This document shows, piece by piece, positions 1 to 43,916 of a stretch of 43,916 nt of DNA; the stretch's first letter is position 1; each line of letters opens with the position of its first letter. Location: assembly GCA_903944895.1 (NCBI GenBank), contig CAJATL010000060.1, forward strand, positions 1 to 43,916, read 5' to 3'. The DNA is from an uncultured Bacteroidota bacterium. Its GTDB lineage: Bacteria; Bacteroidota; Bacteroidia; Bacteroidales; 4484-276. Below the pieces are notes generated by a model that was not told the DNA's origin, searched no databases, and saw only the letters and a program-made list of their open reading frames with translations. The translations under genes and the position numbers were made by a program.

Positions 1-900
1 AGAAAAAACACCGGAGGCGAATTATTCCTCGAGACCTATGGAGTCGTTTCGTCGGTTGGCTTCGATCCGATCGAGAAAAAGCCGTTGTACCATTTCCACC
101 CCGGCAGTGTTATTTTTTCGGTAGGAAGTTATGGATGTAACCTGCGCTGCAAATTTTGCCAGAACTGGGAAATTTCTCAGGAAGTTCCCAACGGTTTTAA
201 TCTCCGCCGGCAAAATTCGCCCGAAAGTCTTGTTGCGTCTGCCCTCGAAAACAAATCGAATATCGGCATTGCTTTTACCTACAACGAGCCTACAGTATGG
301 TTTGAATACATGGCCGATATTGCTGAAATATCAAGAAAAAAAGGATTAAAAAATGTGATGGTAACCAACGGTTTTATCAACCGGGAACCGCTTGCCGAAC
401 TAACCGATCTGATAGATGCTTTTAATGTTGATTTGAAAGCTTTTACCGATGACTTTTACAAACAACAGACTTTTTCGAAACTCGAACCTGTAAAAGAAAC
501 GCTCAGAAATATCCGCAAAAGTGGCCGTCATCTCGAAATAACGAACCTCGTTATTACAGGTCTTAACGACAATCTTAAAGATTTTGCTGAGATGGTGAAA
601 TGGATTTCGGGCGAGTTGGGACGAAACACGGTTTTGCATTTGTCGAGGTATTTCCCGACCTACAAAACCTCGGCAGCACCCACCCCGGCAGCAACTTTGG
701 AGGAATTTCATGCATTGGCAAGCCAGTCGCTCGATTATGTTTATCTCGGAAATATCACCTCAACCACGGGCCAGGACACAAAATGCCCGAAATGCGGCTC
801 AAAAGTCATCAACCGCAGTCGTTACGATACCTGGATCAGCGGTCTCGACAAAGAAGGAAATTGTAAAAAATGTGGTTTTAAAGTTTTGGATCATCTTTAA
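1..900 (+). CDS. amrS: AmmeMemoRadiSam system radical SAM enzyme (AmrS-like), 5' partial
   Basis: The frame is open from base 1 with no start, so the N-terminus lies outside the window; about 299 codons are present. The radical SAM cluster motif CNLRCKFC (CxxxCxxC) follows a GSVIFSVGSYG segment. Next come the family-typical AFTYNEPTVWFEY block, DLKAF, and a C-terminal zinc-ribbon-like pair CPKCG and CKKCG. This combination is characteristic of the COG1180 enzymes of the AmmeMemoRadiSam system, which occur with AMMECR1- and Memo-like proteins. The natural substrate is not settled, and the family resembles pyruvate-formate-lyase activases. The partner genes are not visible and may lie upstream. 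It ends in a strong hairpin terminator two bases after the stop. Confidence 0.88.
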   Translation, partial: RKNTGGELFLETYGVVSSVGFDPIEKKPLYHFHPGSVIFSVGSYGCNLRCKFCQNWEISQEVPNGFNLRRQNSPESLVASALENKSNIGIAFTYNEPTVWFEYMADIAEISRKKGLKNVMVTNGFINREPLAELTDLIDAFNVDLKAFTDDFYKQQTFSKLEPVKETLRNIRKSGRHLEITNLVITGLNDNLKDFAEMVKWISGELGRNTVLHLSRYFPTYKTSAAPTPAATLEEFHALASQSLDYVYLGNITSTTGQDTKCPKCGSKVINRSRYDTWISGLDKEGNCKKCGFKVLDHL

Positions 901-902
901 TA

Positions 903-939
903 AAAAGCCGCCTCAAATCATAGCCTGAGGCGGCTTTTT
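903..939. terminator. Rho-independent terminator, probably bidirectional
   Basis: A perfect 13-bp stem (903-915 with 926-938) encloses a 10-nt loop. It is GC-rich in the middle and flanked by A and T runs on both sides. It lies immediately after the radical SAM stop codon and could also stop leftward transcription from the convergent permease gene. Confidence 0.9.
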
Positions 940-940
940 A

Positions 941-1181
941 ATAAAATCTCAAATCTCAAATCACAAATCTCAAATCACAAATGGCAAAGCGCTCTGCGCT
1001 AAGCGCTATGCGCTGAGCGACTTTCACAAATCTCAAATCCCAAATCTCAAATCTCAATCTTCAATCTCAAATCACATAGGGCAGAGCGCTCTGCGCTAAG
1101 CGCTGAGCGACTTTCACAAATCCCAAATTCCAAATCTCAATCTTCAATCGTAAAATCTTCAATCCTAAATCCTAAATCAGC
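941..1181. repeat. Low-complexity intergenic word array with two copies of a GC-rich module
   Basis: The DNA is built from degenerate iterations of CAAATCTCAAAT/CAAATCACAAAT. Interspersed are two copies of a GC-rich module (about 984-1030 and 1083-1120) containing GCGCTCTGCGCTAAGCGCT and then GAGCGACTTTCACAAATC. The 3' part changes to TCTTCAATC and CCTAAATC words. No coding frame fits. It separates the convergent radical SAM and permease genes. Similar DNA with other words occurs at several other intergenic sites in this window. Confidence 0.75.
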
Positions 1182-3608
1182 TTACTCGTATTTTATCGCA
1201 TCAACCGGATTGCCCATTGCAGCTTTGATGGTGTGATAACTCAGTGTAAGCAGGCTGATGGTAATGGCCAGCAAACCAGCCAGCAGGAAATATGAAACCG
1301 TAATGTTGATGTGATAAACAAAGCTTGTTTCGAGCCAGATATCCAGGCGCCACCAGGCTACCGGAATTGCGATAATAAATGCAATGATGATAAGGAAAAT
1401 GAACTCTTTGTAAAGCAAACCAAGAATATTTCCCAGGGTAGCGCCCATCACCTTGCGGATGCCGATTTCTTTGGTTTTCTGCTCTGCAATAAACGACGAA
1501 AGTCCAAGCAGGCCAAGCAGCGCAATAAAAATTGTCAGAATGGTGGCAATCCTGAAAATGACGCCTAATTTTTGTTCCGATTCGTACATTTCGTCCCAGG
1601 TTTCGGTGAGCCTTTGATAATTGAACGGCCGTTTGGCGCCAAAAGCATTCCATTTTTCCTCGACATATTTTATCGTCTGATCTAAATTTTCGGGATTGAC
1701 TTTTACCGTCATGTAAAATCTTGGCCGCTCACTGATAAAAAGCATGATAGGTTCCACTTTATTGTGAAGCGAATTGTAATGATAATCTTTAACCACGCCA
1801 ACCACTTTTAATAGCCGGCCACCAGTTCCATCAAGTTCGGCGCCCCAGATAATTTTTTTACCCAGCGGGTTATCTGTCCAGCCATATTGTTTTACGGTGG
1901 CTTCATTCACAATCACAGCTTCGGTGGCATCGGTGCCCATTTCGCGGTTAAAATCGCGCCCGGTAACAATTTCAAGCCCGTAAGTTTTTACAAAATCAAA
2001 ATCAACAAGCGCCAGAATCATCGCGTTATCAGTCATCTGCCCGTCTTTTTCGATTTTCACAACCTGAATCCACCTGTTATTTCCCGGAATCCCGGTTGAA
2101 TTGGTCACTCCATGGATATTTGAATTTTTGAGCAACTCCTTTTTCAGCGATTCGGCCTTATTACGGAAAGCCGTATCCTGAAGTTCGAGAATGATCATAT
2201 TTTCTTTGATAAAGCCAAGATCTTTGTCTTTGAGAAAATTAATCTGACTTGACACAACGATGGTTCCGATGATCATTACGATGGCGATGAAAAACTGAAA
2301 AACAACGAGGATTCTTCTCAATAATCCACCTTTACTGTTTCCTCCCCTGTTGCTGCCTTTCAAAACTTTTACAGGCAAAAACGACGAAAGATAAAAGGCG
2401 GGATAGCTCCCCGAAACAAATCCGATAAATAAAGTTACGCCCAGAATTATCAGGATTAACGCGGGGTTTGTGAAAATATCAAAACCAATTTCCTTCCCCG
2501 AAAGGGTGTTGAAATTGGGAAGCAACGCCTGAACAAGTACCAGGGCGATGATCAGGCTGATAACTGCCAGGAGAATCGATTCGGTGAGAAACTGCACGAT
2601 TAGCTGCCTTTTAAATGCTCCTGCCACTTTCCGGATGCCAACTTCCCGTGCCCGCCTGGCCGAACGTGCGGTGGCCATATTCATGTAATTGATTGCCGCA
2701 ATAAGCAAAATAAAAACGGCTACAATGCTAAAAATGTAAATAAACGTAACGTTGCCTTTTGGCAAATCAGCCGAAAGATTTGAGTAAAAATGCGTTTTTA
2801 AAAGTGGTGTCGACATCAGGTTAAAACTGGCGCTGATCTGGTCGCCCACCGGTTTCATGTATTTATTATAAAACCCGCCGAATTTCTCATGGATGGTTGC
2901 CATATCTGAATTTTCGGCGAGCAGAATGTAAGTAAACACGCCAATATTCCAAAATCGTCCGGGTTCCATACTATTAAAATCTTCAGCACCCTGAACCGCT
3001 GCAATTGTTGTTCCCGAAATCAGAGCATCAAAACGGAGATGCGTGTTTGATGGTACATTTTGGAGAACCCCGGTAACCTTGTATTTATCTCCATCAGCAC
3101 TTTCAATCATCTCACCCATCGGGTTTTGACTTCCAAAGTATTTGGCTGCAATGTCTTCCGAGATTACAATCGAGTAAGGTTCTACCAGCGAAGTTTTAGG
3201 ATTACCCATGATCATCTTGTGAGTAAAAATATCAAAAACTGTTGAATCGGCAAAATAGAACCTTTCCTCGTAAAACTCTTTGTCGTTATATTTAAAAACC
3301 TCATTACCAGCAGGAGCAAAACGACAAAACTGTTCAATTTCAGGAAACTCGATCTTCAATGCTGGCCCCATCGGAACCGGCACTATGGCAAACTGATCAT
3401 GTTTTCCGGAAATCGTAAAATCAGATTCAATCCTGTAAATCCTGTCGGCATGTTGGTGGTATTTATCATAAGTCAACTCATTGCGCACATAAAGAAAAAT
3501 AAACACAAATGCTGCAATTCCAATGGCAAGCCCCGCAATGTTAAGAAAAGAATAAAACTTGTTTTTTACGATGCTCCTGAGTGCGATTTTCAGATAATTT
3601 ATTAGCAT
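1182..3608 (-). CDS. MacB/FtsX-type ABC transporter permease
   Basis: This 808-residue protein begins with an N-terminal transmembrane helix (NIAGLAIGIAAFVFIFLYV, about residues 22-42), then a large MacB_PCD-type periplasmic domain. Three helices follow around 285-460 with the FtsX-typical MNMATARSARRAREVGIRK segment. A second periplasmic domain comes next, then three C-terminal helices preceded by EQKTKEIGIRKVMGA. The duplicated FtsX layout at about 800 residues is typical of Bacteroidota permeases that act with a LolD/MacB-like ATPase, often in export or envelope stress. It starts 17 bases after the ATPase gene and so forms an operon with it. The substrate cannot be predicted. The C-terminus is DAIKYE. 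Confidence 0.93.
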   Translation of the reverse strand: MLINYLKIALRSIVKNKFYSFLNIAGLAIGIAAFVFIFLYVRNELTYDKYHQHADRIYRIESDFTISGKHDQFAIVPVPMGPALKIEFPEIEQFCRFAPAGNEVFKYNDKEFYEERFYFADSTVFDIFTHKMIMGNPKTSLVEPYSIVISEDIAAKYFGSQNPMGEMIESADGDKYKVTGVLQNVPSNTHLRFDALISGTTIAAVQGAEDFNSMEPGRFWNIGVFTYILLAENSDMATIHEKFGGFYNKYMKPVGDQISASFNLMSTPLLKTHFYSNLSADLPKGNVTFIYIFSIVAVFILLIAAINYMNMATARSARRAREVGIRKVAGAFKRQLIVQFLTESILLAVISLIIALVLVQALLPNFNTLSGKEIGFDIFTNPALILIILGVTLFIGFVSGSYPAFYLSSFLPVKVLKGSNRGGNSKGGLLRRILVVFQFFIAIVMIIGTIVVSSQINFLKDKDLGFIKENMIILELQDTAFRNKAESLKKELLKNSNIHGVTNSTGIPGNNRWIQVVKIEKDGQMTDNAMILALVDFDFVKTYGLEIVTGRDFNREMGTDATEAVIVNEATVKQYGWTDNPLGKKIIWGAELDGTGGRLLKVVGVVKDYHYNSLHNKVEPIMLFISERPRFYMTVKVNPENLDQTIKYVEEKWNAFGAKRPFNYQRLTETWDEMYESEQKLGVIFRIATILTIFIALLGLLGLSSFIAEQKTKEIGIRKVMGATLGNILGLLYKEFIFLIIIAFIIAIPVAWWRLDIWLETSFVYHINITVSYFLLAGLLAITISLLTLSYHTIKAAMGNPVDAIKYE

Positions 3609-3625
3609 GTGCTTTCAGGATTGAA

Positions 3626-4315
3626 TTAAAGTGCAAATTGTTCCTTGATGTTTTCGGTAACCACCTGCCCGTCGAAGAGCCTGACAATGCGGTGGCTGTA
3701 TTCGGCGTCGCGCTGCGAGTGTGTTACCATGATAATGGTTGTACCGTTTTTGTTGAGCTGCTCGAGGAGGTTCATCACTTCTTCACCATGCGCCGAATCG
3801 AGGTTTCCGGTAGGTTCATCGGCCAGAATTAATTTTGGATTTGCAACAACGGCACGGGCAACTGCCACTCTTTGCTGCTGACCTCCTGAAAGCTGGAGTG
3901 GAAAATGTTTTTTGCGATGAATAATCTGCATCTGCTCTAGGGCTTTATCCACTTTTTGTTTTCGTTCGTTGGTTTTATAACCCAGGTAGATGAGTGGAAG
4001 CTCGACGTTTTCGAAAACGTTGAGTTCGTCGATCAGGTTAAAATTTTGAAAAACAAAGCCAATGTTGTTTTTACGGAGCGAAGCACGTTGTTTCTCGGAG
4101 TGCCCCGCAACATTGCTGCCCAGGAAATAATATTCTCCTCCGGTAGGGTTGTCGAGTAGGCCAAGGATGTTGAGCAGTGTGGATTTCCCACATCCCGACG
4201 GCCCCATTACAGCTACAAATTCGCCTTCTTTTACTTCAAACGAAACTTTGTTTAATGCGGTGGTTTCCACCTCATCGGTGCGAAATACTTTAGTGAGGTC
4301 AACAGTTTTGATCAT
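3626..4315 (-). CDS. ABC transporter ATP-binding protein (MacB/LolD family)
   Basis: A 229-residue cytoplasmic ATPase that powers the adjacent FtsX-type permease. Walker A is GPSGCGKST (38-46), the Q-loop is in GFVFQNFNLID (about 87-97), the signature is LSGGQQQRV (142-150), Walker B is LILADEPTGNLD (162-173), and the H-loop is VTHSQ near 199. Length and motif spacing are those of the LolD/MacB subfamily (lipoprotein or macrolide/peptide export), not an importer ATPase. It is the first gene of a two-gene leftward operon. Which substrate the pair moves is not shown by the sequence. Confidence 0.95.
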   Translation of the reverse strand: MIKTVDLTKVFRTDEVETTALNKVSFEVKEGEFVAVMGPSGCGKSTLLNILGLLDNPTGGEYYFLGSNVAGHSEKQRASLRKNNIGFVFQNFNLIDELNVFENVELPLIYLGYKTNERKQKVDKALEQMQIIHRKKHFPLQLSGGQQQRVAVARAVVANPKLILADEPTGNLDSAHGEEVMNLLEQLNKNGTTIIMVTHSQRDAEYSHRIVRLFDGQVVTENIKEQFAL

Positions 4316-4383
4316 AATTTGTGAATTTATTAATTTAAGAAATCATACGTATTTAATTACTTTTCGTTACCAAAACAGCACAA

Positions 4384-4641
4384 TTAACAGTTAAAAATTC
4401 CCATAAAATCCATCAGTTCATCTTTAATTTCCGGATTAAGATCCTCTGCCTTAACCCCGCGGATTGCACCTTCGAGTTCGAGAAGCATCTTAAAACAAGC
4501 ACCCGAATCGAAGGTTTTTATCTTCACAAAAGCATGCCTGCTCCCCTTTTCGCGAAGTTTCTCAGGTGTATCGATGCCAGCCGCTTTAAGTTTTTCTTCG
4601 AGTGCCCGGTTAATGTTTTTCAGATGGATTAGCTTTTCCAT
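4384..4641 (-). CDS. TfoX C-terminal-domain protein, stand-alone
   Basis: An 85-residue protein resembling the TfoX C-terminal domain: a helix-hairpin-like NRALEEKLKAAGIDTPEKL start, then ELEGAIRGVKAEDL. Full-length TfoX/Sxy competence regulators carry a separate N-terminal domain that is missing here, so this is a domain-only version as found in many bacteria outside the competence pathway. The start is the ATG at 4641. It lies 68 bases upstream of the ABC ATPase on the same strand and may be co-transcribed with it. A role in competence is not implied; the helix-hairpin-like fold suggests nucleic acid or protein binding. Confidence 0.75.
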   Translation of the reverse strand: MEKLIHLKNINRALEEKLKAAGIDTPEKLREKGSRHAFVKIKTFDSGACFKMLLELEGAIRGVKAEDLNPEIKDELMDFMGIFNC

Positions 4642-5052
4642 GGACGAATTTAATTTTGCAGGAAAAAATTTACCGAAAAATATGTTGGATCATGATCACC
4701 TTTTCATTTTTTATGCCAAACATCTATACTTGCTATTAATCAAGCGTTTAGTTTTGAATCGTCCGACAATAATTGATAAAGTGTTCATTTTATCCTGGTT
4801 TACTGTTCGCATCTGGACAAAAAAACTGATTGATTTTTTCGATCTGACTTTACCTTTTTCAGCATCAAAAATAGCCATCTAAAACCAACATTTTATTTCC
4901 GGATCCGATTTTGCAGGATTATATTTTCTTTCAGTATTTTTTCTCACTTTCTCATTAATATATTTTTAACTTTGTTCAGTTTAAAAACGCTCATCCACGG
5001 CAAAGGAAATATTTTACAAATAATTGAACAGCAACAACTAAATATCGTTTAA
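4642..5052. other. AT-rich divergent intergenic region
   Basis: About 410 bases lie between the leftward TfoX-domain gene and the rightward signalling operon. No convincing ORF, repeat or hairpin was seen. The only recognisable element is a TAnnTTTG box near its right end, annotated separately. Confidence 0.6.
4967..4974 (+). promoter_or_regulatory. Candidate -7 box of the signalling operon
   Basis: TAACTTTG matches the Bacteroidota -7 consensus TAnnTTTG, 78 bases before the kinase start codon. No clear TTTG -33 box is present at the expected distance, so the assignment is tentative. It would give a leader of about 70 bases. Confidence 0.45.
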
Positions 5053-6894
5053 ATGGCCGGAAACACTTCATTAATTCAGGAGATGAAATTGAATAGGATC
5101 ACTTTATCCTTTCCGGAAAAGAATGAAAGACTGTTTTTGCGAAAATATTTCACCGACTCATTACTCCAATTCAGGATTTCATTTGTACTTGTTACATTTC
5201 TCTATGCCATTTTCGGGTGGCTCGATACCGTGATCGTGCCCGAATTCGCTTCAACATTTCAGGCAATCCGGTTTTACATTGTCGTACCTATTCTTGTGCT
5301 GGTTTTTATCGTTTCTTTTTTCCCTGTTTTTGAAAAAATCTGGCAATCTTTGCTTTTCATCAGCTTCCTGGTGACAGGCGCCGGGATTTGCGTTATGATT
5401 GCTCTTGTACCCATAAACTACACGTATTATGCTGGAATGATGCTGATTTTCTCGGCCGGATATTTTTTTATTAGGCTTCGGTTTTTTCCGGCAGCCATTG
5501 CAGGGTGGATTCTGGTTGGGCTTTATAATGTGGGTGCAATTTTCTTTTCAAAAGCCGACAGCCATATCATATTGAGCATTAACTTTTTTTATGCAAGCAT
5601 CAATCTGATCGGGATGTTTGCGGCATACAGCATCGAATATTATGCACGACGCGATTTTTATCTGAATCAGCAACTTGACGAACAATATGACGAAGTCGAA
5701 AACCTGAATCTGAACCTCGAAAAAACAGTCGATAAGCGCACCATCGAATTGGTTGAAGCAAAAAATAAAGCCGAACAATCCGACAAACTCAAATCGGCAT
5801 TTCTGGCATCGATGAGCCACGAAATACGTACTCCGATGAACGCCATTATTGGCTTTGCGCAAGTTTTAGAACAATCTGACGATGACGAAGAACGCACCGA
5901 ATGTGTTGAAGTAATCAAAAGTAATGGCAGCCACCTCCTTGCGCTCCTCGACGATATTATGGATATTTCCAAGATTGAGGCTGGTGTTCTTGAGCTTCAC
6001 GAAACCGAATTTTCGCTCAACGAGCTGATGAATGAGATTTACAAAGTAATGGAGGTTGATGAAAATGTAAAATCGAAAGGGCTCGAAATAGTGATTAAAA
6101 ATACCCTTGGTGATGGCGATTCGATAATTGTTGCCGACCGAAAACGGCTGAAACAAATCCTCATCAACCTCGCATTTAATGCCGGGAAATTTACCGATAC
6201 CGGTTTTATCGAAATAGGTTATCAACTTATTCATGAAGATTTGTATTTTTATGTTAAAGATACCGGCCGCGGTATTGAACTTGAAAAACAGGCCTACATT
6301 TTCGAAAGATTTATGCAAGGAAACTTAGATCACCAGCCTGAACAGGAAGGAAGCGGCCTGGGGCTGGCAATTTCAAAATCGTTAACGAAATTGTTCAAAG
6401 GCGATATCTGGGTTGAAAGCGAAATTGGGAAAGGCTCAATTTTTTACTTTAATTTGCCGTTTATTAAAGGCAGTAAATCAACACTTAAAATTGAAAAAAC
6501 TAATTCAGAAATAATGGAATATAATTGGAAAAATAAAGTAATTCTGATTGCCGAAGATGTAGCAACAAATTACTTATTGGTTAAAAAATCGCTTCGAAAA
6601 ACAGAGGTTGAACTGATCTGGGCAAAAAATGGCCAGGAAGCTGTTGATGAAATTAAAAATAACAAAAGCATCGATCTGGTGCTGATGGATATCAGAATGC
6701 CCATCATGAACGGACTGGAAGCCACCCGGCAAATTAAGGAAATCTATCCCCAAATGCCCATAATTGCGCAAACTGCCTATGCCATGGATGGCGACCGCGA
6801 GCGAAGCCTTCAGGCTGGATGCGATGAATACATTGCAAAACCGATAAACCTCAAAGAGTTTATCGAACTCATTGCAAAATTTATCGATAAGTAA
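5053..6894 (+). CDS. Membrane-bound hybrid sensor histidine kinase
   Basis: This 613-residue protein has an N-terminal domain of six or so hydrophobic helices (about residues 38-200), with a sequence start like that of membrane sensor domains found on kinases and cyclases. A short coiled coil (about 205-240) leads to a HisKA domain with SHEIRTPMN (phospho-acceptor His256). A HATPase domain follows (NAGKF N-box, DTGRGIE, GSGLGLAI). A C-terminal receiver carries LVLMDIRMP, with Asp546 as the phospho-acceptor. There is no periplasmic ligand domain, so the membrane domain is the likely sensor, as in kinases for hydrophobic signals. It is first in a four-gene operon, 30 bases from the next gene. 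Compare PhcS of Ralstonia. Confidence 0.92.
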   Translation: MAGNTSLIQEMKLNRITLSFPEKNERLFLRKYFTDSLLQFRISFVLVTFLYAIFGWLDTVIVPEFASTFQAIRFYIVVPILVLVFIVSFFPVFEKIWQSLLFISFLVTGAGICVMIALVPINYTYYAGMMLIFSAGYFFIRLRFFPAAIAGWILVGLYNVGAIFFSKADSHIILSINFFYASINLIGMFAAYSIEYYARRDFYLNQQLDEQYDEVENLNLNLEKTVDKRTIELVEAKNKAEQSDKLKSAFLASMSHEIRTPMNAIIGFAQVLEQSDDDEERTECVEVIKSNGSHLLALLDDIMDISKIEAGVLELHETEFSLNELMNEIYKVMEVDENVKSKGLEIVIKNTLGDGDSIIVADRKRLKQILINLAFNAGKFTDTGFIEIGYQLIHEDLYFYVKDTGRGIELEKQAYIFERFMQGNLDHQPEQEGSGLGLAISKSLTKLFKGDIWVESEIGKGSIFYFNLPFIKGSKSTLKIEKTNSEIMEYNWKNKVILIAEDVATNYLLVKKSLRKTEVELIWAKNGQEAVDEIKNNKSIDLVLMDIRMPIMNGLEATRQIKEIYPQMPIIAQTAYAMDGDRERSLQAGCDEYIAKPINLKEFIELIAKFIDK

Positions 6895-6924
6895 ATAAAT
6901 TTTGCACTTCAATACAAAACTACA

Positions 6925-7977
6925 ATGGAACAATCTGCCCAGCACAACATTTCTCTCCTTTTTGTAGAAGACAACGAAACAATCCGGTTTTTGTACAATC
7001 GCTTGCTGTCGAAGCGCGTAAAAGATTTCTATATTGGTGAAGATGGCCAGAAAGGCCTCGAACTATTCCAGAAACACAAACCCGATCTCATCATTACCGA
7101 CATCAGCATGCCCATCATGGATGGGCTGGAGATGATCAGACTGATCAAGGAAATCACCCCCGAAGTTAAGGTAATCGTGATGTCGGCGTACAGCATCAAA
7201 GAATATTTTCTGGAGGCCATAAACCTTGGTGTTAACGGTTATTTGATTAAACCTGTTGATGCTAAAAAACTATTTAGCCTCATCGACGACCTGGCATCTC
7301 AGATTTTATTAAAAAAAGAACTCGAAAATCGGGAACAACAGCGCCGCGTAGCCGAAGAAAACCTCAGGCGAAGCCTTGCCGAAAAAGACATCCTGCTCAA
7401 AGAAGTACACCATCGTGTAAAAAATAATATGCAGATCATTTCGAGCATCCTTAAAATGCAGGAGCGCCAGGTTGAAGATCCTGTTTTAAAAGAGGTTCTC
7501 GAAGAAAGCCAAAACAGGATCCGGTCGATGGCCCTGGTCCACGAAGACCTATACCGGAATGAAAATCTTGAGAACATCAAATTCATCAACTACGCCAAAA
7601 GCCTTGCCGGCAACCTGATGCGCACGTTTTCGGACCATCAGGGAAAAATCAGCATTGTTTACGATATTGAGGATGTGTTGCTGCCACTCGACACGGGCAT
7701 TCCGTGCGGCTTAATTATCAACGAACTCATCTCAAACTCCTTTAAATACGCTTTTAAAGATCGCGAAAAAGGAACGATAAAACTAGGGCTTCAAACCAAC
7801 GACGAAGGCAAATATCAGCTTGAAGTCAGCGACGACGGCGTTGGCTTTGATAAAGCATTTGAAGTTGAAAAAGCCAAAACCCTTGGTTTAAAAATCGTAA
7901 ACAAACTGGTTCAGCAAATTGATGGTACGCTGGAATACGATTTTTCGCAAGGAACAAAATTCATAATCAGATTTTAA
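6925..7977 (+). CDS. Receiver-histidine kinase (REC + HisKA_2 + HATPase)
   Basis: A 350-residue soluble protein. The N-terminal receiver has LFVEDNE acidic residues, LIITDISMP (Asp59) and the conserved Lys in YLIKPVD. A helical linker (about 125-155) leads to a HisKA_2 dimerisation motif EVHHRVKNNMQ with His162/His163. The ATPase domain follows, with NELISNSFKYAF, DDGVGFD and TLGLKIV. A receiver fused in front of a kinase is the architecture reported for PhcR, an intermediate in the Ralstonia quorum-sensing phosphorelay. It is likely phosphorylated by the preceding hybrid kinase and then passes phosphate to the following LytTR regulator. It has no membrane segment. The gap to the next gene is 19 bases. 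Confidence 0.92.
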   Translation: MEQSAQHNISLLFVEDNETIRFLYNRLLSKRVKDFYIGEDGQKGLELFQKHKPDLIITDISMPIMDGLEMIRLIKEITPEVKVIVMSAYSIKEYFLEAINLGVNGYLIKPVDAKKLFSLIDDLASQILLKKELENREQQRRVAEENLRRSLAEKDILLKEVHHRVKNNMQIISSILKMQERQVEDPVLKEVLEESQNRIRSMALVHEDLYRNENLENIKFINYAKSLAGNLMRTFSDHQGKISIVYDIEDVLLPLDTGIPCGLIINELISNSFKYAFKDREKGTIKLGLQTNDEGKYQLEVSDDGVGFDKAFEVEKAKTLGLKIVNKLVQQIDGTLEYDFSQGTKFIIRF

Positions 7978-7996
7978 TTCTAACCCTAACCCTGTC

Positions 7997-8749
7997 ATGT
8001 CAAAGTTAAATGTTTTAATCGTCGAAGATGAAGTACTCGTTGCGACAGATATCGAAGAAAGCCTCGAAAGCCTTGGTTATTCAGTTCAAAATGCGGTAGC
8101 CACCGGAAAAGCTGCTATCGAAGAAGTCGAAAAAAACCTGCCAGATGTTATTTTGATGGACATCATGCTCAAAGGAAATATGACCGGCATTGAAGCCGCA
8201 AATGCCATCAGGCAAAAGCATAATGTTCCCATCATTTACCTCACCGCAAATGCCGATATTTCGACTATCGAAAAAGCCAAGGTTTCGCTTCCTTATGGAT
8301 ACATCATCAAACCTTTTACGGAAAAAGACCTGCGCACCAACATCGAAATTGCCCGTTTTAAGTTCGAAAACGACATGAAATCAAAAATTGAGAGCGACCA
8401 GTTTAATCAGTTTTTTGGATTGGGTGTAGAAGCAAAATCCCACCTTATTATCGAGGGCGAAAAAGGCTTCGAAAAAATAAATCCCGACGAAGTATATTTT
8501 ATCGAAAAACAGGACAACAAATCAGTTATTCATCTTGCCGATCAGGAAATCGTCTCAAATAGCAGTATCGATGAAATCGGGAAACTCTTTGCCGGGGATA
8601 AATTTTTCCGCGTAAGCGAGCTTTACATCGTAAATGTTGAAAAGATTTTCATGGCAAAATTCCCAGAGATCATTATTGCCGATAAAATGAGCGTTATTTC
8701 TGTTGACCAGGAACTGCAAGATGAACTTAAAACCAGAATTGGCGAATAA
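7997..8749 (+). CDS. Response regulator, REC + LytTR-type DNA-binding domain
   Basis: A 250-residue regulator. Its receiver domain has the VLIVEDE acidic pocket, VILMDIMLKG with Asp55, a conserved Thr in YLTANAD, and the Lys in YIIKPFTEKD. After a linker (about 125-150), the C-terminal 100 residues have the LytTR pattern: EVYFIEKQDNKSVIHL, then FRVSELYIVNVEKI, a variant of the usual FxRxHRSYIVN. It probably binds direct repeats upstream of target promoters and is the likely output of the phosphorelay. The C-terminal domain is divergent, so DNA binding is inferred from this pattern and not from a full match. It is third in the operon, 29-32 bases before the methyltransferase. Confidence 0.87.
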   Translation: MSKLNVLIVEDEVLVATDIEESLESLGYSVQNAVATGKAAIEEVEKNLPDVILMDIMLKGNMTGIEAANAIRQKHNVPIIYLTANADISTIEKAKVSLPYGYIIKPFTEKDLRTNIEIARFKFENDMKSKIESDQFNQFFGLGVEAKSHLIIEGEKGFEKINPDEVYFIEKQDNKSVIHLADQEIVSNSSIDEIGKLFAGDKFFRVSELYIVNVEKIFMAKFPEIIIADKMSVISVDQELQDELKTRIGE

Positions 8750-8781
8750 TCAAACCAAATTAACCGGGGCAAAAAATAGTG

Positions 8782-9666
8782 ATGAGCAATTTGGATGTTT
8801 TATTCACCATTCCGATTAAGCTGGCGGAGCTTTTTGAAAAAAACGGACCCGACCATCATGAATATGACTTTATCCTCAAAATTATTGACCAGATATCGGC
8901 GGATGAAATTGAAGAATTTCGCGCCGTCATGCAACCCATCCTGAACCCTGGAACCATCATCGGGTTTTCGTTTACCAAACCTTTTGGCTACAACGGCGAT
9001 TTTTTTATCATCGAAAAGATATATCAGCGATATGTTAGCCCTGATGTGCGATACAAAAAGTGGGATGAATTTTTTCATCACTTTCCGGCAGCTATTGCTG
9101 TAGTTAACCGAAAAAAACTGGCCATCGAAATTTTAAGCAATCTGCACCAAAACAACAACAGCAATAATACCGATGTATTAATCCTGGGAAGTGGCCCTGT
9201 AACCGAAGTTTATGAGTTTCATACCGAAAACCCGCATAATCATCTGGTTTTCGATCTGGTTGACCTCGATAAGCGAGCCATTGCTTACGCCAAAGCCAAA
9301 AATAAAAACTTCCTTTCGGGCATGTCGTTTCACAACGTAAATGTTATCCGCCACGTCCCCGAAAAATCTTACGATCTCATTTGGAGCGCCGGCCTGTTCG
9401 ATTATTTCAGAGACAAACATTTTGTTTACCTGCTCAAAAAATACTACGAATATGTGAAGCCTGGCGGCGAGATGATTATCGGGAATTTCAATGTAGAGAA
9501 TCCGTCACGAAGAATTATGGAAATCCTGGGCGACTGGTTTTTAAATCACCGCTCTGAGGACGAACTCATGAGATTTGCATTGCAGGCGGGTATTTCAAAA
9601 GACGACATCGAAGTAATCCGTGAACCTTTAGGAATCAATTTATTTTTAAAGGTCAGAAAACAGTAA
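8782..9666 (+). CDS. Class I SAM-dependent methyltransferase resembling the PhcB family
   Basis: This 294-residue protein starts at the ATG at 8782; an in-frame GTG at 8779 is the alternative. The N-terminal helical part contains KPFGYNGDF (66-74) followed by YQRYVSPDVRYKKWDEFFHH. I recognise this block from methyltransferases annotated as extracellular-factor (3-hydroxypalmitate methyl ester) synthesis proteins, the PhcB group. The Rossmann part shows motif I DVLILGSGPVTE (131-142), an acidic end of strand 2 (FDLVDLD), and YDLIWSAGLFDYF. The expected reaction is methyl transfer from S-adenosylmethionine, possibly to a fatty acid carboxylate. The position at the end of a kinase/regulator operon fits production of the signal that the kinase senses. 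The substrate is an inference. Confidence 0.8.
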   Translation: MSNLDVLFTIPIKLAELFEKNGPDHHEYDFILKIIDQISADEIEEFRAVMQPILNPGTIIGFSFTKPFGYNGDFFIIEKIYQRYVSPDVRYKKWDEFFHHFPAAIAVVNRKKLAIEILSNLHQNNNSNNTDVLILGSGPVTEVYEFHTENPHNHLVFDLVDLDKRAIAYAKAKNKNFLSGMSFHNVNVIRHVPEKSYDLIWSAGLFDYFRDKHFVYLLKKYYEYVKPGGEMIIGNFNVENPSRRIMEILGDWFLNHRSEDELMRFALQAGISKDDIEVIREPLGINLFLKVRKQ

Positions 9667-9706
9667 AGTGATTGTCGATCAGCCTTTCAAAACTGAAAAA
9701 CATCAT

Positions 9707-12157
9707 TTATTCGTATTTTAACGAATTCACCGGATTTACCCTCGCCGTTGCAAAAGCTTTGGTGCTTACCGTTAAAAAGGCCAAAAGCAACGACAATGCC
9801 GTTGATAGAATAAAAATCCCTGGGCTGACACTGGAACGATAGGCAAAGGTATTAAGCCAGTTATCGATAAAATAGTAGGCTGGCACCCAAGCAATAACAT
9901 TGGCGATGGCAACAAGAATAACAAATTCCCGGGTTAATTTGCTGATAATCTGAACAACTGATGCACCCAAAACTCTTCGGATGCCAATTTCCCTGGTGCG
10001 CTGTTCGGTTATAAAAGAAGCAAGCCCAAAAAGCCCAAGCCCTGCAATAATCATCGCCAGAATAGTAAACAAACCAAGAATGGAGCCGGTGTTCATTTCT
10101 TTCCGGTACAAATCATTATAAGCGCTATCCAGAAAAAAATAATCCAACGGAATACCCGGTATATGCCTGGTCCAAAGCTGGTCGATTTCTGATAGGGTTT
10201 CGCGGGTGTTACCTGGTTTGATTTTTACCAGCAAATACCTGAAATATGGCGGATAAAGATGAATCATCAGCAGTTCAACCTTTGAGTGTAGAGAGGCGTA
10301 ATTAAAATCTTTTATAACACCGATAATCTTTCCGCTTTTAGGCACTTTAAGATTGTACACATATTCGAAATCGTGCCCGACAGGATTATTAATTTCGAGT
10401 TCACGAACGGCAGCTTCATTTAAAAGAAATGCTGCGTCAGTGTCGGTGCCTGATTCCTTGGAAAAATCGCGTCCTTCGGCGATCTCCAGACCCAGTGTTT
10501 TTATTAAATCGAATCCTGCCGACCAGGTTCGCATACTCATCGGCTGGTTTTTATCACTTTCCGTTTTCGCGTTTTCACTTTTCTCTTCACCTGGAAGCCT
10601 AACCGCAAGAAATGGCACCCTTTTCCCCGGGATATCTGAACTTCCGGCAGCACTTATTACGCCGGTGTTTTGAAGTAATTCGTTCTTTAACACCTCCAAT
10701 TTCTCAAATGCTGATTTGTCGGATAACTGGATGACCAGAACCTGATTTTTATCGAAACCCAGATTCTTTTTTTGAATGAAATTGAGTTGCCGGTTAACCG
10801 ATAAAACCCCGATGATGAGAAATATCGAAATCGAAAATTGGGCAACTACAAGCCCCCGGCGGAGATACAACGATTTTTTATTGGCTCCTTTGGCAAAAGC
10901 ATTGCTTTTTAAAGCTTCAACCGGGTTAAATTTCGACATAAAAAATGCCGGGTACGTTCCCGATAAAATGCCAACGGTCAAGACCGTAATTACAATCACG
11001 ACGATTAAAGGGAAATTGCTGAAAAAATTGAGATTTAAATTTTTACCCATAAACTGGTTAAATTCAGGAAGTGCCAGTTCGACAATAAAAAATGCAAGAA
11101 ACATCGAAATTATGGCAAACGAAAAAGATTCTCCCATAAACTGGTAAAAAACATCGGCGCGCGTAGCTCCCAAAACCTTCCGCAATCCCACCTCACGACT
11201 TCTTCTTGCCGATTTGGCTGTTGCAAGATTCATATAATTGAAACATGCGATGAACAAAACGAATATCGCTACCGCCGAAAAAATGGTCACATAGCGGACA
11301 TCACTATTTGTGCTGAGTTCCTTTTCGGCGTGGCCATGAAGATGGATTTTGGTAAGTGGTTGAAAAATTAGCTGGCCAGTGTAATCTTTTGGCATGTTGG
11401 TGCTGTCGTCACCCACAACCATACCGAAATGTGTGTAAATATGCTCATTAAATTTCCGCTCGACTTCACGCGCTGAGGCTTTGTCGGCGACTTTAATATA
11501 GGTGTAAAACACCGAAGGCCCCGGTTTATCAGCCCCCGGCCATTTGCTTCTTAAATCGTCGAGCGGGATAATCATATCGAACGAAAGATGCGAATTCTTT
11601 GGCGGGTCGGCAATGATCCCGGCAACGGTGTAGCTCTTGTCGCCCAAGGCAAGGATTTTTCCCATCGGTTCGTCACCGGCAAAATACCGCCTTGCTGTTG
11701 ACTCTGTCAGCACTATTTTACCCGTTCCAGTGAGCATTTTTGAAGGATTTCCCGAGATGACCCGGTAATCAAAAACATCCAGGAACAAAGAATCAGCAAG
11801 GAGTACGTTTTTTTCGTTGAACAACCGGTTTTCATAGCTAAAAATATACGAATTGTAGGGCAATGTAATCTTGACGCCGCTGAGAATTTCGGGGTAACTC
11901 TTCATGATTTCAGGCAGGAGAAAACCCTCAGTGGCAGCCCAGCGACTATCTTCTCCCTGTCCGACCCAGTGTGGTTCGAGCCGATAAATGTTTTCGGCGT
12001 TGCTAAACTGCCGGTCGTAGCTCAGCTCGTCTTGTACAAACAGAAATATCACAATACAAGTCGCCAGCCCCACTGCAAGTCCAAAAATATTTGTTAACGA
12101 GTAGCCGCTGTAGCGGATAAAATGCCGGAAGGTTAATTTGATAAGGTTTGTAAGCAT
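9707..12157 (-). CDS. MacB/FtsX-type ABC permease without adjacent ATPase
   Basis: This 816-residue paralogue of the permease at 1182-3608 has the same architecture. The N-terminal helix is NIFGLAVGLATCIVIFLFV. A MacB-type periplasmic domain is followed by MNLATAKSARRSREVGLRK before the central helices, a second periplasmic domain, and EQRTREIGIRRVLGA before the last three helices. It ends SLKYE. Unlike its paralogue it has no ATPase gene beside it; upstream on the same strand are only two small genes. It would need a shared ATPase, perhaps the product of 3626-4315. It is convergent with the signalling operon, 40 bases away, with no obvious terminator between. The substrate is unknown. Confidence 0.92.
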   Translation of the reverse strand: MLTNLIKLTFRHFIRYSGYSLTNIFGLAVGLATCIVIFLFVQDELSYDRQFSNAENIYRLEPHWVGQGEDSRWAATEGFLLPEIMKSYPEILSGVKITLPYNSYIFSYENRLFNEKNVLLADSLFLDVFDYRVISGNPSKMLTGTGKIVLTESTARRYFAGDEPMGKILALGDKSYTVAGIIADPPKNSHLSFDMIIPLDDLRSKWPGADKPGPSVFYTYIKVADKASAREVERKFNEHIYTHFGMVVGDDSTNMPKDYTGQLIFQPLTKIHLHGHAEKELSTNSDVRYVTIFSAVAIFVLFIACFNYMNLATAKSARRSREVGLRKVLGATRADVFYQFMGESFSFAIISMFLAFFIVELALPEFNQFMGKNLNLNFFSNFPLIVVIVITVLTVGILSGTYPAFFMSKFNPVEALKSNAFAKGANKKSLYLRRGLVVAQFSISIFLIIGVLSVNRQLNFIQKKNLGFDKNQVLVIQLSDKSAFEKLEVLKNELLQNTGVISAAGSSDIPGKRVPFLAVRLPGEEKSENAKTESDKNQPMSMRTWSAGFDLIKTLGLEIAEGRDFSKESGTDTDAAFLLNEAAVRELEINNPVGHDFEYVYNLKVPKSGKIIGVIKDFNYASLHSKVELLMIHLYPPYFRYLLVKIKPGNTRETLSEIDQLWTRHIPGIPLDYFFLDSAYNDLYRKEMNTGSILGLFTILAMIIAGLGLFGLASFITEQRTREIGIRRVLGASVVQIISKLTREFVILVAIANVIAWVPAYYFIDNWLNTFAYRSSVSPGIFILSTALSLLLAFLTVSTKAFATARVNPVNSLKYE

Positions 12158-12213
12158 TTGGCGGCTTTTCTGATGATCATGATTTTATTTGAAACAAGAG
12201 TTGATAATTCCGG

Positions 12214-12669
12214 TTATTCCGGAATGCGGTAATAAATTTTGGAAACGATTTTCCAGCTTTCATCAAATTTATAAAGTGATAAATAATCGGTAAAAATCTT
12301 TTTACCACCCTTAAATAAATCAATTTTGGCAACTGCAGCGGTGCCGGTAACATCAATATTTACAAATTCCACCGAAGTTTTTTCAGCAGGCCCGTTTGGA
12401 TTTTCGGTTTTACGCTGCTCAACCATCTCGATCCAGGTGTAGATGGGCAAAAAACTCAGATGTCCTTTATCCTGGATCAGGAGGTCGAAACCCGGATGGA
12501 AACCATCTTTTATTGCCTGAATGTCGCCCAGGTTGTGAATCCCGTTGATGTAAGCCGATGTGATGACATTTTTTATGGCGACGCTTTCGTCTTCGATTTT
12601 TGTTTCCTGTGAAAAGGATGTAAAACTACATAAAGTCAATATTATCAATAGAATTGATAGCTTTTTCAT
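12214..12669 (-). CDS. Secreted SnoaL/NTF2-like (putative lumazine-binding type) protein
   Basis: A 151-residue protein with a clear signal peptide (MKKLSILLIILTLCSFTSFS, then QET). The rest reads as an NTF2-like cone: SVAIKNVITSAYINGIHNLGDIQAIKDGFHP at the front, then alternating strands (VEFVNIDVTGTAAVAKIDLF), and the ending FTDYLSLYKFDESWKIVSKIYY. This ending is typical of the putative lumazine-binding/DUF4440-like group. Proteins of this shape usually bind small ligands or act as accessory domains; no catalytic residues can be named. It lies 56 bases upstream of the orphan permease and 34 bases downstream of another small gene, so the three may form one leftward transcript. Confidence 0.8.
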   Translation of the reverse strand: MKKLSILLIILTLCSFTSFSQETKIEDESVAIKNVITSAYINGIHNLGDIQAIKDGFHPGFDLLIQDKGHLSFLPIYTWIEMVEQRKTENPNGPAEKTSVEFVNIDVTGTAAVAKIDLFKGGKKIFTDYLSLYKFDESWKIVSKIYYRIPE

Positions 12670-12703
12670 GATTTTGAAAATTTAGTATGGAATGTTCTTC
12701 TGC

Positions 12704-12967
12704 TTAGGTTAAAATGCGCCTTCTGAAGGTTAGCGGGATGTTATCTTTGGTTGGAGCGCCAATTTCGACAAGCTCCCAATCTTTGTCGTATTCGGCAATT
12801 TTGTGTTTCAATACGGTGACTTTGTCGGCTGGAGGCACACCTGCACCTTCCCAGTTGATAAGTTCGACGCGGTATTGCATGGTTTTTTTGCGGCCATTGA
12901 TGCTTACATCAATCTCTACATTTTGTTCCGGTTCGATGTCGGGAATAAGGACAACTATTTCTTTCAT
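12704..12967 (-). CDS. Small hypothetical protein
   Basis: An 87-residue soluble protein with no signal peptide or membrane segment, acidic at the start (IPDIEPEQNVEIDVSING) and ending in LTFRRRILT. I do not recognise a family. The composition and codon use are like the neighbours, and the start ATG is followed by a plausible beta-rich sequence, so it is probably a real gene. It is first in a leftward run with the NTF2-like protein and the permease. Confidence 0.6.
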   Translation of the reverse strand: MKEIVVLIPDIEPEQNVEIDVSINGRKKTMQYRVELINWEGAGVPPADKVTVLKHKIAEYDKDWELVEIGAPTKDNIPLTFRRRILT

Positions 12968-13363
12968 ATTTTTTTGTTTTTGGAATGTTCACAAAACCTT
13001 TTTCATTTATTATGCCAAATAAAGTAACCGGTTTTATAACAGCATTTTACCTGAATGATGCGTGATTTTCAGTCAGAAAAGTGTTCGGATAGAAATCGCC
13101 GGATGTACGGCTGTGAACAGAAATACAATTGGTAACGCTGATTAACAAAGCCTGACATGATATTTAATTTCTCCCTTTCCTTTTTACATTTCCTACCTCA
13201 GCATATTTTAAAATCCGATTGTCAACGCTGATTCATCGTTTTTTTCCATCTGAATGGCTGACTCAAATGTAAAAAGTGCTTTTTTTTAAAATCCGGATGA
13301 AAGATAAAAAGAAAAACAAAATGTATTTATCATTATATAATTGTTAATCATGTACATAAAAAT
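12968..13363. other. AT-rich divergent intergenic region
   Basis: About 400 bases precede the toxin-antitoxin operator. The word AACGCTGATT occurs twice (around 13135 and 13223) and again near 25972. No coding frame, hairpin or RNA gene was recognised. Confidence 0.5.
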
Positions 13364-13404
13364 CAAAACTTTGGCAAAGTAAAAATAATTTTGCCAAAGT
13401 TTTG
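13364..13404. promoter_or_regulatory. Inverted-repeat operator of the AbiE-type operon
   Basis: A perfect 15-bp inverted repeat, CAAAACTTTGGCAAA (13364-13378) and its reverse complement (13390-13404), is separated by 11 bp. Each arm contains ACTTTGGCAAAGT-like dyad symmetry. AbiEi antitoxins are known to repress their own promoter by binding inverted repeats, and the right arm overlaps the predicted -33 box. Confidence 0.75.
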
Positions 13405-13431
13405 AATACAACAAAATGTAATTTACATTTG
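13401..13431 (+). promoter_or_regulatory. Promoter of the AbiE-type operon
   Basis: A TTTG -33 box (13401-13404) and TACATTTG -7 box (13424-13431), matching TAnnTTTG, are separated by 19 bp, a near-ideal Bacteroidota promoter. The expected transcript start is about 9 bases before the ATG at 13447, so the leader is very short. Confidence 0.75.
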
Positions 13432-13446
13432 TATTATTAAAACTCT

Positions 13447-14181
13447 ATGCTCTTGACAACAGATTTTAAAAATAAACTATATGCCAATTTTGCTGATGCG
13501 TCTTCAGTAACCAGTGCAGAACTCTATTCCTTTTTAAAAATGGAATTTCCTGATCTTGCTGAGAAAACAATTTCATGGAAACTCAATCAACTAAAAGCTA
13601 AAGGCATTATCCAACATCTTAGCCGTGGGTTTTATTCGTTAATTAAAAAAAGAGAATACACTCCTGAACTGTCGGCAAATCTCAAAAAGATTTCCGGAAA
13701 AGTAAAAAAAGACCTTCCATTTGTTAATATGTGTATTTGGGACAGCCGATGGTTCAATGAATTTATGATCAACCAAATGTTCAGGTATTACATTGTTGTT
13801 GAAACGGAGAAAGATGCAACTGAATCTGTTTTCAATTTACTTACCGGTTTCAGCAAGAATGTTTTTCTTAATCCTGATGCTGAAATTTTTAGTCGCTATA
13901 TTATAAATCATGAGGAAGTAATTATTGTAAGGCCAATCATTAGTGAAGCTCCTCTGCTGGAATTTGATACTATTAAAGTCCCATCGCTCGAAAAATTGCT
14001 GATTGATTGTCTGATCGAAAAAGACCTTTTTGCAGCTCAACAAGATGAATTGGACAACATCTACAAAACAATTTTTCAAAAATATTTTATAAATCGTAAT
14101 AAAATCAGGCGCTATGCGCGCCGCCGCAATCAATTAACAGAACTGGAGAGCAAAATAGTAAAACTAAATCTAAACCAGTAA
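13447..14181 (+). CDS. AbiEi-like antitoxin / winged-helix autoregulator (DUF6577-like)
   Basis: A 244-residue protein. The first 70 residues form a winged-helix-like domain (TSAELYSFLK, TISWKLNQLKAKGIIQHLSRGFYSL), as in AbiEi antitoxins. The C-terminal part contains LEFDTIKVPSLEKLLIDCLIEKDLF, the usual AbiEi block ahead of a final helical region, and a basic RRYARRRNQ. In type IV AbiE systems the antitoxin does not bind the toxin but represses the operon and counteracts its effect. Here it is followed after 3 bases by a nucleotidyltransferase toxin gene and preceded by an inverted-repeat operator, as expected. The family name DUF6577 is from memory. The operon is more AT-rich than its neighbours, which suggests acquisition. 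Confidence 0.82.
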   Translation: MLLTTDFKNKLYANFADASSVTSAELYSFLKMEFPDLAEKTISWKLNQLKAKGIIQHLSRGFYSLIKKREYTPELSANLKKISGKVKKDLPFVNMCIWDSRWFNEFMINQMFRYYIVVETEKDATESVFNLLTGFSKNVFLNPDAEIFSRYIINHEEVIIVRPIISEAPLLEFDTIKVPSLEKLLIDCLIEKDLFAAQQDELDNIYKTIFQKYFINRNKIRRYARRRNQLTELESKIVKLNLNQ

Positions 14182-14184
14182 TAA

Positions 14185-15255
14185 ATGATTTTACCAGCTT
14201 CTTTCGAAAATGCATGGATTCAGCAAATCTCTAAAACTATTGGCAAACGCGGTGACCCAAAGTTGATAGAAAAAATCATTTATGCATTCGCTTTATTGGA
14301 GCAATTAAAACTTTGCGGTCTTGATTTAATTTTTAAAGGAGGTACTTCTATCTTCCTGATGTCTGATTCCCCTAGCAGGTTTTCGATTGATGTTGACATT
14401 ATTGTTTCACTTTCACCTGAAAACATGTCGGCATATTTTGACAAGGTCGTTAATTCAGGTTCCTTTTTAAACTGGCAGGAAGATAATGAGCGAAAAATCG
14501 TAGCTGAAGCTCCGGTTGGTCATTATAAGTTTTATTATAAAAGTATTATTGATTCACATTTCGGCTTTGAGCCGATTCTTCTTGATGTTCTGTTTTCTCC
14601 CAAATCTGGCTATAAAAAGACGATCAAAATTCCGATCAGGCATAAATGGCTCATTTGTGGTGACCCTTACGAGTTGGTCACAGTGCCTTCGATTGAATCT
14701 GTTCTTGGTGATAAATTGACGGCTTTTGCACCCAACACCACCGGCATTTTATATTCAAAAAACCGACCGGTCGAAATCATCAAGCAATTGTTTGATATTG
14801 CTTATCTGTTTGATAAGGCAAACGATTTTCAGGAAGTCAGGGAATCATTTTTGGATATAGCTGCTGCAGAAATCTTGTATCGTAATTTATCGATAAAACC
14901 AGATGATGTTTTGCGTGACGCTATTAATACAGCATTGCTGCTTGCCAGGCGTGATCATACTTCGGATAATTTTAACTTCTTACAAAAGGGTATCGGGAAT
15001 ATTGTTAATTTCATTATAACTCCTTTCAGAATGGAGGAAGCAATAATTTGCGCTTCAAAGGTTGCTTACCTTACTCAGCTTTTGATCCAGGATGTTATAC
15101 CTACTGTTGTACATTTTTCATCTCCTGCCGAAATTGCAGGTTTGTCGATCTCTTATCCGGATTACACGAAATTCAATCGGTACAAAATTACATCGCCCGA
15201 AGCTTTCTATTATTGGTATCAGTCTCTAATACTTCTTAAACCGAAAAATTCATAA
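14185..15255 (+). CDS. abiEii: AbiEii/AbiGii-family nucleotidyltransferase toxin
   Basis: A 356-residue protein of the nucleotidyltransferase toxin family. The catalytic GGTS motif is at 52-55 and the metal-binding pair at SRFSIDVDII (Asp69 and Asp71). The later motif SIESVLGDKLTAF (DKLTAF 176-181) is the family hallmark. Related toxins (AbiEii, MenT) transfer nucleotides, in characterised cases to tRNA acceptor ends, and halt growth or abort phage infection. All key residues seem intact. It sits 3 bases after the antitoxin gene, so the two are translationally close. A defence or stabilisation role is inferred from the family; the target here is unknown. Confidence 0.88.
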   Translation: MILPASFENAWIQQISKTIGKRGDPKLIEKIIYAFALLEQLKLCGLDLIFKGGTSIFLMSDSPSRFSIDVDIIVSLSPENMSAYFDKVVNSGSFLNWQEDNERKIVAEAPVGHYKFYYKSIIDSHFGFEPILLDVLFSPKSGYKKTIKIPIRHKWLICGDPYELVTVPSIESVLGDKLTAFAPNTTGILYSKNRPVEIIKQLFDIAYLFDKANDFQEVRESFLDIAAAEILYRNLSIKPDDVLRDAINTALLLARRDHTSDNFNFLQKGIGNIVNFIITPFRMEEAIICASKVAYLTQLLIQDVIPTVVHFSSPAEIAGLSISYPDYTKFNRYKITSPEAFYYWYQSLILLKPKNS

Positions 15256-15442
15256 ATTTTACATTTCTCTCACCATAATACCAACAAAACCAAATTGCCA
15301 AAAACAAGACGCGAATTAACCCCCGAAAATATTCCTGAGGAAATCTTTTCGACCTTAGGGAACTATTTTCAAGGATTGGTGTCATGTTGTTCACCTATAA
15401 AAATAAGCGTGTTCTATTGCCAGATTCTTTAAACCAAAAAAA

Positions 15443-18400
15443 CTATTCGCTCTGTCCGTGGCAGTTTTTGTATTTTTTACCACTTCCGCAAGGGCAGAGT
15501 TCGTTCCGGCCAACCTTTTTCTCGACTTTTACAGGTTGAGGTTTTTCTTTGGTTTGTGTGTTGGCATTTGTTTGTGAAAGCAGATCATCACGGCCTTCCT
15601 GGAGGCGGCGGCGGTCGGTTTTACGAGGCAATTGTGCTTCGCGTACATGGCTTGCATCCTGAATAGGAAGGTTTGCCTTTAACAGGAATGAAGTGATTTC
15701 GCGGTTGATTTTCTGAACCATTTTCCTGAAAAGCTCAAAAGATTCGAATTTATAGATCAACAATGGATCCTTTTGTTCGTAAGTAGCATTTTGAACGGAT
15801 TGTTTGAGGTCGTCCATTTCGCGGAGATGGTCTTTCCAGGCTTCATCGATCATGCCCAAAGTAACGCTTTTCTCGATGGCGAGGTTAACTTCACGTCCAC
15901 CATCGGCATAAGCTTTTTTGAGATTGACAACAATTTGACGTGTTTTCATTCCATCGGTAATCGGGATGGCGATAAGCTCGAAATTGGAGTGATTTTCGTA
16001 AACATCTTTTATTACCGGGAACGAACGCTCGGCAATAAATTTCATCTTGTTCTTATAGGCCTTGTAAACATGGTCGAACAGCTTTTCGGTCAGTTCCTCT
16101 TTGGTCGCCTGCTTCAATTCCTTTTCGGTGATTGGAGCGTTTACAGCCATATCTTTCAAAACCTCCAGCCTGAAACCTTCATAATCACCGCTGGCCTGGA
16201 AGTCCATCACCACTTGTTCGCTCAGGTCGAACATCATATTCGAGATATCCACGCCAAGCCGTTCGCCAAACAAGGCGTGGTGGCGTTTGCGGTAAATTAC
16301 CTCACGCTGGGAGTTCATCACGTCGTCGTATTCGAGCAAACGTTTACGAATGCCGAAGTTGTTTTCTTCGACCTTTCGCTGCGCCCTTTCGATTGATTTT
16401 GTGATCATCGAATGCTGAATCATCTCGCCTTCTTTGATGCCGATACGGTCCATAACCCGCGAAATCCTGTCGGAGCCAAACATGCGCATGAGGTCGTCTT
16501 CGAGAGAGACGAAAAACTGAGAACTGCCGGGGTCGCCCTGACGGCCGGCACGTCCGCGCAACTGTCGGTCAACGCGCCGTGATTCGTGTCGTTCGGTGCC
16601 GATAATAGCCAGACCACCTGCTTCTTTGACTCCGGCTCCAAGCTTGATGTCTGTACCACGACCGGCCATGTTGGTGGCTATGGTAACTTTTCCGGGGCGA
16701 CCTGCTTCTGCAACAATATCTGCTTCTTTCTGGTGAAGTTTGGCGTTGAGGACACTATGTGGAATTTTCTTCATGTTGAGCATACGGCTAAGTAACTCGG
16801 AAGTTTCAACTGAGGTTGTCCCGACAAGCACCGGTCTTTTTGCCTTCACAAGGCTTTCGATGTCCTCGATAACGGCATTGAATTTTTCGCGTTTGGTTTT
16901 ATAAACCAGGTCTTCACGGTCGTCGCGGGTAATGGGTTTGTTGGTTGGAATTACAACAACATCTAATTTGTAGATATCCCAGAGTTCGCCGGCTTCGGTT
17001 TCGGCAGTTCCCGTCATCCCAGCCAGCTTTTTATACATCCTGAAATAGTTCTGCAGGGTGATGGTAGCATAAGTTTGAGTAGCGGCTTCAATTTTAACAT
17101 TTTCTTTGGCTTCGATAGCCTGGTGTAAACCATCGGAATAGCGGCGGCCTTCGAGGATACGGCCGGTTTGTTCGTCAACAATTTTAACTTTGTTATCCAT
17201 CACCACATATTCAACATCAATTTCAAACATCGAATATGCCCTGAGAAGCTGATTTACCGTGTGAACGCGCTCCGATTTCACCGAAAATTCCAGGGTAAGA
17301 CTACTTTTCATCTCATCCTTTTTTTCTTCAGGGATTGGTGATCTATCAATATCAACCAATTCGGCACCCAGGTCGGGAAGAACAAAAAACTGCGGATCGT
17401 TGTATGATTCGCTGAGCAGGTCGTGGCCTTTTTCGGTAAGTTCGATCGAATTGTTCTTTTCGTCGATCACAAAGTACAATTCATCATTTATCAAATGCAT
17501 GTGCTTGCTTTGCTCCTGCATGTAGAAATTTTCGGTTTTCTGCATGAGGGTTTTCATGCCGGGCTCACTTAAAAACTTGATGAGCGCCTTGTTTTTTGGA
17601 AGTCCGTGATGTGCTCTCAGCAAAGCTTCGCCACCTTTCTTTTCTTCATCATCGGTCGGCTTTTCTTTAGATAGGAGTTGCTTGGCATCGGAAAGGAATT
17701 TTGTTACAAGGTTTCGCTGCGCGTTGTGAAGCTTGGCAACATTAGGTTTCATCTCCTCAAAAAGCTGATTTTCGCCTTTTGGTGTTGGTCCCGAAATAAT
17801 AAGCGGTGTACGGGCATCATCAATCAAAACCGAGTCAACCTCATCCACGATCACATAATTATGCGGCCGTTGCACGAGTTCATCAGGATTTCCTGTCATG
17901 TTGTCGCGCAGGTAGTCGAAGCCAAATTCGTTGTTGGTTCCGTAGGTGATGTCGGCAAGATAAGCTTTTCGCCTTGCTACCGAGTTTGGCTCGTGTTTAT
18001 CGATGCAATCGACGGTAAGGCCGTGAAACTGGTACAACATGCCCATCCACTCGGAGTCACGTTTTGCAAGGTAATCGTTCACTGTTACCAGGTGAACACC
18101 TTTTCCCGGAAGAGCATTAAGATACAGCGGCAAAGTAGCAACAAGGGTTTTCCCTTCACCGGTGGCCATCTCCGAAACTTTACCCTGGTGAAGCACCATC
18201 CCTCCGATAAGCTGAACATCATAATGTGCCATGTCCCAGGTAATCAGGTTACCACCTGCCATCCAGCGATTATCGTAGTAAGCTTTATCGTCAACAATAT
18301 TAATGTGATCAAATTTTGCTGCAAGGTCGCGGTCGTGCTGGTTTGCTGTGACTTCTACGGTAGGATTTTCTTTAAACCTCAACGCTGTTTCTTTGATCAC

Positions 18401-18742
18401 CGAAAATGCCTCAGGAAGAATCTGGTTAAGGATTTCCTGTGATTTTTCGTAGCTCGATTTTTCTAATTTATCAATGGTGTCGTAAAGTTTTTCTTTTTCA
18501 TCAACGTCAAGATCAGGCTCATTTTCGATGCGATCTTTTATTTCCCTGATCTGATTTTCATCGGCAGCAATGTATTCGGCTATCCTGCTTTTAAATTCTA
18601 TTGTTTTAGCCCTCAGATCGTCGTTGCTGAGTAGCTTGATTTTTTCGTATGCTCGTAAAGTTTCCTTTAATAATGGGTCGATCGCTTTGATGTCCTTGTC
18701 GGATTTGGTTCCGACGAGTTTCCTGAAAAGATTTTTAAACAT
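15443..18742 (-). CDS. secA: Preprotein translocase ATPase SecA
   Basis: The motor of the general secretory pathway, which pushes unfolded preproteins through SecYEG using ATP. The product is 1099 residues, long compared with E. coli SecA (901) but usual for Bacteroidota, with insertions in the N-terminal nucleotide-binding region. Walker A is [11 protein letters not shown], the DEAD-type Walker B is [12 protein letters not shown], and the second helicase domain has [13 protein letters not shown] and [19 protein letters not shown]. The C-terminal SEC-C zinc motif is [14 protein letters not shown], used for SecB/ribosome and lipid contacts. A promoter is visible about 120 bases upstream. It is convergent with the toxin gene. 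Confidence 0.98.
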
Positions 18743-18863
18743 AATAAATTCGATTAATAATTAATAAGATGCGTGGCTTAAACAACAATAATGCCTCTGG
18801 TTTATTTTGTCGGGAGACATGTTTTTTGTGCCATCGTGGCAGGGTTTAACCTGCATTTTGATG

Positions 18864-18893
18864 CAAAGTTAGCTTAATTTAACGAAGCACAAA
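18864..18893 (-). promoter_or_regulatory. Promoter of secA
   Basis: Read leftwards, a TTTG -33 box (18890-18893) and TAACTTTG -7 box (18864-18871) are 18 bp apart, matching the Bacteroidota consensus. The predicted leader is about 115 bases. No known regulatory RNA fold was recognised in it. Confidence 0.65.
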
Positions 18894-18950
18894 CTTTTTG
18901 GAAGGCGAACCCCATTACCGAAAAGGGTAATTCCGGCACAAACGGTCCGG

Positions 18951-19412
18951 CTAACTGAAAATAAGACCGTCGGGGACAAACTGGCTGGGGTCGCCGCCAT
19001 GCCTGATAATATCCCGCACCACCGACGAAGTAATTGCCGTAAATTCGGGCGTTGTAAGGAAAAAAACAGTTTCGATATTGGGTAAAAGTTTCTTGTTTAC
19101 CTGGCCGATGGACCGCTCAAATTCGAAGTCGGCCGAAGTACGCAACCCGCGGAGAATATAGCCTGCATCAACTTTTTTACAGAACTCTACAGTAAGCCCG
19201 GAATATTTGGCAATTACAATTCCAGGCTCATTTTTAAAAACATGGTTTAGAAATCCGATTCGTTTTTCGAGTGGGAAAAAGCTCTTTTTATCCTGGTTTT
19301 CGCCAATGGCGATGATGATCTGATCGAAAAGCGGAAGCGCTCTTTTGATGATGTTTTCGTGCCCGCGGGTAATCGGATCGAAAGAACCCGGAAATACAGC
19401 AATTTTTTTCAT
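18951..19412 (-). CDS. coaD: Phosphopantetheine adenylyltransferase CoaD
   Basis: Catalyses the fourth step of coenzyme A synthesis, adenylylating 4'-phosphopantetheine. The protein is 153 residues, a normal family length. It opens with KIAVFPGSFDPITRGHENI, containing the nucleotidyltransferase TxGH motif. It has YILRGLRTSADFEFE for substrate binding and SSVVRDI near the C-terminus, matching the ISSxxVR motif. The ATG at 19412 is chosen because the family starts right before KKIAVFPG; an in-frame upstream start would add 13 atypical residues. A CAAAAGTA (reverse of TACTTTTG) just upstream at 19429-19436 is a possible -7 box. The gene is followed on the left by secA's promoter region. Confidence 0.97.
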   Translation of the reverse strand: MKKIAVFPGSFDPITRGHENIIKRALPLFDQIIIAIGENQDKKSFFPLEKRIGFLNHVFKNEPGIVIAKYSGLTVEFCKKVDAGYILRGLRTSADFEFERSIGQVNKKLLPNIETVFFLTTPEFTAITSSVVRDIIRHGGDPSQFVPDGLIFS

Positions 19413-19440
19413 AATTCTGATTTTAAAACAAAAGTAAATT

Positions 19441-19620
19441 GTTTTAACCACGGAGACACGGAGAGCACAAAGATTTATTTTCGGATTTACACTTTGAATT
19501 GCGCTTCACCCCAAGTTAAAATTGACAATTCTAATTTGAGTTTTGTCCTGATAGCTATAGGGATGAATTTTGAGTTTTGAGATTTGCAATTTGAGTTTTA
19601 CTTTGGAGTTCTCCTTGATA
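19441..19620. repeat. Low-complexity intergenic segment
   Basis: It begins with CCACGGAGACACGGAGAGCA, a wording related to the GC-rich core of the element at 21911-22062. It continues with loose iterations of CAATTTGAGTTTT and TTTTGAGATTTG. There is no coding frame. It lies between the O-methyltransferase and coaD genes. Confidence 0.5.
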
Positions 19621-19625
19621 AATGA

Positions 19626-20282
19626 TTACAGTTTCCTCACCATCATCAATCCATCGCGGATTGGGACGAGGATATTTTCGACGCGTGAATCGTTTTGGAT
19701 GAAGTCGTTAAACTCGATGATACCAAGTGCCTCACGGTCGGCCTTGTCGGGTTCTGAAAGCACTTTTCCATCCCAAAAAGCATTGTCGGCAAGGATAATC
19801 CCGCCTTTGAGGAGTTTATCAAAAACCAGGTGATAATAATTGAGATAGTTTTCTTTGTCGGCATCAATAAAAACAAGGTCGAAGGTTTCGTCGATTCCAG
19901 GAATAATTTCGAGGGCATTGCCAATGTGCGTAATAATTTTATCCTTCACCCCTGCCCTGTCGAAATATTTCAAACCAATTTCAACCGATTCGATGTTACT
20001 GTCGATGGTGTGAATTATCCCCTTTTCGGGAAGTCCAAGAGCCAGACTTATTGCCGAATAACCTGTAAAAGTCCCGATTTCGAGGACACGCTCCGGTTTA
20101 AGCATCGCGCAAATCATTGTGAGGAACTTGCCCTGGAAATGCCCCGACAACATGCGCGGATACATCGTTTTCAGATTTGTTTCGCGATAAAGCTCATACA
20201 AATAATCAGGTTCGGGAGAAGTATGCCCGATGGCATAGTTTTCAAACGCTTCTACGGTGGATTGGTAATCTGGTTTTTTCAT
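19626..20282 (-). CDS. Class I O-methyltransferase (caffeoyl-CoA/catechol OMT family)
   Basis: A 218-residue SAM-dependent O-methyltransferase. Motif I is VLEIGTFTGYSAISLA (66-81). The acidic residue of strand 2 is in IHTIDSNIE, and the metal-binding DLVFIDADKENYLNYY segment places an Asp where this divalent-cation-dependent family coordinates the metal. The N-terminal helix cap and length fit the OMT_3 family (caffeoyl-CoA, catechol and bacterial homologues). The probable substrate is a vicinal diol or hydroxyl of an aromatic compound or antibiotic-like molecule, which cannot be specified. It stands as a single gene between intergenic repeats. Confidence 0.9.
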   Translation of the reverse strand: MKKPDYQSTVEAFENYAIGHTSPEPDYLYELYRETNLKTMYPRMLSGHFQGKFLTMICAMLKPERVLEIGTFTGYSAISLALGLPEKGIIHTIDSNIESVEIGLKYFDRAGVKDKIITHIGNALEIIPGIDETFDLVFIDADKENYLNYYHLVFDKLLKGGIILADNAFWDGKVLSEPDKADREALGIIEFNDFIQNDSRVENILVPIRDGLMMVRKL

Positions 20283-20287
20283 TTAAT

Positions 20288-20400
20288 GGAAAATTAGTCA
20301 ATTCGACAATTTGATAATTCGACAATTGGGAAATTCGGCAATTCGACAATTCGATAATTCGATAATTCGACAATTGGGAAATTGGGAAATCCGAACCTGG
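20288..20400. repeat. Low-complexity array of CAATTCGACAATT-type words
   Basis: About ten degenerate iterations of a 9-11 bp word (AATTCGACAATTCGATAATT, AATTGGGAAATT) occupy the space upstream of the O-methyltransferase start. The same word family reappears 14 kb away at about 34070-34200, upstream of dnaB. No coding frame fits. Confidence 0.75.
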
Positions 20401-20519
20401 TAATTAGATAATTTAATTTACAGATTTGGAGTTGCCGGACAAATTTCATGGTTACCTTTCATTTTGTGAAATTCTAAACTTTGGTGATTTGGTGGAATTT
20501 TCTTCCGGTTTAGCCGGAA

Positions 20520-21752
20520 TTATTCCTGCTTGGGAAGATAGGTTAACATGCTAAATTGTTCTGGAATAAATATTTCGTTGGCAATTTCGAGCAGGTCTTT
20601 CGACGAAATCGCCTCAATTTTTTTAATCATATCCTCGATGGTATCCACGCGATCATAAAAGAGGTGGCTTTTACCGATCGACACCATTTCGGCAAGGTTC
20701 GACTCGAGTGAAATGGCAATCTGACCGATAATCTGTTGCTTTGCCTTGTGCAATTGCAGCGTTCCCAATTCGGAATCGCGAAGGTTTTTCAATTCTTTGT
20801 GAACCAGTTTGAGTGACTTTTCGAGGAATTCGGTGTCGGTGCCCAGGTAGATGTTGAAAATCCCTGTGTCGCAATAAGGCTGGTAGTGCGCCTCGATATT
20901 GTAGGAATAGCCGTGCTTTTCGCGGATGGCCATGTTTAACCTCGAATTCATGCCCGGTCCACCCAGGATGTTGGTGAGCAGCGCCAGACTGTTTTTGCGC
21001 TCGTTGGTAATGTCGTACGCAACATTTCCCAACATGCAATGCACCTGTACATTTGATTTATTTGCCTGAATAATCGAAGGCTTGTAGCCGGCAAATGGTG
21101 TCCGTTCGTTTTTTCCGCCTGAAGCGGGGATATGCCCGAAATACTTCTCACAAAGTATGACGAACTTCCCGAAATCGATATTCCCAACCGAGCAAATCAC
21201 CATCCTGTCGGTGAGATAATTGCGCTGCATGAACGATTGAATATGCTGCCTGCCAAAACTTTTCACCGATTCCGGACTTCCCAGAATGCTGTGCCCGATG
21301 GGGTGATCGGTAAAAAGCACCTCTTCAAATTCATCAAAAATAAGCTCGGAAGGTGAATCGAGATAGGAATTGATCTCATCGATAATGACATCTTTTTCCT
21401 TTTCGAGTTCCTTTTCGGGAAACGACGAATTGAAAAGAATATCGGCAAATAACTCGAGGGAACGTTCGTAATACCGGCTCAGGAACGAAGCGTAAACAAA
21501 AGTTTCTTCCTTGCTGGTGTAAGCATTTAAGTCGCCGCCCACATCCTCGAGCCGGCTGATAACATGCCAGGCTTTTCGTTTGTTGGTACCTTTAAAAATA
21601 ACATGCTCGATAAAATGCGCAATGCCGGTTTCTTCGGGCAGTTCATCCCGCGAACCGGCATTGATGATTATCCCGCAATGTGCAACCGGGCTGTTGGCCA
21701 TTTTGTGGATGAGCCGGATGCCGTTGCTGAGTTTTGAATATTGATATTCCAT
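20520..21752 (-). CDS. M16-family zinc peptidase (insulinase/processing-peptidase-like)
   Basis: A 410-residue protease of the pitrilysin superfamily. The inverted zinc motif HFIEH (46-50) is present, with the downstream Glu in the DEINSYLDSPSE region, so this is a catalytically competent subunit and not the inactive partner. The C-terminal half has GGPGMNSRLNMAIREKHGYSY, the conserved Arg/Tyr region that positions peptide substrates. The length suits a one-subunit bacterial YmxG/PqqL-like enzyme that acts on short peptides. There is no signal peptide, so it is presumably cytoplasmic. A possible -7 box (reverse of TACTTTTG) sits at 21770-21777. Confidence 0.93.
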   Translation of the reverse strand: MEYQYSKLSNGIRLIHKMANSPVAHCGIIINAGSRDELPEETGIAHFIEHVIFKGTNKRKAWHVISRLEDVGGDLNAYTSKEETFVYASFLSRYYERSLELFADILFNSSFPEKELEKEKDVIIDEINSYLDSPSELIFDEFEEVLFTDHPIGHSILGSPESVKSFGRQHIQSFMQRNYLTDRMVICSVGNIDFGKFVILCEKYFGHIPASGGKNERTPFAGYKPSIIQANKSNVQVHCMLGNVAYDITNERKNSLALLTNILGGPGMNSRLNMAIREKHGYSYNIEAHYQPYCDTGIFNIYLGTDTEFLEKSLKLVHKELKNLRDSELGTLQLHKAKQQIIGQIAISLESNLAEMVSIGKSHLFYDRVDTIEDMIKKIEAISSKDLLEIANEIFIPEQFSMLTYLPKQE

Positions 21753-21910
21753 AGATTTTAAACTGGCGGCAAAAGTAGGGTTTTTAGCATAGCATTTTGA
21801 AAAGTTCAGGCTGGTTTTGTATTCAAATCAAAACTAAAAACCCATTTGTAAAATAGATTTATCAGCATTTTTGAGCGGGTATATTTTTCATAAAGAGTTT
21901 GTAATAAAAC

Positions 21911-22062
21911 GAGGCAGTCTCAAATGTTTTTAAAACGCAACGTACACAAAGAAAGACGCAGAGGGCCGCAAAGACAACACGTTGAAATAATTATCTTTGC
22001 GGTTCTCTGCGATACAACTCTGCGGTTCTCTGCGGTTAAATATTTCATTTTGAGACAACCTC
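21911..22062. repeat. 152-bp nested inverted-repeat element (MITE-like)
   Basis: The ends are GAGGCAGTCTCAAATG (21911-21926) and the near reverse complement at 22046-22062, matching at 15 of 17 positions with one gap. Inside, 21957-21977 and 21991-22011 form a second inverted repeat (18 of 21 matching) around CGCAGAG and CCGCAAAGA. Copies of TCTGCGGTTCTCTGCGGTT follow on the right. The whole can fold into a long hairpin. No ORF and no clear target-site duplication were seen. Confidence 0.7.
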
Positions 22063-22264
22063 ATAATTTTTTAATATCACAACAACGTATGATCTTATTC
22101 TAAAAGAAAAACAGCTCAACAGGAACTTTGATTTTATCACCTCCAAATTCTGTTTAAAACAGGATCGTTCCGATAAAAACATATCCGAAGGTTTCATCGT
22201 TAAAAAGGCTGGGGAACATACGTTGAAATGTTTTATAAATCATTCAAAACAAAGCTAAATAATC

Positions 22265-22666
22265 ATGGAAACAAAGCTAAATAATGAAAAATCCAAAACC
22301 GGAAAGCCTGTAAAATGGAACCGCGTTTTTTACAAAGTTGGCGTTGTGGCTTTAATTCTCGGTGCAATTGATCCATTGGAAGGATCGTTACTCATCATTG
22401 CAGGCAGTGCGCTGCTTGCATTAGCAACCTGGCTCAGCCGCGACCGTCATTGGAAAATTTTCCTGACATCATTTATCATGATTGTAGTTGGAGTATTTGC
22501 CATGTTTTATTTGTCATCACTTGGCGGGTTTGGAGGCAATTCCAGCTTATCATGGTGGTGGGGCACACTTATTCTTCCTTATCCATTGGCATGGCTGGCA
22601 ACAATAATTTTATTAATCAGCAGGGCGGTTAAAAAACGGGAAGCAACAAACAGCGAGCAATCTTAA
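22265..22666 (+). CDS. Small integral membrane protein, unknown
   Basis: A 133-residue protein with about four hydrophobic helices: VALILGAIDPLEGSLLIIAG, the ALLALATWL region, FIMIVVGVFAMFYLSSL and LAWLATIILLIS. It has a basic N-terminus (KSKTGKPVKWNRVFYK) and a basic, then polar, C-terminus (RAVKKREATNSEQS). The glycine/serine-rich GGFGGNSSLSWWWG loop lies between the last two helices. I do not recognise a family. A 17-bp direct repeat (22248-22264 and 22270-22286) straddles the start codon. It is convergent with the lipoprotein gene, 13 bases away. Confidence 0.65.
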   Translation: METKLNNEKSKTGKPVKWNRVFYKVGVVALILGAIDPLEGSLLIIAGSALLALATWLSRDRHWKIFLTSFIMIVVGVFAMFYLSSLGGFGGNSSLSWWWGTLILPYPLAWLATIILLISRAVKKREATNSEQS

Positions 22667-22679
22667 TTTCCCAAAAGTC

Positions 22680-23225
22680 TTAACGCTCAAAGGGCACTTT
22701 CCCATCTTCATAAATCCAGAACAAAGCTTCGTAACCACGCAGGTTTCCATCCGGATCGTAGCTTTCGGTCATCGGCGCCATGCCCAGGATTTTTTTATCG
22801 ATCAGATGATTTTTGCTGTCAAAACGCCATTCTTCGAGAAAACGGATTCTGGTGATATTTCGCAAATCCAACTCCTGCCTGATAATGGTGTCGTAGGAAT
22901 CATAAGGCGAATCAGCACGCTGAAAAGTAGCTGAAATGGTTTCGGTTCCGATATTTTTGATCTCAGCGATGGTAAGCTTTTTCCCGATGGCCGAAAATAC
23001 TGCAACTTTCCCTGAAACAGCTTCATCCATCATCCTGCTGATCAGTTTGTCGCGATAAGGCCCAGGTAGGCTGTTGTCCCACCAATCAGCGTTTGGATCG
23101 GTATTTTTGATGCTTACATCGTAAACGATTCGTTCGGTGATGATTTCTTCACTGCCTCCGGAGCATGAAAAAATCAGCATCAGCGGGATGAACAACACTG
23201 CGCAGCGCTTAAGTGTTTTTATCAT
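22680..23225 (-). CDS. Putative lipoprotein of unknown function
   Basis: A 181-residue protein with a signal peptide ending in a lipobox (LIFSC, Cys21) followed by SGGSEE. A Ser/Gly then acidic start after the cysteine is common for Bacteroidota lipoproteins, some of which are surface-exposed. The mature part contains VYDVSIKNTDPNADWWDNSL, RIRFLEEWRFDSKNHLIDKKILGMAP and YEALFWIYED. I do not recognise a family with certainty. The EEWRFD..K.I.GMAP pattern loosely recalls envelope proteins of the gliding/type IX secretion group (GldN), but the similarity is too weak to call. It is divergent from the PLP enzyme gene. Confidence 0.7.
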   Translation of the reverse strand: MIKTLKRCAVLFIPLMLIFSCSGGSEEIITERIVYDVSIKNTDPNADWWDNSLPGPYRDKLISRMMDEAVSGKVAVFSAIGKKLTIAEIKNIGTETISATFQRADSPYDSYDTIIRQELDLRNITRIRFLEEWRFDSKNHLIDKKILGMAPMTESYDPDGNLRGYEALFWIYEDGKVPFER

Positions 23226-23285
23226 TTTCGTACTTTCAAAAATTCATAGAATCATCTTAACACCAAAAAGCAACCAAATATTTTT

Positions 23286-23293
23286 TATCTTTG
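23286..23293 (+). promoter_or_regulatory. Candidate -7 box of the PLP enzyme gene
   Basis: TATCTTTG fits TAnnTTTG and lies 14 bases before the ATG at 23308, implying a very short leader. No good -33 box was found. Confidence 0.45.
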
Positions 23294-23307
23294 AAAAAAA
23301 CATAGCT

Positions 23308-24405
23308 ATGAAACTTAAACGCCCTACCCTATTGATCGATAAAGAAAAATGCCTTCAAAACATCCATAAAATGAAGGAAAAAGCCGAACGGCAGGGAGTG
23401 AAATTCCGTCCGCATTTTAAAACACACCAATCGGCAGAAGTTGGCGAATGGTTCAGAAATGCCGGTGTAGAGGCCATCACGGTTTCGTCGGTGACCATGG
23501 CCAGATATTTCGCAAGCCACGGCTGGAAGGACATCAGCATCGCTTTTCCGGTAAATTTTGCTGAAGCCGACGAAATCAACATGCTCGCAAAAACCATCCG
23601 TCTAAACCTGCTTATCGAAAGCATGGAAGCCTTCGTTTTTGTTGAAGATAATATCAAATCAAAAACAGGAATCTTCATAAAAATTGATGCCGGCTATCAT
23701 CGCACGGGAATTCCGGTTGATGATCATGAAAATATCTTAATCCTGATCCTCGAAATTCTACACGCCCACCATCACGAATTTGAAGGTTTTATTGTGCACA
23801 ACGGCAACACCTACCACGCCGGAAATACTGACGAAATCCAGCGCATCCATCACGAAAGCATCAGCAAAGTAAATTCATTGAAAGCTTTTCTTGACCTGCA
23901 CGACATCCATCCCAAGATTTCAGTTGGCGACACACCTTCGATGAGCATTATCAGCGACTTTTCGGGTATCGACGAAATCCGTCCCGGGAATTTTGTGTTT
24001 TATGATGTGATGCAGCAAAATCTTGGTTCATGCGGTTTCGCCGACATAGCTGTGGTGCTGGCCTGCCCGGTTGTAGCCAAAAACACCGATCGCAACGAAC
24101 TGGTTATTTATGGCGGAGCCATTCATCTATCTAAAGATTTTATTACTGATAACGACGGAAACCGGATTTTTGGACTCGTGGTCTTTTTTGACAAAAGTGG
24201 CTGGCAGGAGCCTTTGCCAAATACCTTTGTAAAATCGCTGTCGCAGGAACACGGTATCATTAAAACCACGCCGGAACAGCTAAAAAATATAAAAATCGGA
24301 AGTTTTATCGGAATTTTACCGGTTCATTCGTGCCTCACGGTGCACCAGATGCGGGAGTTTTCCAGCTTAAAAGGCGAAAGAATTACCACTTACCTGAGTT
24401 GCTAA
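23308..24405 (+). CDS. D-threonine aldolase / D-serine dehydratase-like PLP enzyme
   Basis: A 365-residue fold-type III (alanine-racemase-like) enzyme. The PLP-binding lysine is in FRPHFKTHQS (Lys38). The barrel continues with IKIDAGYHRTGI, FEGFIVHNGNTYHA and ISVGDTPSMS. The C-terminal domain ends with a metal site, HGI plus PVHSCLTVH, where a His and Cys bind the divalent ion in the D-serine dehydratase-like family. The reaction is probably cleavage or dehydration of a D-3-hydroxy amino acid. Aldolase and dehydratase cannot be told apart by eye. The ATG at 23308 is preferred because the earlier in-frame ATG at 23137 overlaps the opposing lipoprotein gene and lies upstream of the -7 box. Confidence 0.88.
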   Translation: MKLKRPTLLIDKEKCLQNIHKMKEKAERQGVKFRPHFKTHQSAEVGEWFRNAGVEAITVSSVTMARYFASHGWKDISIAFPVNFAEADEINMLAKTIRLNLLIESMEAFVFVEDNIKSKTGIFIKIDAGYHRTGIPVDDHENILILILEILHAHHHEFEGFIVHNGNTYHAGNTDEIQRIHHESISKVNSLKAFLDLHDIHPKISVGDTPSMSIISDFSGIDEIRPGNFVFYDVMQQNLGSCGFADIAVVLACPVVAKNTDRNELVIYGGAIHLSKDFITDNDGNRIFGLVVFFDKSGWQEPLPNTFVKSLSQEHGIIKTTPEQLKNIKIGSFIGILPVHSCLTVHQMREFSSLKGERITTYLSC

Positions 24406-24411
24406 AAACAA

Positions 24412-24444
24412 AGCCCCGACAGTGTTTAAAACGCTGTCAGGGCT
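24412..24444. terminator. Hairpin terminator between convergent genes
   Basis: A 13-bp stem with two mismatches (24412-24424 with 24432-24444) and a 7-nt loop. On the minus strand the stem is followed by a T-rich stretch (TTTGTTTTT), so it suits the leftward gene best. On the plus strand the tail is weaker. Confidence 0.7.
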
Positions 24445-24467
24445 GAATACTTTTCTAAAAAATAATC

Positions 24468-25730
24468 CTACGTTTTTTGTTTTTTCTTTTTTGCTGCCGG
24501 GAATAAAACATTATTCAAAATCAACCGGTAGCCGGGCGAATTTGGGAAAAGATTAAGGTCGGTGGTAGGATCTCCAACCAAATGGCGATAATCTTCTGGG
24601 TCGTGGCCTCCCAGAAAAGTAAAAGTACCGTTTCCGTATTCGCCGTGAACATAGCGTGCTTCGTCGGCAGACTTAAATTCGCCCATCACCAGCACATTCG
24701 ACTTAACGTACTTTTTGTTAAAAGCCGTTGTCTGTCCCATAAATCCCTTAATTACCTGCATGTGGTTCTGGCAAAGCATGGTTGGCACCGGATCCCATTT
24801 TGCAGAATAATCAAAAAGTGTAAAGAAATCATTCTTTTCATTGATTGTTTTAGGCCTGGTTTCGGTAACATCAATGGTCGAAACTTCGTATTGATAAGGA
24901 TTTGAGACAATTGAAAAATTGGAGAAGGCAAAACAGTTTTCGAAATTCAGTTTTTCATTTGCGTTGGGATCTGGTGGATCGCCGTCGAACATTACATCGC
25001 ATATATCGTGGCCCTCGGCGGCAAGTGAGAGGTCAAAACTATCGGGTGCCGAACACATCGAAAATAAATATCCGCCACCGGTTACAAAATCCCTGATTTT
25101 TTTGGCAACAGCAAGTTTCAAATCCGAAACCTTGTCGAAACCCAGCAAACGGGCATTTTCTTCGCTGATTCTTACATCTTCCTGATACCAGGCCGTATTT
25201 TTGAACGACATCCAGAATTTGCCGTATTGTCCTGTAAAATCCTCATGATGAAGGTGAAGCCAGTCGTACATCGGCAGCAAACCTTGCATGAGTTCCTGGT
25301 CGTAAACAACGTCGTAAGGAATCTCGGCATAAGTGAGCGCCAGGGTTACGGCATCATCCCACGGCAGCTTATTCTTGGGCGAATAAACGGCAATCTTAGG
25401 TGCCTTTTGCAGTTTCACTTCATCCTGGTTGACCTCGGGATTGGAGATTTCCTGGATCACAGCAGCAGCCTGCACATCGGCAAGTATTTCGTACGAAACG
25501 CCGCGGATGATACATTCGTTTTCGATGTCTTTGTGAAACTGAATCATGAAACTGCCGCCACGGTAGTTGAGCAGCCAGCTCACCTCGACGTCTCTTTCGA
25601 GCACCCAGTAAGCAATGCCGTAGGCTTTGAGGTGATTTTTCTGGGTTTCATCCATCTGAATGAGCACGTAGGCTGCATGACTTGACAAAATGGTAAGTGA
25701 AAATATGAAAATGAGGAAAAGTCGCTTCAT
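24468..25730 (-). CDS. Secreted protein of the type labelled asparagine synthetase B in Bacteroidota
   Basis: A 420-residue protein with a signal peptide (MKRLFLIFIFSLTILSSHA). The first block, QMDETQKNHLKAYGIAYWVL then WLLNYRGGSF, and the later YDWLHLHHEDFTGQYGKF, are what I remember from Bacteroidota proteins automatically named asparagine synthetase B. No Ntn glutaminase (N-terminal Cys) or ATP-pyrophosphatase motif is visible, so that name is probably wrong. The middle (KIAVYSPKN, VTGGGYLFSMCSAPDS, FLGGHDPED) looks like a class I glutamine-amidotransferase or ThuA-like fold with a putative nucleophile in SMCSA. It probably acts in the periplasm or on the surface. The substrate is unknown. 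It ends in a basic AAKKKKQKT tail. Confidence 0.72.
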   Translation of the reverse strand: MKRLFLIFIFSLTILSSHAAYVLIQMDETQKNHLKAYGIAYWVLERDVEVSWLLNYRGGSFMIQFHKDIENECIIRGVSYEILADVQAAAVIQEISNPEVNQDEVKLQKAPKIAVYSPKNKLPWDDAVTLALTYAEIPYDVVYDQELMQGLLPMYDWLHLHHEDFTGQYGKFWMSFKNTAWYQEDVRISEENARLLGFDKVSDLKLAVAKKIRDFVTGGGYLFSMCSAPDSFDLSLAAEGHDICDVMFDGDPPDPNANEKLNFENCFAFSNFSIVSNPYQYEVSTIDVTETRPKTINEKNDFFTLFDYSAKWDPVPTMLCQNHMQVIKGFMGQTTAFNKKYVKSNVLVMGEFKSADEARYVHGEYGNGTFTFLGGHDPEDYRHLVGDPTTDLNLFPNSPGYRLILNNVLFPAAKKKKQKT

Positions 25731-25814
25731 TGCTGATGTTTGTTTTGTTTAAAAGTATAATAATGGAAAGCGGGCTAAATTATTGCTTTAATCGCTGTTA
25801 AGAAAATTTAAAGG

Positions 25815-25961
25815 GATGATTTGGAATAGAACGCGGATGACGCGGATTGGAACGCGGATGATTTGGAATGGAACGCGGATGATTTGGAATAGAACGCGGA
25901 TGATTTGGAATAGAACGCGGATGATTTGGAATAGAACGCGGATGACGCGGATTGGGCGGAT
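25815..25961. repeat. Tandem array of 7 units, 21-bp period
   Basis: Seven contiguous 21-bp units, with starts at 25815, 25836, 25857, 25878, 25899, 25920 and 25941. The unit is GATGATTTGGAATAGAAC plus GCG, and the second and last units are variants with GATGACGCGGATTGG. There are no indels. The last unit runs into GGCGGATTAACGCTGATT, related to the larger repeats at 27704-28142. Confidence 0.9.
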
Positions 25962-26060
25962 TAACGCTGATTTTATATTGTAATAATGCCGCCTATTTGA
26001 AGCATTAAAAGAAGAATTTGAAGACTTGGTTTAGGAGTTTGCAGATTTGAATCACATTGG

Positions 26061-26711
26061 TTCGCAAATCAATCTCAAGGGTTCGCAATTGAATCTCTTG
26101 GCATCGCCATTGAATCTCTTCTCATCGTAATTAAATCTCTTCTCATCACAATTGAATCTCAATAGATCGCAATTGAATCTCTTGGCATCGCAATTGAATC
26201 TCTTCTTATCGAAACTGAATCTCTTCTTATCGCAAATCAATCTCTTCTAATCGCATTTGAATCTCTTCTCATCGCAATTGATTCTCTTCTTATCGCAATT
26301 CATTCTCTTCTTATCACAATTGAATCTCTTCTCATCATAACTGAATCTCTTCTTATCGCAATACTATCTCTTCTTATCGCAAATCAATCTCTTCTTATCT
26401 CAATTGAATCTCTTCTTATCGCAATTCATTCTCTTCTTATCACAACTCAATCTCCATGGTTCGCAATTGAATCTCTTCTCATTACAATTAAATCTCTTCT
26501 CATCACAATTCAATCTCAATGGTTCGCAATTAAAACTCTTAGCATCACAATTGAATTTCTTCTTATCGCAAACCAATCTCAATGGTTCGCAATTCAATCT
26601 CAAAAGATCGCAATTCAATCTCTTGTCATCGCAATTGAATCTCTTCTTATCGTAATACAATCTCTTCTTATCGCAATTCAATCTTAATGATTTGCAATTG
26701 AATATTTGGAG
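26061..26711. repeat. Tandem array of 31 units, exact 21-bp period
   Basis: 31 contiguous units of 21 bp occupy 651 bp without one insertion or deletion; a degenerate extra unit may precede. Each unit is a conserved ATCGCAATTGAATCTC part and a variable 5-base cassette (TTCTT, TTCTC, TTGGC, AATGG, AATAG, AAGGG, CATGG, AAAAG, TTAGC). When the cassette ends in GG the next unit begins with T instead of A. Several frames are largely open because the unit length is 7 codons, but stops occur in 3 units of the best leftward frame and 4 units of the best rightward frame, so it is not called coding. Confidence 0.93.
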
Positions 26712-26735
26712 ATTTAAAAAAAAGTTGTACCTTTC
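26705..26735 (+). promoter_or_regulatory. Promoter of the gene after the 21-bp array
   Basis: A TTTG -33 box (26705-26708) lies inside the last 21-bp unit. A TACCTTTC near-consensus -7 box (26728-26735) follows after 19 bp. The leader to the ATG at 26788 is about 45 bases. Confidence 0.6.
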
Positions 26736-26787
26736 GGCGTGTTTTTAAATCGATAATTCATTTATTCATTATTAAAATCTAAAAATC

Positions 26788-27693
26788 ATGACAAATTATC
26801 AGGAGAGTAAACTAAGCATGTATCTGGCTACTCGTGATTTTATGACGGCCAACAGTACCATTATGACGACTTTGCCCAATTTTGCGGCTAATCAGACGGC
26901 GTTTCAGGGGGCTATTACGCAGATTCAAGCGAGTAGTACGTTGCAGGTTTTTGATAAAACGGGGATTGCGGCTAATAAGGGGGGGGCGAAAAAAACGCTT
27001 ATCGGGCTTGCCGTTGATACGGCGCGGAAAGTGACGGCTTATGCGAAACTGAACAATAATCAGACGTTGCTGGCGGAGGTTAATTACAGTGAATCGGAGC
27101 TTAAAAGGTTTCCGGATACTACGTTGCGGGATGCTGCTCAGGGTATTTACGACCGGGCACAGTCGAACTTAGCTGCATTAGCGACTTACGGAATAACGGC
27201 TGCTTCGCAGACGGCTTTGCAGAATGCGATTACGGCGTATAATACGGAGGTTCCGAAACCCCGCTTAGGGATTACGGAACGGAAACAGGCTACGATGTTG
27301 CTGGCTTCGCTGTTTAAGACTGCCGACGGGGCTTTGGATAATATTGATGTTACGGTGGAGATTGTTCGGAATACACAACCGAATTTTTATAATGGTTATA
27401 AAACGGCGCGGAAAATTGTGGTGACGGGTGCGGGTAGTCTGGCGGTGAAATGCGTGGTTACTGAGGTGGCAACGGGGAATCCATTGCCGGTGGCTACGGT
27501 GAAGTTTGTGCTGGAAGGGGCGCTGGTGCTGACCAAAAAGACTGCGGCAAAGGGTGGTTTTGTGGTGAAGACGCTGGCAGCAGGGACGTATGTGGTTACG
27601 GCAAGTAAACCGGGTTATAAGGAGGAGGTTTTACAGCTTTATCTGAGTGAGGGTGAAATGAAGGAGCTGGTGTTTAAGATGGAGGGGGTGTGA
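26788..27693 (+). CDS. Unknown protein with C-terminal carboxypeptidase-regulatory-like domain
   Basis: A 301-residue protein with no signal peptide. Residues 1-200 are mostly helical (YQESKLSMYLATRDFMTAN; LAVDTARKVTAYAKLNNNQTL; LFKTADGALDNIDVTVEIVR) and match nothing I know. Residues about 212-300 form a beta-sandwich of the carboxypeptidase-regulatory/PEGA kind: VVTEVATGNPLPVATVKFV, GGFVVKTLAAGTYVVTASKPGY, and a final ELVFKMEGV. Codon use is distinct, rich in GCG, ACG and GGG codons including an 8-G run near 26981, unlike the AT-rich neighbours. It lies between the two 21-bp arrays and the 150-bp repeats. The function is unknown; the helical part may bind a partner or assemble. Confidence 0.75.
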   Translation: MTNYQESKLSMYLATRDFMTANSTIMTTLPNFAANQTAFQGAITQIQASSTLQVFDKTGIAANKGGAKKTLIGLAVDTARKVTAYAKLNNNQTLLAEVNYSESELKRFPDTTLRDAAQGIYDRAQSNLAALATYGITAASQTALQNAITAYNTEVPKPRLGITERKQATMLLASLFKTADGALDNIDVTVEIVRNTQPNFYNGYKTARKIVVTGAGSLAVKCVVTEVATGNPLPVATVKFVLEGALVLTKKTAAKGGFVVKTLAAGTYVVTASKPGYKEEVLQLYLSEGEMKELVFKMEGV

Positions 27694-27703
27694 GGTTTTT
27701 TTT

Positions 27704-28142
27704 GGAACGCGGATCCCGATAGCTATCGGGACGGATTGGGCGGATTGGCGCGGATTAGATGTTTGGATAATGTCGCCTCGACGAGGCTTTTAAAGGTGGG
27801 TTGGGGGTGTTTGCTACCATAATGTCGCGCCTACGGTGCTTGAAGGTGTAATAGAACGCGGATGACGCGGATTGGGCGGATTGGCGCGGATTTATGAAGC
27901 GTCATCTGTGTTTTGATAATGTAGCCTCGATGAGGCTTTTAAAGGAGGGTTGGGGGTGGTTGCTACCATAATGACGCGCTGTCGGCGCTTGGGGGGTGAA
28001 ATAGAACGCGGATGACGCGGATTGGGCGGATTTACGCAGATTTATGAAGCGTCATCTGTGTTTTGATAATGTCGCCTCGATGAGGCTTTTAAAGGTGGGT
28101 TGGGGGTGATTGCTACCATAATTTCGCACTGAAGGCGCTGGG
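27704..28142. repeat. Three tandem repeats of about 150 bp
   Basis: Copies begin near 27704, 27853 and 28003. Each has AACGCGGATGACGCGGATTG then GGCGGATT, a GCCTCGAYGAGGC dyad followed by TTTTAAAGG, GGGTTGGGGGTG, and TTGCTACCATAAT, ending in a variable GCGCY..GCGCT hairpin. The first copy carries an inserted TCCCGATAGCTATCGGGA palindrome (27714-27731) in place of the GATGACG segment. The opening phrase is shared with the 7-unit array upstream of the gene. Confidence 0.88.
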
Positions 28143-28265
28143 GGAAAAAGGGTTCGGAGATATTTTCATGCCTTTTTTGAGAGGATTGAGATCAAGGAGG
28201 AGGAGGTATTTATGAAGCGGGAATAGCAATGCAGGAATGAGATTACAGTTAATAAAAAATGTACT

Positions 28266-28299
28266 AAAAAGGGCTTCTCCTAATTTTGAAAAGCCCTTT
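28266..28299 (-). terminator. Hairpin terminator of the coiled-coil gene
   Basis: On the minus strand AAAGGGCTT pairs with AAGCCCTTT around a 14-nt loop, and the stem runs into a T run. It is 26 bases after the stop codon at 28325. Confidence 0.8.
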
Positions 28300-28324
28300 A
28301 GCAACGTCTTAATTCATCATTGGT

Positions 28325-30028
28325 CTAATCATCATCATCGTCATTTCTTCGTTGTTCTTCTTCATAATCGGATTTTGCTCCGTCTGGAATGCTTTGAATT
28401 TGCTGAAAGGAATTAAAATTCTGTATTAAAAGTGCATCAGCCTCAAATGAAATCTCAAAAGACCATTCTTTATAGTTCATATAGACACCTTGGTTTAAAA
28501 TAAATCCCGACTTGGTGTAACCGCTAAAAATCTCACAGTTCTTTTGAAAACCATCTTTTGTATAGGTTAATGCTAATGTTAAATCGTCACTCATTATTTT
28601 ACTCTGCCAGGCTATAATTTTAGCATAAATTCCATTATTTAAGTTTAAGTAGAAAACATTATTGTGGTTTTTTAAAACAAAAGTACTTTTTAGTGCATTT
28701 TTTAGGGAACAAAAAACAGGAAATAAAACATCAATTTCGGCTGTTTCGATTGTATTTTCCTGGTATCTGCGGCAGAGACTATTGCCTGATTTATGTTTTA
28801 ATTCGTGACGAATTTGAGCAAATTTGGGCTTAAAAAAGTCAAAACTTTGGTAAACAGCAAATATTAAAGCTGAATTTATCTCTTGTTTGAAAATATTGTT
28901 TAATCCCTTTTTCCATTCAAGGGTGCCGAATAATTCATATTTATTGTAAATTTCGAAAAACAGGACGTTCAAGTTTTCTTTAGCCTCCACAAATCTATAT
29001 TTCTCATAGGAAAAAACCACAATTTCATGCAAAAGGAACCGGGTTAATGAATTTAGCGCTGATAGTTCATTTTCGATATTAAACAGGATGATTTTGTTGA
29101 CAAAGGTTTCCTTAGAACTTTCATTTTCAATTATTTTATTCTCATTTTCAGTTTTTTTATTTGAGAGATTTATTTTTTGAATTTCGATTTCATATTTTTT
29201 CTTGTTCAGTTCTATTAAACTATCATCTAATCTCTTTTTATTTTCATTAAATTTAAACGGAATTGCTTCTTTCTCATTAAGTAAGTTTACAATTTGGCTT
29301 TTGTATGGTTTTTTTTCTTTTAATACAGTTAGTTTATTGATTTCATCTTCAATTTCATCAATTCTTTTTAAGTTTTCACTTTCAATTGCCGGTAAATTAT
29401 CAATCAAATTTTTTATTTCGGTAAACTCTTGGTCAAGGTTTTCCAAATTTTGGTTATGCTCTTCGATGCTGGTGGCTATTAAATCTATTTCATCCGAGAG
29501 TTTTTTTTGCGTATTATCAAATGATTTTAATTCCTTCAATTTATATGCTTCATAATTTCTTATGATCTCAAAATTATCAAGTGCCCAAATCCTAAAATTC
29601 TTTAGATCAGCAGAATCTTCTCTGAAATAATAGTCATGATTCTTTAAAAATACTGAATTAAATATCTCATTATTAATCTTGGAAATAAATTGCTCCCACA
29701 CGTAATAATTATTGTTAAGTTCATTTAATTCTTTCGTTATTTCCGCTATTTTGATAGCATCTTCGCGGTTTTCTCGAAAATGATATGAAATCTTACTTTC
29801 ACTAAAAAGCTCTTGCATCATGGCATCATTAAGATGGAAATAAATAATATCATATTTTTCGTGTAATACTTTTAAAACTTTGTTGACATCAATTTTTGGC
29901 TCATCTGATTCGTGGTAAATAAAGTAGGGATGCTTCCCAAAATAAAATTCATCAATTGAAAATTCACGGAATTTATCAATTAAAAAGGACTTCATTTCGA
30001 TAAATGAAATAGGTTCTGATTTTTTCAT
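28325..30028 (-). CDS. Large coiled-coil protein of unknown function
   Basis: A 567-residue, AT-rich gene. There is no signal peptide. The N-terminal 130 residues are globular and aromatic-rich (FSIDEFYFGKHPYFIYHE, YDIIYFHLNDAMMQEL). Residues about 160-315 form a long coiled coil (KKLSDEIDLIATSIEEHNQN, IDEIEDEINKLTVLKEKK, LSNKKTENENKIIENES). A C-terminal globular domain follows (HELKHKSGNSLCRRYQE, ILNQGVYMNYKEWSFEISF). The tail ends in RRNDDDDD. I do not recognise a family. The globular/coiled-coil/globular layout resembles SMC-like or phage-defence scaffold proteins, but there is no Walker motif. Low GC and isolation next to repeats suggest transfer. Confidence 0.75.
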   Translation of the reverse strand: MKKSEPISFIEMKSFLIDKFREFSIDEFYFGKHPYFIYHESDEPKIDVNKVLKVLHEKYDIIYFHLNDAMMQELFSESKISYHFRENREDAIKIAEITKELNELNNNYYVWEQFISKINNEIFNSVFLKNHDYYFREDSADLKNFRIWALDNFEIIRNYEAYKLKELKSFDNTQKKLSDEIDLIATSIEEHNQNLENLDQEFTEIKNLIDNLPAIESENLKRIDEIEDEINKLTVLKEKKPYKSQIVNLLNEKEAIPFKFNENKKRLDDSLIELNKKKYEIEIQKINLSNKKTENENKIIENESSKETFVNKIILFNIENELSALNSLTRFLLHEIVVFSYEKYRFVEAKENLNVLFFEIYNKYELFGTLEWKKGLNNIFKQEINSALIFAVYQSFDFFKPKFAQIRHELKHKSGNSLCRRYQENTIETAEIDVLFPVFCSLKNALKSTFVLKNHNNVFYLNLNNGIYAKIIAWQSKIMSDDLTLALTYTKDGFQKNCEIFSGYTKSGFILNQGVYMNYKEWSFEISFEADALLIQNFNSFQQIQSIPDGAKSDYEEEQRRNDDDDD

Positions 30029-30257
30029 GTTTAAAATGGTTAACAGATTTATAATTTTTTTGATATTTTTTATTCAAAAATGATGCTAAAGGTTTAATTT
30101 GAGAATAATTGTTTGTGCAAATGTCCAAGTTTTCCATCATCATCCTTTTTGATTTTTACACTTTCACCAAAAGTAAAAACTATTTCAGGTTTGGATGTTT
30201 TATTTCTGGTTGGTAAAGGTTAGGATATTTGATGGTTGATAGAAAAACTTAAAGGAT

Positions 30258-30974
30258 TTACCGGGGTTTAGGGGTAAATTCGATATTGGTAACAGGGTGA
30301 ATTTCCCAGGCTGTGTAGGAATGCGAAGGTGTTGTGTTCCGGCCTTTTTTGCCCCGGTATTTCCGTTTGGCAGGATCGGGATTGCGCATCTGGCTTGCAT
30401 GGATGGCATCGTAGAAAAGCTGTCCGGTTACTTTAACATAAACCTGATTTTGCATAATGTTGCCGGTGGTTGAAGGGTCTTTGGTTTCGTTTTTGAGTAG
30501 GTTTTTCCGGATAAAACTTCGGTTTTGCGCAAACAATGTTTTCAATTGAGGGTTTGAAACAAATTCTTCGTAAGGTATTTCGACGATAAAACAGGAATCG
30601 CTCCATGTGGGGTTGAGTGTTAACTGAATGTGGTAATCTCCGTCGCGGTGGTCGGTACTTGAGTTTTCCAATGCAACCAAATGTAAATATCCTTTGGTAG
30701 AAATGATGTCGCCTTCGGTTAATGTTTCAACTTTTTTGGGGATCAGTGTATCGGAATATTTGTTGGTACTATATTCTTTTTCGAGAAGGGGAAGGATGAT
30801 TAGTTTTTTTAAGGGAACTGGTTTAGCATCGTCGTTTGTTGTGAATTTTGGTGCTGAAATCTTGACTTTCCAACGATCGATACCTGGCTGGAGATTTGAA
30901 TTGGTTTGACCAAATGCTAAAATTGAACAAGATAAAAGGATAAGGAATAGTATGAAATTCGGTTTATTTTTCAT
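30258..30974 (-). CDS. Secreted hypothetical protein
   Basis: A 238-residue protein with a signal peptide (KPNFILFLILLSCSILAFGQ, cleavage probably after FGQ). A cysteine in the h-region is not in lipobox context. The mature part has EGDIISTKGYLHLVALENSS, DYHIQLTLNPTWSDSCFIVEI, and near the end SYTAWEIHPVTNIEF. The WEIHPVT ending is a motif I know from exported beta-barrel-like (OB-fold or nuclease-like) proteins in Bacteroidota, but no catalytic residues can be assigned. A basic stretch PAKRKYRGKKGRN precedes it. A possible -7 box (reverse of TAGTTTTG) lies at 31026-31033. Confidence 0.7.
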   Translation of the reverse strand: MKNKPNFILFLILLSCSILAFGQTNSNLQPGIDRWKVKISAPKFTTNDDAKPVPLKKLIILPLLEKEYSTNKYSDTLIPKKVETLTEGDIISTKGYLHLVALENSSTDHRDGDYHIQLTLNPTWSDSCFIVEIPYEEFVSNPQLKTLFAQNRSFIRKNLLKNETKDPSTTGNIMQNQVYVKVTGQLFYDAIHASQMRNPDPAKRKYRGKKGRNTTPSHSYTAWEIHPVTNIEFTPKPR

Positions 30975-31350
30975 GATTATGCTTTGTGTTGAAATTTAAT
31001 TTGCATCCTTTAAACTTTGATAGGACAAAACTAAAGATAATTTTAATGGCTTTCGAAAAACTTGTAGTTTGTTTTTCCGAACTACAAAAAGGGGGAAATG
31101 TGTCGAGTTGAAAGTTGGGGATAGCAGGCGATTTCATGTCAAATCACACAAAGCTAAAGGTGGAAAACATCGTTCAATTGGAGCACTGTTGCCCAATTTC
31201 TTATATATTATGTCAGCGTTTCGTTGGTTATTGTTATGCTGATATTCTAATTTATAGTCTAAAACTGACCGACGAGGAGATCAAATTCTGAAATTAAAAT
31301 AATCGGCATCTTAGTGGAAAATATAAAAACAAAAAAATGTCAAATAGTTG
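30975..31350. other. Intergenic region with one hairpin
   Basis: About 375 bases. TTGTAGTT (31062-31069) and AACTACAA (31080-31087) form an 8-bp stem; read leftwards it is followed by GTTTTT, so it may be a weak terminator for the FISUMP gene. Nothing else was recognised. Confidence 0.45.
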
Positions 31351-32100
31351 CTAATCCCTTAAACAACGGACCGAAAAGCCTGAGCTCTTAGCATAGTTGC
31401 TTCTGAACACATCGCTGTAACTGTAATACAGGTTTCTAAACCAGGCATTGTTTGAACTGCTATCGGTAGAACACCACCAGTCATTGCTGATGCCAGTGTT
31501 GAGAAAAGTGCCTTCGGAACTGCGGTATCCCCCAGGAAGTGCGGTGAAGCCACTTTTGTTTCTATAGGTGGGGTAATCCGTATTACCAACTGATCCAGGA
31601 TTGGTTGATAAAAACCAGTTTGTTTTGTCAGCCATCGATTTGGCAATATTATTTCCAGTAGTTGTGCCATCGTAATTATAACCATTGGTAATAAGGTATT
31701 CTTCTGTGGTTGTCCATTCAACATCAGATGGTACATGCCAACCACTTGGGCAAACATTACGGCAGTCGGTCACGGCATACCATGTATATAAACGACCATA
31801 GGTGGCTACGCTGTCTTCAAATCCAGAACTTGCCCAATGGTATTTTGGTTCATTTTCACCGGTGATATCCAATGTGTCTGGTGCGGTTGTACCTATTAAA
31901 TCACCATTCCGATATTTAATTACTTTCAGATTCTCAACCATCCAAACTTGAGTCCCAATGATCAATGTGTGATAAACATTACCATCAATATCAGTCACGG
32001 TAGCAGCTACAGTGTTATTTTCTGAATCTTTTTTACAGCTAATTGCAAAAAGTAGAAATACTACAATTACTATTGAGAAAGCTCCAAATATTTTATTCAT
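31351..32100 (-). CDS. FISUMP-domain lipoprotein
   Basis: A 249-residue lipoprotein. Starting at the ATG at 32100, the sequence is MNKIFGAFSIVIVVFLLFAI then SC (lipobox Cys22), a standard signal. The mature protein is a Fibrobacter succinogenes major paralogous (FISUMP) domain: DIDGNVYHTLIIGTQVWMVE, then GRLYTWYAV, VCPSGWHVPSDVEW, FTALPGGYR, WCSTDSSSNNAWFRNL and a final GFSVRCLRD. The domain has a C-type-lectin/FGE-like fold and is common and often multi-copy on the surface of Bacteroidota and Fibrobacteres. Its role is unproven, probably binding. Earlier in-frame starts at 32106 and 32124 would lengthen the signal peptide without benefit. Confidence 0.88.
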   Translation of the reverse strand: MNKIFGAFSIVIVVFLLFAISCKKDSENNTVAATVTDIDGNVYHTLIIGTQVWMVENLKVIKYRNGDLIGTTAPDTLDITGENEPKYHWASSGFEDSVATYGRLYTWYAVTDCRNVCPSGWHVPSDVEWTTTEEYLITNGYNYDGTTTGNNIAKSMADKTNWFLSTNPGSVGNTDYPTYRNKSGFTALPGGYRSSEGTFLNTGISNDWWCSTDSSSNNAWFRNLYYSYSDVFRSNYAKSSGFSVRCLRD

Positions 32101-32146
32101 TGGCATAAATTTATCTTTTATCATTGTCAGGCTCCTTTAACCAGTG

Positions 32147-32191
32147 AACGCTAACGTTTAGCGTTTTATCCATCATCCCCCAAAACGGGGG
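32147..32191. other. Two adjacent hairpins upstream of the FISUMP gene
   Basis: AACGCTAA (32147-32154) pairs with TTAGCGTT (32158-32165), and CCCCC (32177-32181) pairs with GGGGG (32187-32191). They lie between dnaB and the FISUMP gene, both leftward. Either could end the dnaB transcript or affect the downstream leader, but neither has a strong T run in the leftward direction. Confidence 0.45.
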
Positions 32192-32354
32192 TTCAAAGAA
32201 AGAAAGAGAAGATTGAATTTTTGTATAGTTTCAACCGTTCGAGGATAGGATTTTATAACTATTCTTGCTAAAATTGCCACCTTCTGAAAGCGTTTTATTA
32301 CTTCGGCTTAATCTGTCATATTTCCTAAATTTCCAAACAGCCTTTTAAATTGAA

Positions 32355-33968
32355 TTAAAACGGCGTTTTATCGGTTAATCCGTTGGGATTAAGATAACTA
32401 TCCGGGTAACTATCCTTGTCGAAATCTTCGGACTCATCACCCATATCGAGATTCATTTTTGATGGAACGGTGTAACTGTTGTTTTCGAAACCATCATTGG
32501 GACGCATTCCTTCGTCGGGATTGTAGCTGCCGTCGTCGTCATCGGCAAACTGGGCAAATTCGGCAATAAAACGCAAACGGATGTCTTCGAGCGCTCCGTT
32601 ACGGTGTTTTGCAATGATAAGTTCGGCTTTCCCTTTGGATGGCGTTTGGTTCTGATCGTCCATCGTATCGAATTTATAATATTCGGGACGATAAATAAAG
32701 AGCACCATATCCGAATCCTGCTCGATGGCGCCGGATTCGCGAAGGTCGGAAAGCATTGGCTTTTTGAGTCCGCCGCGCGTTTCAACGGAACGGTTGAGCT
32801 GCGACAAAGCAATTATAGGGATGTCGAGTTCTTTGGCAAGACTTTTTAACGAACGCGAAATACTGCTGATTTCCTGTTCGCGGTTTCCCTTGCTGTCGCC
32901 CGACGATTGCATCAACTGGATATAATCGATAATCACCATTTCGATGTTGTACTGCTGCTTCATGCGGCGGGCTTTTGCACGCAACTCAAAAATCGAAAGG
33001 GCGGGCGTATCGTCGATGTAAAGCGGGGCATCAACCAACCTGCCGATTTTGGTGTTCAATTGCTGCCATTCGTAATCCTGCAGTTCTCCTTTTTTAAGCT
33101 TGTCGGCTGCAAGATGGGTTTCGGAGGCGATGAGCCTGGTAACCAACTGAACGGCTGCCATTTCGAGTGAGAAAATGGCAACAGGTCTTTTAAAATCGAC
33201 GGAGATGTTGCGGGCCATCGAAAGCACAAAAGCCGTTTTACCCATACCCGGCCTTGCGGCGATTACCACAAGATCCGATTTCTGCCAACCTCCGGTAACG
33301 CGGTCGAGTTGCGAAAATCCTGAAGGCACCCCGCGATAGGTTCCGTCGTGGTTTTTGGCAGCTTCGATATTTTTAATAGCCTCAGCCACCAGGGTTGACA
33401 TGTTGCTGTGATCGCGGCGAAGGTTATTTTCGCTCACCGAAAAAAGTTTCTGTTCAGCCCTGTCGAGCAAATCGAAAACATCGGCGGTATCTTCAAAAGC
33501 CTCTTTTGAAATCTCAGAAGAAATCTCGATTAGCCGACGCTGAATGTATTTTTGGGTAATTATTCTCGCATGAAATTCGATATTTGCCGCCGAAGCCACC
33601 CGTCGTGTAAGCTGGGCAATATAAAACGGGCCGCCCGCAAGTTCGAGATCGCCTTTCGACTTAAGCTCATGGGTTACCGTCAGCAAGTCGATGGGCTGCT
33701 GTTTGGTGAACAAATCCTGGATAGCGGTATAAATCCGTTTGTGTGCTTCGGTGTAAAAAACGTCCGGCTTCAAAAAATCGATAACCGCATTTAAAGCATT
33801 TTGTTCCAGCAATAAAGCTCCCAAAACAGCCTCTTCGAGGTCGAGTGCCTGTGGTGGAATCTTGCCATACTCAAAAAGGCTTTGAGTTAGTGTTCGCGCG
33901 GGTTTTGGACGTGATCCTGCCTGCGTTCTTTTATCCTGATCTGTGTTTGTAAATTCATTTTCTGCCAT
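32355..33968 (-). CDS. dnaB: Replicative DNA helicase DnaB
   Basis: The 5'-3' hexameric helicase of the replication fork. The product is 537 residues from the ATG at 33968 (MAENEFTNTD); the longer frame upstream is atypical. The N-terminal primase-binding helical domain has LDLEEAVLGALLLEQNAL. The RecA-like domain has Walker A AARPGMGKTAFVLSMA, IAIFSLEMA-like AIFSLEMAAVQLVTRLIA, Walker B-region VIIDYIQLM, and SQLNRSVETR with the arginine finger. DMVLFIYRPEYY and GKAELIIAKHRNG follow as in all DnaB. A C-terminal tail of about 50 acidic residues (DDDDGSYNPDEG) is a common Bacteroidota addition. Confidence 0.98.
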   Translation of the reverse strand: MAENEFTNTDQDKRTQAGSRPKPARTLTQSLFEYGKIPPQALDLEEAVLGALLLEQNALNAVIDFLKPDVFYTEAHKRIYTAIQDLFTKQQPIDLLTVTHELKSKGDLELAGGPFYIAQLTRRVASAANIEFHARIITQKYIQRRLIEISSEISKEAFEDTADVFDLLDRAEQKLFSVSENNLRRDHSNMSTLVAEAIKNIEAAKNHDGTYRGVPSGFSQLDRVTGGWQKSDLVVIAARPGMGKTAFVLSMARNISVDFKRPVAIFSLEMAAVQLVTRLIASETHLAADKLKKGELQDYEWQQLNTKIGRLVDAPLYIDDTPALSIFELRAKARRMKQQYNIEMVIIDYIQLMQSSGDSKGNREQEISSISRSLKSLAKELDIPIIALSQLNRSVETRGGLKKPMLSDLRESGAIEQDSDMVLFIYRPEYYKFDTMDDQNQTPSKGKAELIIAKHRNGALEDIRLRFIAEFAQFADDDDGSYNPDEGMRPNDGFENNSYTVPSKMNLDMGDESEDFDKDSYPDSYLNPNGLTDKTPF

Positions 33969-34034
33969 GTGCCAAAAATAGTAATTAACAAGGCTTGGCA
34001 TTTACGAAGACTCATTTATTTTTATCAACAGGGG

Positions 34035-34350
34035 GGAAATGGAAAGAAGGAAGATTGGAAAAATGTGGCAATTCGGCAATTCGACAATTCGACAATGGAA
34101 GAATGGAAAGATGGAAGAATGGAAAAATTCGACAATTTGATAATTCGACAATGAGAAGAATGGAAGGATGGAATAATTCGACAATTCGACGATTCGACGA
34201 TTGGAATGATGGAATGATGGAAGTATGGAATGGCTGCACTCTTTGTTATGCGCTCCTCGCTTTGCGCTTTGCCAAATGAAGGTTTTGGGTTTTGATATTT
34301 GGTTTTGGTTTTTTGGATTTTTGGATTTTGATTTTTGTAATTTGAATTTT
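34035..34350. repeat. Compound low-complexity intergenic array
   Basis: The left half (34035-34240) mixes GGAAGAATGGAAAGATGG words with AATTCGACAATTCGACAATT words, the latter also present at 20288-20400. A short GC-richer piece (34235-34275) has TTATGCGCTCCTCGCTTTGC, reminiscent of the GCGCT module at 984-1120. The right part (34278-34350) is GGTTTTGGTTTTTTGG-like. No coding frame is supported. It separates divergent dnaB and the amidohydrolase. Confidence 0.75.
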
Positions 34351-34366
34351 GAAATTCCTACTTTTG
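34334..34366 (+). promoter_or_regulatory. Promoter of the M20 amidohydrolase
   Basis: TTTG (34334-34337) and TACTTTTG (34359-34366), matching TAnnTTTG, are 21 bp apart. The ATG is 19 bases beyond. The -33 box is supplied by the T/G-rich end of the low-complexity array. Confidence 0.55.
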
Positions 34367-34385
34367 CCGGAACAAACACTCAATA

Positions 34386-35576
34386 ATGGAACATCTTAAA
34401 TCGAGAATCAAGATCCTCGCCAGGTCGTATCTGGCGGATATAACCGGCATCAGACGACACCTGCACGCCAATCCCGAGCTTTCAACCCGCGAATTTAAAA
34501 CTGCTGCATTTGTGGCTTCAAAGTTAGCTGAGATGGGAATTCCTTTTCAGGAAGGCGTTGCCGAAACAGGTATCGTTGCGCTTATCCAAGGTAAAAATCC
34601 TTCTCATAAAACCATCGCATTGCGCGCCGACATGGATGCTTTGCCCATTTTTGAAGAAAATGAGGTGACCTATAAATCCAAAAATGAAGGGGTGATGCAT
34701 GCCTGTGGTCATGACGCTCATACCGCTTCACTGCTGGGCGCAGCGCGAATTTTGAAGGCGATGAGTGATGATTTTGAAGGCACCGTAAAATTATTTTTCC
34801 AGCCTTCCGAAGAGCGTTATCCGGGCGGTGCAATCAGGATGATTAAAGCAGGTGCGATGGAAAATCCAAGGCCGGCTCATGTATTCGGACAACATGTTTA
34901 TCCTGAACTGGAAGCTGGAAAAGTAGGCATGCGAAGTGGCGAATACATGGCTTCGACGGATGAGGTTTTCCTTACCGTCAGAGGTAAAGGTGGCCATGCA
35001 GCACAGCCAATGAATGTGATCGATCCTGTGTTGATCGCTTCGCACATCATCGTTGCGTTGCAGCAAATTGTCAGCCGTAATGCTTCACCGACGGTGCCAA
35101 CGGTGCTTTCGTTTGGCAGGATTATCGGCGATGGCCGCACCAACGTTATTCCCGACAAAGTGGTTGTTGAGGGCACCATCCGCACTTTTGATGAAGCCTG
35201 GCGAAAACAGGCTCACCAGAAAATTACTAAAATGGCGCAGAGTATTGCCGAAGGCATGGGCGGAAGTTGCGATGTTTTTATCGATTCAGGGTATCCTTTC
35301 GTTTACAACGATCCCGAAATTACTGGAAAAACCAAAGATTGGGCTATCGAATTTCTTGGTCAGGAAAACGTGGTCGATTTGCCACTCCGGATGACTGCGG
35401 AAGATTTCTCCTATTTTGCCCGCGAAGCGCCGTCCTGTTTTTACAGGCTCGGGGTGCGCAATGAGAAGCGCGGGATCATCTCAAACCTTCATACTTCCAC
35501 TTTTGATGTGGATGAAAAATCCCTAGAAACAGGAATGGGACTGATGGCATGGATTGCGGTTAATGCTTTGAGATAA
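34386..35576 (+). CDS. M20 family amidohydrolase/aminoacylase
   Basis: A 396-residue metal-dependent amidohydrolase of the M20D type (hippurate hydrolase, N-acyl amino acid amidohydrolase, IAA-amino acid hydrolase). Metal and catalytic segments are ALRADMDALPI (78-88), HACGHDAHTA (105-114) and FFQPSEER (Glu-Glu pair near 146-150). The dimerisation-domain GKGGHAAQPMNVIDP and the late FSYFAREAPSCFYRLG and NLHTSTFDVDE are also present. It hydrolyses an N-acyl group from an amino acid or peptide; the exact substrate cannot be read. There is no signal peptide, so it is cytoplasmic. It is a single gene with its own promoter. Confidence 0.94.
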   Translation: MEHLKSRIKILARSYLADITGIRRHLHANPELSTREFKTAAFVASKLAEMGIPFQEGVAETGIVALIQGKNPSHKTIALRADMDALPIFEENEVTYKSKNEGVMHACGHDAHTASLLGAARILKAMSDDFEGTVKLFFQPSEERYPGGAIRMIKAGAMENPRPAHVFGQHVYPELEAGKVGMRSGEYMASTDEVFLTVRGKGGHAAQPMNVIDPVLIASHIIVALQQIVSRNASPTVPTVLSFGRIIGDGRTNVIPDKVVVEGTIRTFDEAWRKQAHQKITKMAQSIAEGMGGSCDVFIDSGYPFVYNDPEITGKTKDWAIEFLGQENVVDLPLRMTAEDFSYFAREAPSCFYRLGVRNEKRGIISNLHTSTFDVDEKSLETGMGLMAWIAVNALR

Positions 35577-35580
35577 AGAA

Positions 35581-35690
35581 GTTAGGAGTTAGGAGTACTT
35601 AAAGTGCCTAAAGTACTTAAAGTAGATGAAGTATTTGAAGTTAGGAGTTAGGAGTACTTAGAGTGCCTAAAGTATTTGGAGTTAGAAACA
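35581..35690. repeat. 59-bp direct duplication of AGGAGTTAGGAGTACTT words
   Basis: Two copies (from 35581 and from 35640) start GTTAGGAGTTAGGAGTACTT and continue with AGTGCCTAAAGTA words. Internally they are made of shorter GTTAGGA and CTTAAAGT iterations. They lie between the amidohydrolase and mtnA. No coding frame or terminator was recognised. Confidence 0.8.
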
Positions 35691-35793
35691 ATTTTATGAA
35701 AGAGTTATTGAATTTTGCGAAAGGCTTCTCATTTTTTCACTTGATAAAATCTATTGTGATCTGATGTGCCTATTGTGGTTAATGTGGTTAAAA

Positions 35794-36834
35794 ATGAAAG
35801 TTAACGGAAAAGAGTATCGGACTATATGGATGGAGGGCTCCTCGGTTTTTATGATCGAGCAAAATCTGCTGCCTTTTGAGTTTAAGATTTTCGAATCGGA
35901 AGATTATCTCACTACTTGTCATTCGATAAAAACCATGATGGTTCGCGGTGCTGGCGCAATTGGCGCTGCTGCCGGATTTGCCATGGCGCAGGCATTTTTA
36001 AAAGCTCCAAAAAATGGTTTTGAAAATTTTATCGAAAAGGCAAAACAAGAAATTGAAGCTACGCGGCCAACTGCCCGCAATTTATTTTATGCTGTTGAAC
36101 GGGTTTTTGAGGCCGGGAAAATCTCCATCCAAAATGCTCAACATGAAGCCCAAAATATTGCTGATGAAGATGCTGCTGCATCACAGGCCATCGGCGATTT
36201 TGGTAACGAACTCATCAAACCGGGATTTCGCATACAGACCCACTGCAACGCTGGTTGGCTGGCTTTTGTGGATTTTGGAACGGCACTTTCACCCATTTAC
36301 AAAGCCCATCATTCGGGTAAAAATATTTTTGTCTGGGTTGACGAAACCCGTCCCCGAAGCCAGGGTGCGCGGCTCACAGCCTGGGAACTTTTCAACGAAG
36401 GTGTGCCTCATCAGATCGTTCCCGACAATGCCGGAGCCTGGCTTATGTCGGCAGGAAAAGTGGATATGATGATTGTGGGAGCCGACCGCATTGCCGCAAA
36501 TGGCGATACTGCCAACAAAATCGGTACCTTCGAAAAAGCTATTGTTGCAAAGAACTTTGGAATTCCATTCTACATTGCCGCTCCAACTTCAACCTTCGAT
36601 TTGGATTGTAAAAGTGGCAACGACATCATCATCGAGGAACGAAGCGACGACGAAGTACTTTTCCAAACCGGCCCCGACGACAATGGAATCATCAGAAAAA
36701 TAAGGGTGGCGTCACCAGGATCATCAGCCATAAATCCGGCTTTTGATGTAACCCCGGCTGATTTCATCACTGGAATTATCACCGAAAAAGGAATTATCGC
36801 GCCTGATAAAAAGGAAATTCTATCTTTGTTTTAA
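35794..36834 (+). CDS. mtnA: S-methyl-5-thioribose-1-phosphate isomerase MtnA
   Basis: Converts methylthioribose-1-phosphate to methylthioribulose-1-phosphate in methionine salvage. The product is 346 residues from the ATG at 35794; the frame extends 30 bases upstream to another ATG, but MKVNGKEYRTIWM is the usual family start. Substrate-binding MVRGAGAIGAAAGF (49-62), RPTARNL, catalytic Cys151 in THCNAGWLA, and catalytic Asp231 in VGADRIAANGDTANKIGT are all present. These features separate it from the related eIF2B subunits. No other salvage gene (mtnK, mtnB, mtnD) is nearby. The GPP34 gene follows after 19 bases and may be co-transcribed. Confidence 0.95.
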   Translation: MKVNGKEYRTIWMEGSSVFMIEQNLLPFEFKIFESEDYLTTCHSIKTMMVRGAGAIGAAAGFAMAQAFLKAPKNGFENFIEKAKQEIEATRPTARNLFYAVERVFEAGKISIQNAQHEAQNIADEDAAASQAIGDFGNELIKPGFRIQTHCNAGWLAFVDFGTALSPIYKAHHSGKNIFVWVDETRPRSQGARLTAWELFNEGVPHQIVPDNAGAWLMSAGKVDMMIVGADRIAANGDTANKIGTFEKAIVAKNFGIPFYIAAPTSTFDLDCKSGNDIIIEERSDDEVLFQTGPDDNGIIRKIRVASPGSSAINPAFDVTPADFITGIITEKGIIAPDKKEILSLF

Positions 36835-36853
36835 ACTAAAAAATTTATCTATT

Positions 36854-37549
36854 ATGACTGAAAGGCAGCTAACTTTAAAAGAAAAGTACGTATTACTAGC
36901 CTATCATCCCGAAACGGGTCGACCACTCACCCAATATTTACCCTTTGGGCTGGCAGGAGCCGTTTTACTCGAGCTTGCTGATATGGAAAGAATTACCCTA
37001 AAGGGAACACGCATAATGCTAAATGATGCAACTTCATGTTCCGATCCTGTGCTCGATGTAGTGGTCAAAGAAATTGCAAAAGCCAGATCTACCAAAAAAG
37101 TTCCGGCATGGATAAACCGTTTCGTTAGATTCCGTTTTCGCCGCCTCTTAAAGACAATGGTTCTCGAAGAAATGATCGCAAAACGGGTGATGAAAAAAGA
37201 AGAAGCCCGGATGCTGTTTTTCTTCAGATATTACAGATATCTTCCTTACGAAACCAGAAAACGCAACGATTTGATAAAAAACATTCGCGATAAGGTGTTG
37301 AGGAATCAGGATGTCGAAAAAGATGTATTATTTTTAATTGCCCTTGTTGGTGCAACATTTATGGAACGAAGGGTTTTTGAAAGGAGTGAGCGAAAGTTAG
37401 CCCGCAAGAAAATCAAGGAGATTTCATCCGAAAATGGTATGGCCACCATAGCCAACGAAACAATGAAAGCCGTCAAGAGTGCTATTGTTGCTTCGATTGT
37501 TGCAGCGACAGTAGCTACTTCCGCGGCTTCATCTGCCAGTTCACACTAA
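36854..37549 (+). CDS. GPP34 (Golgi phosphoprotein 3-like) family protein
   Basis: A 231-residue protein resembling the GPP34/GOLPH3 family: an N-terminal LTLKEKYVLLAYHPETGRP, then LPFGLAGAVLLELADMERI, which is the family's hallmark helix, and repeated basic helices (VRFRFRRLLKTMVLEEMIAK, RKLARKKIKEIS). Eukaryotic GOLPH3 binds phosphatidylinositol-4-phosphate on Golgi membranes. Bacterial members are of unknown function, and are presumed peripheral membrane or lipid-binding proteins. The C-terminus is an Ala/Ser-rich hydrophobic stretch (AIVASIVAATVATSAASSAS) that may insert in a membrane. It lies 19 bases after mtnA and is convergent with argS. Confidence 0.8.
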   Translation: MTERQLTLKEKYVLLAYHPETGRPLTQYLPFGLAGAVLLELADMERITLKGTRIMLNDATSCSDPVLDVVVKEIAKARSTKKVPAWINRFVRFRFRRLLKTMVLEEMIAKRVMKKEEARMLFFFRYYRYLPYETRKRNDLIKNIRDKVLRNQDVEKDVLFLIALVGATFMERRVFERSERKLARKKIKEISSENGMATIANETMKAVKSAIVASIVAATVATSAASSASSH

Positions 37550-37571
37550 CAGGGTTTTTCCTGATCTCAAA

Positions 37572-39356
37572 CTACATCTTTTCAGGAACCTCGATTCCAA
37601 GCAGCTTCATAGAGGTTTTTATCACCGAACCCACAAATCCGGCTAACGAAAGACGGAAAGCGATCATTGCCGTGTCCTCTTCTTTTAAAACAGGCACTTC
37701 CTGATAAAACTGGTTAAACTCTTTAGCCAGATCATACACGTAATTTGCAACCTGTGCCGGACTCAGATTTTCGGCTGCTTCGTGCACCACAACCGGGAAA
37801 TCGTGAAGTAATTTAATAAGATCCTTTTCTTTTGGAAGAATTAATTGCGGAATTTCATCTGTAGAAACAGCTAAACCTCGTTCGGCTGCTTTCCTGAATA
37901 AAGAGCGAATCCTGGCATGTGTGTATTGAATAAATGGCCCGGTGTTTCCATTAAAATCAATCGATTCCTCCGGATTAAAAAGCATGGTCTTTTTTGGATC
38001 GACTTTTAAAATATAATACTTAAGCGCACCAAGGCTGATCATGGTAAAAAGATTGTGCTTTTCGACATCATCGAAGGCATCAATTTTGCCCAGGGTTTCG
38101 GTGGTAGTTTTGGCTGTATTGTACATTTCTTCCATCAGGTCGTCGGCATCAACCACGGTGCCTTCGCGCGATTTCATCCGTCCCTGCGGCAATTCGACCA
38201 TCCCATACGATAAATGCAAAATATTGTCGGCCCATGGTTTTCCAAGCTTTTTGAGAATTAGCTTCAAAACATCAAAATGATAATTTTGCTCATTTCCAAC
38301 CACATAAATCAATTTTCCGGCATGAAATTCGTCGGCACGCATTTGCGCCGTTCCCAGGTCCTGGGTCATATAAACCGAAGTTCCATCGGCTCTCAGGAGA
38401 AGTTTCTCGTCCAAACCATCACCAGTCAGGTCGCACCAGACTGAGTTGTCTTCTTTTTTAAAAAGTACTCCACCGGCAAGCCCTTCTTCGACCAGTTGAC
38501 GCCCAAGCAGGTAGGTTTGCGATTCGTAATACATTTTATCAAAATCGACACCCATGCGGCGATAAGTTTCGTCGAAACCGGCATAAACCCAACCGTTCAT
38601 CATTTCCCAGAGTTGGCGGGTTCCGGCATCACCAGCCTCCCACCTGCGCAGCATTTCCTGAGCTTCAACAATTAAAGGAGCTTCCTTTTCGGCGCGTTCT
38701 TTTTCGACACCCGACAAAACCAATTGCGCAATTTCAGCTTTATAATGCTGGTCGAACATCACATAATATTTCCCAACCAAATGATCGCCCTTTAAACCCG
38801 AGGATTCCGGTGATTCCAAGTTTCCCCATTTTTGCCAGGCGAGCATTGATTTACAGATGTGAATTCCGCGGTCGTTAACCAGGTTGACCTTGATCGCATT
38901 TTTGCCGGCAGCATTTATCAGGTTGGCTACCGAAAAACCCAACAGGTTATTGCGGATATGACCAAGGTGCAACGGTTTGTTGGTGTTGGGCGATGAATAC
39001 TCCACGACAACCGGAGCACCTGCTTTTTCGGAAACCAAACCAAAAGTTGTATCCGAAAAACTCTGATTAAAGAAATCGAGCCAGTATTTAAGGCTGATTT
39101 CGAGATTAAGAAAACCTTTAATAACATTAAAACCAGTTACTTCGTCGAGATTTTCGGTTAAAAACGCACCCAGGTCGTTGGCCGTTTGTTCGGGTGACTT
39201 TTTTGAGATTTTAAGAAACGGAAAAACAACGATGGTCAGGTCGCCTGTAAATTCTTTGCGTGTTTTTTGCACCGAAACCAATTTCGAATCAATGGTTTGT
39301 CCATAAATCAGGCTGACTGCCTCGACGATTTTGTTAATCAGGATTTTTTCGATCAT
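37572..39356 (-). CDS. argS: Arginyl-tRNA synthetase
   Basis: Charges tRNA-Arg with arginine for translation. The product is 594 residues, normal for the family. The N-terminal Add-1 domain (about 1-110) is followed by the class I HIGH-type motif SPNTNKPLHLGHIRNN (HLGH 130-133). A KMSKS-like loop is reduced to GRMKSREGTVV, and the C-terminal DALR anticodon-binding domain has FIQYTHARIRSLFRKA and SLAGFVGSVIKTSMKLLGI. The start ATG at 39356 gives the expected MIEKILINKI. A weak -7-like box (reverse of TATTTTTG) lies at 39380-39387. Confidence 0.98.
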   Translation of the reverse strand: MIEKILINKIVEAVSLIYGQTIDSKLVSVQKTRKEFTGDLTIVVFPFLKISKKSPEQTANDLGAFLTENLDEVTGFNVIKGFLNLEISLKYWLDFFNQSFSDTTFGLVSEKAGAPVVVEYSSPNTNKPLHLGHIRNNLLGFSVANLINAAGKNAIKVNLVNDRGIHICKSMLAWQKWGNLESPESSGLKGDHLVGKYYVMFDQHYKAEIAQLVLSGVEKERAEKEAPLIVEAQEMLRRWEAGDAGTRQLWEMMNGWVYAGFDETYRRMGVDFDKMYYESQTYLLGRQLVEEGLAGGVLFKKEDNSVWCDLTGDGLDEKLLLRADGTSVYMTQDLGTAQMRADEFHAGKLIYVVGNEQNYHFDVLKLILKKLGKPWADNILHLSYGMVELPQGRMKSREGTVVDADDLMEEMYNTAKTTTETLGKIDAFDDVEKHNLFTMISLGALKYYILKVDPKKTMLFNPEESIDFNGNTGPFIQYTHARIRSLFRKAAERGLAVSTDEIPQLILPKEKDLIKLLHDFPVVVHEAAENLSPAQVANYVYDLAKEFNQFYQEVPVLKEEDTAMIAFRLSLAGFVGSVIKTSMKLLGIEVPEKM

Positions 39357-39417
39357 TATTACATTTTTTTATCAGGTGGCAAAAATAGGTTTTTTAAAAA
39401 GATGGGTGGGTGAAATA

Positions 39418-39482
39418 TCAAATCACAAATTTCAAATCATCAATCCTAAATCTGAAATCCTAAATCTGCTAACTCGTATTTT
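39418..39482. repeat. CAAATC/CCTAAATC word array with fossil permease tail
   Basis: AAATCACAAATTTCAAATC and CCTAAATC words like those at 941-1181. The last 24 bases (39459-39482) match 1171-1194 at 22 positions, including GCTWACTCGTATTTT, which at 1182-1194 is the 3' coding end (KYE) of the FtsX-type permease. Here no permease gene follows. Confidence 0.7.
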
Positions 39483-39508
39483 GTAATTTGTTTTTTGCTA
39501 TTTGCTTT

Positions 39509-41836
39509 TTATCCAGCCAGTCCTTCCATCGATTTTTCGAGTTCGCGGGCTTGTTGCAGGAATTCTTCAACGTTCATTTCGCGGTAGTAAATCATCCCAT
39601 GACTGGCTCTGATCAGCGGAAGCGGATGCTCATAGAAGAAATTTTTACCCATCAAAAGCTGGATTTCCCGATGCTGCTCAACCCAGATTTTTGCGGCAAG
39701 GGTGCTGAATTTCCCATCAAGCTGATAACTAGGAAATGGTGCAGCCACCTGGCTCAGGTAGCAATTTTCAAAGGCACTTTCCATCAGCGAAAGCGCATTG
39801 AGCGAAACCGGGGCTATCACTTCAACATCGGCCGGGTGAAAACGGAACCAAACGTTTCGGTATCCCCAGATTTTCAAACCTGACAAATCCTTTTCGAGGC
39901 TCCATAATCTCACGGCCTCGGCTATGGCCTGCAAAACTTTGTAATGCGTGTCGGGACCACTTCCTTCGGGGTCGAGGGCCAGGCTGATAACGGTAGGCTG
40001 AAGTTTTCGGAGCATTTCCAAAACCGGCGCTACATCACGATTTTGCTCGGGTTGCTCGGTGAAAATATCACCAGTGTAAAATCCCAACCTCAAATGATGA
40101 ACATGACTGACCTGCACACCAAAATGCGCCCAGACCAATTCTTCCTCAAACTCGCGAATCATCCCTTTGAACGTCTGAATTTTTGGCGGATTTTTTTCAC
40201 CATCATACGAATTCTCGAGGTTATTCAGAATAGCCAAAATTTCATTCCTTAGTTCTTCGACACTTTTAACATGGTAAATATCAACAATCGCCCTGATGAG
40301 ACGATGGCAAAGCCCACGCCGCCTTTCCGATTCTTCGCCGGCAGCCACTTTATTCAGATAATGTGAAACATCTTTATCCCATTTAAACTTATAACCTGAT
40401 TCAAAAAAATCGGGATATTGAATCATTTGAATTAACCCCGAATCCATAAATTTAATCGTGTCCTTGAGCGCATCAATGATAAAACTATTGGTGACCGCTG
40501 TAAATCCAGAGGTTAAAACGGCAAAATGCAGGTCGTTGGATGCCGAGCGCAATTGGCGTGAAATCAGCGGAAGTATCCCAAGCATAATATCATCGTGATG
40601 CGGGCCTGTATGCAAAAAAACTTCATTCTCAAACCGTTGCATTCCCTTTTCCATTTTTTTCCAAATCGAATTTACCACACCAGGTACTGTCGAATCATCC
40701 AAACCCGGAATTGTGGGGCAAAACGACCCGCCTTTCAAATCATCAACAGTAACATTATGGCCATATTTATTAAGCTTTTTGCAAAGTTCGATAACAGCCT
40801 TCTCAGTTTTTTGGTGTGTCCAGTCGCCACATTTAAAGTATGACTTTAGCGAATCGGTAAGACCAATTGCGGCGCCACGGGTAAGATAAAACCTCGAATT
40901 TTTCAGTTTATTTAAAACCGAAGCCGGGTAAAGGTTTGATGGACTATTTTCAAGCGAATTTTTGATGACATCAGCTTTCGATTCGCCAGCAGCAATGATA
41001 ATGGCCACAGCATCGGGATTGTAGGTGATGGTTTCGAGGCCGATGGTGATCACAAGCCGGTTACGTGAAACATCGATCCCGCCAAGGTCGCCGGCAGCTA
41101 CTGCCTGAGTTTCGAAATTTGTCGCAGTTAGCCGGGTTGTTGAGAAATGATCGGACCCACGGGTATTAAAGGCGATATGCCCGTCGGGGCCAATTCCGCC
41201 AAGGAAAAAACCAATCCCGCCTTTTTCTCTTATTTTCTTTTCATAATCGGAACACCAGTTATCGATTAAGAAAATGGATTGCTGCTGAATTCGCTCGAAA
41301 GAATTATGACATTCGCGGTATCTCAGGCTCAGATCAACTTTTAGGTCCGGAAAAATTTCAGTAAAATGTTTTCCTCCGGCAAGCGGGATTTCATCAGCGT
41401 TTATCAGCAAACTTCTGCTTTTATCCAAACCAAAACCTTCGAGATAAAATTTATTTACATAATCATAAAAACTGTTGTGCTGGCTTGACGAAATCGGGTA
41501 AAACTCATCAATCTGAACAAACTGAAGCCTGCTCAAATCAGGCTTATCTTTTATTTTTAATCCGTGTGCGTTCCTGATTTGCTGAGCTTTTATCTCATTC
41601 CAGTTCGACAAAAAATAATGCGTCCATTTAATAAAGTGTTCAGGCGTTTTGCCAGTTGGAAGACTGATTACCCCTTCCGGATTTTCGGCAACCCATTCCA
41701 AAAAACGCAGTGCTGTCAATAGCCCCAGTTTTGGAAAATTATCAACAGTAATGTATGGAATGCCTGTTGTTTGGCGTCTTACACCAGATAATTCGTAAAA
41801 AGCACTTTCGACGGAAGTCAGATTTATTTCGTTCAT
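39509..41836 (-). CDS. nagB: NagB-like / PIG-L deacetylase-like two-domain protein
   Basis: A 775-residue fusion. The N-terminal half (about 20-330) is a glucosamine-6-phosphate deaminase/6-phosphogluconolactonase-type domain: ISLPTGKTPEHF, FVQIDEFYPI, and FLGGIGPDGHIAFNTRGSDH with the catalytic Asp/His region. The C-terminal half is a PIG-L/LmbE-like N-deacetylase domain with the zinc motif TGPHHDDIMLG (usual form HPDDE) and a later VSHVHHLRLGFYTGD. Bacteroidota often carry this fusion, and a combined role in amino-sugar catabolism (deacetylation then deamination/isomerisation) is plausible. The active-site Glu of the deacetylase motif is changed to Ile in HHDDI, so deacetylase activity is uncertain. 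Confidence 0.88.
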   Translation of the reverse strand: MNEINLTSVESAFYELSGVRRQTTGIPYITVDNFPKLGLLTALRFLEWVAENPEGVISLPTGKTPEHFIKWTHYFLSNWNEIKAQQIRNAHGLKIKDKPDLSRLQFVQIDEFYPISSSQHNSFYDYVNKFYLEGFGLDKSRSLLINADEIPLAGGKHFTEIFPDLKVDLSLRYRECHNSFERIQQQSIFLIDNWCSDYEKKIREKGGIGFFLGGIGPDGHIAFNTRGSDHFSTTRLTATNFETQAVAAGDLGGIDVSRNRLVITIGLETITYNPDAVAIIIAAGESKADVIKNSLENSPSNLYPASVLNKLKNSRFYLTRGAAIGLTDSLKSYFKCGDWTHQKTEKAVIELCKKLNKYGHNVTVDDLKGGSFCPTIPGLDDSTVPGVVNSIWKKMEKGMQRFENEVFLHTGPHHDDIMLGILPLISRQLRSASNDLHFAVLTSGFTAVTNSFIIDALKDTIKFMDSGLIQMIQYPDFFESGYKFKWDKDVSHYLNKVAAGEESERRRGLCHRLIRAIVDIYHVKSVEELRNEILAILNNLENSYDGEKNPPKIQTFKGMIREFEEELVWAHFGVQVSHVHHLRLGFYTGDIFTEQPEQNRDVAPVLEMLRKLQPTVISLALDPEGSGPDTHYKVLQAIAEAVRLWSLEKDLSGLKIWGYRNVWFRFHPADVEVIAPVSLNALSLMESAFENCYLSQVAAPFPSYQLDGKFSTLAAKIWVEQHREIQLLMGKNFFYEHPLPLIRASHGMIYYREMNVEEFLQQARELEKSMEGLAG

Positions 41837-41981
41837 GAGTTGATGATTTATGATAAGTAACCCTTACTTTTTAAAATATTTTACAAAGTAAAATAAAATC
41901 GATGAATAACTCATAACAATCTTATTGTTATTAAATTAACAAAATAGTTTTGAATGTTCAAAAAATCTCATAAACAAACAC

Positions 41982-42011
41982 TTGTACAGAATCTATAATC
42001 CATTACCTTTG
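41982..42011 (+). promoter_or_regulatory. Promoter of the cPGS-like gene
   Basis: TTG (41982-41984) and TACCTTTG (42004-42011), matching TAnnTTTG, are 19 bp apart. The transcript would start about 42018, giving a leader of about 45 bases to the ATG at 42064. Confidence 0.65.
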
Positions 42012-42063
42012 CCGTGCTTTAATAAAAAAGCGAATGTTTAACTTTCAAAAAGGGAAAATAATA

Positions 42064-43404
42064 ATGAAGAAAAATGTAATCATTATTGGTGCTGCAGGAA
42101 GGGATTTCCATAATTTTAACACCTATTTTCGTGGAAATAACCTGTACAATGTTGTGGCCTTTACGGCTGCGCAGATTCCTGATATCGACGGAAGGAAGTA
42201 CCCGGCGGAACTCGCTGGTGATTTATACCCGGACGGTATCCCAATTTATGCAGAAGAAGACCTCCCTAAATTAATCAAAGATTTACAAGCGGACGATTGC
42301 GTGTTCTCTTACAGCGACGTACCTTACAACAGGGTAATGTCGGTAAGTGCCATTGTAAATGCTGCCGGGGCAAATTTTATGCTTCTGGGGCCGAAAGACA
42401 CCATGCTCAAAAGCACCAAACCAGTAATTGCAGTAGGAGCTGTTAGAACAGGTTGCGGAAAGAGCCAGACCTCACGGCGCATTATCGAATTGCTGATGGA
42501 AAGAGGGCTAAAAGTTGTTGCTGTGCGGCACCCAATGCCTTATGGTGACCTTGTAGCTCAAAAAGTTCAGCGGTTTGCTACCATTGCCGACCTTGCAAAA
42601 CACAAATGCACAGTCGAAGAAATGGAGGAGTACGAACCACACGTTGTCCGTGGCAATGTAATTTACGCCGGCGTTGATTACGAAGCAATTTTAAGAGCAG
42701 CCGAGCAGGATCCTGATGGATGTGATGTTGTTTTGTGGGATGGCGGAAATAACGATTTCCCGTTCTACAAACCTGATCTTAACATCACCGTTGTTGACCC
42801 GCATCGCCCTGGTCACGAATTGAGTTACTATCCCGGCGAAGTAACCTTGCGCATGTGTGATGTTGCTGTAATCAACAAAATGGACAGTGCTGCACCAGAA
42901 GCCATCCAGATTGTTCGTCAGAGCATTGCCAAAGTTGCTCCAAATGCAATTGTAATTGATGGCGCTTCGCCTATCGCAGTTGACGATCCTTCGGTTATTA
43001 AGGGCAAAAGAGTTTTAGTTGTCGAAGATGGCCCAACATTGACCCACGGAGAAATGAAACTTGGTGCAGGAACTATTGCAGCTCAAAAATTTGGCGCAAA
43101 AGAAATGGTTGATCCTCGTCCGTTTACCGTTGGAAAACTCAGCGAAACTTTCAGGATTTATCCTAACATCGGAACGCTTTTACCAGCAATGGGTTACAGC
43201 GATCAGCAATTAAAAGATCTCGAAACTACCATCGCTAATACCGTTTGCGATTCGGTTGTTATCGGAACACCAATTGATCTTAAACGACTGATCAAAATCG
43301 ACAAACCAAGCACCAGGGTTTATTACGACCTTCAGGAAATTGGTTTCCCAAATTTTGACGGAATTATTGACGACTTCGTAGCAAAATACAATCTGAAGAA
43401 ATAA
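42064..43404 (+). CDS. Cyclic 2,3-diphosphoglycerate synthetase-like P-loop protein
   Basis: A 446-residue protein from the ATG at 42064; an in-frame ATG at 42034 would add 10 residues and is less family-like. The N-terminal Rossmann-like part begins NVIIIGAAGRDFHNFN and has VFSYSDVPYNRVM. A P-loop, AVGAVRTGCGKSQTS (123-137), is followed by VVAVRHPMPYGDL, VVLWDGGNNDFPFY and a GTPase-like VINKMD. These match what I know of the cyclic 2,3-diphosphoglycerate synthetase family of methanogens and its numerous bacterial homologues annotated as GTPases. The bacterial function is unknown. It is monocistronic and ends in a strong terminator. Confidence 0.85.
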   Translation: MKKNVIIIGAAGRDFHNFNTYFRGNNLYNVVAFTAAQIPDIDGRKYPAELAGDLYPDGIPIYAEEDLPKLIKDLQADDCVFSYSDVPYNRVMSVSAIVNAAGANFMLLGPKDTMLKSTKPVIAVGAVRTGCGKSQTSRRIIELLMERGLKVVAVRHPMPYGDLVAQKVQRFATIADLAKHKCTVEEMEEYEPHVVRGNVIYAGVDYEAILRAAEQDPDGCDVVLWDGGNNDFPFYKPDLNITVVDPHRPGHELSYYPGEVTLRMCDVAVINKMDSAAPEAIQIVRQSIAKVAPNAIVIDGASPIAVDDPSVIKGKRVLVVEDGPTLTHGEMKLGAGTIAAQKFGAKEMVDPRPFTVGKLSETFRIYPNIGTLLPAMGYSDQQLKDLETTIANTVCDSVVIGTPIDLKRLIKIDKPSTRVYYDLQEIGFPNFDGIIDDFVAKYNLKK

Positions 43405-43424
43405 TCAGCATTTTGCACAACATT

Positions 43425-43456
43425 AAAAAAGGCAGCCCATAAAGGTTGCCTTTTTT
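43425..43456. terminator. Bidirectional Rho-independent terminator
   Basis: A 13-bp stem with one wobble pair (43425-43437 with 43444-43456) has an A6 run on one side and a T6 run on the other, around a 6-nt loop. It serves the cPGS-like gene and the convergent membrane protein gene. Confidence 0.9.
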
Positions 43457-43476
43457 ATTTTAGAAATGCAAAGACT

Positions 43477-43893
43477 TTATGGCAATTTCCGGTTAATTTG
43501 TTTTCTTTTTCTTATTCCCCAAATAGCAGTAGCAGGAATGATGATTAACGTTGGAATTGTTGATTCGATGGGTTTTGGCGTACCTTTAAGATTGTGTATC
43601 CCGTAAGTTAAAAATAACGTAAAAACCGAAGGAATGACTATTGAGGCCATAATAGCCATTTCGCGGTTTTTAACGTTTGTTGCCAGGTATTCGCAGGCTT
43701 TCATTAAAGTTCCACCAAAAATAAAAGTATAAGTTCCTTGTTTAATTGCCGCAGTTATCGAACCTGAAATTTCATGGGTCGAAAAATAATTTATTCCCAA
43801 AACAATCCCGCCCATAACCATTGCTCCGGCAATTCCGATTTTGTAGTCGATAAACTTTTGGGCTGATTTTGCTGTTTTTTGTAGGTTAATCAT
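43477..43893 (-). CDS. Small integral membrane protein, unknown
   Basis: A 138-residue protein from the ATG at 43893; an in-frame TTG three codons earlier is less likely. There are about four hydrophobic helices: IGIAGAMVMGGIVLGINYF, AAIKQGTYTFIFGGTLMKA, MAIMASIVIPSVFTLFLTYG and TIPTLIIIPATAIWGI. A basic tail (RKRKQINRKLP) ends the protein. I recognise no family. Composition is like the neighbours. The upstream flank is cut by the window end. Confidence 0.65.
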   Translation of the reverse strand: MINLQKTAKSAQKFIDYKIGIAGAMVMGGIVLGINYFSTHEISGSITAAIKQGTYTFIFGGTLMKACEYLATNVKNREMAIMASIVIPSVFTLFLTYGIHNLKGTPKPIESTIPTLIIIPATAIWGIRKRKQINRKLP

Positions 43894-43916
43894 AAGAACC
43901 AATAAAATAGAAATTA

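Follow-up and report, generated by a model that had tools for sequence, protein, structure and literature searches.

Tandem arrays with a helical period upstream of orphan gene families in Bacteroidota may represent an undescribed kind of protein-binding DNA platform

Plasmid partition centromeres such as those bound by ParR or TubR are arrays of direct repeats upstream of a promoter that have a private specificity and are occupied cooperatively along one face. Direct repeats with two-turn spacing on one helical face also make up the operators of LytTR or OmpR-type regulators. Within the Bacteroidetes, Porphyromonas gingivalis carries BrickBuilt, a single 23-bp sequence at 19 copies per genome, in a MITE with inverted-repeat ends (PMC4596501). 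Here, we analyse a 43,916-nt stretch of DNA from an uncultured Bacteroidota bacterium (contig CAJATL010000060.1; hereafter the window), in which a long array of 21-bp units precedes an orphan gene of an unnamed family (F1), together with the arrays upstream of F1 homologues and of two other gene families. The same unit at many genomic sites, as in BrickBuilt, was not found: a piece of the window unit is essentially confined to a single place, and the other F1 arrays are unrelated to one another apart from those of orthologues and some relatives. We found no description of such arrays in the literature searched, which had few subscription papers in scope and preprints outside it.

The window array and its surroundings

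The features of the window to which we refer are the following.

24468 to 25730, minus strand: conserved left-flank gene, with a match in 12 of 12 family genomes
25814 to 25945, plus strand: second, shorter 21-bp array of 6.3 copies (GGATGATTTGGAATAGAACGC), with GGAACGCGGATGACGCGGATT-type words
26062 to 26712, plus strand: 21-bp array of 31 units, consensus TCGCAATTGAATCTCTTCTTA, its first and last units degenerate
26705 to 26708, plus strand: TTTG, candidate -33 box of a promoter-like match, inside the last, degenerate unit (26692-26712)
26728 to 26735, plus strand: TACCTTTC, candidate -7 box, TANNTTTG-like, in the spacing TTTG-N19-TACCTTTC
26788 to 27693, plus strand: F1 family gene, 301 aa, with a CarboxypepD_reg C-domain at residues 222-298
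27760 to 28144, plus strand: 2.6 copies of a 150-bp repeat containing hairpin-like words, with sequence like it after the array of a same-genus genome
32355 to 34001, minus strand: dnaB, bordering on the right the insert in which the array lies

An earlier reading made from the letters alone (the sequence-only reading) had described an indel-free array of 31 units with a strict 21-bp period, and in-register cutting bears this out: over 651 positions the 31 units hold 113 mismatches against the consensus, zero indels and zero phase shifts (the gapped alignment of TRF gives 28.7 copies at 26083-26684, with 2% indels). Self-identity of the array is 0.76, 0.72 and 0.78 at lags of 21, 42 and 63, and 0.20-0.44 at the remaining lags from 15 to 69. 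Columns 1-2, 5-6 and 10-15 of the unit are near-invariant and columns 3-4, 7-9 and 16-21 variable, with most variation at 9 and 16-21, so that the proposed division into a conserved and a variable part stands, and the variable cassette, put at five bases, is closer to six columns. When a 17-base piece of the unit was compared, with up to two mismatches, with the 7.17-Mb genome of origin, it matched the array and a single site with two mismatches on another contig, and no Rfam family matched window positions 25600-28400 at gathering score. The shorter array at 25814-25945 is probably separate from the array at 26062-26712; its GGAACGCGGATGACGCGGATT-type words recur elsewhere in the window. GGAACGCGGATGACGCGGATT words also accompany the 150-bp repeats and their hairpin-like words (GCCTCnACGAGGC, CTACGG) at window positions 27700-28150 and at L056:1170-1340, and these repeats look REP-like by eye. 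Other intergenic word arrays occupy window positions 944-1176, 20287-20383, 34078-34351 and 39413-39468 (AAATCTC of 7 bp, CAATTCGA of 8 bp and others), and relatives carry intergenic arrays of the AATGATTC and CTTATCGCATT types.

The candidate boxes were assigned from the Bacteroidota promoter consensus, TTTG / TANNTTTG. The match at 26705-26735 agrees at 9 of 10 positions (shuffled mean 7.9) and is the best in the 400 bp before the 26788 gene, and the two candidate boxes lie within the 18-21 bp spacing. A TTTG in the final unit, 19 bases ahead of TACCTTTC and before this gene, is thus present as had been claimed, at 26705-26708 and 26728. The N-part of the encoded protein has no noteworthy family match and is predicted, in a poor model, to be helical; comparison with solved structures yielded convincing relatives for the C-domain only, and the single-sequence structure model (pLDDT 36) was set aside as too poor for use.

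Comparison with relatives places the array in an insert. In seven of ten other family genomes, dnaB is found 75-182 bp upstream of the 24468-25730 orthologue; the stretch examined from the remaining three contained no dnaB, and none of the ten stretches has an array (best lag-21 identity 0.40-0.52). Because the two genes are adjacent in relatives, the array and the orphan gene are part of an insert between them, which measures 6.6 kb in the window genome (G000) and 1.6 kb in the same-genus genome G001. In the latter, contig C230 (apparently CAIYZW010000230.1) carries 11 units (consensus TCGCAATTGAATCTCTTGAGT) at the same position as the window array, adjoining an orthologue of the 24468-25730 gene that is 92% identical over the part present. 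Sequence resembling the window 150-bp repeat, a 151-aa open reading frame (ORF) and dnaB follow the array. The period is the same and the variable end is altered, and with 31 and 11 units in two genomes of one genus, copy number differs at a constant 21-bp period, in line with the check that the sequence-only reading had proposed. No F1 gene was found on C230, so the array does not need the gene. Misassembly of the window array is unlikely, both because the same-genus genome holds 11 like units at the same place and because arrays of the 21/42-bp type are also present in a single-contig genome.

Array occurrence across gene families and genomes

F1, the family of the 26788 gene, has a helical N-part and often a carboxypeptidase-regulatory-like C-domain. 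A 16-member profile matched 67 of 393 genomes of the order (E ≤ 1e-10) and, at E ≤ 1e-15, 14 of 395 genomes of the phylum, own genome counted; the C-domain may account for some of the weaker matches. We inspected 98 F1 loci, a set of 80 and a further 18, and dropped four with less than 250 bp upstream; the 80 were hand-picked from the matches listed, mostly by E-value and with at most six candidates scored per genome, and form a non-exhaustive set. An array was called where an 84-nt stretch within 1500 bp upstream had at least 60% identity at a lag of 20-22 or 41-44. By this measure, arrays precede 78 of the 94 remaining loci, in 37 of 40 genomes, with periods of 20-22 or 41-44. The sequence-only reading had proposed looking upstream of homologues, and there the same kind of array was found, its period kept and its sequence changed; homologues lacking arrays, which it had named as speaking against itself, make up 16 of the 94 loci, against 78 with an array. 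All four F1 genes found in the window genome have arrays, as do 13 of the 18 F1 loci from outside the order (including two partial genes, L264 and L268).

Under a 600-bp limit and lags of 21, 22, 42 and 44, arrays were found at 67 of 93 F1 loci, compared with 0 of 89 neighbour genes from the same loci (upstream windows overlapping the F1 upstream region being excluded) and 5 of 179 sampled genes. These last came from five genomes (G000, G278, G060, G308 and G001), four of the loci (L129-L132) having been chosen for a pattern hit, and three of the five positives are 7-bp repeats that score at 21 too. Background 1500-nt windows from two genomes had arrays in 5 of 392 cases. F1 genes stand in largely unrelated neighbourhoods: when neighbours were compared mutually (BLAST E ≤ 1e-6, short flanks), no gene family recurred beyond 4 of the 40 genomes, and a general partner gene for F1 was not seen in the same comparison. 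Plasmid records and viral contigs gave no match to the window protein, nor phage records to one homologue.

Two further families share the association. Arrays lie upstream of 11 of 12 DUF6261 loci, with periods of 41 (five), 42 (five) and 43 bp (one), and of 14 of 16 loci of HTH_26 regulators (two of 18 had less than 300 bp upstream; 14 of 16 holds for an identity cut of 0.58, and 13 of 16 for 0.60). Two of the HTH_26 arrays (L304 and L311) are common to F1 genes; in G157, two HTH_26 genes are divergent from F1 genes with an array in between. F1 and DUF6261 are not significantly homologous (hhalign Prob 0.8, E 0.066), and the literature searched on DUF6261 gave nothing on the subject of arrays. 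Neither HTH_26 nor DUF6261 is a likely general reader of arrays, since the window genome yields no hit to DUF6261 and, at 1e-8, none to the HTH_26 query.

The density of arrays varies widely among genomes. In the single-contig genome G204, twenty segments sampled at even intervals (L275-L294, 400 kb in all) contained 25 arrays of 21 or 41-43 bp, or about one per 16 kb, far above the samples from G157 or G000. Their neighbours include two F1 genes, three small HTH_26 regulators, one DUF6261 gene and many other genes (a third F1 match, at 1e-7, is a 659-aa protein). Nine of the 25 arrays lie between convergent ORFs, and most stand beside genes of none of the three families; the arrays are therefore not always regulatory. 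In a 400-kb sample of G157 away from known F1 genes, array periods were 7-9, 14, 16, 18 and 28 bp; the sole hit at 21 bp was a 7-bp array that matched at three times its period. Separately, a CAATTGAATCTC-type 21-bp array occurs at a contig end in JAURWL010000080.1 (L071:3511-3664), adjoining an IS21-type gene pair (IstB_IS21); the record is titled as a Dehalococcoidales MAG, and we infer that it is probably a misbinned Bacteroidota contig.

Promoter-like sites (TTTG-N18-21-TANNTTTG, 25-110 bp before the start) occur at 27 of 95 loci, compared with 6.1 (sd 2.2) under a dinucleotide null. Nineteen loci have both features, and in 18 of them the array precedes the promoter-like site; the window is the one exception, with its candidate -33 box inside the array end. 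Over these 19 loci, the distance from array end to start codon ranges from about 69 to 710 bp, and array and promoter stand in random helical phase (Rayleigh P about 0.68), so that a fixed phase was rejected. The suggestion that all units face the same side of the helix as the promoter is therefore not supported as a rule.

Unit sequences and conservation with a helical period

Consensus units mostly differ from locus to locus, those of orthologues and some relatives being alike. Mean array similarity is 0.69 for pairs above 60% protein identity (n = 9 pairs) versus 0.28-0.32 below, and at less than 50% identity array and protein similarity are hardly related (Mantel r = 0.06, P = 0.058). For pairs below 40% protein identity, similarity is 0.288 within a genome versus 0.289 between genomes; a single regulator per genome was discarded as a candidate, same-genome arrays being no more alike than those of different genomes. 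A faint same-strand likeness (AAATGnCATCT-like) rises above shuffled units: of 1,653 pairs, 23 reach a similarity of at least 0.5 on the same strand, compared with 7 on opposite strands and 4 when shuffled. Judging by the changes in a few alignable orthologue pairs, units appear to undergo homogenisation and to be added or removed as a whole. The L200 and L202 arrays differ by 66 bp (3 × 22 bp). In L192 and L194, orthologues from G308 and G228, the units measure 42 and 43 bp, apparently through a 1-bp insertion copied from unit to unit. Neither L184/L185 nor L211/L213 differ in their units inside the array. The gaps in L228/L229, of 16, 7 and 19 bp close to where the array ends, do not correspond to whole units.

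Conservation within units follows the helical turn. In 58 F1 arrays with a period of 21 and a length of at least 126 nt, the 10.50-bp component has a power of 0.232 (null 0.0995, sd 0.0117, z = 11.3); the 21-bp component is weaker (z = 4.1) and a 3-bp component is absent (z = −1.7). The 10.5-bp harmonic ranks first in 24 arrays and the 21-bp harmonic in 13; in the window array, too, 10.5 bp ranks first. The peak remains with one array per genome (z = 9.1, n = 31). Eleven DUF6261 arrays, from 9 of the 12 loci (three from L344), give z = 6.5 at 10.5 bp and z = 7.9 at the whole 42-bp unit, and the G204 arrays z = 4.9 at 10.5 bp and 3.4 at 42 bp. Conservation along one helical face is thus found in the F1, DUF6261 and G204 arrays; it is weak in eight HTH_26 arrays, with z = 1.8 at 10.5 bp, lower than z = 2.7 at 7 bp. 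Given a conservation peak at 10.5 bp and none at 3 bp, the arrays appear to be recognised in double-stranded form along a single face of the helix, through contact patches spaced roughly one turn apart. Units show no half-site symmetry, direct or inverted. Two other candidate properties were rejected: curvature predicted from wedge parameters is no greater than in column-permuted units (mean z 0.29, median rank 0.63), and a shared base pattern on the conserved face amounts to mild T/A enrichment only.

Coding could give the same spacing, in that 21 nt equal seven codons and the a/d positions of a heptad-repeat peptide would recur every 10.5 nt, and some arrays do have long open frames, for example one on the minus strand of G308 that repeats the heptad LxREMQF. 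However, open frames number 68 of 348, against a column-permuted null of 60.2 (sd 6.7); 20 of the 58 F1 arrays have none, and these keep the 10.5-bp peak (z = 6.9); the 3-bp signal is absent; and the peak recurs in the DUF6261 arrays, 8 of 11 of which have units of 41 or 43 bp. The existence of periods of 22, 41, 43 and 44 means that helical turns, not codons, count. Stop codons (3 to 30 per frame) occur in all six frames of the window array, which refutes coding there. On these sequence comparisons, heptad coding is excluded as the source of the 10.5-nt peak, and we give a coding role for the arrays next to no credence.

Possible functions and comparison with known systems

Taken as sequence patterns, the arrays point to an undescribed kind of protein-binding DNA platform that would form a large class. 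Our main reading, to which we assign a probability of about one half, is that an array may be a helically phased, double-stranded binding platform, specific to its binder, that is likely to silence or autoregulate the adjacent gene. The 21-bp unit would present two helical turns, and the 42-bp version four, with recognition patches about one turn apart on one side, and a cognate protein would coat the array by cooperative side-by-side binding along 200-650 bp. The binder should be array-specific because most loci have a private recognition sequence, and the simplest candidate would be the product of the adjacent gene (F1, DUF6261 or HTH_26). Where a promoter can be named the array lies upstream of it, and once filled it would most likely silence or autoregulate that gene. 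HTH_26 proteins are DNA-binding by family; to our knowledge, F1 and DUF6261 are not known as DNA-binding, and the non-basic N-part of F1 (median pI 7.8, net charge +1) is a mark against F1 as a candidate binder. A bolder extension, which we advance tentatively and consider somewhat improbable, is that F1 and DUF6261 are undescribed sequence-specific DNA-binders coating their own private phased arrays and, with HTH_26, constitute phylum-wide, self-recognising array-binder modules that diverge in specificity like plasmid partition systems.

The sequences themselves show the arrays, their tie to three gene families, the private units, the 10.5-bp conservation, the non-coding nature and the excess of promoter-like sites between array and gene. 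Protein binding, the identity of the binder and the regulatory outcome are what we infer, and several observations count against this reading: the G204 arrays between convergent genes or beside genes of other families, the G001 array on a contig with no F1 gene, the 16 of 94 bare F1 loci, the unfixed promoter phase and distance, the absent half-site symmetry, the weak Mantel correlation, the weak 10.5-bp peak at HTH_26 genes, the non-unit gaps in L228/L229, the full-unit 42-bp component and the fact that 10.5 bp is the largest harmonic in just 24 of 58 arrays. The earlier proposal of a phased platform, as opposed to mere slippage, appears to survive in its platform part, with 10.5-bp conservation and arrays at 78 of 94 loci in its favour, and to fail in the fixed phase relative to the promoter.

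Several of the same observations bear on other explanations. The arrays might have an architectural or centromere-like role, with phased sites occupied by a nucleoid, anchoring or segregation protein that influences the adjacent gene only secondarily; the density of about one array per 16 kb in G204, in all gene orientations, fits this, as do the two- or four-turn phasing and the variable distance and phase to promoters. Private sequences that are no more alike within a genome (0.288 vs 0.289) argue against such a role, however, as do the 400-kb sample of G157, with just a 7-bp array at 21 bp, and the 0 of 89 F1 neighbours. We consider it possible but rather unlikely; it keeps that standing because arrays lie between convergent genes in G204, because G001 has its array on a contig where no F1 gene was found and because 16 F1 loci are bare. 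Alternatively, array and orphan gene could move together as a cassette, with the array as the substrate of the moving enzyme. This we find doubtful, since recurring neighbour families reach at most 4 of 40 genomes (BLAST E ≤ 1e-6, short flanks), no plasmid or viral (window protein) or phage (one homologue) match was found and array sequences differ between copies, although F1 neighbourhoods are largely unrelated, the window copy sits within an insert whose two bordering genes are neighbours in 7 of 10 relatives and the L071 array adjoins an IS21-type gene pair.

Neutral minisatellites, growing by slippage near fast-evolving genes, are harder still to credit. These genomes do hold many other intergenic arrays (7-9, 14 and 16 bp), and unit number does differ between relatives, yet slippage would sit poorly with a period of about 21 or 42 across unrelated sequences, with zero indels beside 113 mismatches in the window array, with 10.5-bp conservation and with gene-family specificity. 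Should the phased-platform reading be right, a puzzling repeat would become a rule, in which seemingly unrelated orphan families share a helical period and one-sided conservation and little else. It would also provide a way into F1 and DUF6261, both of unknown function, together with a naturally occurring set of cognate DNA sites for a binding protein, and 10.5-bp conservation within units would offer a sequence-only test that may separate bound arrays from neutral minisatellites.

By analogy, the arrays share two-turn spacing and a single face with LytTR or OmpR-type operators, and would differ from them in having no repeated half-site in their units and roughly 5-30 units rather than a few. 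They may work like ParR or TubR centromeres, with repeats upstream of a promoter-like site; unlike partition centromeres, they have more units, no partner gene in more than 4 of 40 genomes when neighbours were compared with one another and no F1 plasmid match (window protein). The nearest described repeat that we found is BrickBuilt, which resembles the arrays described here as an intergenic tandem array of about two helical turns with promoter elements in the Bacteroidetes (PMC4596501). What sets the present arrays apart from it are units of 21 or 41-44 bp, sequences that mostly change from locus to locus and a tie to gene families.
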